Shown here one piece after another: positions 1-64,000 of a stretch of 64,000 nucleotides of DNA. The translations under genes were made by a program, and so were the position numbers. Numbering within the stretch: the first letter of the stretch is position 1; each line of letters begins with the position of its first letter. The DNA comes from Bordetella sp. BOR01 (GTDB lineage Bacteria; Pseudomonadota; Gammaproteobacteria; Burkholderiales; Burkholderiaceae_B). The notes under the pieces are model-generated. The model worked only from the letters and a program-made list of their open reading frames with translations, ran no database searches and was not told where the DNA came from. The stretch is taken from assembly GCF_019218885.1 (NCBI RefSeq), contig NZ_JAHUWT010000002.1, forward strand, positions 186,001-250,000. The letters are read 5' to 3'.

Positions 1-475
1 CACGCGCGAATCGTGTTCGGTGTCGGTGCTGGATGGCACCGACGTGGTGTACATCTTGCGCCTGTCCACCCACAAGGTCATGAGCATCAATCTGTCGGTG
101 GGCAGCCGGCTGCCGGCCTGGGTGACGTCCATGGGCCGCGTGCTGCTGGCCGGACTGCCGCCGGCCGATCAAGACCGCGTGCTGGCCGCCAGCGATATCC
201 GTGCCCTGACGCCGCACACCGTGACCGACCTGGCCAAGCTCAAGCGCATCCTGGCGCAGGTGCGTACCGACGGTTATGCCTGCGTCGTGCAGGAACTGGA
301 ACCCGGCCTGCAGTCGGTGGCGGTGCCCGTCGTCGATCGGGCCGGGCGCGTGATAGGCGCCATGAATGTCAGCGGGCATGCCAACCGTTTTTCGCGCGAC
401 GCCATGCTGGACGCGTTCTTGCCGCCGCTGCGCCGCGCGGCCGAACAGATCGACCAGGCGCTGCGGCGCCGCTGA
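1..475 (+). CDS. IclR-family transcriptional regulator, C-terminal part (5' truncated by window edge)
   Basis: The reading frame is open from base 2 and ends at a TGA at 473-475, giving about 157 residues. It matches the effector-binding (GAF-like) C-terminal domain of IclR regulators of the PcaR/PobR type: a core reading VSVLDGTDVVYILR, a segment with GSRLPAWVTSMGRVLLAGL, and the closing stretch PVVDRAGRVIGAMNVSGHANR. The N-terminal winged helix lies outside the window. The gene converges on the short-chain dehydrogenase at 515. Paired IclR-like boxes upstream of the neighbouring dehydrogenase gene (3799-3832) make it the natural candidate regulator of that unit, which is inference. A GTG at 20 is internal and not a plausible start. 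Confidence 0.88.
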   Translation, partial: TRESCSVSVLDGTDVVYILRLSTHKVMSINLSVGSRLPAWVTSMGRVLLAGLPPADQDRVLAASDIRALTPHTVTDLAKLKRILAQVRTDGYACVVQELEPGLQSVAVPVVDRAGRVIGAMNVSGHANRFSRDAMLDAFLPPLRRAAEQIDQALRRR

Positions 476-514
476 CGTCCAGCAAGCCAGGGCAGAGGCG
501 GCGCGCCTGTTCAT

Positions 515-1243
515 TCAGACCGGCGCCACGCCCAGCGTGGTGCCGCCGCATACATACAGCATCTGCCCGGTCACGAAGCCGTTGTCCGGCGACAGGAAGA
601 ACATGGCGGCGCGCGCCACATCTTCGGGCGTGCCCAGCCGCTTGACGACGATGCTGTCGATGATGCGCTGCGTTTGCGGCGCGCCATCGGGGTTGCTGTT
701 GCGGAACAGGTCGGTGGCGATGGGGCCGGGGCCGATGGCGTTGACGGTGATGCCGTCGCCGCCCAGTTCCATGGCCAGCGTGCGGGTCATGCCCACCAGG
801 CCGGCCTTGGTGGCCGAATACACGACACGGTCGGGCTTGCCCAGCGCCGCGCGCGAAGACATGTTGACGATGCGGCCGAAGCCGGCGGCGCGCATGTCGG
901 GCAACGCGGCCTGCACCAGGATCAGCGCGGTGCGCAGGTGCAGCGCCACGACATGATCCAGGTCGGCAAGGGTGGCGGTATCGGCGGTGCCGGGCCTGGT
1001 GGCGCCGGCATTGTTCACCAGCCCGACGATGGCATGGTCGCGGGTGGCCTGGGCGGCCGCGGCCTTGGTCTGCGCCTCGTCGGTCAGGTCGGCCTGGATC
1101 GACACCAGCCCTTCGGGCGCATTGTCCGGCAGGCGGTAGTCGATGTTGACGACACGATGGCCCGCGTCGAGCAGCGCGCGCACGATGGCGGCGCCAATGC
1201 CGGCGCTGCCGCCGGTAACCAGGTAAGCCTTGGGTTTATTCAT
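515..1243 (-). CDS. SDR-family NAD(P)-dependent oxidoreductase
   Basis: This is a 242-residue classical short-chain dehydrogenase. The cofactor-binding glycine motif TGGSAGIG is at residues 10-17, the NNAG motif follows near residue 77, and the catalytic Ser and YSATK (Tyr-x3-Lys) motif lie around residues 130-147. The C-terminus GQMLYVCGG is typical of the family. It is the last gene of a minus-strand unit with an AtoE-like transporter 78 bp upstream and a 3-hydroxyacyl-CoA dehydrogenase before that. This context suggests oxidation or reduction of a short hydroxy- or ketoacid such as 3-hydroxybutyrate. The substrate cannot be read from sequence. Confidence 0.9.
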   Translation of the reverse strand: MNKPKAYLVTGGSAGIGAAIVRALLDAGHRVVNIDYRLPDNAPEGLVSIQADLTDEAQTKAAAAQATRDHAIVGLVNNAGATRPGTADTATLADLDHVVALHLRTALILVQAALPDMRAAGFGRIVNMSSRAALGKPDRVVYSATKAGLVGMTRTLAMELGGDGITVNAIGPGPIATDLFRNSNPDGAPQTQRIIDSIVVKRLGTPEDVARAAMFFLSPDNGFVTGQMLYVCGGTTLGVAPV

Positions 1244-1321
1244 ATCGATTGCCTCTGGGGGTCAGATAGTCCATGCCGTGCCTCGGCACCCGCGCAGCGC
1301 TTCGGGCGTGGGCTTTTCTTT

Positions 1322-2659
1322 TCAGTGGGTCAGCATGCCCCACGAAAGCACGGCAACGATGTGGATGACACCCACCCACAGCATCATGATGACGGTGTAG
1401 CCCATCACGTCGCGCAGTTTCAGTTTCGACAGCGCCAGCGCGGGCAGGATCCAGAATGGCTGCACCAGGTCGTTCCAGGCGTTGCCCAGCATCACGGCCA
1501 TCGAGGTCTGGTTGATGGCGCTGCCGATTTCCTTGGCGGCGTCGATCATGAACGGGCCCTGGATCACCCAGTGGCCGCCGCCCGAGGGGGCGAAGAAGTT
1601 GATGAAGAACGAGCTGATCAGCCCCCAGAAGGGCAGCGTGCCCGGCGTGGCGACGTCGACGAACACGTGCGAGATGGTGTTCACCAGCCCCGAGCCGGCC
1701 ATGATGGCCATGATGCCCGCGTAGAAGGGATACTGCAGGATGATGCCCGAGATGGTCTTGATGCCGTCGTTGAGCTTGGCCACGTAGGCGGCCGGCGTGC
1801 CCAGCAGAATGATGCCCAGGAACAGGATGATGAAATTGATCAGGTTCAGGTCCAGCGAGCCGCCATCCACGAAGTGGAAGGCCACGTAGGCCACGCCCAG
1901 CAGGCCGATCAGCAGGCTGAGGATGCGGCTGTTGTTCAGCTTCGAGGCGATGGTGTGTTGTTCGGCCAGCTCGCCGGCGGCGGGGGCTTCGGTCGGCTTG
2001 TCGATGGCCGGGTCCACTTCCGTGACCTGGTCGCCCTGGCGGGGATGCAGCCAGGCGTTGAGCAGCGGCAGCGTCACGATGATGGCCAGGCTGGTCAGCA
2101 GCATGGGCAGCGAGAAAATTGTTTCCGACAGCGGCACCACGCCCATCTGGTCGGCCATGGGATGCCCCGGGGTGGCGATCAGCACCGGAATGCTGGCCGA
2201 CAGGCCCAGGCCGTACATGGTGAAGCCGCTGTAGGCCGCAGCGATGATCAACGGGTAATGCACGCCCTTGACTTTCAGCGCCAGTTTCTTGGCCACGATG
2301 CCGCCTATCACCAGGCCGAAGCCCCAGTTCAGGTAGCTGCCGACGCCGCCCACCAGCGTGGCCACGATGATGGCCGTGCGCGGCTGGTGTACCAGGCCGA
2401 CGATGCGGTTGAGCAGGCGGTCGGTCAGGGGTGCGGTCGCCAGCACGTAGCCCATGGCCAGGATCACCGCCATCTGCGTGGTGAAGGCCAGCAGGCTCCA
2501 GAAGCCCTTGCCCCATTCGCGGGTGATCTGGCCAAGGCCCTGGCCTTCGATGCCCATGGCCATCAGCACGGTCAGCAGCGTCAGCGCAATGGCGAACACG
2601 AAGGGATCGGGCAGATACTTGCGCATCAGCTCGGTAAAGAAAGAGGTTAATTTGTTCAT
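1322..2659 (-). CDS. atoE: Short-chain fatty acid transporter, AtoE family
   Basis: The product is a 445-residue, highly hydrophobic inner-membrane protein with about ten or more predicted membrane segments. Its N-terminus (MNKLTSFFTELMRKYLPDPFVFA) and internal segments rich in GHP, PSGGGHW and NQTSMAVMLGNAWNDL match the AtoE/TIGR00366 short-chain fatty acid uptake family, and the length fits E. coli AtoE. It probably imports butyrate, acetoacetate or a related short acid. It sits between a 3-hydroxyacyl-CoA dehydrogenase upstream and an SDR downstream on the same strand, consistent with a short-chain acid catabolic operon. Confidence 0.9.
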   Translation of the reverse strand: MNKLTSFFTELMRKYLPDPFVFAIALTLLTVLMAMGIEGQGLGQITREWGKGFWSLLAFTTQMAVILAMGYVLATAPLTDRLLNRIVGLVHQPRTAIIVATLVGGVGSYLNWGFGLVIGGIVAKKLALKVKGVHYPLIIAAAYSGFTMYGLGLSASIPVLIATPGHPMADQMGVVPLSETIFSLPMLLTSLAIIVTLPLLNAWLHPRQGDQVTEVDPAIDKPTEAPAAGELAEQHTIASKLNNSRILSLLIGLLGVAYVAFHFVDGGSLDLNLINFIILFLGIILLGTPAAYVAKLNDGIKTISGIILQYPFYAGIMAIMAGSGLVNTISHVFVDVATPGTLPFWGLISSFFINFFAPSGGGHWVIQGPFMIDAAKEIGSAINQTSMAVMLGNAWNDLVQPFWILPALALSKLKLRDVMGYTVIMMLWVGVIHIVAVLSWGMLTH

Positions 2660-2767
2660 GCTGCTTCCAGCTCGCTACGATTGGTCTTGTTCCAGGCTGC
2701 GCCGTGCCGGGCAGCCGCGCACACGGGTGTCCGGGCGGGCACGCCGCCGGTTCGGATAAAAGGGATT

Positions 2768-3700
2768 TCAGCCGGTCTGGCGGCTGTTCAGCCACGCCAC
2801 CAGATCGCCCAATGCCGCGCTCTTGTCGCGCAGGACTTGCTCGCGGCGCTCGGCGGGCCAGGCATAGAAGCCCTGGCCGGCCTTGGCGCCGATATGGCCG
2901 TTGGCGACTTTCTCGGCCAGCAGGGGCGAGGGCGTGGTGCGGTTTTCCAGGTCGGGATACAGATAGGTGGCAATGGCGTGGTGCACGTCGATGCCGTTCA
3001 TGTCGCGCTGTTCCAGCGGGCCTGTCAGCGCCAGGCGGATGCCCAGGCTCCACTTGACCACTTCGTCGATGTCTTCGGCGCTGGCGATGCCTTGTTCCAG
3101 CAGCGAGATCGCCTCGCGCGCCAGCGCATGCTGGATGCGGTTGGCGATGAAGCCGGGGATGTCGCGGTTGACCAGCACGGGGCGCTTGCCCACGCCGCGC
3201 AGGGCGGCCATCACGCGTTCGACGGTGGCGGGCGAGGTATCGTCATTGCGCACCACTTCCACCAGCGGGATCACGTCGGCCGGGGTGAAGAAGTGCGTAC
3301 CCACGAAGCGATCGCGACGCGTCACGGCCTGGGCGATGGCGTTGATGGACAGGCCCGAGGTGTTGGTGGCGAAGATGGTTTCGGGCCGGCACAGCGTATC
3401 CAGCCGCGCGAAGATGTCGCGCTTGAGTTCCAGCTTTTCGGGGATGGCCTCGATGACCAGGTCGCACGAGCAGGCTGCTTCCAGGCCGGCTTCCATGCGG
3501 ATGCGTCGCCGCGTCTCGGCCACGGCATCGGGGGCATACACCCCAAGCTGCCGGTCGATGACGCCGGCGGCGCGTTCCAGCGCGCCAGGCACCGGGTCGA
3601 TCAAGACCACGTCTAGGCCTTGCGCGGCAAACAGGGCCGCGATGCCGCTGCCCATGGCGCCCGCGCCGACGACGGCCAGGCTCTGGATAGGAAGATCCAT
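2768..3700 (-). CDS. 3-hydroxyacyl-CoA dehydrogenase family protein
   Basis: The protein has 310 residues with an N-terminal Rossmann NAD-binding motif GAGAMGSGIA (about residues 12-21), the segment NTSGLSI, the catalytic-His signature GTHFFTPA near residue 136, and the C-terminal helical 3HCDH domain ending in GQGFYAW. The single-domain length fits stand-alone enzymes such as PaaH/HbdA or the related L-gulonate and carnitine dehydrogenases, not the large FadB fusion. It is the first gene of the minus-strand unit with atoE and an SDR, and it is preceded by the paired inverted repeats at 3799-3832. The likely reaction is NAD-dependent oxidation of a 3-hydroxyacyl-CoA or 3-hydroxy acid; the exact substrate is unknown. 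Confidence 0.9.
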   Translation of the reverse strand: MDLPIQSLAVVGAGAMGSGIAALFAAQGLDVVLIDPVPGALERAAGVIDRQLGVYAPDAVAETRRRIRMEAGLEAACSCDLVIEAIPEKLELKRDIFARLDTLCRPETIFATNTSGLSINAIAQAVTRRDRFVGTHFFTPADVIPLVEVVRNDDTSPATVERVMAALRGVGKRPVLVNRDIPGFIANRIQHALAREAISLLEQGIASAEDIDEVVKWSLGIRLALTGPLEQRDMNGIDVHHAIATYLYPDLENRTTPSPLLAEKVANGHIGAKAGQGFYAWPAERREQVLRDKSAALGDLVAWLNSRQTG

Positions 3701-3798
3701 GTCGATACGCTCTCGATATGCTCGCGCTGGGCGGTCGGGCGCGGCAGGGTGCGTTTCATCCTGGGGTGCCTTCGCGTGCGCGGGCCGGGAATTATTGT

Positions 3799-3832
3799 GT
3801 TCTATATACGAACATTTGTGCGTATATAGAAT
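3799..3832. promoter_or_regulatory. Paired inverted boxes, probable IclR-family operator
   Basis: GTTCTATATACGAAC (3799-3813) is itself an inverted repeat of the GTTC-N7-GAAC type. A 13/15-matching copy on the opposite strand lies at 3818-3832. Together they form 11-bp perfect arms (3800-3810 and 3821-3831) around a 10-bp spacer. The site lies in the 336-bp gene-free stretch upstream of the dehydrogenase gene that starts at 3700. The 15-bp size and paired arrangement, 19 bp apart, fit IclR-family operators. Assignment to the truncated IclR gene at 1-475 is inference. Nothing else was recognised between 3701 and 4036. Confidence 0.6.
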
Positions 3833-4036
3833 TTATTGATAGTACTAAGAAATGGGGGTGAGCGCCAAATGTCGGGGAATGCAGGGCAGGATTTTCGGCG
3901 TTCGTGCCGCCCAGGTTTGATCTTCCTGGCTTATCGGTTTGCGTGACATTCGTGCCAGGGGTACACGCTTGCACGCAGAGCCGGCCTGACTGCCTGTTGG
4001 CAACATGGCCGCGCTCTGGCGAGCAGCGTGGATGAC

Positions 4037-6889
4037 TCAGCCCGAATTGCGAAGCCCGGCCGCAATCCCGTTGATAGTCAGGTGAATCGCGCTACGTATC
4101 CGTTTGTCCGGCTCGGCGCCGTCGCGCTGTTCGGCCCGGAAGCGGCGGATCAGTTCGATCTGCAGGTAATTCAGCGGGTCGATGTAGGCGAAGCGTTCGC
4201 GCAGCGAGGCCATCAGGGTGGGGTTGTCGGCCAGCAGTTCGCGCTGCGTCAGCAGGCGCAGCATGGCAACGGTGCGGCCGTGTTCGGCGCTGATCTGGCC
4301 GAAGATGCGGTTGCGCAGGGCGCGGTTGGGCACCAGTTGCGCGTAGCGTGCGGCGATGGCCAGGTCGGACTTGGCCAGCACCATTTCCATATTGGACAGC
4401 AGCGTGCGGAAGGCGGGCCATTCGCGTGCCATTTCACGCAACTGGGCCAGGCGTGCGCGGCGCGAGCGAGGGGCGTCGGGGGCGCCGGTTTCCAGGTAGG
4501 CTTCGATGGCCGAGCCCACGCCGTACCAGCCGGTCAGCATCAGGCGGCACTGCGCCCACGAGAACCCCCATGGGATCGCGCGCAGGTCGTCGATGTGCTG
4601 GCCCTGCTTGCGCGAGGCCGGGCGCGAGCCGATGTTCAGGCCGGCGATTTCGGTAATGGGCGTGGCGGCGAAGAAGTACTCGGCAAAGCCGGGCGTGTCG
4701 TACACCAAGCCGCGATAGCAGCGCTGCGCGGTGTCGGACATGAACGACATGGCCGGGCCGTAATGCGCCATGTGCGCGTCTTCGGCGCTGGTGGCTGCCG
4801 CGCGCGGCGCCAGGGTCGATTCCAGCGTGGCCGCCACCAGCAGTTCCAGGTGCCAGCGGCCGACCTCGGCGTCTTTGTACTTGCTCTGGATGACTTCGCC
4901 TTGCTCGGTCAGGCGCAACTGCCCGGCCACGGTGCCCGGCGGCTGCGCCAGGATGGCGTCGAAGCTGGAACCGCCGCCGCGGCCCACCGAGCCGCCGCGG
5001 CCATGGAACAGGCGCAGGCGTACCCCCCGCGCGCTGAACACATCCACCAGTGCGCGTTCGGCCTGGTACAGCGACCAGTTCGACGTGAGGAAGCCGCCGT
5101 CTTTGTTGCTGTCGGAATAGCCCAGCATGACTTCCTGGGTGCCGTCCTGGGCCAGCTTGACGCGTTGGCGCACCTCGGGAAGATCAAGCCAGGCGGCCAT
5201 GATTTCCGGGCCCCGCTGCAAGTCGGGAATGGTCTCGAACAGGGGCACCACCATCAAGCCGTCCCCGCTGGCGATGTCGGTGCCGGGGTCGGGATCGACG
5301 ATCAGGCCGGTTTCTTTTTGCAGTACCAGCACCTCGAGCAAGTCGCTCAGGGTTTCGGTGTGCGACACGACGGTTTGCTGCACGGCCAATTTGCCGTAGC
5401 GGGCGCGGCCCGCGGCCGCGGCGCGCAGCACGGCCAGTTCGCGCGTGGTTTCTTCGCTGTAGGTGATCCAGGGCGAGGCCAGCGGGCGCGCCAGCGCCAA
5501 CTCGGCGCGCAGCAAGGCCACGCGCGCGTCTTCGTCGAGCCGGGCGTAGACCACCGGCTTGCCGCCGATCTGCGCGCCCGCGCGCGTGAACAGTTCGCCC
5601 AGCACGCGCTCATGCACGTCGGAACTTTGCCGCAGGTCGACCGTGGCCAGGTGAAAGCCGAATACTTCTATGGCCTGCTGCAGGCCCGACAGGCGCAGCC
5701 GCGCGATGGGCGCGGCGTGGTGCGCGGACAGCGACGCGGCGATGATGGCCAGGTCGTCAGCCAATTCGCGTGGCGCGCCATAGGCGGGTGCAGGATGGGT
5801 GACGCGGCGCGCCAGGTCGCGGCCGGTCAGTTGCTGCGCGGTGGCGGCCAGGCGCGCGTAGATGCCGACCAGCGCGCGGCGGTAGGGCTCGTCGCGCCGG
5901 TGCGGGGACTCGTCGCCGCCCGCATCGGCCAATGCCTGCAGGGCCGGGTCGGCATCGATCAGCAGGGTCGTGATCGACAGTTCGGCACCCAGGGCGTGCA
6001 CTTCTTGCAGGTAATGCTCGAACAGTACCGTGGCCTGGCGCAGCAGGGCCAGTTCCAGCGTGCCGGTATCGACATTGGGATTGCCATCGCGGTCGCCGCC
6101 GATCCAGCTGCCCATGCGCAGGAAAGGTTCCAGCGGCGCGGGCGGCGCGGCAAAGGGCTTGGCGGAATCGCGCCCCAGCAGGCGCGACAGTTCTGCGTAG
6201 ACGCGCGGGATGACGTTAAGAAACGTGCTGCGGTAATAGGACAGCGCGTTCTCGATTTCGTCGGCCACCGTCAGGCGCGTGTAGCGCAGCATGCGCGTCT
6301 GCCACAGCGTGGCGACGCGGCCCAGCAAGGCCAGGTCCAGGTCGGCGATTTCCTCGGCGGTCAGGGGGCCTTCGCGTTGCAGCAGCACGGCGGCGATTTC
6401 GCGGTGCACGTCCAGCGTGCTCTTGCGCTGCACTTCGGTGGGGTGCGCGGTCAGCACCGGCACGACGCGGGCCTCGGCCAGCAGGCGGCGGATGCGCGCA
6501 GCGCCCACGCCCTGTTCTTTGAGCAGGGCAAAGGCTTCGCGCAGGCTGCCGCGCGCCGGCGTGTCGTCGGCCCGGGCGCGGGTGCGCTGGGCGCGATTCT
6601 GGTCGCGGTCTTCGGCGATGTTCGACAGGTGCAGAAAGTAGCTGAACGCGCGCGCTACCGAATTCGGGTCGTTGTCGCGCAGGCGCTTGACGCGCTGTTC
6701 CAGCAGCTTGCCGTCGGCTTCATTGCCCTCGCGCCGGAAGCGTACCGCGGTGCGGCGTAGTGTCTCGATGGTGTCGAATACCCGTTCGCCTTCGCAGGCC
6801 TGGATGACTTCCCCCAATAACCGGCCCAGCAGCCGGATATCGTGACGCAAAGGTTCGGCAGTCGCGGACTGCGGGCGGATGGCTTTCAT
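4037..6889 (-). CDS. ppc: Phosphoenolpyruvate carboxylase
   Basis: The 950-residue product is a full-length bacterial PEP carboxylase, which makes oxaloacetate from PEP and bicarbonate (anaplerosis, cytoplasmic). Visible signatures are the catalytic-His motif [13 protein letters not shown] around His149, GGDRDGNP, the [10 protein letters not shown] motif, the glycine-rich loop [13 protein letters not shown], and the conserved C-terminus ending in LRNSG (RNTG in E. coli). The start at 6889 gives the usual length; no strong ribosome-binding site is seen before it. It is transcribed alone and divergently from queC, with 163 bp between the two starts. Confidence 0.98.
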
Positions 6890-7052
6890 CGGGTAAGGAA
6901 TCCGTCGGAAGAAGTGTTGGAAGGGGATGGTGGGCGATACGGAAAACGGCGAATACAGCGACGCGGGTCATTTTACGCAGGCATTCTTACGGCCGCCCTT
7001 GGGGTACAGTTTCGTCATGGCGCCTTGCCTGCTTTCTTGCCCGAGTACGTTC

Positions 7053-7757
7053 ATGCAGAATCATTCCCGCCGCGCGCTGGTCCTGTTTTCAGGCGGCCAG
7101 GATTCCACCACTTGCCTGGCCTGGGCGCTCGACCGCTATGCCCATGTCGAGACCGTGGCATTCGATTACGGCCAGCGCCATCGCATCGAACTCGACGCGC
7201 GCCTGAACGTGCTGCGCGAGCTGCGCGCCGGCTTTCCGCAATGGGCCGCGCGGCTGGGCGAAGACCACCTGCTCGACCTGCGGGTGCTGGGCCAGGTGGG
7301 CGATACCGCCATGACCAGCGACCGCGCCATCGAGATGCAGGCCAACGGCCTGCCCAATACTTTCGTGCCGGGCCGCAACCTGCTGTTCCTGACCCTGGCG
7401 GCAGCCCTGGGCTACCGTCGCCAGCTCGACGTGCTGGTGGGCGGCATGTGCGAAACCGATTTCTCGGGCTACCCCGATTGCCGCGACGACACCATCAAGG
7501 CCCAGCAGGTGGCGCTGGGCCTGGGGCTGGGGGCGCGCGTCACGATCGAGACGCCGCTGATGTGGATCGACAAGGCCGACACCTGGGCGCTGGCGCAGCA
7601 ACTGGGGGGCCAGGCTTTGGTCGATATCGTGGTCGAGCACAGCCACACCTGCTACCTGGGCGAGCGCGGGGCGCGGAATGATTGGGGATACGGGTGCGGG
7701 CAGTGTCCCGCCTGCGCCTTGCGCAAGGCGGGTTGGGAACGTTGGCACCTGCCCTGA
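7053..7757 (+). CDS. queC: 7-cyano-7-deazaguanine synthase
   Basis: QueC converts 7-carboxy-7-deazaguanine to preQ0 in queuosine biosynthesis, using ATP and ammonia. The product of 234 residues begins [18 protein letters not shown], where SGGQDS is the PP-loop ATP-binding motif. The zinc-site cysteines are near the C-terminus (HTCYLG followed by CGQCPAC and LRKAGW). The frame is open further upstream, but the family's start coincides with the ATG at 7053, just before the first beta strand. No other queuosine genes are near. It is transcribed away from ppc and converges on the MFS gene at 7760. Confidence 0.96.
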
Positions 7758-7759
7758 CC

Positions 7760-8959
7760 TCAAGCTTCGCGCGTCGCGGCATGCCCCGGACGCCCGAACC
7801 GGACATAAAGCCACGCCGAGGCTGCCAGGATCACTGCCGCCAGAATCATCGATGTCACCATCGCCGCGCGCGGCCCCTGCCACGCAATCAATTCCGCATA
7901 AGCCACCGGCGCGGCCGCCGTCAGCAGAAAGCCCGGCACCAGCAGGCGGCCCACCAGCGCGCCATAGACTCGATAGTCGAACAGCGTCAGCGGCAGCGTG
8001 CCGCGGGTGATGGTCAGCAGGCCGTTGCAGGCGCCATACAGGCAGGCATACAGCGCGGCCGCGACGGGGTGGCCGGCCAGCGCGCCAGCCAGGAAACACA
8101 GCGGCATCACCGCGGTGGCGGCCAGGTTCAGCATCAGCGGATGCAAGCGTGCGCCGAACAGCAGTTCCAGCAAGCGCGCGCTGACCTGCCCGATACCCCA
8201 CAGCGCCGAGATGCCCACCGCGGTCGAGGCCACCAGGCCCAGGCCGGTCAGCATGGCGATCAAATGCGTGGCGTTGGCCGCGGTCAGGAAGTTGGTCAGC
8301 ATGGCGATCAGCGCGTACAGGCCTTGCGCCAGCCGCTGGTCGGTCGGGGTGCGGGCCAGCCCCGGGCCTGCGGCGGCCTGGTGCGTGCTGGCCGCATAAC
8401 GAGCGCGCGGCAACGCCAGGTACAGGGGCAGGGTCAGCAGCGATAGCACGGCATACGCCAGCACCGCGCCGCGCCAGCCCAGCCATTGCGCCAGCAATTG
8501 CCCCACCGGCCACATCACCGTCGATGCCAGCCCGCCGAACAAGGTGATCTGCGACATGGCGCGTCGTGCCTGGGGGCCGCCGATGCGGGCCAGCGTGGCG
8601 AAGGCGGCGTCGTACAGCGTCAGCCGCATGCCGATGCCCAGCACTACCCAGGCTGCGTAGTACGGTACTGTTGCGTGCGCGGCGGCCAGCAGCGCGCAGC
8701 CCAGGGCCACCAGTACCGATCCGGCCGGCATGACGCGCTGGCCGCCCCATTGGTCGATGGCGCGGCCCGCCATCGGCGAGACCACGGCCATCACCACGAT
8801 GGCCAGCGAGAAACCGCCGTAGATCTGCGCCACGCTCCAGCCCAGCTCGGCCTGCATGGCGGGCCCGAAATTGCTGATCAGGTAGAACGACACGCCCCAG
8901 CTCACGAGCTGGGTGATGCCCAGGCAAACGACCGCGCGCGCGGGAATGACGGCAGGCAC
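7760..8959 (-). CDS. MFS transporter
   Basis: This is a 399-residue major facilitator with about twelve hydrophobic segments and a loop 2-3 motif (MAGRAIDQWGGQRVMPAG) typical of MFS proteins. The substrate is not evident. It starts 9 bp downstream of the stop of the GNAT acetyltransferase gene and is therefore probably co-transcribed with it, with both divergent from the LysR gene at 9642. An acetyltransferase plus exporter pair suggests detoxification of an amine, amino acid analogue or antibiotic; this is inference. The 3' end lies only 2 bp from the queC stop on the opposite strand. Confidence 0.88.
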   Translation of the reverse strand: MPAVIPARAVVCLGITQLVSWGVSFYLISNFGPAMQAELGWSVAQIYGGFSLAIVVMAVVSPMAGRAIDQWGGQRVMPAGSVLVALGCALLAAAHATVPYYAAWVVLGIGMRLTLYDAAFATLARIGGPQARRAMSQITLFGGLASTVMWPVGQLLAQWLGWRGAVLAYAVLSLLTLPLYLALPRARYAASTHQAAAGPGLARTPTDQRLAQGLYALIAMLTNFLTAANATHLIAMLTGLGLVASTAVGISALWGIGQVSARLLELLFGARLHPLMLNLAATAVMPLCFLAGALAGHPVAAALYACLYGACNGLLTITRGTLPLTLFDYRVYGALVGRLLVPGFLLTAAAPVAYAELIAWQGPRAAMVTSMILAAVILAASAWLYVRFGRPGHAATREA

Positions 8960-8968
8960 GCAGGAAGC

Positions 8969-9520
8969 TCAGCGGCGCTCGTTGGGCGGGCAGTGGTCGC
9001 CGTCGCCCAGCGCGCGCTGCATCAACACGGTGTCGCGCCATTGGCCGAACTTGTAGCCCACTGAACGCAGCGTGCCGGCGGGATGGAAGCCCTGGCTGGC
9101 ATGCAAGGCCAGCGAGGCCGCGTTGCGGCTGTCGCCCACCACGGCCAGCATCTGTCGCCAGCCGCCGGCGGTACAGCGTTCGATCAGCGCCGCCAGCAGG
9201 CGCCCGCCGATGCCGTGGCCGGCCTTGCCCGGCTTCACGTACACCGAGTCTTCCACTGTATGGCGATAGGCCGGCCGTGGCCGGTACGGTGTGCAGTAGG
9301 CATAGCCGACCAGTTCGCCGTCCAGCTCGGCCACCAGGTAGGGCATGTGCTGCGCCAGTACGGCTTCGCGCCGCGCGCGCATGTCGTCGGGCGATGGCGG
9401 GTCGAGTTCGAACGAGGCGGTGCCATGCAGGACGTGATGGGCGTAGATGGCCTGGATGGCTGGCATATCGGCGGCGGTGCTGTCGCGCACGATCAACGAA
9501 GCAGAAGCGGATAAGGGCAT
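8969..9520 (-). CDS. GNAT-family N-acetyltransferase (phosphinothricin acetyltransferase-like)
   Basis: The 183-residue product has the GNAT fold. It opens with IVRDSTAADMPAIQAIYAHHV, has the T-A-SFE segment, then EDSVYVKPGKAGHGIGGRLL, which carries the acetyl-CoA pyrophosphate loop, and ends GTLRSVGYKFGQWRDTVLMQR, a signature of the Pat/Bar/YncA subgroup. These enzymes acetylate phosphinothricin, methionine sulfone or related amino acid analogues. The frame extends upstream to 9667, but the ATG at 9520 matches the family start. It is followed after 9 bp by an MFS gene. Confidence 0.9.
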   Translation of the reverse strand: MPLSASASLIVRDSTAADMPAIQAIYAHHVLHGTASFELDPPSPDDMRARREAVLAQHMPYLVAELDGELVGYAYCTPYRPRPAYRHTVEDSVYVKPGKAGHGIGGRLLAALIERCTAGGWRQMLAVVGDSRNAASLALHASQGFHPAGTLRSVGYKFGQWRDTVLMQRALGDGDHCPPNERR

Positions 9521-9594
9521 GGAAGTGGCTGGCCGGACAGGGGGAAGGTGGGGGTGGCCCACCGCTATCCGCAGTGTGCACCCAGCCTCTGTAT

Positions 9595-9615
9595 TAATAA
9601 AGCTTTGGTTTATTA
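9595..9615. promoter_or_regulatory. Palindrome TAATAAA-N7-TTTATTA, probable LysR operator
   Basis: Seven-bp perfect arms (9595-9601 and 9609-9615) flank a 7-bp spacer in the AT-rich divergent region between the GNAT gene (start 9520) and the LysR gene (start 9642). The position between divergent starts and the T-N11-A character fit a LysR-type regulatory site. Confidence 0.5.
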
Positions 9616-9641
9616 TGCGATGTATAAGAAATTCTTTGGTT

Positions 9642-10547
9642 ATGGCGACCCCCATGCGCGGCCTCAATCTGGATCACTTGCGCATCTTCCTGGATGTGAT
9701 CGAACTGGGCAGCTTCTCGGCCGCGGCCGACAAGCATGGCCTGACCCAACCGGCGGTCAGCCTGCAGGTGCGCCAACTGGAACGCCGCTATGGCCTGCGC
9801 CTGGCCGAACGGGTGGGGCGCCGGGTGGCCGCCACGGCTGCCGGCACCGACCTGCTGGCGCACATCCGGGCCATCGACGCCGCGGTCGAACAAGCCGAAC
9901 GCAGCATGCAGGCGCACACCGCCCAAGTGGTGGGCAGGGTGCGCCTGGGCACCGGCGCCACCGCCTGCACTTATTTGCTGCCGCCCTTGCTGGCCGACCT
10001 GCGGCGGCGCTTTCCCGCCCTGGAGATCGTGGCCAGCACCGGCAACACCGCCGACGTGCTGCGCGGCATCGAGGCCAACACCCTGGACATCGGCCTGGTC
10101 ACCTTGCCTGCGCCCGGCCGCATGTTCCAGGTAAGCCCGGTGCTCGACGATGAGTTCGTGGCCATCTTTCCCGCCAGCGGCAAGCTGCCGGCTCGCGTCA
10201 CGCCGCAGGCGCTGGCCGAGCGGCCCCTGGTGCTGTTCGAGCCGGGGGCGCGTACCCGCGAACTGGTGGAACTATGGTTCGAGGCGGCCGGGTTGCGCCC
10301 GCGGCCCGCCATGGAACTGGGCAGCACCGAAGCCATGAAAGAGATCGTGGCGGCCGGCCTGGGCTGCGCCATCTTGCCGAGTATGGCAGTACCGGCGGGC
10401 CGCGGCCGGCACGGCCTGCGCGTCATGCCGCTGGCTCCGCGCCTGTCGCGCAGCCTGGCGGTGGTGCTGCGCGGCGACAAGCCGCTGCACCGCGGGCTGG
10501 GCCAATTGCATGCGGCCCTGCTGGCCCTGGGCGGCCCCCCGGCCTGA
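9642..10547 (+). CDS. LysR-family transcriptional regulator
   Basis: The product has about 301 residues with an N-terminal winged helix-turn-helix (LDHLRIFLDVIELGSFSAAA, then QPAVSLQVRQLERR) and a C-terminal periplasmic-binding-like effector domain. The ATG at 9642 was chosen. An ATG at 9654 (MRGLNLDHL) is equally possible, and neither has a strong ribosome-binding site. It is divergent from the GNAT/MFS pair, whose expression it probably controls together with its own from the palindrome at 9595-9615. The effector is unknown. The downstream ilvD on the same strand is 84 bp away and probably has its own promoter. Confidence 0.9.
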   Translation: MATPMRGLNLDHLRIFLDVIELGSFSAAADKHGLTQPAVSLQVRQLERRYGLRLAERVGRRVAATAAGTDLLAHIRAIDAAVEQAERSMQAHTAQVVGRVRLGTGATACTYLLPPLLADLRRRFPALEIVASTGNTADVLRGIEANTLDIGLVTLPAPGRMFQVSPVLDDEFVAIFPASGKLPARVTPQALAERPLVLFEPGARTRELVELWFEAAGLRPRPAMELGSTEAMKEIVAAGLGCAILPSMAVPAGRGRHGLRVMPLAPRLSRSLAVVLRGDKPLHRGLGQLHAALLALGGPPA

Positions 10548-10631
10548 CGCGCCCGGCCGGCCCGGGGGCGACCCTTGGCAATCCGGCGTATTATTTAGCA
10601 CTTTGCGAACCCTACCCGCCCGAGAAAGACC

Positions 10632-12491
10632 ATGCCGCATTACCGTTCCCGCACGTCCACCCACGGCCGCAACATGGCCGGTGCCCGCGCCCTGTGGCGT
10701 GCCACCGGCATGCAGGACGGCGATTTCGGCAAGCCCATCATCGCGGTCGTCAACTCGTTCACGCAATTCGTGCCGGGCCATGTGCACCTGCGCGACCTGG
10801 GCGCCCTGGTGGCCAGCGAAATCGAAGCCGCCGGCGGCGTGGCCAAGGAATTCAACACCATCGCCGTCGACGACGGCATTGCCATGGGCCACGGCGGCAT
10901 GCTGTATTCGCTGCCGTCGCGCGAACTGATCGCCGATTCGGTCGAATACATGGTCAATGCGCACTGCGCCGACGCCATGGTGTGCATCTCGAACTGCGAC
11001 AAGATCACCCCGGGCATGCTGATGGCCGCGATGCGGCTGAACATTCCCGTGGTGTTCGTCTCGGGCGGCCCCATGGAAGCCGGCAAGATCAAGTCGCCCA
11101 CCGACGGCAAGGTCATTGCCAAGATCGACCTGATCGACGCCATGATCAAGGCCGCCGACCCCAACATCACCGACGCCGAGGCCGAGCAGTTCGAGCGCAG
11201 CGCCTGTCCCACCTGCGGCTCTTGCTCGGGCATGTTCACGGCCAATTCCATGAATTGCCTGACCGAGGCCATCGGCCTGGCGCTGCCGGGCAACGGCACC
11301 ATCGTGGCCACGCACGCCTGGCGCAAGGGCTTGTTCGAGCAGGCCGGCCGCCTGGTCGTCGACCTGTGCCGCCGCTACTACGAACAAGACGACGCGTCGG
11401 TACTGCCGCGCAATATCGCCACCAAGAGCGCGTTCCAGAATGCCATGACGCTGGATGTGGCCATGGGCGGTTCCACCAATACCGTGCTGCACTTGCTGGC
11501 CGCGGCGCAAGAAGCGGGCGTGGATTTCACCATGTCCGACATCGACCGCATTTCGCGCGGGGTGCCTTGCCTGTGCAAGGCCGCGCCCGCCACCGACAAG
11601 TACCACATCGAAGACGTGCACCGCGCGGGCGGCATCCTGGGCATCCTGGGCGAACTGGCGCGTGCCGACCTGCTGGACCTGAGCTGCGGCAACGTGCACA
11701 GCGGCACGCTGGGCTCGGCTATCGAGCAGTGGGACATCAACGGCGGTGCGGGCGACGCCGCGCAGAAATTCTTCCGCGCGGCGCCCGGCGGCATTCCCAC
11801 CACCGTGGCCTTCAGCCAGGACGCCACCTTCCTGACGCTGGATCTCGACCGCCAGGGCGGCTGCATCCGCAGCAAGGAGCATGCGTACTCCAAAGACGGC
11901 GGCCTGGCCGTGCTGTACGGCAACCTGGCACCCAAGGGCTGCATCGTGAAGACGGCGGGCGTGGACGAATCGCAATGGCTCTTTACCGGCCGCGCGCGCG
12001 TGTTCGAAAGCCAGGATGACGCCGTCGAGGGAATCCTGGGCGACAAGGTGGTGGCGGGCGACGTGGTCGTCATTCGCTACGAAGGTCCGAAGGGCGGGCC
12101 GGGCATGCAGGAAATGCTGTATCCCACCTCGTACCTGAAGTCCAAGGGCCTGGGCAAGACCTGCGCGCTGTTCACCGACGGGCGCTTCTCGGGCGGCTCG
12201 TCGGGCCTGGTGATCGGCCATGCCTCGCCGGAAGCGGCCGAGGGCGGCAACGTGGGCCTGGTCGAAGATGGCGATACCATCGAGATCGACATCCCCAACC
12301 GCAAGATCAACCTGGCCGTGTCCGACGAAGAACTGGCCACGCGGCGTGCCGCCATGCAAGCCCGCGGCGAGCAGGCCTGGAAGCCGGTGGATCGCCAGCG
12401 CGTGGTCTCGCAGGCCTTGCTGGCTTATGCCGCCCTGGCCACCTCGGCCGACCGCGGTGCGGTGCGCGACGTCTCGCAGCTCAAGCGCTAG
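10632..12491 (+). CDS. ilvD: Dihydroxy-acid dehydratase
   Basis: IlvD dehydrates 2,3-dihydroxy-isovalerate and -3-methylvalerate in valine and isoleucine synthesis. The 619-residue product has the expected long E. coli-type length. Iron-sulfur cluster cysteines are visible in [11 protein letters not shown] and [18 protein letters not shown]. The C-terminal [20 protein letters not shown] motif is intact. The start follows a purine-rich GAGAAAG stretch. It is apparently monocistronic and ends near a small hairpin element at 12523-12537 that it shares with the convergent SDR gene. Confidence 0.98.
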
Positions 12492-12522
12492 GCCGCAGCG
12501 CTACTGCCGGATGGGGCGGGAG

Positions 12523-12537
12523 TCAGGCACCTGAATC
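12523..12537. repeat. Short hairpin repeat, copy 1 (convergent junction)
   Basis: TCAGGCACCTGAATC lies between the convergent ilvD and SDR genes. The same 15 bases occur in reverse orientation at 53998-54012, also between two convergent genes. The core TCAGG-CA-CCTGA can form a small stem. It may be a bidirectional terminator or a dispersed intergenic repeat. Confidence 0.45.
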
Positions 12538-12572
12538 AGCAGGGGGAAGCGCGCGAGCGCTTCGGGGGTGGC

Positions 12573-13382
12573 CTACATCACCACGGACGCGCCGCCATCC
12601 ATGGGAATGATCGCGCCCACCACATACGATGCGCGCGCGCTGGCCAGGAACAGCGCCACGTCGGCCACTTCTTCGGCCTTGCCGTAGCGACCCATGGGGA
12701 TGCTGGCCTGGTTTGCCGCCAGGGCTTCCTCGCGCGTGATGCCGCGCCGCTGGGCGTCCAGGTCCAGCGACTGTTCCACCCGCTGCGTAAACGTGGGCCC
12801 CGGGTTGATGCCATTGATGCGTATGCCGTACTGGGCATAATGCGCCGCCAGGCCGATGGTGGACAGCATCAGCGCCGCATTGGCCGATCCGCCCGCCAGG
12901 TGGGTGCTGGTCGGGCGCTTGCCGCCGTTGCCGATGATATTCACCACGATGCCATTGGTGGCGCCTGCCGGCCGCGTGGCCGCCCGGGCGCGCATGCGCG
13001 GCAGCACGGCGTCCTGTACGTGGATATAGGGGAAGAACTTCGCGTCCATGGCGGCGTGCCACTTGGCGGCATCCAGGTCTTCGGCCTGATGGCGGCGAGC
13101 CGCGCCCGCGCTGTTGACCAGGATGTCGATGGGGCCGACCTCGGCTTCGATGCGTTCGATCACTTGCGCGGCCGCCTGCGGGTCGGACAGGTCGGCCGAG
13201 AAGACCGCCACGTTGTGGCCGCTGGCCTGCAACTGGGCGCGCGCCTGCTCCAGCCCTTCGGGGTTGCGCGCGATGATGGCCACATATGCGCCTTCGGCAG
13301 CAAAGGCATTCGCCACCGCAAGGCCGATGCCCTTGCTGCCGCCCGTTACCACTGTCACCTTGCCATTCAGTTTCAGATTCAC
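12573..13382 (-). CDS. SDR-family oxidoreductase with atypical active site
   Basis: The 269-residue product begins at a GTG (13382) preceded by a GGAG ribosome-binding site about 10 bases upstream. The nucleotide-binding motif TGGSKGIG is near residues 12-19 and NSAGA is near residue 90. Where classical SDRs have Ser then Tyr-x3-Lys, this protein reads NIIGNGGKRPTSTHLAGGSANAAL, with no Tyr-x3-Lys. This matches a known BKR-like SDR subgroup that lacks the full catalytic tetrad. The frame is open far upstream through the MFS gene, but that is a shadow. It follows the MFS gene by 68 bp on the same strand. Confidence 0.88.
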   Translation of the reverse strand: MNLKLNGKVTVVTGGSKGIGLAVANAFAAEGAYVAIIARNPEGLEQARAQLQASGHNVAVFSADLSDPQAAAQVIERIEAEVGPIDILVNSAGAARRHQAEDLDAAKWHAAMDAKFFPYIHVQDAVLPRMRARAATRPAGATNGIVVNIIGNGGKRPTSTHLAGGSANAALMLSTIGLAAHYAQYGIRINGINPGPTFTQRVEQSLDLDAQRRGITREEALAANQASIPMGRYGKAEEVADVALFLASARASYVVGAIIPMDGGASVVM

Positions 13383-13450
13383 CTTGCGCTCCGAGAGGAC
13401 GAGAGCGGTCAACGATACTCCATCAACTCCTGTCCTGCCCGGCCCGGCGT

Positions 13451-14482
13451 TCAGGCCGGTGCCAGCGTGCGCGGCCGGCGGTCCAGCTTCCAGCTGTACA
13501 GGGCAACCGCCAGGCCGCTGGCGGTAAGCGCCGCCGCCACCAGCGGGGTGGCGGCCAGTCCGGGGCCGTGGTCGATGGTCAGGCCGCCCAGCACGGCCAC
13601 CGTCGCGACGGCGGCGAACTTGCCATGCACCGTCAGGCTGAACACCGCCAGCACCACGGCCAGCAAGGCCAGGCTGCCCACCAGGGTAGGCATCAGCCGG
13701 CGATCGGCCAGCTTGCCGCCATACATGTTGCCGGCCACCAGGCCCACGCCGAACAGCAGCAGAATGGGCGATACCGCGCCCGGGCTGAAGCCGGCCAGCT
13801 CGGTCAGCAGCGGGGCAATGTAGGTGAACGCCGTGAACACGCCACCGAAACCCAGCACCGTCATCGCAAAACCCAGCAGCACTTGCGGGCGGCTCAATGC
13901 GCGCAGTTCGCCCATCAGGTCGCTGCCGTGGTCGCCGCGGCTGCGCGGCACCCAGGTGGCGATGGCCAGCATGGCCACGAGGCCCACGCCGGTCACGGCC
14001 CAGAATGTGGCGCGCCAGCCCCAGGCCTGGCCCAGCCAAGTGCCGAACGGCACGCCCAGCACGTTGGCCAGCGTCAGGCCGGTGAACATCAGGGCGATGG
14101 CCGAGGCTTGCTTTTCGGGTTTGACCAGGCTGGTGGCCACCACCGAGCCCACGCCAAAGAACGCGCCGTGGGCCAGCGAGGTCAGCACCCGCGCGGCCAT
14201 CAGCGTGCCATAGCCGGGCGCCAGGGCACAGGCCAGGTTGCCCAGCGTGAAAACCAGCATCAGGCCCAGCAGCAATGTCTTGCGCGGCAGCCGGGTGGTC
14301 AGGATGGCGACCGGGGGGGCGCCGACCACCACGCCCAGGGCGTAGCCGGTGACCAGCAGCCCGGCGCTGGACAGCGAGACCCCCAGGTCCGCACCCACTT
14401 CGGGCAGCAGGCCCATGATGACGAATTCCGTGGTGCCGATGCCGAAGGCTCCCACGGCCAGCGCCCATAGCGCGATAGGCAT
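13451..14482 (-). CDS. MFS exporter, AraJ/YdhP-like (DHA1), with apparent internal deletion
   Basis: The start ATG at 14482 follows GGAGAG. The N-terminal half reads as a normal DHA1 drug exporter (GTTEFVIMGLLPEVGADLGVS; VTGYALGVVVGAPPVA). The product has 343 residues, about 50 fewer than AraJ/YdhP relatives (around 390). The shortage lies near residue 297, where AVATVAVLG runs straight into GLTIDHGPG. Relatives have there the segment with the conserved proline/asparagine-rich motif and the GAFNLGNALGAW helix. The frame is intact on both sides, so this looks like an in-frame deletion removing about one and a half membrane helices. Activity is doubtful. It is divergent from the LysR gene at 14593. 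Confidence 0.85.
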   Translation of the reverse strand: MPIALWALAVGAFGIGTTEFVIMGLLPEVGADLGVSLSSAGLLVTGYALGVVVGAPPVAILTTRLPRKTLLLGLMLVFTLGNLACALAPGYGTLMAARVLTSLAHGAFFGVGSVVATSLVKPEKQASAIALMFTGLTLANVLGVPFGTWLGQAWGWRATFWAVTGVGLVAMLAIATWVPRSRGDHGSDLMGELRALSRPQVLLGFAMTVLGFGGVFTAFTYIAPLLTELAGFSPGAVSPILLLFGVGLVAGNMYGGKLADRRLMPTLVGSLALLAVVLAVFSLTVHGKFAAVATVAVLGGLTIDHGPGLAATPLVAAALTASGLAVALYSWKLDRRPRTLAPA

Positions 14483-14592
14483 TTCAATCTCTCCTGAAAT
14501 AACGGGGTTTACCCTAGGTGTGGCATTGTGCGCCCCGCTATCTGTGAGAAAAATAGGCCTACAATCACTAGACTTGTGCGTAGGAATCAAAA

Positions 14593-15474
14593 ATGGCCCT
14601 GAGTTCCGATGCGTTGCGCGTCTTCCTGGCGGTGGTCGATACGGGCAGCATGAGCGCGGCGGCCGAATTCCTGGGGCAGACCGCCTCGGGCGTCAGCCGC
14701 AGCCTGTCGCGGCTGGAAACGCAGTTGGGCGTGACCCTGTTGACGCGCACCACGCGGCGCATGGAGCTGACCGAAGAAGGGCAGTTGTTTCTGTCGCGTG
14801 CGCGCGACATCGTGGGCAAGCTGGACGATGCCGAAGAATGCATGCGCATCCGCCGCCAGCAGCCCGCCGGCAAGCTGCGGGTGGATGCTTCGGCGCCCGT
14901 GATGCTGCATTGCGTGGTGCCGCATATTGCCGCGTTCCGGGCCAGCTACCCCGAGATTTCGCTGGAACTGACCAGCAATGACCGTATCGTCGACCTGGTC
15001 GAGCATCGCACCGACATCGCGCTGCGTGCCGGGCCGCTATCGGATTCCAGCCTGCACGCGCGGGCATTGCGGCCGTCGCGGCGCTTGGTGGTGGCCAGCC
15101 CGGCTTACCTGGCGCGCCGCGGCGCGCCAGCCACGGCCGAGGCCTTGCGCCAGCACGAGGTGCTGGGCTTCACGCTGCCCGAGACCCTGAACGTATGGCC
15201 GCTGCACCATGCGGGCGGCACGGAATTCGCTGTCGTGCCCACGCTGGCGACCTCCAGCGGGGAAACCCAGCGGCTGCTGGCGATCGATGGCGTGGGCATC
15301 GCCTGCCTGTCGGAATTCATGCTGAAAGACGACCTGGCGGCGGGGCGGCTGGTGAAGCTGCTGGAAGACGCGTACACCGATTACCTGCAGCCCATGCATG
15401 CGGTGTACTACCGCAATACGCAACTGGCGCGACGCATCGCGTGCTTCCTGGATTTCTTCGCCGAGCGGATCTAG
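14593..15474 (+). CDS. LysR-family transcriptional regulator
   Basis: The 293-residue product has an N-terminal HTH (LRVFLAVVDTGSMSAAA, SGVSRSLSRLETQLG, TRTTRRMELTEEG) and the effector domain of the YhjC/DmlR-type LysR group (PAGKLRVDASAPVMLH, DIALRAGPLSDSSL). It is divergent from the MFS exporter, with 110 bp between starts, and probably controls it. A weak inverted repeat CCTAC-N17-GTAGG (14558-14584) lies just before the start. It converges on the RraA-like gene across a 21-bp gap. Confidence 0.92.
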   Translation: MALSSDALRVFLAVVDTGSMSAAAEFLGQTASGVSRSLSRLETQLGVTLLTRTTRRMELTEEGQLFLSRARDIVGKLDDAEECMRIRRQQPAGKLRVDASAPVMLHCVVPHIAAFRASYPEISLELTSNDRIVDLVEHRTDIALRAGPLSDSSLHARALRPSRRLVVASPAYLARRGAPATAEALRQHEVLGFTLPETLNVWPLHHAGGTEFAVVPTLATSSGETQRLLAIDGVGIACLSEFMLKDDLAAGRLVKLLEDAYTDYLQPMHAVYYRNTQLARRIACFLDFFAERI

Positions 15475-15478
15475 CGCG

Positions 15479-15493
15479 GCGCGCCAGGCGCGC
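15479..15493. terminator. Perfect GC hairpin in convergent gap
   Basis: GCGCGCC-A-GGCGCGC fills the 21-bp gap between the LysR stop and the RraA-like stop on the opposite strand. The one-base centre means the real loop would open some pairs, and there is no T-tract. A role as a bidirectional terminator is only plausible. Confidence 0.35.
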
Positions 15494-15495
15494 TG

Positions 15496-16209
15496 TCAGC
15501 GCGCGGCGTCGTCGAAGGCCGCGTCGATTTCCTCGATATCCATCTCGGCGTAGCGCGCCGCCGCCCCGCTCAAGTCCCAGACCGCGCCGCCCTTGGCCAC
15601 TTCTATCGCCATGGCGTCTTCGGCCCGCATGCGGGCCAATGCGCGTTCTACCGATTGCGCCGCCTGCTTGCGCGGCACGCAGATGACGCCGTCGCCGTCG
15701 GCCACGATCAGGTCGCCCGGCGATACCGATACGCCGTCGCAGACCAGCGGTGCGTTGACGCGGCCATGCCCCGACTTATCGGGGTGCGACGACAGCACGT
15801 GGGTGGCCCAGGCAGGGCTACCCAGGTCGCGCAGCATATCCGTGTCGCGCACGCAGCCCTGCACCACGACGCCGGCCAGGCCTTTCTTCAGCGCGTAGCG
15901 GGCCGCCATGTCGCCCCATTGCGCGCCCGAGATGGCGGGCTCGCACACCACCACCAGCACGTCGCCCGGCTGCGCCAGGTAAAGGGCCCGGTGCATCATC
16001 AGGTTGTCGCCGGGGGCGCAATAGGCCGTGACCGCCGGCCCGGCGATGCGCTTGCCTTCCACCACGGGGCGCATGCGGCTGGACATCAGGCCGCGCCGGC
16101 CCGCGGCGAACTCGGCTTCGTGCAGGTCGGATACGGTTGTCTCTTGCGCCTGGGCGCAGACGGCGGCATCGACGCGGTTCACGCGCAGGTAGACCAGGGA
16201 TCGATTCAT
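15496..16209 (-). CDS. RraA-like / 4-hydroxy-4-methyl-2-oxoglutarate aldolase family protein
   Basis: The 237-residue product starts at the ATG at 16209. It has the RraA/HMG-aldolase fold signature: PAVTAYCAPGDNLMMHRAL, GDMAARYALKKGLAGVVVQGCVRD (the substrate-binding G-x-R-D loop), and SPGDLIVADGDGVICVPR. Family members are either class II oxaloacetate/4-carboxy-4-hydroxy-2-oxoadipate aldolases or RNase E inhibitors. The catabolic context (TauD-like dioxygenase 29 bp upstream, then a Bug protein) favours an aldolase or decarboxylase. It is the last gene of the GntR-headed minus-strand cluster. Confidence 0.87.
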   Translation of the reverse strand: MNRSLVYLRVNRVDAAVCAQAQETTVSDLHEAEFAAGRRGLMSSRMRPVVEGKRIAGPAVTAYCAPGDNLMMHRALYLAQPGDVLVVVCEPAISGAQWGDMAARYALKKGLAGVVVQGCVRDTDMLRDLGSPAWATHVLSSHPDKSGHGRVNAPLVCDGVSVSPGDLIVADGDGVICVPRKQAAQSVERALARMRAEDAMAIEVAKGGAVWDLSGAAARYAEMDIEEIDAAFDDAAR

Positions 16210-16238
16210 GGCTTGCTTTCCTGTCGGGGCGGCGGGGG

Positions 16239-17129
16239 TCAGTGCGGAACGCAATAGGCCTGGGGCGGCAGCCGGAAGGTGGTGCGCTTCATCAGGCGCG
16301 GCTGGTCCAGCCGCATCTCGTCGCGCCGGTGCATGGTGCAGCCGTTGTCCCACATGACCAGGTCGCCGTTGTGCACTTTGTGACGGTACACCAGTTCGGG
16401 GCGGCTGCCCGCCTCGAACAGCAGGGGCAATACGCGCTCGTTGTCGGCCTGGCTCAGCCCGTCGATCGCCACCAGCGTGGTCGGGTCGGCGTACAGCGCC
16501 TTGCGTCCGGTGACGGGGTGCGTCAGCACCAGCGGATGCGTGGCATCGGGCAGGCTCAGCATGGCCTTGGCCTGGGTCGTGTCCTGCTTGAGTTCCAGCG
16601 GGTTCATGATGGCCATGCGCTTGGCGTAGCGATAGGTGCCGGTGCGGCCATCGATCAGTGATTGGATCTCGGCCGGCAGGCTGTTCCACGCGCCGTACTG
16701 GTTGGCCCAATAGATATCGCCGCCGCCCTTGGGCACTTCCACGCCGTACAGCATGGCGCCGGTGGCCGGTTGGCGCATGAAGGTCTGGTCGGAATGCCAG
16801 GCCACATCATCGCCGCCCGCGAAGCCGCCCACGCCCTTGCCGTCGGCATAGCGCAGCGTGCTGAAGTAAATGATCTCGTCCTGGTAGGGCGACAAGATGT
16901 CTTTGCGGCTGATGACTTCGCAGGGGCCGAATTGCTGGCTGAATTGCACCTGCTCGTGTTCTTCGATCGACTGGCGCCGGAATACCATCACGGGCGCCTG
17001 CTGCCACAGCAGGCGCAGCTGCTCGATGGCGGCGGCATCTTCCAACAGTTTCTCGATCTTCTCGTGCACTTGCACGACGAAACCGTCGTGCAATACCTGG
17101 TGGCCCAGGCTGATACCAGTGTGTGCCAT
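16239..17129 (-). CDS. TauD/TfdA-family Fe(II)/2-oxoglutarate dioxygenase
   Basis: The 296-residue product carries the iron triad of the family: WHSDQTF gives His112 and Asp114, and the distal His267 lies in DNGCTMHRRDEM. Arg282 (MKRTTFRL) is placed to bind 2-oxoglutarate. The length and motif order fit TauD and TfdA, which oxidise taurine or aryloxyacetates. The substrate here is unknown. It lies between the Bug binding protein (46 bp upstream) and the RraA-like gene. A second, unrelated oxygenase (PhyH family) is in the same cluster at 19684. Confidence 0.9.
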   Translation of the reverse strand: MAHTGISLGHQVLHDGFVVQVHEKIEKLLEDAAAIEQLRLLWQQAPVMVFRRQSIEEHEQVQFSQQFGPCEVISRKDILSPYQDEIIYFSTLRYADGKGVGGFAGGDDVAWHSDQTFMRQPATGAMLYGVEVPKGGGDIYWANQYGAWNSLPAEIQSLIDGRTGTYRYAKRMAIMNPLELKQDTTQAKAMLSLPDATHPLVLTHPVTGRKALYADPTTLVAIDGLSQADNERVLPLLFEAGSRPELVYRHKVHNGDLVMWDNGCTMHRRDEMRLDQPRLMKRTTFRLPPQAYCVPH

Positions 17130-17175
17130 GGCGGGGTTCTTCCTGATCAGGATACGGAAATGCCGAAGGCCGTGC

Positions 17176-18144
17176 CTATTCCGGCTTCATGCCGGCGGTG
17201 CGCACGACTTCGGCGTTGGACTGGCGTTCTTTGTGCAACCAGGCCAGCAGTTGGTCGTGGTTCATTTCGGGCGCGGGCTCGAAGCCCAGGTCGTGCAGCG
17301 TCTTGGCGGTTTCGGGCAGCGCCAGTATCTTGTGCATTTCGCGGGCCAGGCGCTCGCGCACCGCCACGGGGGTGCCGTGCGGCGCCATCAAGGCGTTCCA
17401 GGCCACGACATCGAAGCCTTCGATGCCCTGCTCGGCTACCGGCCGCAGGTCGGGCAGGGCACTCATGGCGCGCTGCGAGGTCACCGCCAGCGGGCGAATC
17501 TTGCCGAACTGCGCGCGCGAGGCCGCAACGGTGTCGATCGATACCGGCACCTGGTTGCCGATCAGCGCGGCCATCGCTTCGCCCGAACCCTTGTACTTGA
17601 TGGGATACAGCGGCACATCGCGCAGCTTCAGCATTTCGAACACCAGTTGCGCGGTGACGCTGGGCAGGGCCACGTCGATCTTGTCCGGCCGGGCGCGCGC
17701 CTGCTTGATCAGTTCGGCCAGTGAATTCACGCCCAACTGGGGGTTGACCGAGATCACCATGGGGATCAGCGCGGTGGCGGCAATGGGATCGAAGTCCTTC
17801 TCGGGGTCGTAGCCCAGGTTGTCGTATAGCGCGGGATTCAGCGCGTGCGTACCAGAGGCGCCCATGATCAAGGTATAGCCGTCCGGTTCAGCCCGCGCGA
17901 CGTAGGTGGTGCCGATGTTGCCGAAGGCCCCGGCACGGTTCTCGACGACCACTGGCTGGCCCAGCGCAATAGACAGCTTGTTGGCGAAATAGCGGGTGGC
18001 GATATCGGTGCTCTGGCCCGGGGGGTAGGCCACTACGATCTTCAGCGGACGGTCGGGATAGCCGCCGGCCCGCGCCGCCGCGGGCACAAGCCCGGCCAGC
18101 AATGCCGCGCCCAGACAGACGGCAAGCGTATAGATGCGTTTCAT
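17176..18144 (-). CDS. Bug-family tripartite tricarboxylate transporter substrate-binding protein
   Basis: The 322-residue product starts at the ATG at 18144 after AAGGAGACC. It has a signal peptide (MKRIYTLAVCLGAALLAGLVPAAARA cut after ARA). The Bug signature follows: YPDRPLKIVVAYPPG, VVVENRAGAFGNIG, DGYTLIMG, and a C-terminal LPDLRPVAEQGIEGFD. Bug proteins bind carboxylates in the periplasm for TctAB-type importers. No tctA/tctB partner is nearby, which is usual for these expanded families in Bordetella relatives. It lies inside the GntR cluster, 205 bp downstream of the dehydrogenase gene. Confidence 0.93.
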   Translation of the reverse strand: MKRIYTLAVCLGAALLAGLVPAAARAGGYPDRPLKIVVAYPPGQSTDIATRYFANKLSIALGQPVVVENRAGAFGNIGTTYVARAEPDGYTLIMGASGTHALNPALYDNLGYDPEKDFDPIAATALIPMVISVNPQLGVNSLAELIKQARARPDKIDVALPSVTAQLVFEMLKLRDVPLYPIKYKGSGEAMAALIGNQVPVSIDTVAASRAQFGKIRPLAVTSQRAMSALPDLRPVAEQGIEGFDVVAWNALMAPHGTPVAVRERLAREMHKILALPETAKTLHDLGFEPAPEMNHDQLLAWLHKERQSNAEVVRTAGMKPE

Positions 18145-18319
18145 CTTGGTCTCCTTTGGGTGGGGCCGGCAGAAAAGCGTTCTTTGTGTTTTTCGTATCG
18201 AACGCGGGCCGGTTGTCTCCGAGACCAGCATATCGGCGCGCCTGCGCCCTGCCCATAGCGTGCGGCAGGGGAGTTTCACCATTTGAACTTCTTGGGTGCC
18301 CGGCGCTGCCGGACGCCTT

Positions 18320-18340
18320 CGGCGGGCCTGGCGCCCGCCG
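18320..18340 (-). terminator. Stable GC hairpin after the SAF-domain dehydrogenase gene
   Basis: CGGCGGGC-N5-GCCCGCCG gives an 8-bp perfect stem 10 bp beyond the stop of the gene ending at 18350. There is no T-tract on the minus strand. It may attenuate read-through into the Bug gene. The 205-bp gap from 18145 to 18349 holds no gene. Confidence 0.35.
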
Positions 18341-18349
18341 ATCAGGCAC

Positions 18350-19687
18350 TCACGCGAACGACTGCTCCATCTCGCGGCGGAACTGCACGGCGGGTGCCCG
18401 CTCGTCGAATTCGACGTCGTGCCAGCGTATGGCCTGCGACTGTCGCACCGCGTTCTTCAGCTTCACTTTGTGGGCCAGGCCCAGCGGCAGATAACCGTCG
18501 GCCACTGATTCGCGCGCCGGCATCAGCTTGCCGTATACGGTGTAGCCGCCTTCGCCGTCGAGTTCCTGCCCCGCCGGCAGGTCGCGCTTGGCGGTGGCCA
18601 CCACATCGCCGTGCCAGCCCGAGGCCGAGCCGGTAGGTTCGTGCCGCAGGCCCACGCTGGCCACGCTGATGCCCAGTTCCAGGCCAATCAGGTGATAGGG
18701 CTTGTACATGGCGGCGTAGTTGCCGCTGGGGTCGGTGATCAGGCCATATTCCTTGAAGCAGCGCCGCACGTAGTCGCTGTCGGCCGCCAGCGTCACGTAG
18801 ACGCCCCAGCGCAAGTCGCGGAACACCGGCCGCCCGTCGCGTTCCAGCGATGAAATCACTTCGACCTGGCCGCGATGGTGCAGCATGCCGCCATCTTCAC
18901 GCGGGCGCAGCACGCGGGCCAGGTCGTCGACGCCGCAGGGCGGGAAATGCAGTCCCGACGGCGCCGGCAGCAGGCCAGTGGCATTGGCCACCGCCGCCAT
19001 CTCGATGGCGCTCTTGGTGCCGTCCAGGAAACTGTTGAACATCTGCGCGTTGAAGTCGCCCGCGGCCACCATTTCATCGGTGAAGCCGTAATAGGGCCAT
19101 ACGGTGTCCGGCGTCGATGTGTGGAACTCGGGCAGGTACTTGGTGCCCTTGCCGGCGGCAATGACTTCGAAGCCGCTGGCGCGGGCCCAGTCGACCATTT
19201 CGCAGATCAGCGCGGGCTGGTCGCCGTAGGCCAGCGAATAGACAATGCCGGCTTCGCGCGCCCGCCGCGCCAGCAAGGGTCCGGCCAGGGCATCGGCCTC
19301 GACGTTGACCATGACGATATGCTTGCCATGCTCGCAGCAGGCCAGCACATGCGCGATGCCCGCCGCCGCCTGGCCGGTGGCGTCGATCACGATCTCGATC
19401 TCGGGGCTGGCAATGACCGCTGCCGCATCGTCGCTGAAATACACCCGGCCCGAACGCGCCGCGTCTTGCGGGCTGTCGGCCCGCAGTGCATCGGCCGGCC
19501 AACCCACGCGGGTCAGGGCGGCGCGCGCCCGGTCGGGCTGCAGGTCGGCCACGGCCACCAGCTGGATGCCCGGCGTGCGCCGGGCCTGGCTGAGGAACAT
19601 CGAACCGAACTTGCCGGCGCCGATCAGCGCCACGCGCAGCGGCTTGCCGTCCACGTCGCGCTGCTTGAGCATGCGGTGCAGATTCAT
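18350..19687 (-). CDS. NAD(P)-dependent oxidoreductase with SAF-like C-terminal domain
   Basis: The 445-residue product opens with a dinucleotide-binding motif (LRVALIGAGKFGSMFLSQARRTPG, GxGxxG around residue 24). A homoserine-dehydrogenase-like NAD domain and a middle region with AAGKGTKYLPEFHTSTPDTV follow. The C-terminus (AKRDLPAGQELDGEGGYTVYGKLM) resembles SAF/FlgA domains. Such proteins are often mislabelled flagellar FlgA but are dehydrogenases of small catabolic clusters. The start overlaps the stop of the PhyH-type gene by ATGA, indicating translational coupling. The substrate is unknown. Confidence 0.85.
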   Translation of the reverse strand: MNLHRMLKQRDVDGKPLRVALIGAGKFGSMFLSQARRTPGIQLVAVADLQPDRARAALTRVGWPADALRADSPQDAARSGRVYFSDDAAAVIASPEIEIVIDATGQAAAGIAHVLACCEHGKHIVMVNVEADALAGPLLARRAREAGIVYSLAYGDQPALICEMVDWARASGFEVIAAGKGTKYLPEFHTSTPDTVWPYYGFTDEMVAAGDFNAQMFNSFLDGTKSAIEMAAVANATGLLPAPSGLHFPPCGVDDLARVLRPREDGGMLHHRGQVEVISSLERDGRPVFRDLRWGVYVTLAADSDYVRRCFKEYGLITDPSGNYAAMYKPYHLIGLELGISVASVGLRHEPTGSASGWHGDVVATAKRDLPAGQELDGEGGYTVYGKLMPARESVADGYLPLGLAHKVKLKNAVRQSQAIRWHDVEFDERAPAVQFRREMEQSFA

Positions 19688-20559
19688 TGGGCAGTCTCCT
19701 CAAGGCGCTCGAGCGAGGTCCGTGCCGCCTCGGCCGGCGTGCCATTTTTCCATGGCAGTTCTACAGCATAGTCCTTTTGCAGGCAGTCGTCGGGCAGGCA
19801 TTCGATGGGGGCGAAGTTCCTGTGCGCGATCCATTCCACGCGCTTGAAGCGCCGGATATGGTTCGACACGGCGCATAGGCTCAGGTAGACGCTGACGCGG
19901 TTCCAGGGGCTGAGGTTGGACGATGACGCATGCACCAGGCACGAATGGAACAACAGCATCGATCCGGCCGGCCCTTTCGGCGCGACGATGCCGCCGTCGC
20001 GGCCACCGGCCTTTTCCACCATGGTGCGGATGTTGTCGTTGTTGATGGTCCATAGCGGGTAGCTGGTGGTCGTAAGGTCGTGCCCCGCCTCGAGTACGCC
20101 CAGGCGGTGGCTGCCCGGAATGAACATCAGCGGACCGTTGTGCTCGTTGACCTCGTCCAGGAAGATGGCCACGTTCATGGCCCGCGGGGTGGGCATCAGG
20201 TCGTCGTTGAGCCAGGTGCCGTAGTCCTGGTGCCACTGCCACACGTCGCCGTCGAAGGCGTTCTTGCCGTTGATCTTGAACTGGTGCATGTACACCGGTT
20301 CATCGAACAACTGCTCGACGGGGCTCACCATGCGGGGGTGCCGCGCCAGCCGCGCGAACGGCGCGCTGTACAAGTGGGCCGCGAAATTGGTCCGCACCGC
20401 GCCGCCATGCTTTTCGCGCACGTTCTCGGGCCGGTCCTGCGCATACAGGTGCGGCACCTCGTCGGTGAGCCTGGCGATTTCCTGCGGGGAAAACAGGGCG
20501 GGAAAGAACAGATACCCGTTCCGGTCGAATTGCTGGCGTTGCGCTTGGGTAAGTTGCAT
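19684..20559 (-). CDS. Phytanoyl-CoA dioxygenase (PhyH) family protein
   Basis: The 291-residue product begins at the ATG at 20559 (MQLTQAQRQQFDRNGYLFFP), a typical PhyH opening. Iron ligands are His110 and Asp112 in WQWHQDYGTW, with a distal His in LFHSCLVHASS and an Arg in the following PWNRVSVYLS. FLDEVNEHNGPLMFIPGSH is highly conserved in the ectoine and amino acid hydroxylase branch, so hydroxylation of a small zwitterionic or carboxylated substrate is plausible, not shown. It is followed with ATGA overlap by the dehydrogenase and preceded by the GntR gene (82 bp). Confidence 0.9.
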   Translation of the reverse strand: MQLTQAQRQQFDRNGYLFFPALFSPQEIARLTDEVPHLYAQDRPENVREKHGGAVRTNFAAHLYSAPFARLARHPRMVSPVEQLFDEPVYMHQFKINGKNAFDGDVWQWHQDYGTWLNDDLMPTPRAMNVAIFLDEVNEHNGPLMFIPGSHRLGVLEAGHDLTTTSYPLWTINNDNIRTMVEKAGGRDGGIVAPKGPAGSMLLFHSCLVHASSSNLSPWNRVSVYLSLCAVSNHIRRFKRVEWIAHRNFAPIECLPDDCLQKDYAVELPWKNGTPAEAARTSLERLEETAQ

Positions 20560-20641
20560 CGTCGTCTCCGGGTAGGGGCCGGCTGGGGCCGGCTCTGGTG
20601 GTTCCGGCGTCGCGCGCCGGTGTGGTGGAAAGTCGCGCGGT

Positions 20642-21316
20642 TCAGGCGCGCTGGGTTGCCTGAAGGCGGGGAATAAGCCCCGCCGCAGCCCGTTCGGCGT
20701 GTTCGCGGGACAACGTGGCCGCGCGCTCGTCGTCGCCGGCATTGATCGCGGCCACGATCGCAATGTGTTCGTCCCACAGGCCCGCCCGGACCCCGGCAGG
20801 CGCGGATACGGCGCACATCACGCGTTCCAGGTGGCCCCATTGCGGTGTCATTACCGAAGCCAGCAGCCGGTTGGCCGACGCGTCGTAGATGGCATGGTGC
20901 AGTTGCGTATCGGCGGCGATCAGGGCCGGCATGCGGCCGCGCCGCAGGGCCGCCAACCCACGCTCGATCAGCGCGGCGGGCAGCGGCGGGGTGGTGCCGG
21001 CAGCCACGCGCCGGGCGGCAAGCCGGGCCGCCAGCGCATCGACCTCGGCGCGTAACTGATAGAACTCGGCCACCAGTTGCGGATCGAGCGGCGCCACCTG
21101 CAGCGTGCCGCGCCCGTCGGCGCGGATGGCAAGCCCATCGCGCTCCAGGTGGGCCAGGGCCTGCAGCACCGGCTGGCGCGAAATCCCGAAGCGCGCGGCC
21201 AGCTCTTCCTGGCCCAGCCTCAAGCCGGGTGCCAGTTGCCCCCCGATGACGGCTTCCCGCAATTGCGCGTAAACGGTGTGGGCCAGGTCGCTGGCGGCGG
21301 GCAAGGGTTTAAGCAT
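20642..21316 (-). CDS. GntR-family (FCD-domain) transcriptional regulator
   Basis: The 224-residue product has an N-terminal winged helix (VYAQLREAVIGGQLAPGLRL, then ISRQPVLQALAHLERDGL) and an all-helical FCD effector domain with metal-ligand-like residues in D-x3-H (ADTQLHHAIYDASANR) and later His residues. It heads the minus-strand cluster PhyH, dehydrogenase, Bug, TauD and RraA and is probably its local regulator. A perfect 37-bp palindrome begins 9 bp upstream of its start, suggesting autoregulation. Confidence 0.93.
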   Translation of the reverse strand: MLKPLPAASDLAHTVYAQLREAVIGGQLAPGLRLGQEELAARFGISRQPVLQALAHLERDGLAIRADGRGTLQVAPLDPQLVAEFYQLRAEVDALAARLAARRVAAGTTPPLPAALIERGLAALRRGRMPALIAADTQLHHAIYDASANRLLASVMTPQWGHLERVMCAVSAPAGVRAGLWDEHIAIVAAINAGDDERAATLSREHAERAAAGLIPRLQATQRA

Positions 21317-21325
21317 GGCGGGCGT

Positions 21326-21362
21326 CCGTGGATTTCTGTATTCAGAATACAGAAATCCACGG
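21326..21362. promoter_or_regulatory. Perfect 37-bp palindrome, probable GntR operator
   Basis: Two 18-base arms (21326-21343 and 21345-21362) are exact reverse complements around a single central A. The core TGTATTC-A-GAATACA has the shape of FadR/GntR half-sites. It lies 9 bp upstream of the gntR start and also 37 bp from the stop of the HAD gene. The one-base centre makes it a DNA operator or cruciform, not a classical RNA terminator. Confidence 0.65.
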
Positions 21363-21399
21363 CGGTGTCACGCTGCAGTGCCGCAATGCCGCTGACCTG

Positions 21400-21960
21400 C
21401 TAGCGGTCTGCCGTGTACAGCTCGCCCGCCAGCACGCCGCGCCAGTTCGCCCAGGTCAGCCGCGGCCGATCGGTGGCCTGGCGGTTATAGGGGGCGTCGT
21501 AGACGATGTGGCGCCAACTGGGCCGCACCGCGCCCTGGATATGCGGCTTGTCGTCGATGAGCAGCTCGCCGCGCACCAGGGTCTTGTCGCGGGTCAGCAC
21601 CAGCCGCTCGGTGGCCGCGCGGCCCAGGTGGCGTTCGACCCACAGGTACTTCTCGGCCACGCAGTTTTCGAATTGCAGCAGGGGCGACGTGCAGATGCGT
21701 ACGTCCAGGCCCAGCGCCAGCAGTTCCTGGTACGCCTCGACCGCGCCCGCCACCGGCGGCAGGTCGCGGATGAAACCGGGGGCGGTATAGATGGCTTCGG
21801 CGCGGGCGCGCAGTTCGGGCGGGTAGTCGTCCAGAATGCGGAATGAGCGGCGGCTTTCGTAAGGCACCGGGGCGATGTCGGGGTGCCGTGCCCGCCATGC
21901 TTGCAGGAACGCGTGTTCGAAGTCGGCCAGGACACCGTCTTGATCGAGCAGGATCACCAT
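21400..21960 (-). CDS. HAD-superfamily 5'(3')-deoxyribonucleotidase-like protein (NT5C type)
   Basis: The 186-residue product begins MVILLDQDGVLADFEHAF, where the DxDGVLADF motif is the HAD nucleophile and acid pair of the 5'(3')-deoxyribonucleotidase branch. A Ser/Thr motif appears in VRICTSPLLQF, a Lys in TRDKTLVRG, and the closing acidic motif in LLIDDKPHIQG. Family members dephosphorylate deoxynucleoside monophosphates. The ATG at 21960 places the motif at the very N-terminus as usual. It is followed on the same strand by the GntR cluster and preceded by thpR. Confidence 0.85.
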   Translation of the reverse strand: MVILLDQDGVLADFEHAFLQAWRARHPDIAPVPYESRRSFRILDDYPPELRARAEAIYTAPGFIRDLPPVAGAVEAYQELLALGLDVRICTSPLLQFENCVAEKYLWVERHLGRAATERLVLTRDKTLVRGELLIDDKPHIQGAVRPSWRHIVYDAPYNRQATDRPRLTWANWRGVLAGELYTADR

Positions 21961-22027
21961 GATGTGCACAGGGCAGGGGCGGGCCCCGATTGTGCCACGC
22001 GGACGGCACGTGGCGCACCGTGCGCGG

Positions 22028-22594
22028 TCAGCCGCCTGAACGGGCCAGTACCTGATAGCGGGCGGTACCGTCCTGGGGGCGCGACTGCACCAGCACATAG
22101 CGGTTGTAGCGCCACTGTTCGGGCGCGGGCGCGGGCGGCTGGTTGTCCAGGCGGGCGGCCCGCCGCAGCAGGGTGACATGCGGCGTGAACGCTTGCGGGG
22201 GCCGTTGCCAGCCCAGCGGTTCCAGCCAGTTCCAGAGTTCGTCGTGCGTTTGTTGCAGCGCCGGCGCCGCCTGGGCCGGGCCGGCCCAGACGATGCCCTG
22301 GCGCTCGAACACGCCGTAGCGGTCCAGGGTGATGCCGCCCGGCGCGGCGCGCTGCCGGGCGGTGGCCGCCACCAGCGCGGCCACCCGTTCAGTGTCGACG
22401 GCGCCCAAAAATGCCAAAGTCAGGTGCAAGGTGGCGGGTTGCATGACGCGCCCGCCGCAGGCGGCCTGGGCTTGTGCGGCCCAGTTTGCCAGCGTGGCGG
22501 CCAGTGCGGGCCCAGGCCATAACGCGAAGAACAGCCTGGCGCGGACCGGGGCGCCCGCAGCGACAGGCGCAGCGGAACGGGAAGAGGCGGGCAT
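22028..22594 (-). CDS. thpR: RNA 2',3'-cyclic phosphodiesterase (2H phosphoesterase)
   Basis: The 188-residue product has the two HxT motifs of the 2H phosphoesterase fold, HLTLAFLG at His57 and HVTLLR at His139, and the opening RLFFALWP. The length fits ThpR/LigT, which opens 2',3'-cyclic phosphates at RNA ends and can ligate tRNA half-molecules in vitro. The first 16 or so residues are a low-complexity extension, so a slightly later start is possible. It is transcribed 67 bp upstream of the HAD nucleotidase gene. Confidence 0.92.
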   Translation of the reverse strand: MPASSRSAAPVAAGAPVRARLFFALWPGPALAATLANWAAQAQAACGGRVMQPATLHLTLAFLGAVDTERVAALVAATARQRAAPGGITLDRYGVFERQGIVWAGPAQAAPALQQTHDELWNWLEPLGWQRPPQAFTPHVTLLRRAARLDNQPPAPAPEQWRYNRYVLVQSRPQDGTARYQVLARSGG

Positions 22595-22660
22595 GACGCC
22601 ACATTATGGCCCACTCCAGTAATAGCAGGCCAGGGCCTCGCGGCCCCGCCCGGTTGCGCA

Positions 22661-24139
22661 TCAGCGCTGTGCCAGCGATGCCGGCAGAGGCGTGTCCCAA
22701 CCGCCGCCCAATGCCCGCACCAGGTTCACGGCCGAACGCGCGCGTTCGCCGTCCAGCTGTACCGCCACGCGCTGCTGCGCCAGCACCGTGCGATCGGCTT
22801 CGATCACGTCCAGGTAGCTGATCGAGCCTTCGCGGTATTGCGTCAGCGAAATGTGCGCCGCGCGCTGCGAAGACTGCAGCGCCGCATCGTGCACCGTGGT
22901 CTGGGTGGACAGGATGCGCAGGTTGGCCAGGTTGTCTTCCACTTCGCGGAAGGCCGTCAATACCGTTTGCCGGTAATTGGCCACGTCTTCTTCATAGACC
23001 GCGCGGGCGCGATCCAGGCCGGACTGCCGGCGGCCGCCGTCGAAAATCGGCAGCGACAGCGCGGCCCCCACCAGCGGCCCCAGCAGGAAAGTGCGGCTGG
23101 ACCATTCGAACAGGTCACCCAGTTCCGCGGATTCGACGCCCGCCGCGCCCGTGATGTTCAGGCTGGGAAAGAAAGCCGATTTCGCCACGCCGATGCGCGC
23201 ATTGGCCGCAGCCATGGCGCGTTCGGCCGCGGCGATGTCGGGGCGACGCTCCAGCAAGGTGGACGGCAGGCCGGCCGGTACATTGACCGAGACGCGCGTC
23301 AACGGCAGCGAAGGCAGGCTGAAGTCCGACGGCGCCTTGCCCAGCAGCACGGCCAGCGCGTGTTCGGCATTGGCACGGCGGCGTTCGAAGCCCAGGGCCT
23401 CGGAACGCGCCGATTCCAGTTCCGATCGGGCGCGCGCCAGATCCAGTTCGCTGATGTCGCCCGCGTCGTAGCGGCGCTGGATCAACTGCAGGGTCTCGGC
23501 ACGCAGGTCGACCGTTCGCCGATACAGTTGCAGTCCCGAATCCAGTTCGCGCACCTGGAAGTAGGCTTGCGCCACGTCGGCCTGCAGGGCCAGCAGCACC
23601 GAGCGGTACAAGGCCTCGCTTTGCTGCGCGTCGGCGGTGGCGGCGTCCACGGTCGAGGCCACGCGGCCGAACAGGTCGACCTCGTAGGCCACGCCCACCT
23701 GGGCGCGCCAGAGCGTCGAGGGGTCGGTCGAGTCCCCGGCCGACAAGCCTTGCGAGGCCGGCGAAGGGCGCTGGCGCGTGGGGCCGAAGCCGGCATCCAC
23801 GGTGGGAAACCGTTCCGAGCGCGCGTTGCCCAGCAGCGCGCGCGCCTGCTTCAGGCGGGCCGCGGCGGCCTGCAGGTTGTGGTTGGCTTGCTGCGCCTCG
23901 TCTTCCAGCGCGTTGAGCGTGTCGTCGCCGAACAGCTTCCACCATTCGCCGCGCAGCGCCTGCTCGGCGGGCTGGGCCGTTTGCCAGTTGCCGGCTTCGT
24001 GCGCGGGCAAGGCTTCCTTGAAGGCCGCCGGCGTGGTCACTTCGGGCCGCTGGTATTCGGGGCCCACCGCGCAGCCGGCCAGCACCAGTAGCGCAGCCAG
24101 CAGGGCGGGGGCACGTGTCAATAAGTGCTTCATGATCAA
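22661..24139 (-). CDS. RND efflux outer-membrane channel, OprM/NodT family lipoprotein
   Basis: The 492-residue product has a lipoprotein signal ending LAGCAVGPEYQRP, with the Cys as lipid anchor. The TolC-like OEP domain is duplicated, with repeats such as EWWKLFGDDTLNALEDEA and later RRPDIAAAERAMAAANARIGVAKSAFFPSL, a hallmark of the NodT group. It forms the outer-membrane duct of a tripartite multidrug pump. The start at 24139 (MIMKHLL) or 24133 (MKHLL) is undecided. It is the third gene of the operon, 9 bp after the inner-membrane pump. Confidence 0.96.
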   Translation of the reverse strand: MIMKHLLTRAPALLAALLVLAGCAVGPEYQRPEVTTPAAFKEALPAHEAGNWQTAQPAEQALRGEWWKLFGDDTLNALEDEAQQANHNLQAAAARLKQARALLGNARSERFPTVDAGFGPTRQRPSPASQGLSAGDSTDPSTLWRAQVGVAYEVDLFGRVASTVDAATADAQQSEALYRSVLLALQADVAQAYFQVRELDSGLQLYRRTVDLRAETLQLIQRRYDAGDISELDLARARSELESARSEALGFERRRANAEHALAVLLGKAPSDFSLPSLPLTRVSVNVPAGLPSTLLERRPDIAAAERAMAAANARIGVAKSAFFPSLNITGAAGVESAELGDLFEWSSRTFLLGPLVGAALSLPIFDGGRRQSGLDRARAVYEEDVANYRQTVLTAFREVEDNLANLRILSTQTTVHDAALQSSQRAAHISLTQYREGSISYLDVIEADRTVLAQQRVAVQLDGERARSAVNLVRALGGGWDTPLPASLAQR

Positions 24140-24148
24140 TGCTTCTCT

Positions 24149-27100
24149 TCAATGGCCGGTATGCGGCGCGGTGACCGGGGCCTGGTGCGGCGCAGCCGAA
24201 TGCAGCTTGCGCGCGCCCAGGGACCGCAGCAGTACGTAGAACACCGGCGTCAGGAACAGGCCGAACAACGTCACGCCCAGCATGCCGAAGAACACCGCCA
24301 CGCCCATGGCATGCCGCATTTCAGAACCGGCGCCCGAGGACAGCACCAGCGGCACCACCCCCATGATGAATGCGATCGAGGTCATCAGGATCGGGCGCAG
24401 GCGCAGCCGGCTGGCTTCGATGGCCGCCGACAGCGGTGTGCTGCCCTGGATTTCCAGCTCGCGTGCGAACTCCACGATCAAGATCGCGTTCTTGGCCGAC
24501 AAGCCCACCAGCACCATCAAGCCGATCTGCGTGAAGATGTTGTTGTCGCCGCCCGTCAGCCAAACGCCGGTCAGCGCCGCCAGGATGCTCATCGGCACGA
24601 TCAGGATCACCGCCAGCGGCAGCGTCAGGCTTTCGTACAGCGCGGCCAGCACCAGGAACACCAGCAGCACGCTGATGGGAAACACCCAGACGCCGGCGTT
24701 GCCCGCCAGAATCTGCTGGTAGGTCAGGTCGGTCCATTCGAACTTGATGCCGCGCGGCAGCGTCTCGGCGGCGATACGCTCGGCCGCGTCCTGCGCCTGG
24801 TCCGACGAATAGCCCGGCGCCGGGCCGCCGTTGATGTCGGCCGAGGTGAAGCCGTTGTAGCGAACCACCATTTCCGGCCCGAAGGTCTGCTTCACGTCCA
24901 CCAGCGCCGACAGCGGCACCATCTGGCCCGTATCGCTGCGGGTCTTCAGTTGCAGGATGTCGTCGGGGCGCGCGCGGAACGGTGCGTCGGCCTGGGCCCG
25001 CACCTGGAACACGCGGCCGAAACGGTTGAAGTCGTTCACGTACATCGAGCCCAGGTAGATCTGCAGGGTGTCGAAGACGTCGGTAACCGGCACGCCCAGC
25101 TGCTTGGCCTTGACCCGGTCCAGGTCGACGTCCAGCTGCGGCACGTTGATCTGGTAGTTCGAGAAGGTGGGGCCCAGTTCGGGCGTTTGGCGCGCCTTGG
25201 CCAGGAAGGCCTGCGTGGCCTTGTCCAGCTCGGCATAGCCCATGGCCGTACGGTCTTCGATCTGCAGCTTGAAGCCGCCCATGGTGCCCAGCCCCATCAC
25301 CGGCGGCGGCGGGAACACCGCAATGAAGGCGTCCTTGATGCCGGCGAACTTGGCGTTCAGGTTGCCCGTGATCGCATCGCCCGACAGGGCCGCGTCATGG
25401 CGCTCGTTGAACGGCTTGAGCGTCACGAACACGATGCCGGCGCTGGAACTATTGGTGAACCCGTTGATCGACAGGCCGGGGAAGGCGATGGCGCTTTCCA
25501 CGCCCGGTTCTTTCAGGGCGATGTCCGACATGCGGCGGATCACGTCTTCGGTGCGGTCCAGCGAGGCGCCGTTGGGCAGTTGGGCAAAACCGATCAGGTA
25601 TTGCTTGTCCTGCGCCGGCACGAAGCCGCCGGGCACGATGTACGAGATACCCACGGTGGCCGCCAGCAGCACCGCGTACACGGCCATCGCGCCGCCCTTG
25701 CGGCGGATCACGCCGGTAACGCCGGTGGCGTACGAATCGGAGGCCCGCCCGAAGAAGCGGTTGAACCAGTTGAAGAACCCGCCGAACACCCGGTTCATGC
25801 CGCGCGTCAGCCAGTCGGGCTTGTCGTGATGGCCCTTGAGCAGCAGGGCCGACAGCGCCGGCGACAAGGTCAGCGAATTGAAGGCCGAGATCACCGTCGA
25901 GATGGCGATGGTCATGGCGAACTGCTTGTAGAACTGGCCCGACAGCCCCGTCATGAAGGCCAGCGGCACGAACACCGCGCACAGCGTCAGGGCAATGGCG
26001 ATGATGGGCCCGCTGACTTCGCGCATGGCACGGTAGGTGGCGTCGCGCGGCGTCAGCCCGGCCGCGATGTTGCGTTCGACGTTTTCCACCACCACGATGG
26101 CATCGTCCACCACGATGCCGATGGCCAGCACCATGCCGAACAGCGACAGCGCGTTGATCGAATAGCCGAACATCAGCAGCAGCGAGAACGTGCCCACGAT
26201 GGACACCGGCACCGCCAGCAGCGGAATGATGGACGCGCGCCAGGTCTGCAGGAACACGATCACCACCAGCACCACCAGCGCGATGGCTTCCAGCAACGTC
26301 GTGATCACCGCCTTGATGCTCGACCGCACGAACTGCGTGGGGTCGTATTCAATGCGGTATTCCACCCCAGGCGGAAAATCGGCCGACAGTTCCTCCATGG
26401 TTTCGCGCACCTGGGACGACACGTCCAGCGCATTGGCCCCGGGCGACTGCATGATGCCCATGCCGATGGCCGGCTTGTTGTTCAGCAGCGAGCGCAGGCC
26501 GTATTCCTGCGCGCCCAGCTCGATGCGCGCCACGTCCGACAGCCGCGTCACGGCGCCGTCGGACGAAGACTTCAGGATGATGTTGCCGAACTCGGTCTCG
26601 TCCTGCAGGCGGCCCTGCGCGTTCACCGAGAACTGCATGGGCACGTCGCCCTGCGTCGGCGAGGCGCCGATCACGCCCGCCGCCACCTGCACGTTCTGCT
26701 CGCGGATGGCGTTGACCACGTCGGTGGCGGTCAGGCCGCGCTGGGCCACTTTCTGCGGATCCAGCCACACGCGCATCGAGTAGCTGCCCGAGCCCCAGAT
26801 CTGCACTTCGCCCACGCCGCTGATGCGCGACAGGCGGTCCTTGATGTTCAGCACCGCATAGTTGCGCAGGTAGGTGATGTCGTAGCGGTCGTCGGGCGAG
26901 ATCAGGTGCACCACCAGCGTCAGGGTGGGCGAGCTCTTGGTGGTGGTCACGCCCAGGCGCTGCACGTCGGGCGGCAGGCGCGGCAAGGCCTGTGACACGC
27001 GGTTCTGCACCAGTTGCTGCGCCTTGTCGGGGTCCACGCCCAGCTTGAAGTACACCGTCGTCGTCAGGTTGCCGTCGCTGTTGGCCTGCGACTGCATGTA

Positions 27101-27334
27101 CAGCATGTCTTCCACGCCGTTGATGGACTCTTCCAGCGGCGAGGCGACCGTGGCGGCAATGACCTTGGGGTTGGCGCCGGGATACTGCGCCCGCACCACC
27201 ACCGAAGGCGGCACCACTTCGGGGTACTCGGAGATAGGCAGCTGGAACATGGCCAACAGGCCCGCCAGCAGCACTATCACCGACAGCACGCCCGCGAAGA
27301 TCGGCCGATCGATGAAGAATTTAGAGATATTCAT
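24149..27334 (-). CDS. RND multidrug efflux inner-membrane transporter, HAE-1 family (AcrB/MexB type)
   Basis: The 1061-residue product has the N-terminal helix MNISKFFIDRPIFAGVLSVI, the TM4 proton-relay Asp pair in GIVVDDAIVVVENVERN, and the TM10 Lys in VGLSAKNAILIVEFARE. Large periplasmic loops follow TM1 and TM7. These are the diagnostic residues of drug-exporting RND pumps. The length equals AcrB and MexB (about 1,050). It lies between the adaptor (15 bp upstream) and the outer-membrane channel (9 bp downstream), completing a tripartite system. Confidence 0.98.
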   Translation of the reverse strand: MNISKFFIDRPIFAGVLSVIVLLAGLLAMFQLPISEYPEVVPPSVVVRAQYPGANPKVIAATVASPLEESINGVEDMLYMQSQANSDGNLTTTVYFKLGVDPDKAQQLVQNRVSQALPRLPPDVQRLGVTTTKSSPTLTLVVHLISPDDRYDITYLRNYAVLNIKDRLSRISGVGEVQIWGSGSYSMRVWLDPQKVAQRGLTATDVVNAIREQNVQVAAGVIGASPTQGDVPMQFSVNAQGRLQDETEFGNIILKSSSDGAVTRLSDVARIELGAQEYGLRSLLNNKPAIGMGIMQSPGANALDVSSQVRETMEELSADFPPGVEYRIEYDPTQFVRSSIKAVITTLLEAIALVVLVVIVFLQTWRASIIPLLAVPVSIVGTFSLLLMFGYSINALSLFGMVLAIGIVVDDAIVVVENVERNIAAGLTPRDATYRAMREVSGPIIAIALTLCAVFVPLAFMTGLSGQFYKQFAMTIAISTVISAFNSLTLSPALSALLLKGHHDKPDWLTRGMNRVFGGFFNWFNRFFGRASDSYATGVTGVIRRKGGAMAVYAVLLAATVGISYIVPGGFVPAQDKQYLIGFAQLPNGASLDRTEDVIRRMSDIALKEPGVESAIAFPGLSINGFTNSSSAGIVFVTLKPFNERHDAALSGDAITGNLNAKFAGIKDAFIAVFPPPPVMGLGTMGGFKLQIEDRTAMGYAELDKATQAFLAKARQTPELGPTFSNYQINVPQLDVDLDRVKAKQLGVPVTDVFDTLQIYLGSMYVNDFNRFGRVFQVRAQADAPFRARPDDILQLKTRSDTGQMVPLSALVDVKQTFGPEMVVRYNGFTSADINGGPAPGYSSDQAQDAAERIAAETLPRGIKFEWTDLTYQQILAGNAGVWVFPISVLLVFLVLAALYESLTLPLAVILIVPMSILAALTGVWLTGGDNNIFTQIGLMVLVGLSAKNAILIVEFARELEIQGSTPLSAAIEASRLRLRPILMTSIAFIMGVVPLVLSSGAGSEMRHAMGVAVFFGMLGVTLFGLFLTPVFYVLLRSLGARKLHSAAPHQAPVTAPHTGH

Positions 27335-27349
27335 GTTGCTTCCGATGGC

Positions 27350-28543
27350 TTAGTTCAGGCTGGCCGTGGCGGTTTGTCCACCGGCCGGCGGCGTATCCAT
27401 CGACACCAGGTTGGGGGCCACGGTGTCGCCCGGCCGCACGCGCTGCAGGCCGTTGACGACAATGCGCTCGCCCGGCTTCAGGCCGGCGGTGATGATGCGC
27501 AGGTTGCCCTGGCTGGCACCCAGCGATACCTGGCGATAGACGGTCTTGTTCGCGTCGTCGACCACCAGCACGAAGCGCTTGTCCTGGTCGGTGCCGATGG
27601 CGCGTTCTTCTACCAGCACCGCCGGGCGCGGCTCGGTGCCGCCCAGCCGGATGCGGGCATACATGCCCGGCACCAGCAGGCCGTCGGGGTTGTTGAACAT
27701 GGCGCGCACGCGGATCGTGCCCGACGAGGTGTCGATGCGGTTGTCCACCGAACGCACCGCGCCTTCGCGCGAATAGCCCGTCTCGTTGGCCAGGCCCAGT
27801 TGCACCGGCACCGAAGCGCCCGCCACGCGTGCCGGGCTGACATACTTCAGGTAGGCCTGCTCGTCCACGTCGAACGACGCGTACATCTGCGACACCGAGA
27901 CCAGGGTGGTCAGCGCCACCGATCCGGCGCCGGCGGCGACCACATTGCCCTCGGTGACCTCGGCGCGCGACACGCGGCCGGCCACCGGGGCCAGGATTTC
28001 CGTGTAGCCCAGGTTCAGCTTGGCGGTGTCCAGGGCGGCCTCGGCCGCCTGCAGGTTGGCGGCGGCTTCGCGCGCGTCATTGCGCTTGGATTCGAAGTCG
28101 CGCCGGGCGATGGCGTTCTCGGCCAGCAGGCGCTTGCCGCGCGCCAGTTCCGAGGCCGTGAAGCCCACCCGGGCGCGGGCGGCCGCCAATTGGGCGGCCG
28201 CGCGGTCGACTTCGGCCTTGTACGGGCGGGGGTCGATGGTGAACAGCGGATCGCCCTTGTTGACCAGGCTGCCGTCCTGGAAATGCACGGCGGTCAGGGT
28301 GCCCGACACCAGCGGGCGGATATCGACCCGGTCTATGGCTTCCAGCCGGCCGGAATAATCCTGCCAGTCGACGATGGTCTTGCCCAGGGCCGGGGCCACG
28401 TCCACGGCCGCGGCGGCGGGAGCCGCCTGGGCCTGGGCCGTGCCCGTACCGGCCGGGCCGCGCAGCAGGGTATAGCCGCCGCCGGCGGCGATCAGGGCCG
28501 CGAAAACCGCCAGCAATACAATGCGTTGGCGCGAAACAGTCAT
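27350..28543 (-). CDS. RND efflux periplasmic adaptor (membrane fusion protein)
   Basis: The 397-residue product begins at the ATG at 28543 (MTVSRQRIVLLAVFAALIAAGGGYTLL), a signal-anchor. It then has the barrel-sandwich/lipoyl segment (SGRLEAIDRVDIRPLVSGTLTAVHF cut short here), a coiled-coil hairpin near residues 95-170, the second lipoyl half GRVSRAEVTEGNVV, and beta-barrel and membrane-proximal domains. There is no lipobox, so it is membrane-anchored by the N-terminal helix. It is the first gene of the RND operon and divergent from the LysR gene at 28800. Confidence 0.95.
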   Translation of the reverse strand: MTVSRQRIVLLAVFAALIAAGGGYTLLRGPAGTGTAQAQAAPAAAAVDVAPALGKTIVDWQDYSGRLEAIDRVDIRPLVSGTLTAVHFQDGSLVNKGDPLFTIDPRPYKAEVDRAAAQLAAARARVGFTASELARGKRLLAENAIARRDFESKRNDAREAAANLQAAEAALDTAKLNLGYTEILAPVAGRVSRAEVTEGNVVAAGAGSVALTTLVSVSQMYASFDVDEQAYLKYVSPARVAGASVPVQLGLANETGYSREGAVRSVDNRIDTSSGTIRVRAMFNNPDGLLVPGMYARIRLGGTEPRPAVLVEERAIGTDQDKRFVLVVDDANKTVYRQVSLGASQGNLRIITAGLKPGERIVVNGLQRVRPGDTVAPNLVSMDTPPAGGQTATASLN

Positions 28544-28715
28544 GGTGTTTCCTTGAACATATATGGGGACGAATGACCGAAGGCAGCGGGGAAGCAGGCA
28601 TCCCGCGGGGGCTGGGACCACCGCAGCGCGGTGGTCTAAGGCTATCGGTCGATTCAGGACGATTGCATTTTGAATGTTTTGCGTCAGGGGATAAACACGG
28701 TTAGGTCGTCAACAC

Positions 28716-28734
28716 TGTTCGATCTCGATGAACA
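28716..28734. promoter_or_regulatory. Inverted repeat TGTTC-N9-GAACA, candidate LysR site
   Basis: Five-bp perfect arms (28716-28720 and 28730-28734) lie in the 256-bp divergent region between the RND adaptor and LysR starts. An ATC/GAT pair continues the symmetry inside the spacer. The position and size fit a LysR-type operator controlling the pump. No gene is seen in the gap. Confidence 0.4.
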
Positions 28735-28799
28735 ATGGCGGCTCAAACCGCGTTATGCTGAGCACACTTCGTTTATTCATTGCCATCCAGGACACGACC

Positions 28800-29813
28800 A
28801 TGGACCGCTTTCAAGCTATGCAGGTCTTCGTGCGCGTTGTCGACGCCAACAGCTTCACCCGGGCTGCCGACAGCCTCGCGTTACCCCGCACCACCGTCAC
28901 CACCGCCGTCCAGAGCCTTGAGCGCCGCCTGGGCGTGCGCCTGCTCAATCGCACCACGCGGCGCATCAGCCTGACCCCCGACGGCGCCGCTTATTACGAA
29001 CACAGCACGCGCATCCTTTCCGAAGTCGAGGAAACCGAAGCCTGCTTCCAGGAAGCGGCGCTGCGGCCCAAGGGCAAGCTGCGCATCGACGTGCCGGCCA
29101 GCATCGGCCGCCTGATCCTGATTCCGTCGTTGTGCGAGTTCCACACGCGCTACCCCGATGTCGAGCTGGTGATCGGCATGGGCGACCGGCGGGTCGACAT
29201 GGTGCAGGAAGCCGTCGATTGCGTCATTCGCGGCGGCGAGCTGGAAGATTCCAGCCTGGTGGCGCGCCGTATCGGCACGTTCCAGAGCCTGACCTGCGCG
29301 GCGCCGTCGTACCTGGAACGCCAGGGCATGCCGCACACGCTGGAAGACCTGAACAGCCACCACGCCGTGCACTACTTTTCCAGCCGCTCGGGGCGCAACT
29401 GCAACTGGGATTTCGTCATCGACGGCAAGACCCGCGAAGTCGACGTGCCGGGCTGCGTATCGGTCAATGACTGGAGCGCGCACCTGGCCTGCGCCCTGCA
29501 AGGCTTCGGCCTGGTGCAAACCGCCCGCTTCATGGCGCTGCCGCACCTGCAGGCCGGCGAGCTGATCGAGGTGCTGCCGCAATGGAAGCCGCGCCCGGTG
29601 CCGATTTCGCTGCTGTACCCGCAAAGCCGGCAACTGTCGCCCAAAGTGCGGGTGTTTTCCGACTGGGTGGCCGAACTGTTCGCGCGCTGCCCGCTGCTTA
29701 GCGGCGGCGACGGCTCCGAGAACTGCCACGACGTCGGCAAGGCCGAACTCACTCCCGCGGCCGAACGCGCCACCCGGCGCGGCGTTGCCGTCGAGGCCGA
29801 ATACGTGCTGTAG
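28800..29813 (+). CDS. LysR-family transcriptional regulator
   Basis: The 337-residue product starts at the ATG at 28800 (MDRFQAMQVFVRVVDANSF). The HTH (RAADSLALPRTTVTTAVQSLERRLG, NRTTRRISLTPDG) and the DmlR/AaeR-type effector domain are complete by about residue 300. A further 35 polar residues form an unusual C-terminal tail. Divergent orientation next to the RND operon makes it the likely local regulator of the pump. Confidence 0.92.
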   Translation: MDRFQAMQVFVRVVDANSFTRAADSLALPRTTVTTAVQSLERRLGVRLLNRTTRRISLTPDGAAYYEHSTRILSEVEETEACFQEAALRPKGKLRIDVPASIGRLILIPSLCEFHTRYPDVELVIGMGDRRVDMVQEAVDCVIRGGELEDSSLVARRIGTFQSLTCAAPSYLERQGMPHTLEDLNSHHAVHYFSSRSGRNCNWDFVIDGKTREVDVPGCVSVNDWSAHLACALQGFGLVQTARFMALPHLQAGELIEVLPQWKPRPVPISLLYPQSRQLSPKVRVFSDWVAELFARCPLLSGGDGSENCHDVGKAELTPAAERATRRGVAVEAEYVL

Positions 29814-29912
29814 TACGGCGGTGGGGGCGCCGGCCCGGCTTGCCGCCGGGCTGGGCGGGGATTCTCGTACTGTATATTTGGGCCTCGCCTTTATGCACCC
29901 GTGCCTTGCCCT

Positions 29913-31016
29913 ATGCAGCAGCCCGTCCTACCTGCGTACCTGATCGCCCGCTGGCTACTTCTGCTGGTGTTGCTGGCGGGCGCGTATTTCCTTAGTGGAT
30001 TCCTGGTGCCCGCCCTGGCGGCACTGATCATCGGCCTGGCCACCTGGCCGGTGTTCCGGCGCATCGTCGACTGGTGCGGCGGCCGCACCATCCCCGCCGC
30101 CACCCTGGCCCTGGTCGGCGTCATCCTGGTATTGATCGTGCCGCTGACGCTGGCGCTGACGTATGCGGTGCAAGAGGCCAGCAACTTTTTCGCCTGGGCC
30201 CTGGCTGCCAACCGCCACGGCGTGGCGGTGCCGGGCTGGATTTCCTCGCTGCCGGTCGTCGGGCAGCGCCTGTCTGTGTACTGGGAAACCTACCTGGGCG
30301 AGCCTCATGCCCTGGGCGCGATGGTCGAGATGGTCAGCGGCGAGCACCTGGGCAACATCTACCGCATGGTGCTCTCGGCCACCGGCAACGCTTTCCAGCT
30401 GGTGCTGAACGTGGTGTTCATGCTGATCACGCTGTTCTTTGTCTATAAAGACGGCGACCGCATGATTGCCCAGCTTGACGTGCTGGGCGAACGGATCCTG
30501 CCCACGCGCTGGCAGCGCTTTTCGCGCGTGGTGCCGGCCACGGTGGGCTCTACCGTCACGGGCATGAGCCTGATCGCCGTGGGCGAAGGGGTCGTGCTGG
30601 GCCTGGCGTACTGGCTGGCCGGCGTGCCTTCGCCGGTGCTGCTGGGCGTGGTCACCGGCTTCATGGCGCTGATCCCGGGCGGCGCGCCGCTGTCGTTCAC
30701 CCTGGTGTCGCTGTACCTGGTGGGGTCGGGCCACATGGTGGCGGGCATCGCGCTGTTTGCCTGGGGCACCATAGAATTGTTCATCGTCGACAAGACCTTG
30801 CGCCCGCGCCTGGTGGGCGGCCCGGTCAAGCTGCCGTTCCTGCCGACCTTCTTCGGCCTGATCGGCGGCGTCAAGACCATGGGCATCGTGGGCCTGTTCG
30901 TCGGCCCGGTGTTGATGGCCCTGTTGGTGGCCGTGTGGCGCGAATGGGTACGCAACGTCGAACGCGAACGCGATGTGTCGCGGCTGAAGGCCGCCGCCGA
31001 ACCGCGCGGCGATTAG
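29913..31016 (+). CDS. AI-2E family (PerM/YdiK-like) membrane permease
   Basis: The product of 367 residues has about seven or eight hydrophobic segments arranged as in the UPF0118/AI-2E family. It has a conserved N-terminal pair, a long periplasmic or cytoplasmic middle loop, and the C-terminal signature GVVTGFMALIPGGAPLSF and DKTLRPRLVGGPVKLPFLPTFFGLIGG. Members export small molecules or ions; quorum signal export is shown only for a few. The start could be the GTG at 29901 or the ATG at 29913. It is not obviously in an operon. Confidence 0.88.
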   Translation: MQQPVLPAYLIARWLLLLVLLAGAYFLSGFLVPALAALIIGLATWPVFRRIVDWCGGRTIPAATLALVGVILVLIVPLTLALTYAVQEASNFFAWALAANRHGVAVPGWISSLPVVGQRLSVYWETYLGEPHALGAMVEMVSGEHLGNIYRMVLSATGNAFQLVLNVVFMLITLFFVYKDGDRMIAQLDVLGERILPTRWQRFSRVVPATVGSTVTGMSLIAVGEGVVLGLAYWLAGVPSPVLLGVVTGFMALIPGGAPLSFTLVSLYLVGSGHMVAGIALFAWGTIELFIVDKTLRPRLVGGPVKLPFLPTFFGLIGGVKTMGIVGLFVGPVLMALLVAVWREWVRNVERERDVSRLKAAAEPRGD

Positions 31017-31071
31017 GGCTCGCGGATGGTTTCACTACTACTTACAGGCTTTCATTTTCCCGAGGTTGAGA

Positions 31072-31839
31072 ATGTCTGCATCATCCGTGGCCGAGCAAGT
31101 GGCCACATTGCGCCAGCAGGGCTTCGTGGTGGCCCGGCAGTTCGCCACGCCGGAAACCGTGGCCGCGCTGCGCGACCAGGCTGAACGCCAACTGGCCCAG
31201 GAAGTCGGGCCGATCGAATACGAGGCCGACCTGCAGTACCCCGGCGCGCCACCATCGCGCCAGGCGCAGGGCGGCTCGACGGCGCGGCGGCTGCTGGGTG
31301 CCTACGGGCGCGGGCCGTTGTTCCAGGCCTGGTCCACCTTGCCGGCGGTGGGCGAATGGCTGCGAACCTACTTCGGCGCAACGCCGGTGCTGTCCACCGT
31401 GCACCACAACTGCGTGATGACCAAGCATCCCGCCTATGGCAGCCTGACCGGCTGGCACCAGGACATCCGCTATTGGTCGTTCACCGATACCGATCTGGTG
31501 TCGACCTGGCTGGCGCTGGGGCCTGAAACCGCCGAGAACGGCGGGCTGTTCTTCATTCCCGGTTCGCATGCGGCGTCGTTCGCGGCGTCGCAGTTTGATC
31601 AGAAGAAATTCTTCCGAGAGGATCTGGCAGAAAACCAGGCCTGGATCGAGAAGGCGGTCTGCCCTGAGTTAGAACCTGGGGATGTGGTGTTTTTTCATTG
31701 CCGGACGCTGCATGCGGCACGGCAGAATGGCACGGATCGGGTGAAGTTTTCGCTGGTGCATACGTATCACCCGCAGAGCTGTCGGGCGGTGGAAGGGACC
31801 AGGTCGGCGTCGGGGGCAGGGGTGGTTTTGGGGGGTTAG
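31072..31839 (+). CDS. Phytanoyl-CoA dioxygenase family protein
   Basis: The 255-residue product starts at the ATG at 31072, with GAGG 7 bases upstream. Iron ligands are His129 and Asp131 (TGWHQDIRYWSF), with FIPGSH and the distal His in FFHCRTLHAARQN. It differs from the PhyH protein at 19684, so the two are not recent duplicates. It stands alone between the AI-2E permease and an orphan antitoxin, with no pathway clue. The likely activity is 2-oxoglutarate-dependent hydroxylation of an unknown small molecule. Confidence 0.9.
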   Translation: MSASSVAEQVATLRQQGFVVARQFATPETVAALRDQAERQLAQEVGPIEYEADLQYPGAPPSRQAQGGSTARRLLGAYGRGPLFQAWSTLPAVGEWLRTYFGATPVLSTVHHNCVMTKHPAYGSLTGWHQDIRYWSFTDTDLVSTWLALGPETAENGGLFFIPGSHAASFAASQFDQKKFFREDLAENQAWIEKAVCPELEPGDVVFFHCRTLHAARQNGTDRVKFSLVHTYHPQSCRAVEGTRSASGAGVVLGG

Positions 31840-31922
31840 GTAAAGGGGAGTCTGGCGGCTATCGACCGGTACGGATTCAAGCACTTAAGATCGCGGTCCA
31901 GTACTTGCTGGTCTCGAGCGCG

Positions 31923-32249
31923 TTAGAAGTCCAATTGTTCGGACTTGATGCCCAGGACGGCCGCGATCTTGTCACGTGACAATTTGCGCAAGCGTTCGCT
32001 GCTTTCTTGCTGGGCATAGGCGGGCTGGGTGATCCCCAGGCGGGTAGCAATTTCCGCCTGAGTGAATCCCAGGTGTTCGCGCCAAGCCCGAACAGGGGTA
32101 GCGCCATCGACGGTGCGGCTGATCACGTCATGGGGAATAAGGCCGCGTTCCTTGCCTTGCGAGGCAACGTAATCGGCGTAGGGGATCACCACAAAGGCGG
32201 GCTGGCCGCCCGGCCCGTTGATGATTTGGATGTTAGTAGGTGCGTTCAT
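31923..32249 (-). CDS. XRE-type helix-turn-helix antitoxin
   Basis: The 108-residue product has an N-terminal arm (INGPGGQPAFVVIPYADYVAS) like that of Phd/HigA-type antitoxins and a C-terminal HTH (GFTQAEIATRLGITQPAYAQQES, then KIAAVLGI). Its start lies inside the end of a RelE/ParE-like toxin reading frame (17-nt overlap), the toxin-then-antitoxin order of higBA-like modules. The toxin is truncated (see 32233-32346), so this is an orphan antitoxin. It may still repress its own promoter or counter related toxins elsewhere. Confidence 0.85.
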   Translation of the reverse strand: MNAPTNIQIINGPGGQPAFVVIPYADYVASQGKERGLIPHDVISRTVDGATPVRAWREHLGFTQAEIATRLGITQPAYAQQESSERLRKLSRDKIAAVLGIKSEQLDF

Positions 32250-32346
32250 CGCGTTTCCTCACTTCTTCGATCTCTACAACCCTGATTGCGCCATCCCAGT
32301 TGAACAGGACTCGGTAGTTTCCAACAGGCGGTAGCCCTTCTAAAAA
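32233..32346 (-). pseudogene. Truncated RelE/ParE-type toxin (C-terminal remnant)
   Basis: In the frame ending at 32233, 37 codons are open. They encode GLPPVGNYRVLFNWDG, then IRVVEIEEVRKRDERTY and a stop. This is the C-terminal beta-hairpin and catalytic tail of RelE/ParE-fold toxins (YRVLF, then E/R-rich end). Directly upstream is an in-frame TAG (32347-32349) and no recognisable N-terminus, so the first half of the toxin (roughly 50 residues) is gone. It overlaps the antitoxin start by 17 bases. It is too short for automatic gene calls. Confidence 0.7.
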
Positions 32347-32443
32347 CTATAAGTCTGTCGAGTTGATCTGAGACAAGCTGAAGTGTGGCTGCTGGAGAAC
32401 CGCCGTTTAAGCGCAAGTCTGGGTAAGGCGCCGGCCAGCCCTT

Positions 32444-33193
32444 TCAAGTCAGCGCCATGCCGCCATCGACACGCAGGACCACGCCGGTAATGAACGTGCT
32501 TTCGTCCGAGGCCAGGAACAATGCGGCGCGGGCGAGCTCCCCCGGTTGCGCCAGCCGTCCGAGCGGAATCGCCAGGGCCATGCTCTGTTCGAACGCCGCC
32601 CGGTCCGATTCGGCCACGCCCAGCTTTTCCAGGATGGGGGTGTCCGTCGGGCCGGGGCTCAGTACATTGACCCGGATCTTCCTGGCTTTGAACTCCAGCG
32701 CCCAGGCACGCGCAAAGGCTTCCACGGCCGCCTTGGAGCCCGCGTAGACCGCGTGATTTTCCAGCACCTTCGTGCTGGCGATGGAGCTGGTAAGGATGAT
32801 GGAGCCACCGTCGCGCATCAGCGGCAAGGCCTTGGTAACGCCGAAGAACACGGCACGCGTGTTGGTGTCGAACTGGATGTCGTAGCTGTCGACGCTTACG
32901 GCCGATGAAGGCTCGATGTTATTCATGCCGGCGTTGGCCATGTAGATGTCGATGGCGCCGAACCGTTCATGGACTTCCGCCATCATGCGATCGTGAGTCG
33001 ACAGATCGCCCACGTCGCCCACCACGCCGAAAGCAGATGTGCCGAGTTGCGCCACCGCATCATCGACGGCCTGCTGCCGCCTGCCCAGGATCGCGACGCG
33101 CGCACCCTCGGCAACAAAGGCCTGGGCCGCGGCGAAGCCGATGCCGCTGTTGCCGCCAGTGATCACGGCGGTCTTTCCTGAAAGTTTTTTCAT
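32444..33193 (-). CDS. SDR-family oxidoreductase
   Basis: The 249-residue product starts at the ATG at 33193 after AAGGAA. It has the cofactor motif TGGNSGIG (residues 12-19), ANAGMNN, the catalytic Ser in ILTSSIAS, and YAGSKAA (Tyr-x3-Lys). It follows an MBL-fold hydrolase (108 bp) and a chloroperoxidase-like hydrolase on the same strand. This trio is common in environmental proteobacteria as a stress or xenobiotic module, with no defined pathway. Confidence 0.92.
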   Translation of the reverse strand: MKKLSGKTAVITGGNSGIGFAAAQAFVAEGARVAILGRRQQAVDDAVAQLGTSAFGVVGDVGDLSTHDRMMAEVHERFGAIDIYMANAGMNNIEPSSAVSVDSYDIQFDTNTRAVFFGVTKALPLMRDGGSIILTSSIASTKVLENHAVYAGSKAAVEAFARAWALEFKARKIRVNVLSPGPTDTPILEKLGVAESDRAAFEQSMALAIPLGRLAQPGELARAALFLASDESTFITGVVLRVDGGMALT

Positions 33194-33301
33194 GTGCGTT
33201 CCTTGATTGGCATGGATAGTCGGACGCGGCATCCAGGGGCCATGCATCCCGGGCGATGCCGCGTTCTTCAGCACCCCGCGGCCATGCAGGCCGCACAGCC
33301 A

Positions 33302-34219
33302 TCAGTAATCCCAGATGACCGGAACCCAACGAAAGGCGTTGCCGTCGACCGCTACCCGGCCAAGGGATGGGAACGGCAAGTGAGCGGCCACCAGCAGTCC
33401 GCCGTTCTGCGCCAGTTCCTGGAACAGGCCGACACGAACACGGACCGACTCTTCGGGGTCATGTTCGAAGCCGTTGTGCCAGTCTGGGTGGTCGAACCCG
33501 ACCGGAAACATGGCGTCGCCGGCAAAGGTCAAGCGTTCGCCACCCGACACCAGGTCGACCACGCTGTGCCCTGGCGTATGGCCGCCGGTGACACGGACGA
33601 TCACCCCCGGCGCAACTTCATGCGTGTCTTCGAAAATCTGCAGCCGGTCGCGGTATTCGTTGTAGAAGCTCGTGGCGGTTGTGCGAAGCACAGCGGGAAC
33701 CGGCTTGGGCATGACGGTGTGGGAGAAATCAGGAGAAGTCCAGAACTCGACCTCGGGCGCGGACACGTGGATGCGCACGTCCGGGCGCAAACGCTGCTTC
33801 ACCTCGTCGACGAGTAGTCCGCCCACGTGGTCCATGTGCATATGGGTAATGATCACATCCGTCACGGACTCCAGCGCGATGCCGGCGGACTCCAGCCGCT
33901 GGGGAAACTGCCCGGCGCGCGGGAAGCCCGGAAACTGTCCTCCCAGCCCGGCATCGATAAGGATGGTCTGGTTTCCGCTGCGGGCCACCATCACGTTCAA
34001 CGGCCAATCGAACGCGTCCGGCGGCATGAACATGTGGTCCAGCCAACCCGCCAGGTCTGCCGAGTCGACATTGGTGGCCATGGTTGCGGTGGGCAGCGGC
34101 AGTACGCCGTCGCTGACCACCATCGCCTCGATCTCGCCCACTCGTAGCGCGTAGCGGGACGGAACCAGATCGACGGGGCTGTGACTGCTGGGGTGCAAGG
34201 CATTGTCGGCGGTAAACAT
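33302..34219 (-). CDS. MBL-fold metallo-hydrolase
   Basis: The 305-residue product has the metallo-beta-lactamase motif THMHMDH (His126, His128, Asp130, His131), a later metal-binding His in TGGHTPGHS, an Asp in FAGDAMFP, and a last His in VAAHLPFP. This is a full dinuclear-metal set. The N-terminus has no signal peptide. Related proteins include lactonases and alkylsulfatase-like enzymes; the substrate is unknown. It lies between the SDR and the chloroperoxidase-like gene. Confidence 0.9.
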   Translation of the reverse strand: MFTADNALHPSSHSPVDLVPSRYALRVGEIEAMVVSDGVLPLPTATMATNVDSADLAGWLDHMFMPPDAFDWPLNVMVARSGNQTILIDAGLGGQFPGFPRAGQFPQRLESAGIALESVTDVIITHMHMDHVGGLLVDEVKQRLRPDVRIHVSAPEVEFWTSPDFSHTVMPKPVPAVLRTTATSFYNEYRDRLQIFEDTHEVAPGVIVRVTGGHTPGHSVVDLVSGGERLTFAGDAMFPVGFDHPDWHNGFEHDPEESVRVRVGLFQELAQNGGLLVAAHLPFPSLGRVAVDGNAFRWVPVIWDY

Positions 34220-34318
34220 ATCGAATCTCCTAAAGGCTAAAAGGTGGCCGGACTGGCCAGCCAGGAATCTGCCAGGCGACTGGCAGCAAATTGCTGTTCC
34301 AGTTCAACGCTGAAGCAA

Positions 34319-35275
34319 TCAGGCGCGCAGGAAGGCGAGCAGATCGGCGTTGACGCGGTCCTGCATGGTGGCGGTAAGGCCGTGCGGCGCGCCGGGGTAG
34401 TAGATTTCCTTGGCGTTCTTCACCAGCCGTGCGGCTTTCTTCGCCGAATCGTGCACCGGCACGATCTGGTCGTCCTCTCCGTGCATGAACAGTGTCGGCA
34501 CGTCGATCTTCTTCAGGTCTGCTGTGAAGTCAGTCTCGGAAAAGGCCTTGACGCATTCATACGCGTTCTTCTGGCCGCTTTGCATGCTCCACAGCCAGAA
34601 CTGGTCCAGCAGGCCCTGCGAGACCTTGGCGCCGTCGCGGTTGGCGCCATAGAAGGGGATGGCCAGCTCTTTGTAGAACTGCGAACGATCGCCGGCCACG
34701 CCGTCGCGAATGCTGTCGAAGACCTCGATCGGCAGGCCTTCGGGGTTGCTGGCCGACTTGAGCATCACCGGCGGCACCGCGCCGATAAGCACCGCCTTGG
34801 CCACGCGCTTGGTACCGTGGCGGCCGATGTAGCGTGCCACTTCGCCGCCGCCAGTGGAGTGGCCGACCATCGCGATGTTCTTCAAGTCGAGCGCTTCGAT
34901 CAGCTGCGCCAGGTCATCGGCGTAGCCGTTCATGTCATTGCCGGACGAGGGCTGCGACGAACGGCCGTGTCCGCGGCGGTCGTGCGCGATAACGCGAAAA
35001 CCGTTACGCGCCAGGAAGTGCATTTGTCCGTCCCAGGCGTCCGAGTTAAGCGGCCAGCCATGCGAGAAGGTGACGACCGGGCCGTCGCCCCAATCCTTGT
35101 AATAGATCTGCGTGCCGTCCTTGGTAGTGATGGTGTTGTTGGTCATGGGTGTGCTCCGGATGGGTTGGGAATTGCGTTGCGTGCCTGCTTCTGCGCGAAT
35201 GGCGAAGGTACCGGTCGCCAAGACAGCGCTACCCGCAAGTAGGGTGCGGCGGGTCGGGTTGTGCGAATCGTTCAT
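34319..35275 (-). CDS. Alpha/beta hydrolase, non-heme chloroperoxidase-like, with Tat signal
   Basis: From the ATG at 35275 (GGAG upstream) the product has 318 residues. It starts with a twin-arginine leader ([19 protein letters not shown]), followed by a classic chloroperoxidase/esterase domain from about residue 44 ([17 protein letters not shown]). Catalytic residues are Ser140 in VGHSTGGG, Asp in HGEDDQIVP and His in PGAPHGL. Most relatives are cytoplasmic and begin near the internal Met at residue 44, so export through Tat is a notable addition. It is the first gene of the minus-strand trio. Confidence 0.9.
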
Positions 35276-35689
35276 GAAGGTCTCCGTGTCAGGAAGTGAT
35301 GACGAACGCATCGTAGGTCTGGCCTAGGGAGGGCGGTAGATCCTCGTCGGGAAGCGCGCTGTTGTCCGGCACGCACCAATACGCATCCGTGCGCAATCGC
35401 GTTCAGTGGCATGTCGCTACAACGCCCCGGCAGGCCCGAGTCGCGCTTCGGCACGGTGAGTGTCCGCACCTCGTTGGGGGCGTCCATAGGGATTGGTGCC
35501 GTCCGTACAACACCGTGCGTCCTTTCCTGCCCCTACCGCCCTTCAGGCGGCATCTCTAGCATTTGTTCCGACGGCGCATGCCGCATACAGCGACAGCCAG
35601 CCTGTCGCGGCGCGTCTCAATCCACACATCACCTGACGGGCGAAGAATCGTGAAGAAAGATAATTGCGAAACCTGGACCAGGGCTTCCC
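35276..35689. other. Gene-free intergenic stretch
   Basis: The 414 bp between the hydrolase start and the dedA start hold no convincing gene. Short frames here have no recognisable domain. It should contain promoters for both divergent genes, but none could be assigned with confidence. Confidence 0.5.
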
Positions 35690-36316
35690 ATGCCGCCGCA
35701 TGAATGGATCGCGCAGTACGGCGTGCTGCTGGTCTTCCTTAACGTGCTGGGCTCATCGCTGGGCCTTCCGTTGCCCGTCATGCCGACGCTGATTGCCGTG
35801 GGGGCTTGCCACGCCCTGGGCACGACCGATTCCTGGACGATCGCCTTGTCGCTTTCCTTCATACTGGGCGCGGCCGTGCTGGCGGGCGTGATGGCAGATC
35901 TTGTCTGGTTCGTGGGCGGCATGCGCTATGGCCCCCGTACGTTGAACAAGGTATGCAGCCTGACGCTGTCGCGCGAGGCATGCGTCAGCAAGACCGAGAA
36001 GTTCTTCGAGCGCTGGGGAGTTCGCTTGCTGATCGTGGCGCGGTTCGTGCCCGGCCTGTCGCTGGTTGCCGTGCCGCTTTGCGGTGCGATGGGGGTCCGG
36101 CTGCGGTCCGTCATCTGGCACGACTGCGCGGGAGTGGCGCTATGGGCCTCGGTGGGGCTGGCCCTGGGCGCAACATTCGCGGCCCAAGTCCAGGACCTGC
36201 TGGCTGCGCTGTCCGCCATGGGCTGGCAGGCGTTGATCGCGGCGGTGGCGGCGGTGGCGCTTTATATGGCGTACCGCTACGCGCGGCGCGCATCAGTGCT
36301 TCGCAACTCGGCGTAG
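35690..36316 (+). CDS. DedA-family (VTT domain) membrane protein
   Basis: The 208-residue product has the DedA/SNARE-associated layout: an N-terminal re-entrant hydrophobic pair, the segment GMRYGPRTLNKVC, the family signature FFERWGVRLLIVARFVPGLSLVAVPLCGAMG, and C-terminal membrane helices. DedA proteins act as undecaprenyl-phosphate or phospholipid flippases and affect membrane homeostasis. The start ATG at 35690 has only a weak AGGG upstream. It converges with the isochorismatase-fold gene across 30 bp. Confidence 0.9.
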   Translation: MPPHEWIAQYGVLLVFLNVLGSSLGLPLPVMPTLIAVGACHALGTTDSWTIALSLSFILGAAVLAGVMADLVWFVGGMRYGPRTLNKVCSLTLSREACVSKTEKFFERWGVRLLIVARFVPGLSLVAVPLCGAMGVRLRSVIWHDCAGVALWASVGLALGATFAAQVQDLLAALSAMGWQALIAAVAAVALYMAYRYARRASVLRNSA

Positions 36317-36346
36317 CCTGCCGGATAGGTTCCCGGCGTTCGTAGT

Positions 36347-36919
36347 CTAGGCAAGCAACGACAAGGCGTCGGCCAGAGCGAGCACCGTGGTGCGTGACTC
36401 GAACGCTGTCGAAAAAAGATGATCGTGCACGACCTGATCCGGGTCATAGCAGCAATCCTTGACTGTAAACAGGCGGAAGTCCGCGTCGCTTGCATACGCA
36501 ACCGACGACAGGACGACACCGGTTGACGCTATGCCCACCATCAGCAGCGTATCGACGCCGCGCGCGGAAAGCCGTGCCTGCAGGTCGGTGCCGAAGAATA
36601 CGCTGGCACGATGCGCGACGATGAGGGGTTCGTCAGCTTGCCGGCCGAGTTCCGGCGAGATACTGTCGTCGACGAAAAGACCAAGTTGCTTGATCCCTTG
36701 CCCGTTCTTGTTGAATGCGCTGACTTCAGGATAGCCGGGGCTGAACTGGATCTTGGCGAAATAAATGCCGACGCCTTTTTGCCGCGCAGCGTCGCACAGC
36801 TTGCGGGTTTTTGCGAGCAACGTGGGGGCTGCGGAGGGAAATAGCCCCATGATGTCGGTCTGGTAGTGCATGACCAGCAGAGCGGTTTGCGCTGGAATGA
36901 GCGTTGGAATCTGCTGCAT
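36347..36919 (-). CDS. Isochorismatase-fold hydrolase lacking the usual catalytic residues
   Basis: The 190-residue product matches the isochorismatase/cysteine-hydrolase fold (QTALLVMHYQTDIMG, then VGIASTGVVLSSVAYASDADF). The usual triad is not seen: the Asp of the xDMQ motif is His18 here (MHYQ), the Lys region reads IVAHRASVFFGTDL, and the Cys of the T-x2-C motif is replaced in STGVV. It may be a non-catalytic or differently working subgroup. It borders the accessory island that begins downstream of 36920. Confidence 0.8.
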   Translation of the reverse strand: MQQIPTLIPAQTALLVMHYQTDIMGLFPSAAPTLLAKTRKLCDAARQKGVGIYFAKIQFSPGYPEVSAFNKNGQGIKQLGLFVDDSISPELGRQADEPLIVAHRASVFFGTDLQARLSARGVDTLLMVGIASTGVVLSSVAYASDADFRLFTVKDCCYDPDQVVHDHLFSTAFESRTTVLALADALSLLA

Positions 36920-37493
36920 AAAGCGTGCGCGATGGAAGAGATGGTTGACTCTAACACGGGCACTATGGTGTGAGATTCAGAGGAGGAGGGCTTTCTCTTG
37001 TTCAGTGGCGCATCGTCGCTGACCCGTATCTTCATCGGCAAAGGGGCCGCCTTCTGGATCGGAGCAACAAGCGGCTACTGCGTATGTCTATTCGGCGGTC
37101 GAGACAATGACCCGGTTCCACGCCCACAAGAGCCCGGGGGCATTATTTCTTCGGAGGAGGTAGGTGCTATGTCGTTGTTGGGTGGTTGGTTTCGCGGGGC
37201 TGTTGTTGTGCATGTTGCGGGCGGTAAACTGCTGGCCGAGAAAGACGGCTTTCGGCCATCAACGGTCATCCGGACGCAATGAAATTTGGACGTTCAGTCG
37301 AGCGTTGTTCCTCGGAGGCGGTCATTGACCAGAGGTTAGCAGCCGGGCACTGCTGGGTCTCATGCGGAATTCGGCAGATTCAGCCACACGAGGCACCTCT
37401 TTACTGCAACATCGCGCGCAGCTATTTCACCTTTTGACTGGAAGAACAGGACCAACAGACCAAGAGCGCGTCTTCGAAGACGTGAGGCGTTTA
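36920..37493. other. Island left border, gene-free
   Basis: These 574 bp hold no recognisable gene, transposase or tRNA. A 37-codon frame at 37169-37282 is preceded by a strong GGAGGAGG, but its product has no known features and I do not call it. A perfect 14-bp palindrome lies at 37469-37482. The base composition falls towards the right, into the island. Confidence 0.45.
37469..37482 (-). terminator. Palindrome CGTCTTCGAAGACG downstream of the island's last minus-strand gene
   Basis: A perfect 14-bp inverted repeat lies 11 bp beyond the stop at 37494. It may serve as a transcription end for the island's minus-strand genes, but no T-tract follows. Confidence 0.3.
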
Positions 37494-38333
37494 CTAGCCC
37501 TCAATGATGGCCTCGAAGCGTCGTTGGAGCGCTTGGCCTAAGACCTGGCGACCTTCTGCATTATTTAGGTACGGGACATAGCGAAGGTGGCGGAGATCAA
37601 ACGGTATGTCGTTGGTGTTCTGAGTGATGAGAATTACTTCGCGGCCCAAAGTATGGGCTATGCCGATTTCATAGAAGACGTTCGGATTGCGGTTTGTGCA
37701 ATCGCAGATGACTACGCGCGAGCGGTCGATTAGGGAGACGATATCTTGAATGATCGCGGGATTTTCCCAGATATCGTCAGCGCGACGGCAACGAAGCCCA
37801 ATGTTTTCTGCAGTCTGTCGGAGGGTTTCAAAAACGGGCGTGAAGGGTGCATCAAACGGCATCATGGCCGAAAGCAACGTGGGTTCGATCCGTTCGTGCT
37901 CCGTGATATTGAATACGGTAGGACGCTGCCGGCGTGATTGCGTATTTCGGATAAGAACCCTGTAAAGGTCGACCTCCTTTACGGCCCAATGGCTCCGAGA
38001 GAACTCGAAGTCATGAGGCATATCGAAATCGATCCTGTTCGCGAAAATCGCGCTATTCAGGAGGGGCGGGATATCCATATCGAAGGTGTATTCGATGGCA
38101 ATTTCCCGCCCGGAAAGCCGAGCGTGCGTAATTGTCCCGACCCGGGCCAACTGATCGCCTGTACCTTCTTGCATGAAAATGCACGGCAGGCGGATAAGGC
38201 GGTCGAGGGCGATCCGATCACCGTTGCGAAAGGATGCAGCGACGTCGTCGTTGGTGTATTCAAACAACCGACCAATCGGAACTGTGTCGCGCCCTGCGCC
38301 CCAAGGGTTGAACTGTACCAATAGATTAAACAA
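37494..38333 (-). CDS. Island protein with C-terminal nucleoside deoxyribosyltransferase/TIR-like Rossmann domain
   Basis: The 279-residue product probably starts at the TTG at 38333, six bases after a strong AAGGAG; the frame is open to another TTG at 38381. The first 150 residues are unrecognised. The last 120 form a Rossmann-like domain: LLSAMMPFDAPFTPVFETL, a DDIWENPAIIQDI helix, then SRVVICDCTNRNPNVFYEIGIAH and LITQNTNDIPFDLRHLRYVPY. The MPF motif, the D-x-T-x-x-NPNV-x-YE motif and the final LR-hv-Y are shared with the protein at 40274. Such domains are grouped with deoxyribohydrolase/TIR-like enzymes found in conflict systems. It likely hydrolyses or binds a nucleotide. The GC content is low. 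Confidence 0.75.
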   Translation of the reverse strand: MFNLLVQFNPWGAGRDTVPIGRLFEYTNDDVAASFRNGDRIALDRLIRLPCIFMQEGTGDQLARVGTITHARLSGREIAIEYTFDMDIPPLLNSAIFANRIDFDMPHDFEFSRSHWAVKEVDLYRVLIRNTQSRRQRPTVFNITEHERIEPTLLSAMMPFDAPFTPVFETLRQTAENIGLRCRRADDIWENPAIIQDIVSLIDRSRVVICDCTNRNPNVFYEIGIAHTLGREVILITQNTNDIPFDLRHLRYVPYLNNAEGRQVLGQALQRRFEAIIEG

Positions 38334-38456
38334 ACCAATCTCCTTGCCGCTGTCGATTGTGTTGGCTGACGATTTTCTCAAATGTTACAAGACTGAGGCG
38401 TCGGAAATTACATGCTCGTAATAGGGCACAACTGGTCCTAATCGGAGGGTTCTGCA

Positions 38457-38474
38457 CCGTCAGCAGGCTGACGG
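38457..38474 (-). terminator. Hairpin between SLATT gene and downstream island gene
   Basis: CCGTCAGC-AG-GCTGACGG is an 8-bp perfect inverted repeat 17 bp beyond the SLATT stop (38492). It splits the TIR-SLATT pair from the gene at 38333, which therefore may be expressed separately. There is no T-tract. Confidence 0.35.
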
Positions 38475-38491
38475 GCCCGGAAGGCACGCCA

Positions 38492-39358
38492 CTAGTCAAC
38501 ATCCCGTCGCGCCTGCCACTGGGTATGCTCTCGTGAGAAGGCATTCTCAGCATCGCCCACGTACTTGGAGAACTTGTCAGCCGTCGGTGGATTTGGCAAA
38601 GCTATCCGCAGTAACCCGATCTCGTGTGCCGTAAGCGTGTATGAGGCTGCCAGCTCTTGATAGCGTTTCGTCTGTATCCACGCCATGACAGAAGCCGAGA
38701 AGGCTACGAGAATGTCTGTCGGCCAATAGTTGACGGTCGGGTGAGCGATCTTTGCTGCGGCGAACCCCAGTGCCAGCAGGTTCATCAGGATCAAACCGCC
38801 GAACCATAGCGTAGATGACCGTTGATTGAGTCTCGCTTTACGGCTGTACCAACCTTGCTGATCTTCAACCCTTTCCGCTTCGTACAAGTCGATGCGTTTC
38901 TGAAGTGGCAGATTCCGAACGCGCGTCATCTCTTGCGTAATTTGCGAGCCAGATGCCATTGTCACGGCGTGAGCGGAGATGTTGGTGTTCGTAGTGAAGA
39001 TGTCGGTGAGCGAGTCCTTGAAGTGGTCGCGGTCAGAAGCCTCATCCCGGTTGAATGGCTCAGCGCGCATCATGTATCTCCACGAGACTGTCTTCACCGA
39101 TTCCGCTAACGCACGCGTGCCATACCAAATGCGCTGCGGTCGCATGACGGCAAGGTACAAGATCAGCAGTAGCGTTCCGACAAGGGGACCCATTTGGAGG
39201 AGCGCAAAATAACTCGTTTGGACGTTCGCCACAGACATTGTGGCGGCGACCACAAGGAGCGTCAGGTTTCCACCCAACGCCCAGAGAAACTTCGTCTGTG
39301 CCTTCTTCGAGGCGTCATCAGCCGCCTGATACAGCGGGGGAAAATCATTCTCCGTCAT
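38492..39358 (-). CDS. Tandem SLATT-domain (DUF4231) membrane protein
   Basis: The 288-residue product starts at the ATG at 39358, overlapping the TIR gene stop as ATGA. It contains two copies of the SLATT module, each a pair of membrane helices followed by a cytoplasmic helix: helices near residues 25-72, then SVKTVSWRYMMRAEPFNR; and helices near residues 190-245, then WIQTKRYQELAASYTLTAHEIGLL. The signatures ITQEMTRVRNLPLQKRIDLYEAERV and DQQGWYSRKA are those of DUF4231. SLATT proteins are proposed pore-forming effectors gated by nucleotide signals in anti-phage systems. Coupling to a TIR gene supports that role here, though it is untested. Confidence 0.88.
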   Translation of the reverse strand: MTENDFPPLYQAADDASKKAQTKFLWALGGNLTLLVVAATMSVANVQTSYFALLQMGPLVGTLLLILYLAVMRPQRIWYGTRALAESVKTVSWRYMMRAEPFNRDEASDRDHFKDSLTDIFTTNTNISAHAVTMASGSQITQEMTRVRNLPLQKRIDLYEAERVEDQQGWYSRKARLNQRSSTLWFGGLILMNLLALGFAAAKIAHPTVNYWPTDILVAFSASVMAWIQTKRYQELAASYTLTAHEIGLLRIALPNPPTADKFSKYVGDAENAFSREHTQWQARRDVD

Positions 39359-39855
39359 AGGCCAAGCGACGAATAGACGTGAGGCTTCAGATACAAGTCG
39401 GTAAGGCCCTGCGTCTTGTAGCTGGCGAATCCATCGCAGAAGTCGTCCAGCGCGAACAGGATAGCCTTTGCCTTGAACGGCACGTGAATCGTGCATGTAC
39501 CGTGTAGGATTGGAGGGCACAAATCCATGTCTATTGCCTTCAAGCCGTTCAGGTTCACGACGACAATCGGGATGCCCATCGCGATGCACGTCTCGATTTC
39601 CCACCGCACGAACCTGTACAGATATCTGGTGCTGTCTCCAACTATGACGATGGCCTGCTTGGTGTTTTGAAGGCGTTGCCTGAGGACGCTTTTAACGTAC
39701 GCTTCGCTAGCGGTGCCTTCCATCGGCCTCAGGTCGTGCGCGTTATAGAAGCTGAACTCCATGTGCTCGTTCTTGTTCCAGCCGAGCATGAAGCCGTACG
39801 CCCACATGTCCTTGTCGCCGTCAAAAATGACGTATGTTTTATTCCGGTAACCCAT
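39355..39855 (-). CDS. ThsB-like TIR-domain protein
   Basis: The 166-residue product is a stand-alone TIR-like domain of the ThsB/MTH538 type. It has a first strand NKTYVIFDGDKDMWAYGFML, a FYNAHDLRP segment, the AIVIVGDSTRYLYRFVRWEIETCI motif holding the putative catalytic Glu86, and the strand IPIVVVNLNG. In Thoeris systems ThsB senses phage and makes an NAD-derived signal. Its stop overlaps the SLATT gene start (ATGA), so the two are translationally coupled and probably work as signal maker and membrane effector. The region just upstream is AT-rich. No typical ThsA (SIR2-SLOG or Macro) is present. Confidence 0.85.
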   Translation of the reverse strand: MGYRNKTYVIFDGDKDMWAYGFMLGWNKNEHMEFSFYNAHDLRPMEGTASEAYVKSVLRQRLQNTKQAIVIVGDSTRYLYRFVRWEIETCIAMGIPIVVVNLNGLKAIDMDLCPPILHGTCTIHVPFKAKAILFALDDFCDGFASYKTQGLTDLYLKPHVYSSLGL

Positions 39856-40273
39856 GATCGCGCACCCATGGTTTCTTCCCGAAGTAACTAAAAGTTAACA
39901 TATTGCTAGAGATATCAGTTTTTAAATATTTCTTTGGTAGCATATTGTCTCGGCCAATGGCCTCCACGGTCAATAGCACCTTGCAGCAGCAGCTTCAAAT
40001 GCCGGCTCTCGAGGAAGGAGGATCGCTCAGTCCCGGAATGTTGAAGGCTGACGGCGCCCGGATGTTATCTGGGTACCTACTCCGAGGCGCTGGCCGGCAC
40101 TAGAGCCTCAATTCCCAGCCGATTCGCATCTTTAGAAAGACGCCTCTCCTGCGGCGTGCCGCGAACTCAGCGCCGTTGCATGGAACCTGCAACTTGCTCA
40201 TGCACCAATCCCTCAGCCTAAACTTTAGACACATCTAGTATAATTTCTGCAAATTAGTGGCAGGAGATGACAT
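39856..40273. promoter_or_regulatory. Divergent intergenic region of the island
   Basis: The 418 bp between the TIR gene and the gene at 40274 hold no supported gene. A consensus TATAAT at 40239-40244, about 30 bp before the ATG, is a good -10 box for the rightward gene, without a clear -35 element. The left part (39895-39945) is strongly AT-rich and should carry the leftward promoter. Confidence 0.5.
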
Positions 40274-41509
40274 ATGCAAGAAGAGAAGATACTTTCTGAG
40301 TCCCAAGCAAATGTTTCCGATATCGATCTAGGAAAGGCGCGGGCGACTTCTGCTTCTGTGACCACGCCGAAGAAGGGAGCTGCGACCAAGACAGCAGCGG
40401 CTAAGAAGCCTAAGGCAAAGTCTGCTGCGACTAAAAAAGCGGTAACGAAAAGCGCTAAACCCAAAAAGGCGCCCGCTGTAGCGAAGGCCAAACGAAGCTT
40501 TCCGCAGTCAGATCTTGAAGAGTGTGTGAAGCTCGTCAACGCCATCAAAGAATTCAACGCAGGCAATCCTTGGGCACCGGGGGAGATCGCGAAGGTGCTT
40601 GGCGTTGGAATGGGCAACAAGTACTTCTATCTGACAGCAGCTTGCCGCGACTACGGCCTAACTGTGGGAACACGCGATACGGCGAAAATTGAGTTGACTG
40701 ATCTTGGTCGCAATCTGGCCTACCCGAAATCCCCTGCTATGCAATCGGAAGCATTGAATACCGCTTTCAGAAATATATCTCTATTCCAGAAGGTCTACGA
40801 CTACTATCAAGGTGGAGTGCTTCCAGAAATCCAGTACCTCAAGAACACGCTCAAGACAGAGTTCGGGGTCGAGGAACAGTTTCAGGACGACTTCTATCAA
40901 CTGTTCCAGAAAAATGTTGCGTATCTGAAGACCGCCACCGGTTCTAGCCCGGTCGTAGGCAAGGCGCCTACGACTGGCAGCACGTCGAAGTCGAACAGTG
41001 GCGATTCGATTGTCCTTGGTGAGTCGACTAATTCCGGAAAACTGGTAGCGTTTATCGCTATGCCATTCTCTGAAAAGACCGGAAAATATGAACAAGGCTA
41101 CTTCGACGAAGTTCTGAAGCATCTCATCACGCCAGCGGCTGTCAAGGCTGACTTCAATGCTCGCACTGCGAAGAAGGCAGGCAGTGAAGTGATTCAGTCG
41201 ACGATAGTCAACGATCTGGACAGCGCCGATTTAGTGATCGTTGATCTGACCGAACATAACCCGAACGTCCTGTTTGAACTCGGCATGCGTATTGCGTTCA
41301 ACAAACCGGTTTGCCTGATTCGAGCGAAGGGTACCTCAGCGATTTTCGACATCGATCACATGCTACGTGTGTTCGACTACAACCCAAACATTTGGCCCTC
41401 GACCCTGGCCACTGATGTGCCCGCGTTGGCCGAACACATTCTGGCTACATGGCGAGATAAGGAGAAACGCTCGTATTTGACGATTCTTCGCGACAACAAA
41501 TCTGACTAA
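40274..41509 (+). CDS. Island protein: H1-like basic tail, winged-helix-like region and deoxyribosyltransferase/TIR-like domain
   Basis: The 411-residue product follows AGGAGA (about 40262-40267). Residues about 30-75 are a Lys/Ala/Thr-rich tail like histone H1 or AlgP (repeats of KKPKAKSAATKKA type), suited to bind DNA. Residues about 78-215 look like a winged helix plus helical region (WAPGEIAKVLGVG, KIELTDLGRNLAYP). After a Ser/Thr linker comes a C-terminal Rossmann-like domain (VAFIAMPFSE, then SADLVIVDLTEHNPNVLFELGMRIAF). The last domain matches the one at 37494-38333 in its MPF and NPNV-x-xE motifs. It may be a DNA-associated nucleotide-processing sensor or effector; the function is inferred. 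Confidence 0.8.
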   Translation: MQEEKILSESQANVSDIDLGKARATSASVTTPKKGAATKTAAAKKPKAKSAATKKAVTKSAKPKKAPAVAKAKRSFPQSDLEECVKLVNAIKEFNAGNPWAPGEIAKVLGVGMGNKYFYLTAACRDYGLTVGTRDTAKIELTDLGRNLAYPKSPAMQSEALNTAFRNISLFQKVYDYYQGGVLPEIQYLKNTLKTEFGVEEQFQDDFYQLFQKNVAYLKTATGSSPVVGKAPTTGSTSKSNSGDSIVLGESTNSGKLVAFIAMPFSEKTGKYEQGYFDEVLKHLITPAAVKADFNARTAKKAGSEVIQSTIVNDLDSADLVIVDLTEHNPNVLFELGMRIAFNKPVCLIRAKGTSAIFDIDHMLRVFDYNPNIWPSTLATDVPALAEHILATWRDKEKRSYLTILRDNKSD

Positions 41510-41590
41510 CCTGAGTCCCCGACTAGGTGCCTAGCGAGCCTTCGCAATCTGAGCGTCCGGTTCGCTGTACCTTAGTTCGCGGGTTGAACT

Positions 41591-41612
41591 TCCGCTTTGG
41601 GTCGAAAGCGGA
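41591..41612. repeat. Hairpin TCCGCTTT-GGGTCG-AAAGCGGA, repeat-like element
   Basis: An 8-bp perfect stem with a GGGTCG loop lies in the 204-bp convergent gap after the island's last gene. From memory, closely similar hairpins recur between genes in many proteobacterial genomes. It could end transcription of the gene at 40274 or mark the island edge. Nothing else is seen between 41510 and 41713. Confidence 0.45.
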
Positions 41613-41713
41613 CAGTCACGCGCGGCCATCCTGGGCGAATCGGAACCTCACACCACCCCACCCCTAGCTAGCTGGGCTTCGGCAAGCGTCCCATAGACGC
41701 AACCCCCCACCCC

Positions 41714-42610
41714 CTATACCCCCCGCACATAATCCACAAACGCCCGCAACGGCGCCGGCAAAAGCCGCCGGCCGGGGTAATAAAGAAACGGCCCCGAGAA
41801 CTCCGGCCACCACGGCTCCAGAACGGGTTCCAATTCCCCACGTTCCAGATACGGCCGAAGCCAGTCCTCAAACAGATAAATAACCCCAGCCCCCGCAATC
41901 GCCGCCTCGACCGCTAGGTCAACCGCGGCGCCAGCCTGCACAATCAGCTTCGCAGGCGGGTCCACCTTCACGGTCTCATCCCCCCGCGTGAATTCCCACA
42001 GCGGCATGACGCCGCTGTCAAAGCGGAAGCGCAGGCAAGGGTGGGTCAGGATTTCACTAGGATGCTGAGGGCGCCCACGACGCGCCAGATAATCAGGCGC
42101 CGCCGCGCACGCAAAGCGCTGCACGCGGGGGCCGATGGGCACGGCAATCATGTCCTGTTCCAGCCGCTCGTCATACCGGATGCCCGCATCGCAGCCTTCT
42201 GCCAGCACATCGACAAAGCTGTCGTCGGCCACCACGTGCAAAAGAATGTCGGGGTAGGCCGCTAGAAAGCCTGGCACGATGGCCGGAAGTACCAGCCGCG
42301 CGGCGCTGACGGGAACGTTCAGGCGCAGCGTTCCGGCCGGCCGGTCGCGAAAATGATTGACCACATCCAGTGCCGCCTCGACCTCGTTCAGCGCCGGGGC
42401 AAGGCGCTCCAGCAGGCGTTGGCCAGCCTCGGTGGGCACGACAGAGCGGGTGGTTCGGTGCAGCAGCCGTACGCCCAGCTGGGTTTCCAGGCGGCGGACG
42501 GCTTCGCTGACGGCTGACGCGCTGGCGCCGCTTTGCCGGGCGCCGCCACGGAATCCCCTGGCAGCCACGACGGCGACAAACGCATTCAGGTCGCTCAGGT
42601 TCGTTTTCAT
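41714..42610 (-). CDS. LysR-family transcriptional regulator
   Basis: The 298-residue product has an N-terminal HTH (LNAFVAVVAARGFRGGAR, SAVSEAVRRLETQLG, HRTTRSVVPTEAG) and a DmlR-like effector domain (GTLRLNVPVSAARLVLPAIV, GIRYDERLEQDM). It is divergent from the aldo/keto reductase gene, with a perfect palindromic operator (42622-42649) starting 11 bp upstream of its own start. It probably controls the reductase gene and itself. Confidence 0.93.
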   Translation of the reverse strand: MKTNLSDLNAFVAVVAARGFRGGARQSGASASAVSEAVRRLETQLGVRLLHRTTRSVVPTEAGQRLLERLAPALNEVEAALDVVNHFRDRPAGTLRLNVPVSAARLVLPAIVPGFLAAYPDILLHVVADDSFVDVLAEGCDAGIRYDERLEQDMIAVPIGPRVQRFACAAAPDYLARRGRPQHPSEILTHPCLRFRFDSGVMPLWEFTRGDETVKVDPPAKLIVQAGAAVDLAVEAAIAGAGVIYLFEDWLRPYLERGELEPVLEPWWPEFSGPFLYYPGRRLLPAPLRAFVDYVRGV

Positions 42611-42621
42611 TGTTTGGATTT

Positions 42622-42649
42622 CCGCACAAACTGTACGGATTGTGCGGAC
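42622..42649. promoter_or_regulatory. Perfect palindrome TCCGCACAA-N10-TTGTGCGGA, LysR operator
   Basis: Nine-bp exact arms (42622-42630, 42641-42649) surround a 10-bp spacer in the 96-bp divergent gap between the LysR and aldo/keto reductase starts. The symmetry, size and location are those of a LysR-type recognition site. Confidence 0.65.
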
Positions 42650-42706
42650 TTATCGCGCAGCGAGTCAAGACCTATGCTGGGCTTCCAATCTTTCAAGGTG
42701 ATTTTC

Positions 42707-43579
42707 ATGAACCATGTCGATCAGGCTGGCACGTATCTTCTGGGCGAACGCAAGGTGTCCCGTATAGGCTATGGCGCCATGCAGCTTGCCGGCCCGGGGG
42801 TATTCGGCCCGCCGAAAGATCGTGCTGCCGCCGTGGCGGTGCTGCGCGCGGCGGTAGAGGGCGGGGTGACGCATATCGACACCAGCGACTTCTACGGCCC
42901 GCACATTACCAACCAGGTGATACGCGAAGCGCTTGGCCCCTATCGACCGGACCTGACTATCGTGACCAAGGTCGGTGCGGTGCGCGACGACAAAGGCAGC
43001 TGGCTGCCGGCGTATTCGCCCCAGGCCCTGACGCAGGCCGTGCACGACAATCTGCGCAATCTGGGCTTGGATGTGCTGGATGTGGTGAATCTGCGCATCA
43101 TGTTCGACATCCATGGCCCCGCCGAAGGCTCGATCGAGGCGCCGCTGGCGGTGTTGGCGCGCCTGCGGCAGCAAGGCTTGATCAGGCACATCGGCCTAAG
43201 CAATGTGACCGCCACGCAGGTGGCCGAGGGCCGGGGCGTGTGTCCGATCGTGTGCGTGCAGAACCAGTACAACCTGGTGCACCGGGATGACGATGCGCTG
43301 ATCGACGCCCTGGCGCGCGATGGAATTGCCTACGTGCCGTTCTTTCCGCTGGGTGGTTTCAGTCCGCTGCAATCGTCGGGGCTGTCGCAGGTGGCGCAAG
43401 GCTTGGGCGCAACACCTATCCAGGTGGCACTGGCATGGCTGTTGAAGCGCTCGCCCAATATCTTGCTGATTCCAGGTACGTCGTCGCTGGCGCACTTGCA
43501 GGAAAACCTTGCTGCCGGCGCGCTGGCGTTGCCGGCCGATGCGATGGCGGCGTTGGATCGGGTTGCCGCGCAGGAATAG
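42707..43579 (+). CDS. Aldo/keto reductase
   Basis: The 290-residue product starts at the ATG at 42707 after AAGGTGA. It is a TIM-barrel NADPH-dependent reductase: VSRIGYGAMQLAG, GVTHIDTSDFYGP (catalytic Asp and Tyr), VTKVGAVRD (catalytic Lys), a QNQYNLVHR segment, and the C-terminal cofactor loop LLIPGTSSLAHLQENL. It is similar in type to YajO/PdxI-like reductases. It is divergent from its probable LysR regulator. The substrate is unknown, probably an aldehyde. Confidence 0.93.
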   Translation: MNHVDQAGTYLLGERKVSRIGYGAMQLAGPGVFGPPKDRAAAVAVLRAAVEGGVTHIDTSDFYGPHITNQVIREALGPYRPDLTIVTKVGAVRDDKGSWLPAYSPQALTQAVHDNLRNLGLDVLDVVNLRIMFDIHGPAEGSIEAPLAVLARLRQQGLIRHIGLSNVTATQVAEGRGVCPIVCVQNQYNLVHRDDDALIDALARDGIAYVPFFPLGGFSPLQSSGLSQVAQGLGATPIQVALAWLLKRSPNILLIPGTSSLAHLQENLAAGALALPADAMAALDRVAAQE

Positions 43580-43598
43580 GGCTGCGCGGCAACCAAAG

Positions 43599-44459
43599 CT
43601 ATGCGGGCACGCGTGCCGCCCTTGACTGCGTCCACGCCGCGATCTCGGACTTGGTGGCCCACCACACCCCTGCGTGCCCGCGCGCATATTCCAGGCAGCG
43701 CCGCAGGGTGGGGATCAGCGTGGGGCGGCCCGCCATGTGGGCGTGCAGGGTGATCTCGGTCCACTTGGGCCGGCCGGCCTGGCCTTCGCGGTACAGCTCG
43801 TCGAAAGTGTCCTTGAAGCCGTCCCAGATGATGCCGGGCGGGTTGCGGCCCCACACCCACATCCACAGGTCGTTGTGCGGCAAGTTGGTGCGCGGCATGA
43901 TCACGATGGGGCCATGCGCGGTCTGCCGGACGAACGGCAGGTCGTCGCTGGCATCGTCGGCGTTCCACAGGTAGCCTTCCTGCTTCAGGAAGTCCAGCGT
44001 ATTGGCCGAGCCGGCGCTGCCTGGGCTGGTCCAGCCCAGCGGCGCGCGGCCGGCGGTTTCGGTCAGCACGCGCGTGCAGCGGCGGATTTCTTCCAGTTCG
44101 GCCGCGGGGTCGTCGTCGCGCATCAGCACGTCGTTGGCCCAGGCATGCCCCGCCACTTCGTGGCCGGCCTCGACCAGGGCGCGGATCACATGCGGGTGGC
44201 GCTCGGCCGCCAGGCCGTTGGTCGAGACATTGCTCTTGATGCCGAACTCGTCCAGCAGGTCCATCAGGCGCCAGATGCCCGCCTTGGCACCGTACTCGGC
44301 ATAGCTCAGCGAGAAATGGTCGGTCTTGTTGGCGGTTTTTTCCAGCGTGATCTGGCTGTGGTTCACGAAGGATTCGAAGGCCAGCGAGACCGAGACCGCG
44401 ATGTGCTGGCCGCCAGGCCATTGCCAGTCGCGAGGGTAGCGGGAAGCAGGTTTGCTCAT
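43599..44459 (-). CDS. Polysaccharide deacetylase (CE4/PuuE-like) family protein
   Basis: The 286-residue product starts at the ATG at 44459. It has a NodB-homology fold of the allantoinase-PuuE kind (FGIKSNVSTNGLAAERHPHVIRALVEAGHEVAGHAWANDV, given here in pieces: first segment FGIKSNVSTNGLA, then EAGHEVAGHAW). Metal-binding His residues are in GHEVAGH, and a late His pair is in LHAHMAGRP. Close homologues hydrolyse amide or imide bonds in small molecules, not polymers. It is the last gene of a minus-strand catabolic unit with a Bug protein and two alpha/beta hydrolases. Confidence 0.85.
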   Translation of the reverse strand: MSKPASRYPRDWQWPGGQHIAVSVSLAFESFVNHSQITLEKTANKTDHFSLSYAEYGAKAGIWRLMDLLDEFGIKSNVSTNGLAAERHPHVIRALVEAGHEVAGHAWANDVLMRDDDPAAELEEIRRCTRVLTETAGRAPLGWTSPGSAGSANTLDFLKQEGYLWNADDASDDLPFVRQTAHGPIVIMPRTNLPHNDLWMWVWGRNPPGIIWDGFKDTFDELYREGQAGRPKWTEITLHAHMAGRPTLIPTLRRCLEYARGHAGVWWATKSEIAAWTQSRAARVPA

Positions 44460-44511
44460 GGTGTGCCCTGTGGCGGCCGCCGCTTGCGGGCGGCCGTTGT
44501 TGAAAAGACGC

Positions 44512-45486
44512 TTACTCGGGTTGGATGCCGGCCTGGCGCACCAGGCCGGAATAAAGCTCCATGCGGCTGGCCACTTGTTGGTCCAGCACGGACGGCGGGC
44601 CGCCGCCGATATCCAGCGCCAGGGTGGCAAAGCGTTCGCGAATCTCCGGCTCTTGCAGCACGGCGTTGAACACCTCGTTCAGCTTGGCGATCACGGCGGG
44701 CGGCGTGGCGGCCGGGGCGTAGATGGCCGCCTGGATGCCGCCGTCGAAGTCGTAGCCCGCATAGCCGGATTCGGCGATGGTGGGCAGGTCGGGCAATTGC
44801 GGGATGCGCTTGGGGCTGGTCACGGCCAGGCCGCGCAGCTTACCGCCCTGGATCAGTTCGGCGGCTTGCGGGGGGCCCAGGAAGGCTGCCTGGATTTCGC
44901 CCGAGTACAGGCCGGCGATGATCGCGCCTGCGCCCTTGTACGGCACGTGCAGCATGCGCGAGCCGGTGGCGCGGTTGAAGTATTCCCCTGCCAGGTGCAG
45001 CAGGTTGCCGTTGCCGGCGGATCCGTAGGCGATCGACGTGCCGGGCTTCCTGGCCAGTTCGACCAGTTCCTGCACGGACTTGGCCGGCACCTGGTTGCCC
45101 ACCACCAGCACCAGCCCGGGCGAGTTGCCCACGTAGATCACCGAAGCGAAATCGTGCACGGTGTCGTAGGGCAGCTTCTTGTACAGGCTGGGGTTGATGG
45201 TGTGGGACGTCGGCGCCAGCAGCAGCATGTAGCCGTCCGGCGGCGCGCTGGCCACCGCGCCGGTGCCGATGATGCCGTTGGCGCCCGCGCGGTTTTCCAC
45301 CACGATGGATTGGCCCAGGCGCTCCGCGGCATGCTGCGCAAGAGTGCGCGCCACCATGTCGGTGGGGCCGCCCGGGCTGAACGGCATGACCAGCCGTATC
45401 GGCCGGTCGGGAAAATCCGCCGCCGCGCCGGGTGGCGCAAGCAGGGCGGATGTCAGGGCAAGGCAGGCTCCCAGTAATCGCTTCAT
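44512..45486 (-). CDS. Bug-family tripartite tricarboxylate transporter substrate-binding protein
   Basis: The 324-residue product has a signal peptide (MKRLLGACLALTSALLAPPG, cut near AAA) and the Bug fold markers FPDRPIRLVMPFSPGGPTD, VVENRAGANGIIG, DGYMLLLAPTSHTINP and LPDLPTIAESGYAGYD. It probably presents a carboxylated substrate of this catabolic unit to a TctAB-type importer encoded elsewhere. It lies between the deacetylase-like gene (52 bp downstream) and the Asp-type alpha/beta hydrolase (37 bp upstream). Confidence 0.94.
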   Translation of the reverse strand: MKRLLGACLALTSALLAPPGAAADFPDRPIRLVMPFSPGGPTDMVARTLAQHAAERLGQSIVVENRAGANGIIGTGAVASAPPDGYMLLLAPTSHTINPSLYKKLPYDTVHDFASVIYVGNSPGLVLVVGNQVPAKSVQELVELARKPGTSIAYGSAGNGNLLHLAGEYFNRATGSRMLHVPYKGAGAIIAGLYSGEIQAAFLGPPQAAELIQGGKLRGLAVTSPKRIPQLPDLPTIAESGYAGYDFDGGIQAAIYAPAATPPAVIAKLNEVFNAVLQEPEIRERFATLALDIGGGPPSVLDQQVASRMELYSGLVRQAGIQPE

Positions 45487-45523
45487 GGTGTATTCCCCTT
45501 GTGTGCGGCTGGTAGCCGCTGGT

Positions 45524-46420
45524 TCAGCGCACGGCGTCCGAGAACGCCGAAATGATGCTGTGGAAGGCGCCGGGTTCTTCGCGGAAGGGCAATGCGCCCG
45601 CCCGGTTGATCAGATGGAAATGCGTCACGGGTTGGCGTTGCGCCAGGATGCGGTATAGCCACAATCCTTGGTCGACGGTGCCGGTGGGGTCGTGGGTGCC
45701 CCACGCCACTTGTACCGGCACGGGTACGCCCGGGCCGCGGCACTGTTCGAACAGGCGGACCTTGGCGCGAGCCACCGAGCTATTCCAGGCCTGCCGGGTG
45801 GCCGGGTCGGCCATGCGCGCGGCGGCCGCCTGTTGCGGGGCTTGCTGTGCGGCCTGCACGCAATCGTCCAGCACGTCTTGCACGTGATGATGCGAATAAG
45901 ACAGGCGTTCCAGCGCCCAGCGCTGGGATTCGCGCGACCCCAAGGGTTGCGGCGGATAGGCCAGCGCCGTGTTCTCGACGCCGTCCCCGGTCGGGGCCGC
46001 CGCGACCGAGGACACCACGCTGACGGCTTCGATATAGCCTGGCTGGCGGCAGGCCAGCAGCAGCGCGGCCAGGCCGCCGGTGTCGTGCGCCACCAGGTGG
46101 CAGCGGCGCACGCCGGTGGCGCGCACGACGGCGTCGACATGGTCGGCCATGGCGTCGATGCTGTACGGCGCATCGGATGCGTCGCTGCCGCCGAAGCCCG
46201 GCAGGTCCAGCGCCAGCACCGCGCCGTCTTCGGCAAAGCGCCCCAGCGCCGGGCCCCAGATATGGGCACCGCTGCTGTACGGCGTCAGGCCCGGCGCGCC
46301 GCCATGCACGAACACGGTGGCCGTGTCGGACTCGCGGTCGCGCAGGATGCGGACGGCCAGGCCGTCGATTGTCAGGGTATGGGAATGTAGGGCAAGGGCG
46401 GTCATGGATGCACCATTCAT
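45524..46420 (-). CDS. Alpha/beta hydrolase with Asp nucleophile position and altered catalytic His
   Basis: The 298-residue product starts at the ATG at 46420 after AAGGTGA. It has an alpha/beta-hydrolase fold with oxyanion HGG and DLPGFGGSD. The nucleophile elbow reads LVAHDTGGLA, so Asp113 replaces Ser as in dehalogenases and epoxide hydrolases. The place of the catalytic His, GHxPFRE in the neighbouring paralogue, reads GALPFREEP (Ala276). It is 10 bp downstream of that paralogue (46431). The enzyme may be inactive or use another residue. Confidence 0.87.
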   Translation of the reverse strand: MNGASMTALALHSHTLTIDGLAVRILRDRESDTATVFVHGGAPGLTPYSSGAHIWGPALGRFAEDGAVLALDLPGFGGSDASDAPYSIDAMADHVDAVVRATGVRRCHLVAHDTGGLAALLLACRQPGYIEAVSVVSSVAAAPTGDGVENTALAYPPQPLGSRESQRWALERLSYSHHHVQDVLDDCVQAAQQAPQQAAAARMADPATRQAWNSSVARAKVRLFEQCRGPGVPVPVQVAWGTHDPTGTVDQGLWLYRILAQRQPVTHFHLINRAGALPFREEPGAFHSIISAFSDAVR

Positions 46421-46430
46421 GGAATCACCT

Positions 46431-47363
46431 TCACTGCGCACGCTGCAGGCCGAAGAAGCGGGCAAGCAAGGCGTTGAACTGCGCGGGATGCTCGCGGAAA
46501 GGGAAATGGCCGGATTCGTTGATGACATGGAACTGCGCATCGCGCTGCTGGCATGACACCATGCGGAACAGTTCCAGGCCGCGCTCGAGCACCGCGGTGC
46601 GGTCGTTGTAGCCCCATACGATCTGCACTGGGCGCTGCAGCCGGCCTTCGTCCAGCCAGCGCAGGGTCTGGCCTTTCTGGTGCGCCAGTTCCGGCAGGAA
46701 TACGCGTTCGGCCAGCCCTTCGGTTGCCATCTTCTGCACTGTGTGGCGGTACTTCTCCAAAGACAGGATGTGCATGACGGCATCTATCCATTCTTCGGTG
46801 ACCACGCCAGGGTCATGGCTGTAGTTCTCATAGACCCAGCGCACCGCCTCGCGGCTGCCGCGCGGATGCGGCGGGTTGCACAGCACGACCTCGTTGGTGC
46901 CCACGCCCGGGCTCAGTGTGCCGCTGTTGACGATGGTAAGCGTGCGCACGGCATCATGGTGCTGCAAGGTCAGGCGGGTGGCCGCGTAGCCGCCGCGCGA
47001 ATGGCCCACCAGGTGCACGGGCGGCAGGTCCAGGGCGCGCAGGAAGGCGGCGGCGTGGTCCACCACCGCCTGCATGGTGTAGTCGTCGTCGCGTGCGGGG
47101 TTGCCGGTTTCCCCCTGGCCCAGCTTGTCGAAGGCGATGGCGCGATAGCCGGCCTGGGCCAGGGGCCGCAGGTTCAGGCTCCAGGTGTAGGCGCTGGAGG
47201 CGCCGTCGGCCATGCCGAAATTGCCGCCATAGATGAACACTACGGGTTCGCCCGTACCGGCCTCGAAGTAGCGGGTACGCACACCGGCCACGTCCACCCA
47301 GCGTCCTTCGGGCATGGCGTGGCGCGTGGCGGCAACGGCGGGCTGCGGATCTGGCTGTGTCAT
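46431..47363 (-). CDS. Alpha/beta hydrolase (MhpC/meta-cleavage-hydrolase-like)
   Basis: The 310-residue product starts at the ATG at 47363. It has a full Ser-Asp-His set: Ser122 in VGHSRGGYA, an Asp in VWGYNDRTA, and His286 in INESGHFPFREHP. That last motif is typical of MhpC/BphD C-C bond hydrolases and their relatives. It is the first gene of the minus-strand unit (hydrolase, hydrolase, Bug, deacetylase) and is divergent from a LysR gene. It may cleave a ring-fission or amide product, unproven. Confidence 0.92.
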   Translation of the reverse strand: MTQPDPQPAVAATRHAMPEGRWVDVAGVRTRYFEAGTGEPVVFIYGGNFGMADGASSAYTWSLNLRPLAQAGYRAIAFDKLGQGETGNPARDDDYTMQAVVDHAAAFLRALDLPPVHLVGHSRGGYAATRLTLQHHDAVRTLTIVNSGTLSPGVGTNEVVLCNPPHPRGSREAVRWVYENYSHDPGVVTEEWIDAVMHILSLEKYRHTVQKMATEGLAERVFLPELAHQKGQTLRWLDEGRLQRPVQIVWGYNDRTAVLERGLELFRMVSCQQRDAQFHVINESGHFPFREHPAQFNALLARFFGLQRAQ

Positions 47364-47417
47364 GTCGTCGGTCCTGTGTCGAGTCCAGGCCAGATTAAGA
47401 ACAGCGCCGTAAATCGT

Positions 47418-47432
47418 CCAATATATAATTGG
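47418..47432. promoter_or_regulatory. Inverted repeat CCAAT-N5-ATTGG, candidate LysR site
   Basis: Five-bp perfect arms around ATATA lie in the 97-bp divergent gap between the hydrolase unit and the LysR gene starting at 47461. The location supports a regulator site; the arms are short. Confidence 0.4.
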
Positions 47433-47460
47433 CACCACAGTAATGCTAAAAAGGTATTAC

Positions 47461-48363
47461 ATGGAACTGCGCCAGCTTCGGTATTTCCTGGCCGTTGCCG
47501 AAGAACTCAGCTTCACGCGCGCCGCCGCTTTGCTGCATGTGTCGCAACCGCCGGTCAGCCGCCAGATCATGCTGCTCGAGGCCGAGATCGGCACGCAGCT
47601 GTTCGAGCGTTCCAAGCAGTATGTGCGGCTTACCAGCGCTGGCCAGCATTTCTACGACCAGGCGCGCGCCCTGGTGGCGGCGGCGAATGCCGCGGTGGTG
47701 TCTACGCGGCGTGTCGCGGCGGGGCAGGTGGGCAAGATATCCGTTGGCCTGGGCGGTACGGCCGCGCATGTGTTTCCCGACACGCTGGCGCTATTCCGCC
47801 GCCACCATCCCGAAGTGGAACTGGTGCTGAACCCGCTTAACCTGGCGTATCACCATGCCGCGCTGCTCGAAGGCCGCATCGACGTGGGCCTGGTGGTGCT
47901 GCCCATGGATAACGACGAGCTCGAAACGCGCAAGCTGATACGCATGCGCCTGCTGGCGGCGCTGCCGGCAGGGCATGGGCTGGCAACGCGCCGCAAGCTG
48001 TCGTTGCGCGACCTGGCCAGCCAGGATTTCATCATGGTGCCTTGGACCAAGGGGCGCGGTTTCGGGCGCTTGACCGTGCAAGCCTGCCGGCGCGCGGGCT
48101 TCGTGCCCAACGTGGTCCAGGAAGCCGAACCCATGGAATCGGTGCTGGGCATGGTGGCCGCGGGCGCGGGGGTGGCGGTGGTGCCCGAATCCATGGAGCA
48201 CCTGTATGGCAGCAAGGTTGCGTATCGCCCGATCAAGGAAGACTACGCCGCGGCCGACATTGCCATCGCGTGGCGCAAGGGCGATGGTTCGCCTATCTTG
48301 CGGGCGTTTCTGGCGTGCTGCCCGGGCCGCAGCGCGCCCAGGCGCCGCGGCGCCCCTGGCTAA
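47461..48363 (+). CDS. LysR-family transcriptional regulator
   Basis: The 300-residue product starts at the ATG at 47461, after AAAAAGG, with the classic opening MELRQLRYFLAVAEELSFTRAA. The HTH (QPPVSRQIMLLEAEIG) and BenM/CatM-like effector domain follow. An in-frame ATG at 47443 is possible but non-canonical. It is divergent from the hydrolase/Bug/deacetylase unit and likely its activator. The LysP-type permease gene follows 44 bp downstream on the same strand. Confidence 0.93.
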   Translation: MELRQLRYFLAVAEELSFTRAAALLHVSQPPVSRQIMLLEAEIGTQLFERSKQYVRLTSAGQHFYDQARALVAAANAAVVSTRRVAAGQVGKISVGLGGTAAHVFPDTLALFRRHHPEVELVLNPLNLAYHHAALLEGRIDVGLVVLPMDNDELETRKLIRMRLLAALPAGHGLATRRKLSLRDLASQDFIMVPWTKGRGFGRLTVQACRRAGFVPNVVQEAEPMESVLGMVAAGAGVAVVPESMEHLYGSKVAYRPIKEDYAAADIAIAWRKGDGSPILRAFLACCPGRSAPRRRGAPG

Positions 48364-48407
48364 CGACCCGTAGCGCGGTGTCTCGCTATTCAAAGGAAAC
48401 CACTATC

Positions 48408-49940
48408 TTGGCCGAATCCGAAAACCGCCGCGCCGCCGGCATGCCCAGCAAGGATGTGTCCACGCCCGGCGGTTTGCGGCGCACCCTGGCCGCCCGCCAC
48501 TTGACCATGATCGCCGTGGGCGGCTCTATCGGCACCGGCTTGTTCGTGGCATCCGGCAATACCATCGCGCAAGCCGGCCCTGGCGGGGCCTTGCTGGGTT
48601 ATGCCCTGATCGGCCTGATGGTCTATTTCCTGATGACCAGCCTGGGCGAACTGGCTGCCGCCATGCCGGTGGCCGGCTCTTTCTCGACCTATGGCTCGCG
48701 CTATGTGGAACCGGGCTTCGGTTTCGCCCTGGGCTGGAACTACTGGTACAACTGGGCCGTGACCGTGGCTGTGGACCTGGTGGCGGCGCAACTGGTGATG
48801 GCCTACTGGTTTCCCGATGTGCCGGGCGTGTACTGGAGCGCGCTGTTCCTGGCCATTACCTTTGGCCTGAACGCCTTGTCGGCGCGCGGGTTCGGCGAGG
48901 CGGAATTCTGGTTTGCCCTGATCAAGGTGATCGCGGTGGTGGTCTTCATCGCCTTGGGCGTGCTGATGTTGCTGGGCATTATCCGCGGCGGCGAAACCGG
49001 CGGCTGGCAAAACTGGACACTGGGTGAGGCCCCCTTTGCCGGCGGCTTCGCGGCGATGATCGGCGTTGCCATGGTGGTGGGCTTTTCTTTCCAGGGCACC
49101 GAGCTCATCGGCATTGCCGCGGGCGAATCCAAGGATCCGGCGCGCAATATCCCGCGCGCGGTGCGGCAGGTGTTCTGGCGCATCCTGCTCTTCTACGTGC
49201 TGGCCATCGGCGTGATCGGCCTGCTGATCCCTTATACCGATCCGCAACTGCTGCGCAACGACGTCACCGACATCAGCGTCAGCCCCTTTGCGCTGATCTT
49301 CGACCGGGCCGGCCTGCTGGCGGCCGCGTCCGTGATGAACGCCGTGGTGCTGACTTCAGTACTGTCGGCGGGCAATTCCGGTATGTACGCCGCCACGCGC
49401 ATGCTTTACGCCCTGGCGTGCGAAGGCAAGGCGCCGGCCGTGTTCGGCCGGGTGTCGGCCAGCGGCGTGCCGGTACTGGCGCTGCTGGCCACCACGGCGC
49501 TGGCCGCGCTGTGCTTCCTGTCGTTCGTGTTCAGCCCCAACCAGGTCTATATCTGGCTGTTGAATACCTCGGGCATGACGGGCTTCATCGCCTGGCTGGG
49601 AATCGCCATCAGCCACTACCGCTTCCGTCGCGGCTACCTGGCGCAGGGCGGCAAGCTGGTCGAGCTGCCTTATGTATCGCCGTTCTTTCCCTTCGGGCCG
49701 ATCTTCGCCTTCGTGCTTTGCCTGGTCATCACGCTGGGCCAGAACTACCAGGCCTTCTTGCAAGACCGCATCGACTGGGTGGGCGCCGGGGCAACCTATG
49801 TCGGCATTCCCTTGTTTTTGCTGATCTGGGCCGGTTATCGCCTGGCGCGGGGTTCGCGTTTCGTGCGCTACCCGGACATGACGTTTCCGTTTCGCAGCGA
49901 CCAACCCGCCCGCCCATCCAGGCTTAGTCCCACGTCATGA
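48408..49940 (+). CDS. APC-family amino acid permease, LysP-like
   Basis: The start is a TTG at 48408 preceded by AAAGGAAA at the right distance; the next Met (48441) has no ribosome-binding site. The 510-residue product has twelve hydrophobic segments and the amino acid permease signature (HLTMIAVGGSIGTGLFVASG, FSTYGSRYVEPGFGFALGWNYWYNW in part, GTELIGIAAGESKDPARNIP). This places it with E. coli LysP and related AAT permeases. Cationic amino acid uptake is likely. Its 3' end overlaps the convergent ABC gene by 73 bp. Confidence 0.92.
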   Translation: MAESENRRAAGMPSKDVSTPGGLRRTLAARHLTMIAVGGSIGTGLFVASGNTIAQAGPGGALLGYALIGLMVYFLMTSLGELAAAMPVAGSFSTYGSRYVEPGFGFALGWNYWYNWAVTVAVDLVAAQLVMAYWFPDVPGVYWSALFLAITFGLNALSARGFGEAEFWFALIKVIAVVVFIALGVLMLLGIIRGGETGGWQNWTLGEAPFAGGFAAMIGVAMVVGFSFQGTELIGIAAGESKDPARNIPRAVRQVFWRILLFYVLAIGVIGLLIPYTDPQLLRNDVTDISVSPFALIFDRAGLLAAASVMNAVVLTSVLSAGNSGMYAATRMLYALACEGKAPAVFGRVSASGVPVLALLATTALAALCFLSFVFSPNQVYIWLLNTSGMTGFIAWLGIAISHYRFRRGYLAQGGKLVELPYVSPFFPFGPIFAFVLCLVITLGQNYQAFLQDRIDWVGAGATYVGIPLFLLIWAGYRLARGSRFVRYPDMTFPFRSDQPARPSRLSPTS

Positions 49941-51676
49941 AACGCATCCAGGGTACTGCGATGCCCCACGCTGACCACCATGCATTCCGGTAACTGGGTA
50001 CGCAGCAAGCCATACAACGCATGCTCCAGCCCTTCGTCGGTAGCCGAGGTGGCTTCGTCCATGAACACGATGGCTGGCCGGTTGAACAGCACGCGCGCAA
50101 ACGCCAGGCGCTGCTGTTCGCCCAATGACAAGATGCGCGCCCAGTCGCCCGGCTGGTCCAGCGCGCCCGCCAGGTGCGCCAGTTGCGTCTGTTGCAGCAC
50201 TTCTTTCAAGCGTGCATCGTCGGCCGGCGTGGCGCTGGCAGGGTAGGCGATGGCGGTGCGCAAGTCGCCCAATGGCAGGTAGGGCCGCTGCGACAGGAAC
50301 AATGCCTGCGCACCCACCGGGCGCCGCACCAGCCCCTGCGCATAGGGCCACAAGCCGGCCAGGCCGCGCAGCAGCGTGGTCTTGCCGCTGCCGGACGGGC
50401 CCTTGATCAGCAAGGCTTGCCCGGGCGCCAGTTGCAGGTGTAGGTCGTGCAGCAATACTTGGCCGTCGGGCCGCTGCACGTTCATGCCCTGGATCTGCAG
50501 TCCATCGGCCAGTGTGTCGATATCGACGCCGGGCAGCTTGCGCGCCTGCCGGTTGGCTTGCTGGAACCCGTCCAGCCGCGTCAGGGTGGCGCGGTACTGG
50601 GCGAAGGTGTCGTACGAAGTGCGAAAGAACGACAGCGAATCCTGTACCTGGCCGAAGGCCTGCGAGGTTTGCATTACATCGCCCAGCTTGATGGCGCCGC
50701 TGAAAAAGCGCGGCGCCTGCAGCATGAAGGGAAACACTACCGCCAGCTGGCTGACGGCCAGGTTCAGGCCATCGAACTTCAAGGTGCGGCGTATCAGGGC
50801 CCACAAGTTGGCGATGTAGGCGGCAAAGCGCGCGGCCAGGGTCTGCCGTTCGACTTGCGCGCCCTGGTAGAAGGCGATGTTCTCGGCGTTTTCGCGCAGG
50901 CGCACCAGTGCATAGCGGAAGTTGGCCGTCAGTTGTTCGCTGAGGAAATTCAGGCGGATCAGCGGCCGCCCCACCTTGAAGGCCAGCAGCGTGGCCAGGA
51001 TCACGTACAGGTACACCAGCAGCACCATGGCGCGCGGCACTTCCAGGCTGCCCAGTTGCAGCGGGCCCGACAGGGTCCACAAGATTGCGGTGAATTCCAC
51101 CAGCGACACGACGGCGCTGACCGCGCCCAGCGCCAGCGTGCGCGAGCCGGTCACGAAGGCCGCGATGTCCAGTTCGATGCGCTGGTCGGGGTTGTCGATG
51201 GGCGCGTCCAGGAACTGGCCGCGGTAATACGCGTTGCCCGCCAGCCAATCTTGCGTCAGGTGCGCGTTCAGCCAGGTGCGCCAGTCGATCTCGAAGGCCT
51301 GGCCCACGTAATAGTCGACCAGGGCGCGCGCCACGTGCACCGTGGCCAAGATGCCGAACACGCCCAGCATGGCCCAGAAGGCGCTTTTGTTCAGCGCCTG
51401 CAGCGCGTTGTAGAAGCCGTTGTACCAGTACGAGAACAGTACTGTCATTCGCACCGCCGCCAGCGTCAGCAGCAGCTGCAGCGCCAGGCTGGCCAACGGG
51501 CGCCAGCTGCGGCGTGGCGTCAGGTAGGGCCAGGCCAGGCGCCAGAACTGGCGCCCCCAGGCCGTGCCGCGCGCCAGTGCCCAGGCCAGGGCCGCCGAGG
51601 CGGCACCCGCGATGGCAAAACTGGCCAGCAGCCATAGCAGGCTGCTGCCGAGTTGCTGATGCCAGTCCAGGTCCAT
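49868..51676 (-). CDS. ABC transporter, fused permease/ATPase (SbmA/BacA-YddA-like)
   Basis: The 602-residue product has an N-terminal membrane domain of the ABC_membrane_2 type (QFWRLAWPYLTPRRSW, about six helices; ALNKSAFWAMLGVFGILATVHV) and a C-terminal nucleotide-binding domain. The latter has Walker A GPSGSGKTT, the signature LSLGEQQRLAFARVLFNRP and Walker B IVFMDEATSATDE. Relatives are YddA and the Rv1819c vitamin B12/peptide transporter. It probably works as a homodimer. It is co-directional with the LysR gene 66 bp upstream. Confidence 0.92.
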   Translation of the reverse strand: MDLDWHQQLGSSLLWLLASFAIAGAASAALAWALARGTAWGRQFWRLAWPYLTPRRSWRPLASLALQLLLTLAAVRMTVLFSYWYNGFYNALQALNKSAFWAMLGVFGILATVHVARALVDYYVGQAFEIDWRTWLNAHLTQDWLAGNAYYRGQFLDAPIDNPDQRIELDIAAFVTGSRTLALGAVSAVVSLVEFTAILWTLSGPLQLGSLEVPRAMVLLVYLYVILATLLAFKVGRPLIRLNFLSEQLTANFRYALVRLRENAENIAFYQGAQVERQTLAARFAAYIANLWALIRRTLKFDGLNLAVSQLAVVFPFMLQAPRFFSGAIKLGDVMQTSQAFGQVQDSLSFFRTSYDTFAQYRATLTRLDGFQQANRQARKLPGVDIDTLADGLQIQGMNVQRPDGQVLLHDLHLQLAPGQALLIKGPSGSGKTTLLRGLAGLWPYAQGLVRRPVGAQALFLSQRPYLPLGDLRTAIAYPASATPADDARLKEVLQQTQLAHLAGALDQPGDWARILSLGEQQRLAFARVLFNRPAIVFMDEATSATDEGLEHALYGLLRTQLPECMVVSVGHRSTLDAFHDVGLSLDGRAGWSLRNGNVMSG

Positions 51677-51742
51677 GAAGTGCGGCGCGTGTTGTTCTTC
51701 TGTGAATTAGATGCCGCACAAAAGAATAGTTCCCGCTATTGG

Positions 51743-52651
51743 CTATTGCTCGTGCGCGGCCAGCACGGCGCGCCAGAATGCCTCGGCCGCCGGGGCTAGC
51801 GCGGCATCGGGGCGGAACAGGCGGATATCGGCGGCCAGGCGCCATGATGCGTCGCCCGCTTGCACCAGGCGCTTCTGGTGCAGTTCGGTTTCGACCATGC
51901 TGAGCGGCAGCCAGGCCACGCCGCGTCCGTCCAGCGCCATGCTCTTCAGCACGGCGGCCAGGTGGGCCGTGAAGACGGGCTCGACCCGGGCCTGCTGCAA
52001 GGCCGGTCCCAGCAGGGCGCGCACCAGGCGGCCCAGGCCGGATTCGGCGCTGTAGGCCAGCATGGGCACGGCTTTGCGCGCGTTGGCCGACAAGGCCTGG
52101 CGCGGCCGCCCGGCGCGGTCGGGCGCGCACACCGGCACCAGCGTATCGGTGCCGATTTTCAGCGAACGGTAAGCGGGCGCATCCAGGCGGCCGGGTGCCT
52201 GCGCATGGGTGTGGCACAGCAGGAACTGCACCCGGCCCTGCTGCATCCAGGCCTCGCATTGTTGCAGCATGTCGGACACCAGCTGTATCGGCCCGATGGT
52301 CGTGCGCGATTCCAGGCCGCGCAGCCATTGCGGCAGGAAGGTCAGCGACAGGGCGTGGGTGGCGGCAAAGCGCAGCGTGGCCGAGCCGGCGGCGGCCACG
52401 GCGCGCGCTTCGTCGGGCACGCGTGCCACGCGGCCCAGGATTTCCTGCGCCGTCGTGCGAAACCAGTCGCCGGTTTCCGTCAGGGAAACCGGGTGCGTGC
52501 TGCGGTCGAACAGCGCTACGCCCAGCCACTCTTCCAGGGCGCGAATGCGGCGGCTGAACGCCGGCTGCGTCATGTGGCGCTCTTGCGCGGCGCGCGAGAA
52601 ATTGCCGCTGGCGGCCAGCGCCAGGAAGTCTTCCAGCCAGGACAGGTTCAT
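51743..52651 (-). CDS. LysR-family transcriptional regulator
   Basis: The 302-residue product has the HTH segment LSWLEDFLALAASGNFSRAAQ, QPAFSRRIRALEEWLG and a HypT/YjiE-like arrangement (TQPAFSRRI, DRSTHPVSLTETG). The effector domain follows. It is divergent from the D-tartrate dehydratase gene (130 bp between starts) and may regulate it. It may alternatively control the downstream ABC exporter on its own strand. Confidence 0.92.
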   Translation of the reverse strand: MNLSWLEDFLALAASGNFSRAAQERHMTQPAFSRRIRALEEWLGVALFDRSTHPVSLTETGDWFRTTAQEILGRVARVPDEARAVAAAGSATLRFAATHALSLTFLPQWLRGLESRTTIGPIQLVSDMLQQCEAWMQQGRVQFLLCHTHAQAPGRLDAPAYRSLKIGTDTLVPVCAPDRAGRPRQALSANARKAVPMLAYSAESGLGRLVRALLGPALQQARVEPVFTAHLAAVLKSMALDGRGVAWLPLSMVETELHQKRLVQAGDASWRLAADIRLFRPDAALAPAAEAFWRAVLAAHEQ

Positions 52652-52781
52652 GGGCGATGCCTACAAAGCATGAAAGCAGAGAAAAACGGCATTGGGCAAG
52701 CCCGCCGCACGGCCCCGATAATACGCTGCATCATCCGCCGGCACGCCGGCGCCGCCCCTGTCATTGCCGGAGCCATCGCTC

Positions 52782-53948
52782 ATGAAAATCGTCGACATCC
52801 GCGAATCGACCCGCCCCATCAAATCCAATATCCGCAACGCGTACATCGATTTTTCCAAGATGACGCTCAGCCTGGTCGCGGTGGTGACCGATGTGGTGCG
52901 CGACGGCAAGCCCGTGGTGGGCTACGGCTTCAATTCAAACGGCCGCTACGGCCAGGGCGGCCTAATCCGCGACCGCTTCGCCCCGCGTATCCTGGAGGCC
53001 GACCCGGCCAGCCTGCGCGACGACGCACGCGACAATCTCGATGCGCACAAGATCTGGGCCGCCATGATGACCAACGAGAAACCCGGCGGCCACGGCGAAC
53101 GCTCGGTGGCCGTGGGCACCATCGACATGGCGGTGTGGGATGCGGTGGCCAAGATCGAAGGCAAGCCGCTGTACCAGCTGCTGGCCGAGCGCTACGGCGA
53201 TGGCCGTGCCAACCGCGACGTCTTCGTCTATGCGGCGGGTGGCTACTACTGGCCGGGCCAGGGGCTGGACGGCCTGCGGCGCGAAATGCAAAGCTACCTG
53301 GACCGCGGGTATTCGGTGGTGAAAAAGAAAATCGGCGGCGCGTCGCTGGCGGAAGACTGCGAGCGCATCGAAGCGGTGCTGAAGCTGCTGGGCCCGGGCC
53401 AGCGCCTGGCGGTCGACGCCAATGGCCGGTTCGACCTGAAGACCGCGGTCGAATACGCCAAGGCGCTGTCGCAGTACGACCTGTTCTGGTACGAAGAGGC
53501 GGGCGATCCGCTGGATTACGCCTTGCAGGCCGAGTTGGCCAAGCACTACGTCAAGCCGATGGCCACCGGCGAGAACCTGTTCTCGATGCAGGACGCCCGC
53601 AACCTGATCCGCTACGGCGGCATGCGCCCCGACCGCGATTGGCTGCAATTCGATTGCGCGCTCAGTTACGGCCTGGTGGAATACCTGCGCACGCTGGACA
53701 TGCTGAAGGAAAATGGCTGGTCGGCCACGCGCTGCATTCCGCACGGAGGCCACCAGATGTCCCTGGCCATCGCGGCCGGCCTGGGCCTGGGGGGAAATGA
53801 ATCGTACCCGGATTTGTTCCAGCCTTATGGTGGGTTTCCGGATGGCGTGCAGGTGCGCGACAGCATTGTCACCTTGCCCGAACTGCCGGGCATCGGGTTC
53901 GAGGGGAAAGCAGACTTGTATGCCGAGATGAAAGCCTTGGCGAGTTGA
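52782..53948 (+). CDS. tarD: D(-)-tartrate dehydratase, enolase superfamily
   Basis: The 388-residue product closely follows the characterised Bradyrhizobium D-tartrate dehydratase as I remember it. It opens IVDIRESTRPI with RNAYIDFSKMT and has YGFNSNGRYGQGG and MMTNEKPGGHGERSVAVGT. The catalytic Lys is in VVKKKIGG (Lys183), metal ligands are in VDANGRFD (Asp212), WYEEAGDP and ATGEN, and the catalytic His is in IPHGGHQ (His321). It dehydrates D-tartrate to oxaloacetate. It is monocistronic, with a LysR gene divergent, and no transporter is adjacent. Confidence 0.95.
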   Translation: MKIVDIRESTRPIKSNIRNAYIDFSKMTLSLVAVVTDVVRDGKPVVGYGFNSNGRYGQGGLIRDRFAPRILEADPASLRDDARDNLDAHKIWAAMMTNEKPGGHGERSVAVGTIDMAVWDAVAKIEGKPLYQLLAERYGDGRANRDVFVYAAGGYYWPGQGLDGLRREMQSYLDRGYSVVKKKIGGASLAEDCERIEAVLKLLGPGQRLAVDANGRFDLKTAVEYAKALSQYDLFWYEEAGDPLDYALQAELAKHYVKPMATGENLFSMQDARNLIRYGGMRPDRDWLQFDCALSYGLVEYLRTLDMLKENGWSATRCIPHGGHQMSLAIAAGLGLGGNESYPDLFQPYGGFPDGVQVRDSIVTLPELPGIGFEGKADLYAEMKALAS

Positions 53949-53997
53949 TTTGGCAAGCGCGTCTTGCTGGTGTTGCGGGCATCGCCATCGAGAGCGC

Positions 53998-54012
53998 GAT
54001 TCAGGTGCCTGA
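53998..54012. repeat. Short hairpin repeat, copy 2 (convergent junction)
   Basis: GATTCAGGTGCCTGA is the reverse complement of the 15 bases at 12523-12537. Like copy 1 it lies between two convergent genes, here tarD and an SDR. A bidirectional terminator or an intergenic repeat family is possible. Confidence 0.45.
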
Positions 54013-54047
54013 TTCCTGGCTCGAGACTGTATGCTGCGTACTTTTCT

Positions 54048-54827
54048 TCAGCGCATCACCAGCCCGCCGTCCACGAACAACACCTGGCCGGTCATGAAGC
54101 CGCTCCAGTCGGACGCCAGGAACATCACCGGCCCGGCGACGTCCTCGGGCCTGGCGATGCGCCGCAATGGCGTGGCGGCAATCAGCGATTCGCGGAACGA
54201 TTCCTGGGTTGCGCCGCTGGCCTGGGTCGGATAGACCAGGCCCGGCGCCACGCAATTCACGCGGATGCCAAAGGGGCCGAGTTCAGCCGCAAGATTGCGG
54301 CTGAATGCCACCAGCGCGGCCTTGGCGGTGGTGTAGTCGTGGTACGGCACGACCGGGTGCTCGACCAGGTTGCTGGCAATGTTCACGATGCAGCCCTGGG
54401 CGCGCCGCTGGAAGTGCGGTAGCGCGGCGCGGCACACATTGAAGGCGGCGCCGACCGCGCCATCGAACTGGGCCTGGTAGTCTTGCCAATTCAGGTGGTC
54501 GAATGCGGTGCGCCGCCTGGGATCGAATGCATAGTGCCGTAACGCGTTGTTGACCGCGACGTCGAGCCGGCCGGTCTCTTGCACGATGGCGTCGATCATG
54601 GCGCGCACGGCCTCTGGCGAGCCGACATCCGCCTGCACGGCCCAGGCGTCGCCGCCCAGGGCCTGGCATTGCGCCACCACGGCATCGGCCGCCGTGGCAT
54701 TGCTCAGGTAATTGACGACGACCGTCGCGCCTTCCCGCGCGAAACTGCGCGCGATCTCGGCGCCTATGCCACGGCTAGCGCCTGTGACCAGTACTACCTT
54801 GCCTGTGAATTGCATGGTTGCGCTCAT
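54048..54827 (-). CDS. SDR-family oxidoreductase, last gene of the TPP-riboswitch operon
   Basis: The 259-residue product starts at the ATG at 54827, one base after the stop of the binding-protein gene, so it is coupled. It has the cofactor motif TGASRGIG, VNNALRH in place of NNAG, a catalytic Ser in NIASNL and YTTAK (Tyr-x3-Lys). Classical SDRs reduce aldehydes or ketones. Given the LuxE/LuxC-type acid-to-aldehyde enzymes upstream, reduction of the resulting aldehyde to an alcohol is the simplest role, which is inference. Confidence 0.9.
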   Translation of the reverse strand: MSATMQFTGKVVLVTGASRGIGAEIARSFAREGATVVVNYLSNATAADAVVAQCQALGGDAWAVQADVGSPEAVRAMIDAIVQETGRLDVAVNNALRHYAFDPRRRTAFDHLNWQDYQAQFDGAVGAAFNVCRAALPHFQRRAQGCIVNIASNLVEHPVVPYHDYTTAKAALVAFSRNLAAELGPFGIRVNCVAPGLVYPTQASGATQESFRESLIAATPLRRIARPEDVAGPVMFLASDWSGFMTGQVLFVDGGLVMR

Positions 54828-54828
54828 A

Positions 54829-55869
54829 TCAGGACGCCGGCAGCAGGCTGGCATCGGCCACGCTGGCCACATCGATGGGGTGCTGGATCAGGCCCAGCGC
54901 GCGATAGGCGTCGGCCGCCTGCTGCAGCAGCGCCAGGTCGAACGCGCCCAGCGCGCGCGCGGCACCGCCGGGGCCGGCCGGCGCCTGGGCGGCGATGTTG
55001 CGCAGCCGGATCACCTCCAGATTGATGTCCCGGTCGGTGCCGTCGATCGCGCGTTTGGCGGCAAGCGTTGCCGCTTCTTCCGGCTGGGCGATCATCCAGG
55101 CGGCGCTGTCGCGGTAGGCCTTGAGAAACGCGCGCAGCAGCGGCTGCCTTTGCTGGTAGACCTGTTCGCGCACCACGAACAGGTCGCTGGAGACGTTGAG
55201 GTAGTCGCGCACCTGCATCACATTGACCTTGCCCAGCCCCCGGCGCCTGCCCACCAGCAGGCCGGTGTCGGTAGCCGCGGTGGCGTCGACGTGGCCCTGC
55301 AGCAGGGGCGCGAAGTTCAGGACGCCGGTCACCACGATTTCCACATCCGCTTCGGTCAGCCCGGCCTGATGCAGCATCACCAGCAGGTTCTGGCGCGTGC
55401 CGCTGGACAAGCTGTAGACGCCGATGCGCTTGCCCTTCAGGTCCGCCGGCCGCGCGATGTTGGCGGACTGGAGCGACACTACGTTGAAGACGTTCTGCGG
55501 ATAAATGTCATAGATGGCGCGTAGCTTTTCGCCCTTGTCCAGCGCCATGAACAGAGAACCCGGATCGGTAAAGGCCACGTCGGCCTGGCCGCTCAGGATG
55601 TTGCGGATGGCGTCGCCGCCGCCCGCGCCAGGCAAGTAGACCAGTTCCAGGCCCTGCGCCTTGAAAAAGCCCTTGTCGGGCTCGGCCAGCAGGTTGGTGA
55701 TTTCGGCGATGGGCTTGCTCCAGCCGGCCAGGGTGACCTTGCCGGAGGCCGCCGCCTGGGCGCGCGCCGCGGAAGGGCCGATCGATAGCGCGGCAAGGCT
55801 GGCGGCAGCGGTCAGCAGCGCACGGCGGCGGGAAGACGGAACCATGGGGCGAATCCTGGTGAATGTCAT
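54829..55869 (-). CDS. ABC transporter substrate-binding protein, NMT1/ThiY-SsuA-like
   Basis: The 346-residue product starts at the ATG at 55869, overlapping the permease stop as ATGA. It has a signal sequence with a basic RRR-ALL start and a cleavage site near ARAQA. The fold markers of the NitT/TauT/NMT1 group follow: VTLAGWSKPIAEITNLLAEPDKGFF in parts, GQADVAFTDPGSLFMAL, and ADLKGKRIGVYSLSSGTR. Members bind taurine, nitrate or thiamine pyrimidine precursors. The TPP riboswitch upstream argues for a thiamine-related ligand. Confidence 0.9.
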   Translation of the reverse strand: MTFTRIRPMVPSSRRRALLTAAASLAALSIGPSAARAQAAASGKVTLAGWSKPIAEITNLLAEPDKGFFKAQGLELVYLPGAGGGDAIRNILSGQADVAFTDPGSLFMALDKGEKLRAIYDIYPQNVFNVVSLQSANIARPADLKGKRIGVYSLSSGTRQNLLVMLHQAGLTEADVEIVVTGVLNFAPLLQGHVDATAATDTGLLVGRRRGLGKVNVMQVRDYLNVSSDLFVVREQVYQQRQPLLRAFLKAYRDSAAWMIAQPEEAATLAAKRAIDGTDRDINLEVIRLRNIAAQAPAGPGGAARALGAFDLALLQQAADAYRALGLIQHPIDVASVADASLLPAS

Positions 55870-56630
55870 GAATGGTCAGTGTAGGGACGCAGCAGGCGCC
55901 GCTCTACCATAAGCATGGCTTGATAGCACAGCAGCCCGATGGCGGCGATGGCGGCCAGCGCCGCAAACATGAGCGGCGTGTCCATCATGCCCTGAGAGGC
56001 GATGATGACCGCGCCCAGCCCGCGGCTGGCGCCGATGAATTCGCCCACGACAGCGCCGACCAGGGCCAGCACCAGCGCCACGCGCAGCCCCGCCAGAATA
56101 CCTGGCAGGCCCGCGGGCAGCTTCAGGCGCAGCAACGTCTGGCCACGCGATGCACCCAGCATGCGGAATAGTTGCAGCCGGTTCGGGTCGACCTGCCGCA
56201 GGCTGGTCAAGGTGTTTTCCATCAAGGGGAAAAAGCAGATCAGCGCGGTCATCACCACGGTGGGCGCCATGCCGAATCCGAACCACAGCACGAACAGCGG
56301 CGCGAGGGCCAGCTTGGGGACCACCTGGCTGACGATGACGTAGGGCTTGAGCACGCGGTCGAGCAGGGCGGATTCGGCCAGCGCCACGCCCATGGCCAGG
56401 CCCGCGATGCCGCCCAGCGCCAGGCCCAGCAGCATCTCGGCCAGGGTCGTGCCGATATGGGGCCAGAGATAACCGGTGGACAGGCTGGTCCACAGCGTCA
56501 GGGCCACGGCCGAGGGCGCCGGCAGCACCAGCGCGGAAATACCGGCCTGCCGCACGGTCAGTTCCCACATCCCTACCAGGATCACCAGCAGCACGCCGGC
56601 CAGGACGCGGGTGTTCAGCGTCGGTTTCAT
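55866..56630 (-). CDS. ABC transporter permease, NitT/TauT/ThiX-like
   Basis: The 254-residue product has about six membrane segments and the EAA-like cytoplasmic loop (LGASRGQTLLRLKLPAGLPGILAGLRV shortened: LGASRGQTLLRLKLP). It overlaps the ATPase gene upstream and the binding-protein gene downstream by ATGA junctions, so the three form one importer. The type matches ThiX, SsuC and TauC. Confidence 0.92.
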   Translation of the reverse strand: MKPTLNTRVLAGVLLVILVGMWELTVRQAGISALVLPAPSAVALTLWTSLSTGYLWPHIGTTLAEMLLGLALGGIAGLAMGVALAESALLDRVLKPYVIVSQVVPKLALAPLFVLWFGFGMAPTVVMTALICFFPLMENTLTSLRQVDPNRLQLFRMLGASRGQTLLRLKLPAGLPGILAGLRVALVLALVGAVVGEFIGASRGLGAVIIASQGMMDTPLMFAALAAIAAIGLLCYQAMLMVERRLLRPYTDHS

Positions 56631-57391
56631 GCGCGAGCCTCTGTCATGGTTTCGAATATCCGGGAGCAGTATTGGTTGAAGGCCGCGCCGTGGCGCATGG
56701 CCTGGCTGCGGGGCGCGCCCAGGTCCACCGGGATGTCGGCCAGCAGGCGCCCCTGGTGCATGACCCCGACGCGGTCGCCCAGGTACACCGCTTCGCCGAT
56801 GTCATGCGTGACGAACAGCACGGTGGTCTTGCGCACACGGCACATCCGCAACAGGTCGTCCTGCAGCTCGCCGCGCGTGATGGCATCCAGCGCGGCGAAG
56901 GGTTCGTCCAGCAACAACAGCGCCGGCTCGAGAATCAGGGCGCGTGCCAGCGCCACCCGGCTTTGCTGCCCGCCGGACAACTGCCGGGGATAGTGCCGGG
57001 CATGGTCGGACAGCCCCAGCATGGCCAGCAAGGCCTGCGCGCGCTCGAGGTCGGCAGCCAGCGGCCGGCGCTGCAACGACACGGGCAGCAGCACGTTGTC
57101 GATGACCCGGCGCCATTCCAGCAGGGTGGGCGCCTGGAACACATAGCCCAGCTGCGGGCCGGGCGCGGCCGCCGTGCCATCCCACCGGCGGATATGCCCG
57201 GCCTGCGGTTGCAGCAGGCCCGCGGCCAGCTTCAGCAGTGTGGTCTTGCCGCAGCCGCTGCGCCCGACCAGGCAATGGAAACCGCCGGCCTGCAGTTGCC
57301 AGTCGATGCCGGCCACGACGGGCGGCCGGCCAGGGTAGGTGTAGGCCGCCTGCTGGATATCGAGAAAGGGGATGTCCGGCGCCGGGCTCAT
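56627..57391 (-). CDS. ABC transporter ATP-binding protein, NitT/TauT/ThiZ-like
   Basis: The 254-residue product starts at the ATG at 57391, overlapping the LuxC-like gene stop. It has Walker A GRSGCGKTT, the signature LSGGQQSRVALARAL, Walker B LLLLDEPFAALD and the switch His in FVTHDIGEAVYLGDRV. It is the usual single-domain ATPase of taurine/nitrate/HMP-type importers. Confidence 0.94.
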   Translation of the reverse strand: MSPAPDIPFLDIQQAAYTYPGRPPVVAGIDWQLQAGGFHCLVGRSGCGKTTLLKLAAGLLQPQAGHIRRWDGTAAAPGPQLGYVFQAPTLLEWRRVIDNVLLPVSLQRRPLAADLERAQALLAMLGLSDHARHYPRQLSGGQQSRVALARALILEPALLLLDEPFAALDAITRGELQDDLLRMCRVRKTTVLFVTHDIGEAVYLGDRVGVMHQGRLLADIPVDLGAPRSQAMRHGAAFNQYCSRIFETMTEARA

Positions 57392-58851
57392 GGTTCGTAG
57401 GGCGCAAAGGGCTCGGCCGCCGATTCGGCCGATTGTTCGATCTCGGTCATGCGGACCAAGTCGAGCAGGTTGAAGCGGCCATCGTGGTGCCAGCCGGCTT
57501 CGGGCACGCTCATCGAGCCGATGGCGCTGATGCGGGTGACGCCCGCAGCGCCCAACTGCTCGGCCAGGCGGTACAGCTCGCCTGGCGTGGCGGCGATGCC
57601 GGCCGATTGCAGGAAAACCCCGCCGCCGGCCACGGCGGGCGCCACTTCGTCCAGCGCGTCGACGCCGGCGACCACGATGCTGCGCTGTAGCGCCGTGGGG
57701 GCCAGGGCCTGGGGGCCGTCGGTGTAGGCCACGCTCCATGCCGCAGCGGGATCGCCGATCAAAGGGTCTTGGCCTTCGGCAGCCGGCTGCTTCCATTCGA
57801 CAGATTGCCGCCATTTCGCCAGCGCCGCCGATTCCTCCAGGTCCAGGGCGCGCCGCGGAAAGCGCCGCTGCAGGACGGCCAGTTCGCCCGCCAGGTAGCC
57901 GGCGAACTCGCGTGGCGCAACCTGGCCGCCGCGCTGCACATAGAAGACATGCGGCGAATAGCAGCCCTGCTGGTCATAGCGCACTACATCCCACGCGGCG
58001 CGCCGCGCCAGGGCGGGCGCCTTCAACGCGTCAAGCGCCATCGCGCTGACCACCCCGAAGCCGAGTTTGTGCCCATGCGCAAGAAAGCGCGTCGTCACGG
58101 GCAGGCGGCGCTGGATGGCTTGCAGCGAATCATTGCCGCCATAGGCCACCACGGTGTCGGCCTGGGCGTACAGCGCCTCGGCGTCCGCATCGCCGGCGCC
58201 GCGCCACCACACCACGGCCAGGCAATCGGCAAGCGGCGGATGCACTTCGGCCAGCAGGCGCGCGAACCAGCCGGCAAACAGCGGCTCGGCGCTGGGCAGC
58301 TTGCCGATGTTGCCGGCCTTGACCAGCAGGCCGCAGACCAGGCTCCACAGCGCCAGCGCGGGCACGTTGCCGGCCCAGCTGTGCACCAGCAGTTGCGGCC
58401 CATGGGCCCGCACCGCACCGCCCTTGGCCGTCGGCTGGAAACCGTCGAGCACCTTGGGATTGGCGAAATCCTCGGCCACGAAACGGTGCAGTTGCGGGGC
58501 GCGGAAGGTCTTGAAAAAACCGGTAAGCCCCAGGCGGACCATCTCGGCGTCATAGCCGCTGACCAGCGGCAGCAGCGCGTCGGCCTGGCGGCGGTACGGG
58601 TCGTCGCGGTCCAGCAGCCGGGCAATGGCGCGATCGATGACCGCGATGATCCCGGACACCGGCATGGTCTTCAGGTGCTGGGCGCTGGCGCGCCGGACCC
58701 GCTCGGCAAGCGCATCCATTTGCGGGGCCGACAGCACCGGCACCGCCACCTCGATCCGCTGGCTGCCCTGCGCGAACGGCAGTACCTGCCATTGGACGTC
58801 GGCTGCCGCCAGCCCCGGCAGGTAGCCCGCTTCGATTCTGGGCACGTTCAT
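57388..58851 (-). CDS. Acyl-CoA reductase, LuxC family
   Basis: The 487-residue product starts at the ATG at 58851, overlapping the LuxE-like stop. It belongs to the LuxC branch of aldehyde dehydrogenases. It has HSWAGNVPALALWSLV and VVAYGGNDSL for nucleotide binding, and the catalytic Cys297 in YDQQGCYSPHVFYV, equivalent to the acyl-Cys of LuxC. LuxC-type enzymes take an acyl thioester and reduce it with NADPH to the aldehyde. With the LuxE-like gene just upstream this forms a carboxylic acid reductase pair. No luxAB or luxD is present, so light emission is excluded. Confidence 0.92.
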   Translation of the reverse strand: MNVPRIEAGYLPGLAAADVQWQVLPFAQGSQRIEVAVPVLSAPQMDALAERVRRASAQHLKTMPVSGIIAVIDRAIARLLDRDDPYRRQADALLPLVSGYDAEMVRLGLTGFFKTFRAPQLHRFVAEDFANPKVLDGFQPTAKGGAVRAHGPQLLVHSWAGNVPALALWSLVCGLLVKAGNIGKLPSAEPLFAGWFARLLAEVHPPLADCLAVVWWRGAGDADAEALYAQADTVVAYGGNDSLQAIQRRLPVTTRFLAHGHKLGFGVVSAMALDALKAPALARRAAWDVVRYDQQGCYSPHVFYVQRGGQVAPREFAGYLAGELAVLQRRFPRRALDLEESAALAKWRQSVEWKQPAAEGQDPLIGDPAAAWSVAYTDGPQALAPTALQRSIVVAGVDALDEVAPAVAGGGVFLQSAGIAATPGELYRLAEQLGAAGVTRISAIGSMSVPEAGWHHDGRFNLLDLVRMTEIEQSAESAAEPFAPYEP

Positions 58852-59930
58852 GGCGTGGCGGTCCGGATGAATGCTTCGACCGCCAGCGAGCAGCCCTTGG
58901 CCTGGGCGCCCTCGGCACGCCCCAGCAGCAAGAAGCCGCGGTCGGCCGGCAGGCCCACGTCCTCGGTAAGGATGGTGCAGACCGAATTGAAGTTGGCCAG
59001 GTCGCAGTGCACCAGGATGCCGCGTTCGCCAGCCGGCACCGTGCAGCCCGTGGCAGGATCGACCAGGCGCGAACGTATCCAATGCGGCCCCGACTTGACC
59101 GAGGGCACGATGGCATTGCCATCGTCGTAGAACTGCGTGCTCAGTTCTGTCATGCCGTACATGTTGATGCACAGCTCGCGCGGCACGCCCAGCAATTCGG
59201 AAAGCGACGAATAAAAGGCCTCGAGCGGCAATTCGCGCGACTGCCCCTTGTAGCCGCCGGTATCGAGAATGCGGCTGCCCGGCGGCAGGCGGAACGACCG
59301 GCCTTCCTTGCGCAGCGCGTCGATGACATGCACGAAGCTATAGCTCGCGCCCAGCAGGGCATAGGGCTCGCCCAGTTGCTCGGCCTGTTCCAGCCGTTGC
59401 CACAAGCCCTGCAGGTCTATGCCCTGCGGGGACACGAAATAGCGGCTGTCGGGACTGCCGAAGGCGGATTTCGCCAGCGCCAGGTAATGCGCCAGCGACG
59501 AGTTGGGCATCGTGGCTTCGTCCGGGAACAGCAGGCCCATCGGCAGGCGCTCGACGCCTTGCATGACGCGTCGCGCGAAGTTGCGGGTCATGGACAGGTC
59601 GTAGACGTCGAGCCGCGGGTGGAAGTGGCGTCCGCGCGTGTCGGCGCGGGTGGTGCCGCTGGTCATGAACACGCGCTCGGTCGGCAAAGGCGGCTCGCAG
59701 CGCAGCTCCATCGCCTTGAAGGCGTCGATGGGCACGGCCGGGATGTCGCTCCATGTTTTCACGGTGCGCACCGTGGCGCCCCGGCGCTGGCAAAAGCTGC
59801 GGTAGGGCGCGTTGGCGCCATACTGGTAGGCGAACAGGCGCAGCGCGATCTGGTCGAATTGCGCGTCGGTGCAGCTGTCCTGGGCGATGAGTTCGAGAAT
59901 GTCCGCGACCGGCGGTTCGACGTGGTTCAT
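58848..59930 (-). CDS. Acyl-protein synthetase, LuxE family
   Basis: The 360-residue product is an adenylate-forming LuxE-domain protein. It has an AMP-binding loop VFMTSGTTRADTRG (near residues 87-100), the motif CINMYGMTELSTQFYDDG, and a Cys347 near the C-terminus (KGCSLAVEAF) in the place of the acyl-accepting Cys of LuxE. It would activate a carboxylate with ATP and pass it to the LuxC partner. It is the first gene after the TPP riboswitch, 83 bp from the aptamer's 3' side. Confidence 0.92.
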   Translation of the reverse strand: MNHVEPPVADILELIAQDSCTDAQFDQIALRLFAYQYGANAPYRSFCQRRGATVRTVKTWSDIPAVPIDAFKAMELRCEPPLPTERVFMTSGTTRADTRGRHFHPRLDVYDLSMTRNFARRVMQGVERLPMGLLFPDEATMPNSSLAHYLALAKSAFGSPDSRYFVSPQGIDLQGLWQRLEQAEQLGEPYALLGASYSFVHVIDALRKEGRSFRLPPGSRILDTGGYKGQSRELPLEAFYSSLSELLGVPRELCINMYGMTELSTQFYDDGNAIVPSVKSGPHWIRSRLVDPATGCTVPAGERGILVHCDLANFNSVCTILTEDVGLPADRGFLLLGRAEGAQAKGCSLAVEAFIRTATP

Positions 59931-60012
59931 GGGCTTTGGTGGATTCCTGTGCGTGGAAGCTCCGAAGCCCGCCTGTGCCAGCGGCGCGTGGATACGGCCC
60001 TGTCGAGGTCGA

Positions 60013-60087
60013 TGCTCTTCTTACGCCGGCATGAACCGGGTCAAGTTCGCGGGTCTGAATCTCAGCACTGGCGTGCACCCCGGAGCA
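60013..60087 (-). promoter_or_regulatory. TPP riboswitch (THI element)
   Basis: Read on the minus strand the sequence has all parts of the thiamine pyrophosphate aptamer. A closing P1 stem TGCTC/GAGCA lies at 60083-60087 and 60013-60017. The 5' block CCGGGGTGC is at 60075-60083, and CTGAGA is at 60060-60065. Then come ACCCGCGAAC, the conserved TTGACCCGGTTCATGCCGGCGTAAG block and the return strand (given in pieces: TTGACCCGGTTCATG, CCGGCGTAAG). In proteobacteria it usually blocks translation or transcription when TPP is abundant. It directs the six-gene LuxE-LuxC-ABC-SDR operon. Confidence 0.95.
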
Positions 60088-60166
60088 AGCACCATGTTAA
60101 CCCGCAATGGCGGGCTACCGGACGGCCCCGGCAGTGGCGCGGCCAGGCGCGGGCCGCGCATCCCTG

Positions 60167-60955
60167 TCAACGGGGCAGCACCAGCAATCGCCCCGGCAGG
60201 GTGGGGTGCGGCAGGACATCGGCTTCGATGTCATACACCGCGCGCAGGTTGGCCGGCGTCAGTACTGCATCGGGGGCGCCATCGGCCACCACCGTGCCGC
60301 CGCCCAGCATCACCAGCCGGTCGCACCAGCGCGCCGCCAGGTTGACGTCGTGCACGATCACCAGCACCCCCAGGCCCTGCTCGTGGGCCAGGCCGGCCGT
60401 GGTGCGCAGCAGTTCGATCTGGTGCTTCGGGTCCAGGCTGGAAATCGGTTCGTCCAGCAGCAAATAGCGCGGCACCTGCGCATCGCGCTGTGCCTGGCAC
60501 TGCGCCAGCACGCGGGCGAATTGCACGCGCTGCTGCTCGCCGCCCGACAGCTCGGGGTAGCGCCGCTGCGCCAGTTGCGGCACGCCGGCCAGGGCCAGGG
60601 CCGCGTCGACCAGTTCTTCCACTTCCACCGGGCCCAGCTCGGGAAATGGATAGGCGCCCATGGCCACCACTTCGTGCACGCCCAGGTCGAAACTGAGCGA
60701 GGGCTTTTGCGGCAGTACCGCGCGCTGTCGCGCCTGGCGGCGCAGCGGCAGGCCGCTCAGGGCGGTACCGTCCAGTTCGATGGCGCCGCTGTCGGCATGC
60801 AGTTCGCCCGCCAGCGCGGCCAGCAGCGTCGACTTGCCCGCGCCATTGGCGCCCAGCAAGCCCAGCACGTGGCCGGGTTCGATCGCCAGCGATACACCGG
60901 ACAAGATGCGCGCGCCGTTGCGCGACAGGGCAAGATCGAGGGTGCGCAGGCTCAT
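60167..60955 (-). CDS. bhuV: Heme ABC transporter ATP-binding protein
   Basis: The 262-residue product starts at the ATG at 60955, whose A... strand overlaps the permease stop (TGATG). It has Walker A GANGAGKST, the signature LSGGEQQRVQFARVLAQ, Walker B YLLLDEPISSLD and the switch His in VIVHDVNLAARWCDR. The type is HmuV/BhuV, the ATPase of hemin import. It is the last gene of bhuSTUV and is expected to be iron-regulated by Fur from a promoter outside the window. Confidence 0.95.
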   Translation of the reverse strand: MSLRTLDLALSRNGARILSGVSLAIEPGHVLGLLGANGAGKSTLLAALAGELHADSGAIELDGTALSGLPLRRQARQRAVLPQKPSLSFDLGVHEVVAMGAYPFPELGPVEVEELVDAALALAGVPQLAQRRYPELSGGEQQRVQFARVLAQCQAQRDAQVPRYLLLDEPISSLDPKHQIELLRTTAGLAHEQGLGVLVIVHDVNLAARWCDRLVMLGGGTVVADGAPDAVLTPANLRAVYDIEADVLPHPTLPGRLLVLPR

Positions 60956-61986
60956 CAGAATCGGCGCCCCCGCGCCAGCAGCCACAAGAAGAAGGGCCCG
61001 CCCACCAGGCTGGTGACCAGTCCGATGGGTAGTTCGGCCGGAATGACCACGATGCGCGCCAGCCAGTCGGCCAGGGTCAGCGCCAGCGCGCCGGCCAGCA
61101 TCGACGCCGGCAGCAGCCAGCGGTGATCTGCGCCCAGGGTCATGCGCACCAGGTGCGGCACCACCAGCCCCACGAAACCGATGCCGCCGGTGGCGGCCAC
61201 CAGCGGGCCCACGATCAGGGCGGTGGCCAGCACCAGCTTGTAGCGCACGGTGATCAGGGCGAAACCCAGGTGCTGTGCTTCGCGCTCGCCCAGCAACAGG
61301 GCGTTCATGGCGCGCCATTGGCGCATCAGCCAGGCCGACCACAGCAGCGTCCAGGGCGCCAGGAAGGCCAGCAACGGCCAGCTGGCGCCGGCCAGGCTGC
61401 CCATGCTCCAGAAAGTCAGGTCGCGCAATTGGGCATCCGAGGCCATGTAGGTCAGCAAGCCGATCAGGCTGCCTGCCACGGTATTGATGGCGATGCCGGC
61501 CAGCAGCAGGCCGGCCACGCCGGAAACGCGCCGGCCCACCGCATAGGCGGCGGCCGTGGCCAGCAGGCTGCCGGCAAAGGCCGCGGGCGCGGTCACGGCA
61601 AAGCCGCCGGTGGTCAGCACGATGGCCGATACCGCGCCCAGCGCGCCGCCGGCCGAGATGCCCACCAGGCCCGGCTCGGCCAACGGGTTGCGAAACAGCG
61701 CCTGCATGGCGGCGCCGGCAATGGCCAGCGCCGCGCCCGCCACGACGGCGAACAGCACGCGCGGCAGGCGGATGTCCAGCAGCACATTGCGCCACAACGT
61801 ATCGTCGGGCTGCGAGGCGCCGGTGGCCAGCACGCGCAGCGCATCGGCCAGCGGGATATGCACCGCGCCGCTCAGGGCGGCCAGCAATGCCACCAGCAGG
61901 GCGGCCGCGCCCAGCCCCGCCAATACGGCGGGCGGCGCGGCGCGCCTAGCTGGCCGCACGAGACGGCTGGCCCTGGCGAGCGACAC
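60955..61986 (-). CDS. bhuU: Heme ABC transporter permease, FecCD family
   Basis: The 343-residue product has about ten membrane helices and FecCD signatures: LPRVLFAVVAGAALAIAGAAMQALFRNPLAEP (key part AGAAMQALFRNPLAEP), GISAGGALGA, and GFVGLVVPHLVRM, which contacts the ATPase. It forms the inner-membrane channel for hemin. The start overlaps bhuT by 41 bp, showing tight coupling. Confidence 0.96.
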   Translation of the reverse strand: MSLARASRLVRPARRAAPPAVLAGLGAAALLVALLAALSGAVHIPLADALRVLATGASQPDDTLWRNVLLDIRLPRVLFAVVAGAALAIAGAAMQALFRNPLAEPGLVGISAGGALGAVSAIVLTTGGFAVTAPAAFAGSLLATAAAYAVGRRVSGVAGLLLAGIAINTVAGSLIGLLTYMASDAQLRDLTFWSMGSLAGASWPLLAFLAPWTLLWSAWLMRQWRAMNALLLGEREAQHLGFALITVRYKLVLATALIVGPLVAATGGIGFVGLVVPHLVRMTLGADHRWLLPASMLAGALALTLADWLARIVVIPAELPIGLVTSLVGGPFFLWLLARGRRF

Positions 61987-62824
61987 AGTCGGTCTCCTTC
62001 AACGCGCGGATGGCCTGCGGCAGCCGTGGCCCAGTGCCCAGCGCAAGCAGGTCGTCCATGACGACGATGCAATCGTTGGCGGCGGCCGGCGTGCTGGCCA
62101 CGCCCGGCATGGCCAGCAGCTTCTGCATGCCGCCGGCGGCTTCCAGCGACATGCGCGGTACCACGATCACCTGCGGCGCCAGCCCGCCCAGGGCCTCGGC
62201 CGACAAGGGCTTGTAGCCTTGCTGGTCGGCCAGCACATTGACCAGGCCCGATAGTTCCATCACCAGCGATGCCGCCGTGCCGCTACCCGCGCCCAGCGGC
62301 GTGCCGGTGCGGTTCATGATCAGCACCGCGCGGGCATGCGATTCGGGCAGGGCGCGCGCATCGCGCAGCGCGGCGTCCACGGACCCCGCCAATTGCTCGC
62401 CGCGTTCGGGCACGCCCAGCGCCTGCGCGATCTGCCGGATGCGATCATCCAGCGATTGCACCGTGGGCTGGTCGGACACGACCGCCACCGGCACGCCCAC
62501 TTCTTTCAGGCGGGCGATGGCGGTGGGCGGCCCGGCCTGGTCGGATGCCAGCACCAGGTCGGGCCTCAGGGCCAGTACGCCTTCGACCGGCACCGCCCGG
62601 TAATAGCCCACCCGCGGCAGCTTGGTGGCCGCCTCGGGATACAGGCTGGACAGGTCGTCGCCCACCAGGCGGTCGCCCTGGTCCAGCGCATAGACGATCT
62701 CGGTGACCGTGCCGCCCAGCGACACCACGCGCGCTGCCGGCGCGTCTTGCGCGGCCTGCGCCGACGCGGCCACGCAGGCGGCCGCCAAGACGGCCCCGAC
62801 AGTCCTCAACAGGCTTGCTGCCAT
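61946..62824 (-). CDS. bhuT: Hemin-binding periplasmic protein
   Basis: The 292-residue product has a signal peptide (MAASLLRTVGAVLAAACVAA, cut after AQA) and a class III periplasmic-binding fold with a long linking helix. The opening ARVVSLGGTVTEIVYALDQG and the segment LPRVGYYRAVPVEGVLALRPDLV (key part VGYYRAVPVEGVL, with the Tyr that binds heme in HmuT relatives) are typical. It delivers hemin from the outer-membrane receptor to BhuUV. Confidence 0.95.
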   Translation of the reverse strand: MAASLLRTVGAVLAAACVAASAQAAQDAPAARVVSLGGTVTEIVYALDQGDRLVGDDLSSLYPEAATKLPRVGYYRAVPVEGVLALRPDLVLASDQAGPPTAIARLKEVGVPVAVVSDQPTVQSLDDRIRQIAQALGVPERGEQLAGSVDAALRDARALPESHARAVLIMNRTGTPLGAGSGTAASLVMELSGLVNVLADQQGYKPLSAEALGGLAPQVIVVPRMSLEAAGGMQKLLAMPGVASTPAAANDCIVVMDDLLALGTGPRLPQAIRALKETDCVARQGQPSRAAS

Positions 62825-62845
62825 GATGCTCCTCGGTGGCGGCCG

Positions 62846-63898
62846 TCAGGCGGCCAGTGGTTGCGGGCACAGGCTGCCCAGCAGGCGCCGCCATTCGGCC
62901 AGCTCGGGTTTGCCGGGCTTGCGCTCGCCGAAGAACTGCACGATCAGGTCGCCGCTGGCCGCATACAGTTCCAGCGACGTCACCCAGCCATCGCTGGTGG
63001 GCTTGCTGACCACCCAGGCCGAGGCTATGGCCTGCGTGTTCAGGTGCAGGTTGAAGCGCGGGTCCAGCACATTGAACCACGGGCCCGTGCGGCGCAGATT
63101 GGCCACCGGCCCGGTGTGGATCTGGATCATGCCGCGGTTGCCCACGAAGCACATGATCGAAAGACCCGATTCGGCCGCGGCCTGCAGCATGCGTTCGGCC
63201 GTGTCGGCCTCGACGCGCTGCGCCAGGTCGATGCCGGCCGCGTCCAGGGCCGCCAGCCGCGACACCTTGAACTTGCGCAGCATGGGGAAGAATTCATGCG
63301 TGTCCTGCATGGCCAGCCAGGCCGTGCGCAGGGCCTGCTGGTCGTCGACGGTACCGGCCTCGTCGCCGGCCGGCCAGGGCTGGGGCTCGGGCCAGGCGGG
63401 TTCGCCCGCAAAGCGCGCCACCAGCGCATCGTAGGCTGCCGCGTCGGTCGCATCGGTGCGGTATACCTTGTGTGCCGCCACGCCGGCGCGGTCGAAGAAC
63501 TGCAGGCTGTGCCGGCCGTCGTGCTCGACGGCCCAGGCAGTATCCCAGCCGCTGAAGAACACGCGCAGGTCGATATCGGGGCCCAGCACCAGGCCCACCG
63601 GCCCTTCGGCCTGGATCGATTCATAGCGGCCATGCCGCTCGTGCACACACCATTCGTTGCGCGTCAGGGCCATCACTTCGCCCAGCGTGCCCAGTTCGCG
63701 AAAAATCGCCTGCGGCGATTCGGCGCCGGTCAGGGCGGTGGCGCGCACGCCGTTGCATTGCGCAGCCACCCATTGCGCTTCGGATACGCCCAGCGCCTGC
63801 GCCAGGTTGCGCGCGCGCTGGCCCGGCTGCGCCGCTGCCAGGGCGTCGTTGCGGGCGCGCAGCTCGGCGGCCAGTTCGGTATAAGAGGTATTGCTCAT
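62846..63898 (-). CDS. bhuS: Hemin-degrading/chaperone factor, HemS family
   Basis: The 350-residue product is a duplicated HemS/ChuX domain protein. The first half has ALTRNEWCVHERHGRYE, where His is the probable heme ligand, and the second half repeats it with SIMCFVGNRGMIQIHTGPV. The motif FNLHLNTQAIASAWVVSKPT is family-typical. It binds hemin in the cytoplasm and releases iron or hands heme on. It precedes bhuT by 21 bp. Confidence 0.95.
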   Translation of the reverse strand: MSNTSYTELAAELRARNDALAAAQPGQRARNLAQALGVSEAQWVAAQCNGVRATALTGAESPQAIFRELGTLGEVMALTRNEWCVHERHGRYESIQAEGPVGLVLGPDIDLRVFFSGWDTAWAVEHDGRHSLQFFDRAGVAAHKVYRTDATDAAAYDALVARFAGEPAWPEPQPWPAGDEAGTVDDQQALRTAWLAMQDTHEFFPMLRKFKVSRLAALDAAGIDLAQRVEADTAERMLQAAAESGLSIMCFVGNRGMIQIHTGPVANLRRTGPWFNVLDPRFNLHLNTQAIASAWVVSKPTSDGWVTSLELYAASGDLIVQFFGERKPGKPELAEWRRLLGSLCPQPLAA

Positions 63899-63968
63899 GG
63901 GGATTGCTCTCCTGTGTCCGGGCGCGGCGAACGGCCTTTCGACCCGGGCCGCAACATGCCGGCGCGGT

Positions 63969-64000
63969 TCAGTATTGATAGGTTAATGAAATGCGCACGC
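63969..64000 (-). CDS. bhuR: C-terminal codons of a probable TonB-dependent heme receptor (bhuR), cut by window edge
   Basis: In the minus frame ending at a TGA at 63969-63971, the last nine codons read VRISLTYQY. This is an alternating strand ending in an aromatic residue, as is usual for outer-membrane beta-barrels. In Bordetella the receptor gene bhuR directly precedes bhuS, here 70 bp away. The identification rests on context and on only 32 bases. Confidence 0.55.
   Translation of the reverse strand, partial: VRISLTYQY

Follow-up and report, generated by a model that had tools for sequence, protein, structure and literature searches.

What would a TPP riboswitch control when it stands before a pair of genes that resemble the fatty acid reductase of luminous bacteria? 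The question is raised by Bordetella sp. BOR01, in which six minus-strand genes encoding a LuxE-like protein, a LuxC-like protein, an ABC ATPase, a permease, a THI5/NMT1-type binding protein and an SDR lie downstream of such a riboswitch, within a stretch of 64,000 nucleotides of contig NZ_JAHUWT010000002.1 (the window). The features, in window positions, are the following.

60001..60092, minus strand: TPP riboswitch aptamer (THI element), short form; RF00059, 59.1 bits
58848..59930, minus strand: LuxE-like acyl-AMP ligase, proposed to activate HMP-carboxylate; PF04443, 60.1 bits
57388..58851, minus strand: LuxC-like acyl-thioester reductase, proposed for the acid-to-aldehyde step; PF05893, 279.8 bits
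56627..57391, minus strand: ABC importer ATPase, nitrate/sulfonate type; PF00005 (ABC_tran), 106.1 bits
55866..56630, minus strand: ABC importer permease; PF00528 (BPD_transp_1), 105 bits
54829..55869, minus strand: NMT1/THI5 substrate-binding protein, proposed HMP-carboxylate binder; PF09084, 171.7 bits
54048..54827, minus strand: SDR oxidoreductase, proposed to reduce HMP-aldehyde to HMP; PF13561 (adh_short_C2), 206.7 bits

The riboswitch and the operon

A first-pass annotation of this DNA had described a complete THI element on the minus strand followed by six genes with ATGA or one-base junctions, and its coordinates agree to a few bases with the present calls. The Pfam families match each of the six gene identities that it had assigned. 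Each junction from luxE through luxC, the ATPase and the permease to the binding-protein gene is a 4-nt overlap, and the SDR gene, whose start is most likely at 54827, follows after a gap of 1 nt. An Rfam search of the whole 64 kb, the covariance-model check suggested at that stage, gave RF00059 at 59.1 bits against a gathering threshold of 54.3, spanning the full model (1-105), as the sole match at gathering. Aligned with 12 relatives, the aptamer of the window is devoid of an insert present in the Pantoea and Azospirillum copies, which we take to be P3a. When the leader was folded by itself, the aptamer was not recovered and the folding energy was unremarkable (z 0.65). From the presence of this element we infer that riboswitch control would mean repression of the operon by thiamine.

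Conservation of the linkage

Among 404 luxE relatives found in GTDB, 80 loci were retrieved, and a TPP element was located upstream of the homologous operon in 79 of them; because it is conserved across relatives, the linkage is more than chance. A home-made TPP model, trained on 13 such elements and comprising only 11 base pairs, placed the element before luxE or thiD-luxE at 78 loci, and RF00059 re-found the same site in all 11 of these genomes searched, in two of them below gathering. The 79th locus was called by Rfam (38.3 bits, E 2e-4, below gathering), and at the 80th, the one locus with no TPP call, the upstream region is cut by a contig end. The full six-gene order appeared in 73 of the 80 loci, the remaining seven being short contigs.

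LuxE matches occurred in 16 of 399 sampled Burkholderiales genomes, eight of them close (59-100% identity) and eight distant (24-27%). TPP elements were detected at all seven close loci besides the window (four at gathering, three at 48.6-54.1 bits) and at none of the eight distant ones, for which about 1.5 kb of flank was searched at each locus, with only 0.4 kb upstream of L018. In a LuxE tree of 59 rows, from which L018 was omitted, the 51 sequences from TPP-type loci split from the eight distant ones with 98/99 support. The linkage was also observed in Azospirillum, in three Pantoea plasmids, in Pseudomonas silvicola, in two further genomes (G746 and G560), in two Lactobacillaceae plasmids, in Niallia (two copies) and in Priestia (49 bits, below gathering). 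The genome survey of LuxE/LuxC-THI linkage that the first-pass annotation had called for thus finds it well beyond a single genome. In Pseudomonas silvicola luxE is matched only as overlapping fragments in different reading frames, and hence this copy may be broken or mis-sequenced.

The LuxE-like and LuxC-like enzymes

Both enzymes belong to the expected families but score far below the cut-offs for the true bioluminescence proteins. LuxE matched PF04443 at 60.1 bits (gathering 24.9) and aligned with the LuxE of structure 7xc6 at 6.8e-34, the KGCSL motif included, whereas it scored 65.7 bits against a cut-off of 550 for the NCBIfam bioluminescence equivalogue NF052244. Over 15 rows, its SGT motif and C-terminal GCS motif are invariant and YGMTE nearly so, and Cys347 is expected to be the acyl-accepting residue. 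Similarly, LuxC matched PF05893 at 279.8 bits (gathering 21) and aligned at 1e-39 with the 7xc6 reductase chain, while scoring 81.9 bits against the cut-off of 750 for the equivalogue NF052251. Its catalytic residue is expected to be Cys297, which does not vary over 20 rows and pairs with a 7xc6 cysteine in the alignment.

Among the 50 fold matches listed for the predicted LuxE model, the closest were ligases of the PaaK type (Z 22.7), which mostly act on aromatic acids, with an aliphatic 2-hydroxyisobutyrate ligase tied with the aromatic-acid enzymes. Structure 7xc6, found by sequence, is absent among those 50, which is no evidence against kinship. Public records call the first a long-chain fatty acid ligase and the second an acyl-CoA reductase; a fatty-acid or bioluminescence role was rejected on the equivalogue scores, the operon partners and the LuxE fold. 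A phage or defence context was likewise rejected: the phage collection gave no match to LuxE, and PADLOC has no family for either gene.

The importer and the SDR

The binding protein belongs to PF09084 (NMT1/THI5, the family that includes ThiY; 171.7 bits against a gathering threshold of 20.5). Its predicted structure (mean pLDDT 84.5) matched ThiY (3ix1, Z 32.4) first, tied within 1 Z with the thiamin-binding 4nmy (Z 31.5), followed by 3qsl (28.7), Thi5 (28.4), SsuA (27.7), with NrtA at 23.2; the protein is proposed to bind HMP-carboxylate. The best 25 NCBIfam matches of the ATPase all fell under their cut-offs. In Niallia and Lactobacillus an NCS2-type (nucleobase-type) permease takes the place of the ABC importer, scoring above the cut-off of NF037981 only and below those of pbuX and ncs2, and the Pantoea trio carries no importer inside the operon. 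The Niallia operon also carries ThiW, a predicted thiazole transporter.

The SDR is kept also in operons without the ABC importer. It lies just above the cut-off of NCBIfam PRK08642 (294.4 against 292 bits), and in an alignment of 18 sequences Tyr165 and Lys169 are invariant, with Ser or Thr at 152, composing the Ser/Thr-Tyr-Lys catalytic set. THI elements were reportedly treated by Rodionov in 2002, and the oxidoreductase named 'oarX' in that work may be the present SDR; the matches listed in a literature search for oarX were all unrelated.

Distribution of thiD, thiC and thiG

At 18 of the 80 GTDB loci the immediate upstream neighbour of luxE is thiD, the HMP kinase gene, and the two operon ThiD proteins tested matched TIGR00097 at 316 and 319 bits. 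The presence of thiC was scored in 45 operon genomes, made up of all thiD-bearing loci and a spread of the rest of the 80, with eight plasmid records excluded as not being whole genomes. It was absent in 15 of them: 13 of the 18 with thiD in the operon versus 2 of the 27 without (Fisher p 9e-6). Fourteen of these 15 thiC-less genomes keep thiG, counting as present the contig-end fragments of G797 and G803. By comparison, of the 53 Burkholderiales that lack both thiC and the operon, 13 had thiG (p 2e-6), the two samples being drawn differently; the thiC-less Burkholderiales set numbers 54 (20 listed directly and 34 deduced by elimination from the match list), with ThiG in 14 including G240, counting only matches better than 1e-50. 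The 13 genomes that have thiG but neither thiC nor the operon point to another HMP source in Burkholderiales.

G240 is a 98% complete genome without thiC and with one TPP site found, and its operon reads thiD-luxE-luxC-ABC-SDR-thiE-thiO-thiS-thiG, the thiE and thiO matches falling short of the curated cut-offs. The SDR gene of Ramlibacter paludis has thiE as its immediate downstream neighbour. On the other hand, thiC is present in 30 of the 45 operon genomes, as well as in 9 of 10 in a separate check, the window's own genome being one of the nine, and for such genomes the operon would be an accessory route. Overall, the operon is not enriched where Burkholderiales lack thiC, occurring in 1 of 54 such genomes versus 7 of 345 thiC-bearing ones (p = 1.0). 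The losses of thiC are concentrated in Ramlibacter and its kin, with R. paludis and R. montanisoli as thiC-less isolates, and the 15 thiC-less operon genomes comprise seven named isolates and eight metagenome bins; consequently, the losses are neither independent nor all secure.

A TenA search (PF03070) of 22 genomes gave strong matches in 4 of 16 thiC-less operon genomes, and no match in the window's genome or in G240. RF00059 was searched in 12 of the 16, and a TPP-linked CytX-like permease was detected in G807 (225 bits, below the cut-off of 309.85).

Proposed pathway and alternatives

Taken together, thiD in the operon, genomes that have lost thiC but kept thiG, the ThiY-like binder and the nucleobase-type permease place the operon on the pyrimidine branch. 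The operon is probably a thiamine-repressed system for salvage of the oxidised pyrimidine moiety of thiamine, converting HMP-carboxylate into HMP; we infer the identity of the acid, the direction of the reactions and the repression by thiamine. At low cellular TPP the operon would be left on by its riboswitch, and the ABC importer (binding protein, permease and ATPase) would bring in HMP-carboxylate (4-amino-2-methylpyrimidine-5-carboxylate). LuxE would use ATP to form the acyl-adenylate and then an acyl-cysteine, from which LuxC, with a nicotinamide cofactor, might reduce the acyl group to the 5-formyl pyrimidine. The SDR would then convert the aldehyde into HMP, and ThiD, encoded in the same operon in some relatives, would phosphorylate it for ThiE. 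The first-pass annotation had put forward that an oxidised thiamine fragment is imported as an acid and reduced first to the aldehyde and then to the alcohol, and both the conserved linkage and the pyrimidine-branch clues speak for it; of the candidates listed there, the same four features favour the one named first, the 5-carboxylate of the aminopyrimidine.

The evidence identifies the branch but stops short of the precise compound, and another aminopyrimidine acid, for example a 2-substituted, bacimethrin-like one, or an ester or amide of the HMP acid hydrolysed first by other enzymes, might be converted into HMP or an analogue. This is unlikely, as HMP-carboxylate is the simplest acid that gives HMP by three reduction-only steps and is a documented thiamine catabolite, according to the title of Neal and Pearson 1964, cited in PMC7780320. 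A thiazole acid such as 4-methylthiazole-5-acetic acid might instead be imported and reduced to the thiazole alcohol, as could be argued from ThiW in the Niallia operon and from the title of Suzuoki 1968 (cited in PMC11681303), which presents the thiazole acid as a thiamine catabolite. We regard this as decidedly unlikely, since the kinase found in the operon is ThiD, for HMP, the importer parts suggest pyrimidines, and genomes that lose thiC while keeping thiG should make their own thiazole.

Reduction of thiamine acetic acid, that is, intact thiamine with its side chain oxidised, would agree with a binding-protein model nearly as close to the thiamin binder 4nmy as to ThiY. However, thiamine needs a kinase or pyrophosphokinase, the linked genes are instead thiD and thiE, and a nucleobase-type permease would hardly suit a thiazolium compound, all of which makes this reading very doubtful. 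That the enzymes work in the oxidative direction, or use fatty acids like the bioluminescence proteins, with the riboswitch serving some other purpose, for example the making of membranes or signals under thiamine stress, is suggested by the names LuxE and LuxC and by their public annotation. It is nonetheless extremely improbable in view of the equivalogue scores, the absence of luxA, luxB and luxD among the six operon genes, the operon partners thiD, thiE, thiO, thiS and thiG in relatives, and the ATP-using LuxE step, which favours acid reduction.

Beyond salvage of HMP-carboxylate at this locus, we lean towards the broader view that LuxE, LuxC and the SDR constitute a widespread, horizontally spread and thiamine-repressed means of regenerating HMP from its carboxylate in the environment, replacing ThiC altogether in some bacteria (G240 and many Ramlibacter).

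Significance

According to the abstract of PMC11452348, HMP is the B1 precursor that marine microbes most commonly require. Exchange of HMP shapes communities. If the proposed salvage is true, an oxidised catabolite regarded as a dead end would become a further source in the HMP economy, genes that now carry the labels fatty acid ligase and acyl-CoA reductase would gain a function, the LuxE-LuxC pair would be placed in vitamin salvage, and genomes scored as HMP auxotrophs for want of thiC might not be so. Where ThiC is replaced, as would be the case in G240 and many Ramlibacter, the thiamine operon would be complete, with the radical synthase ThiC swapped for acid import and a two-step reduction, implying a pool of HMP-carboxylate in soil and water big enough to live on.

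Comparison with known systems

Literature searches combining the TPP riboswitch with acyl-protein synthetase, or the THI/TPP riboswitch with acyl-CoA reductase, thiamin transport and LuxE, returned no paper, and none of the matches listed for THI element, LuxE and LuxC contains 'THI element'. Neither 'LuxE' nor 'acyl-CoA reductase' occurs in the main-text passages covered of PMC3766115, which surveys regulons under RNA control. An acid-reducing route of HMP recycling appears to have no description in the literature searched, in line with the earlier remark that no pathway with this gene set was known.

CytX, ThiW and other TPP-controlled transporters of thiamine precursors import ready-made HMP or thiazole. 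The present operon shares the TPP-controlled uptake but would couple import to carboxylate reduction. Base-degraded thiamine is salvaged by the ThiXYZ importer with TenA and YlmB, a system that would have in common with this locus the TPP-controlled ABC import of an aminopyrimidine, an NMT1/THI5-type binder and HMP as end product. The two differ in chemistry, as the known route hydrolyses formylaminopyrimidine and uses TenA, of which none was found in the window's genome, whereas the operon described here would reduce a carboxylate via LuxE, LuxC and the SDR.

In luminous bacteria, LuxE activates the acyl group with ATP and LuxC releases it reductively. The LuxC-LuxE fatty acid reductase (7xc6) shares with our pair the conserved cysteines and, as proposed here, acyl activation and reductive release, but it differs in its luxD, luxA and luxB partners, in serving light instead of a vitamin, and in the resemblance of the present LuxE model to PaaK-type ligases, with both proteins far under the equivalogue cut-offs. 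The phenazine biosynthesis protein structures 3hgu, 3hgv and 3l2k, which we take to be EhpF, match the LuxE model at Z ~19, and the EhpF-EhpG pair presumably reduces a phenazine carboxylate. Those clusters serve antibiotic synthesis, and we know of no riboswitch or importer in them. They have in common with the present operon the joining of an AMP-binding protein, an aldehyde-dehydrogenase-family protein and an SDR (EhpK) in one cluster, as given in the phenazine cluster gene table of PMC11278526.

The TPP riboswitch, the six-gene operon and its surroundings

The first-pass annotation had placed in the window a TPP riboswitch followed by six genes (luxE, luxC, ABC ATPase, permease, binding protein and SDR), and their positions were borne out by an RF00059 match, by the gene calls and by family matches. 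From the LuxE-like gene through the LuxC-like, ATPase and permease genes to that of the binding protein, each gene shares four bases with the next, and a one-base gap separates the SDR gene, the last of the six, from the binding-protein gene. The riboswitch and the features flanking the operon are as follows:

60001-60092, minus strand: TPP riboswitch, Rfam RF00059, 59.1 bits
60167-63898, minus strand: haem-uptake-type set (ABC_tran, FecCD permease, periplasmic binding protein, HemS), directly upstream of the riboswitch
52764-53948, plus strand: enolase-superfamily protein (mandelate racemase/muconate lactonising type), convergent with the SDR gene
51743-52651: LysR regulator, adjoining the next feature
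49868-51676, minus strand: SbmA-BacA-like/ABC_membrane_2 transporter with ATPase domain

No sign of a functional link between the haem-uptake-type set and the operon was seen in the window. The enolase-superfamily protein came closest to talarate/galactarate dehydratase models, yet its scores fell far under their cut-offs. Elsewhere in the same genome (locus L002), a second, weaker TPP site (G000:C22:33694-33799, minus strand, 43.8 bits, below the Rfam gathering threshold) lies on the upstream side of thiC, the ThiC domain match being located at C22:31833-33212 on the same strand.

Conservation and spread of the operon

Twelve LuxE proteins were aligned, and a search of GTDB genomes with this alignment returned 404 relatives, the best 80 of which were analysed as loci. 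The complete luxE-luxC-ATPase-permease-SBP-SDR order (SBP, binding protein) appeared in 73 of these 80, the other seven lying on short contigs or close to contig ends. A TPP element preceded the operon at 78/80 loci according to a home-made model that holds only 11 base pairs; locus L101 gave a weak match as well (38.3 bits), and the sequence of L098 starts within thiD. An Rfam search of 11 of the 80 genomes recovered the same site in all 11, nine of them at gathering. Among 399 Burkholderiales genomes, eight encoded a close LuxE and eight a distant one; the TPP element was present at all seven close-LuxE loci besides the window (three below gathering) and in the flanks of none of the eight distant-LuxE loci. 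At L113 259-2607 (genome G416), a distant LuxE-like stretch (26% identity) inside an 829-aa open frame precedes a LuxC-like stretch, an arrangement that may be a LuxE-LuxC fusion of natural origin; no TPP match there reached gathering.

Plasmid records from Azospirillum and Priestia carried the whole operon, those from Pantoea only luxE-luxC-SDR, and those from Niallia and Lactobacillaceae an NCS2-type permease where the ABC importer would be. The operon genes were also found by tblastn on a Pseudomonas silvicola plasmid, in which luxE, after the TPP element, is in overlapping pieces in different frames (L021 5869-6898, plus strand), the gene being either broken or affected by a sequencing error. 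A TPP element lay upstream in every plasmid record inspected, that of Priestia scoring 49 bits, below gathering. The constant core is riboswitch, luxE, luxC and SDR, and the importer is exchangeable. On the Niallia megaplasmid (L117), a tandem pair of TPP riboswitches (6697-6993, plus strand, 85 and 72.9 bits) precedes thiW, the NCS2-type permease gene, luxE, luxC and the SDR gene. The permease, luxE, luxC and SDR match at 100% between small plasmids of two different Lactobacillaceae (L118 and L119), an identity that makes plasmid-borne transfer of the pathway from one species to another probable.

In a maximum-likelihood tree, a branch with 98/99 support separated 51 LuxE rows from TPP-operon loci from eight distant rows, and the rows closest to the window's LuxE were those of Bordetella and Achromobacter, in line with the assignment of the window to an Alcaligenaceae genome. 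Bacillota, alpha- and gammaproteobacterial rows were enclosed among betaproteobacterial ones, a nesting that, in a midpoint-rooted tree with some long branches, suggests horizontal spread.

Predicted chemistry of the LuxE-LuxC pair

Both components of a LuxC-LuxE fatty acid reductase are recognisable in the operon from sequence. The window's LuxE aligned with chain E of the reductase structure 7xc6 (6.8e-34), KGCSL included; for its LuxC the counterpart was chain A (1e-39), the aligned region taking in the DQQAC cysteine. These cysteines were invariant in 15 LuxE and 20 LuxC rows, respectively. Since luxD is not among the six genes, we infer that the substrate should be an acid in free form, not an acyl carrier. 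In structure, the LuxE model is similar to PaaK-type ligases, including those of phenylacetate, salicylate and aminohydroxybenzoate, which tie with a 2-hydroxyisobutyrate ligase; a phenazine biosynthesis protein comes next (Z about 19).

A probable link to the pyrimidine half of thiamine

ThiC is the standard bacterial synthase of the phosphate of HMP, the pyrimidine half of thiamine, ThiD is the kinase for HMP and HMP-P, and ThiG serves the thiazole. The thiD gene lay directly 5' of luxE in 18/80 GTDB loci, and ThiC was absent from 15 of the 45 operon-bearing genomes examined, its loss tracking the presence of thiD in the operon (13/18 with thiD versus 2/27 without). ThiG was kept in 14/15 of these thiC-less genomes versus 13/53 thiC-less Burkholderiales without the operon (Fisher p about 2e-6, the two samples being drawn differently). 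Of 12 thiC-less operon genomes scanned for riboswitches, 11 hold only the operon's TPP site, plus one near thiG in seven; G807 has a third, ahead of a CytX-like permease gene.

The minimal case is G240, a 98% complete genome in which a single TPP site and neither ThiC nor TenA were found. This site is followed on one strand by thiD, luxE, luxC, the ABC genes, SDR, thiE, thiO, thiS and thiG (by curated models, thiE and thiO under the cut-offs and thiS over its own; thiG by PF05690, 337.7 bits). Judged by gene content, G240 would encode everything for thiamine phosphate except a source of HMP, and the genes left unexplained are the predicted importer and the putative acid-to-alcohol reducing set. 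The same contig bears a tandem glycine riboswitch (L115 13463-13672, minus strand).

The predicted structure of the binding protein (pLDDT 84.5) had as best match the formylaminopyrimidine binder ThiY (Z 32.4, with 293 residues aligned at 2.5 A); a thiamin-binding protein ties with it (Z difference within 1), and Thi5 and SsuA score lower. Where the ABC importer is replaced, the NF037981 model identifies the substitute as an NCS2-type purine/pyrimidine permease, although it misses the pbuX and ncs2 model cut-offs. Together, thiD linkage, thiC loss with thiG kept, G240, the ThiY-like binding protein and the NCS2-type permease point to the pyrimidine half of thiamine.

Against this reading, most operon genomes, the window's own among them, carry ThiC, and no operon enrichment was detected among thiC-less Burkholderiales at large. 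The thiC losses are concentrated in Ramlibacter and relatives, 8/15 of the genomes being metagenome bins. Other salvage or transport proteins also occur: TenA in 4/16 thiC-less operon genomes, a CytX-like permease after a TPP site in one, and ThiW within the Niallia operon. As for the 13 operon-free, thiC-less Burkholderiales with ThiG, five of which belong to family f9, another unrecognised route may supply their HMP.

Comparison with known systems

Neither the component families nor precursor salvage under TPP control is new. No description of carboxylate reduction as a step of vitamin B1 salvage was found in the open literature searched, so that this reaction, in the role predicted here, would be new as far as we found; what is predicted is specific, and testing it would cost little. 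A precedent for a trio of this kind acting on an N-heteroaromatic acid is offered by phenazine clusters, whose EhpF-EhpG-SDR trio acts on such an acid. According to the gene table of PMC11278526, EhpF of these clusters is AMP-binding, EhpG belongs to the aldehyde-dehydrogenase family, and an SDR is encoded as well.
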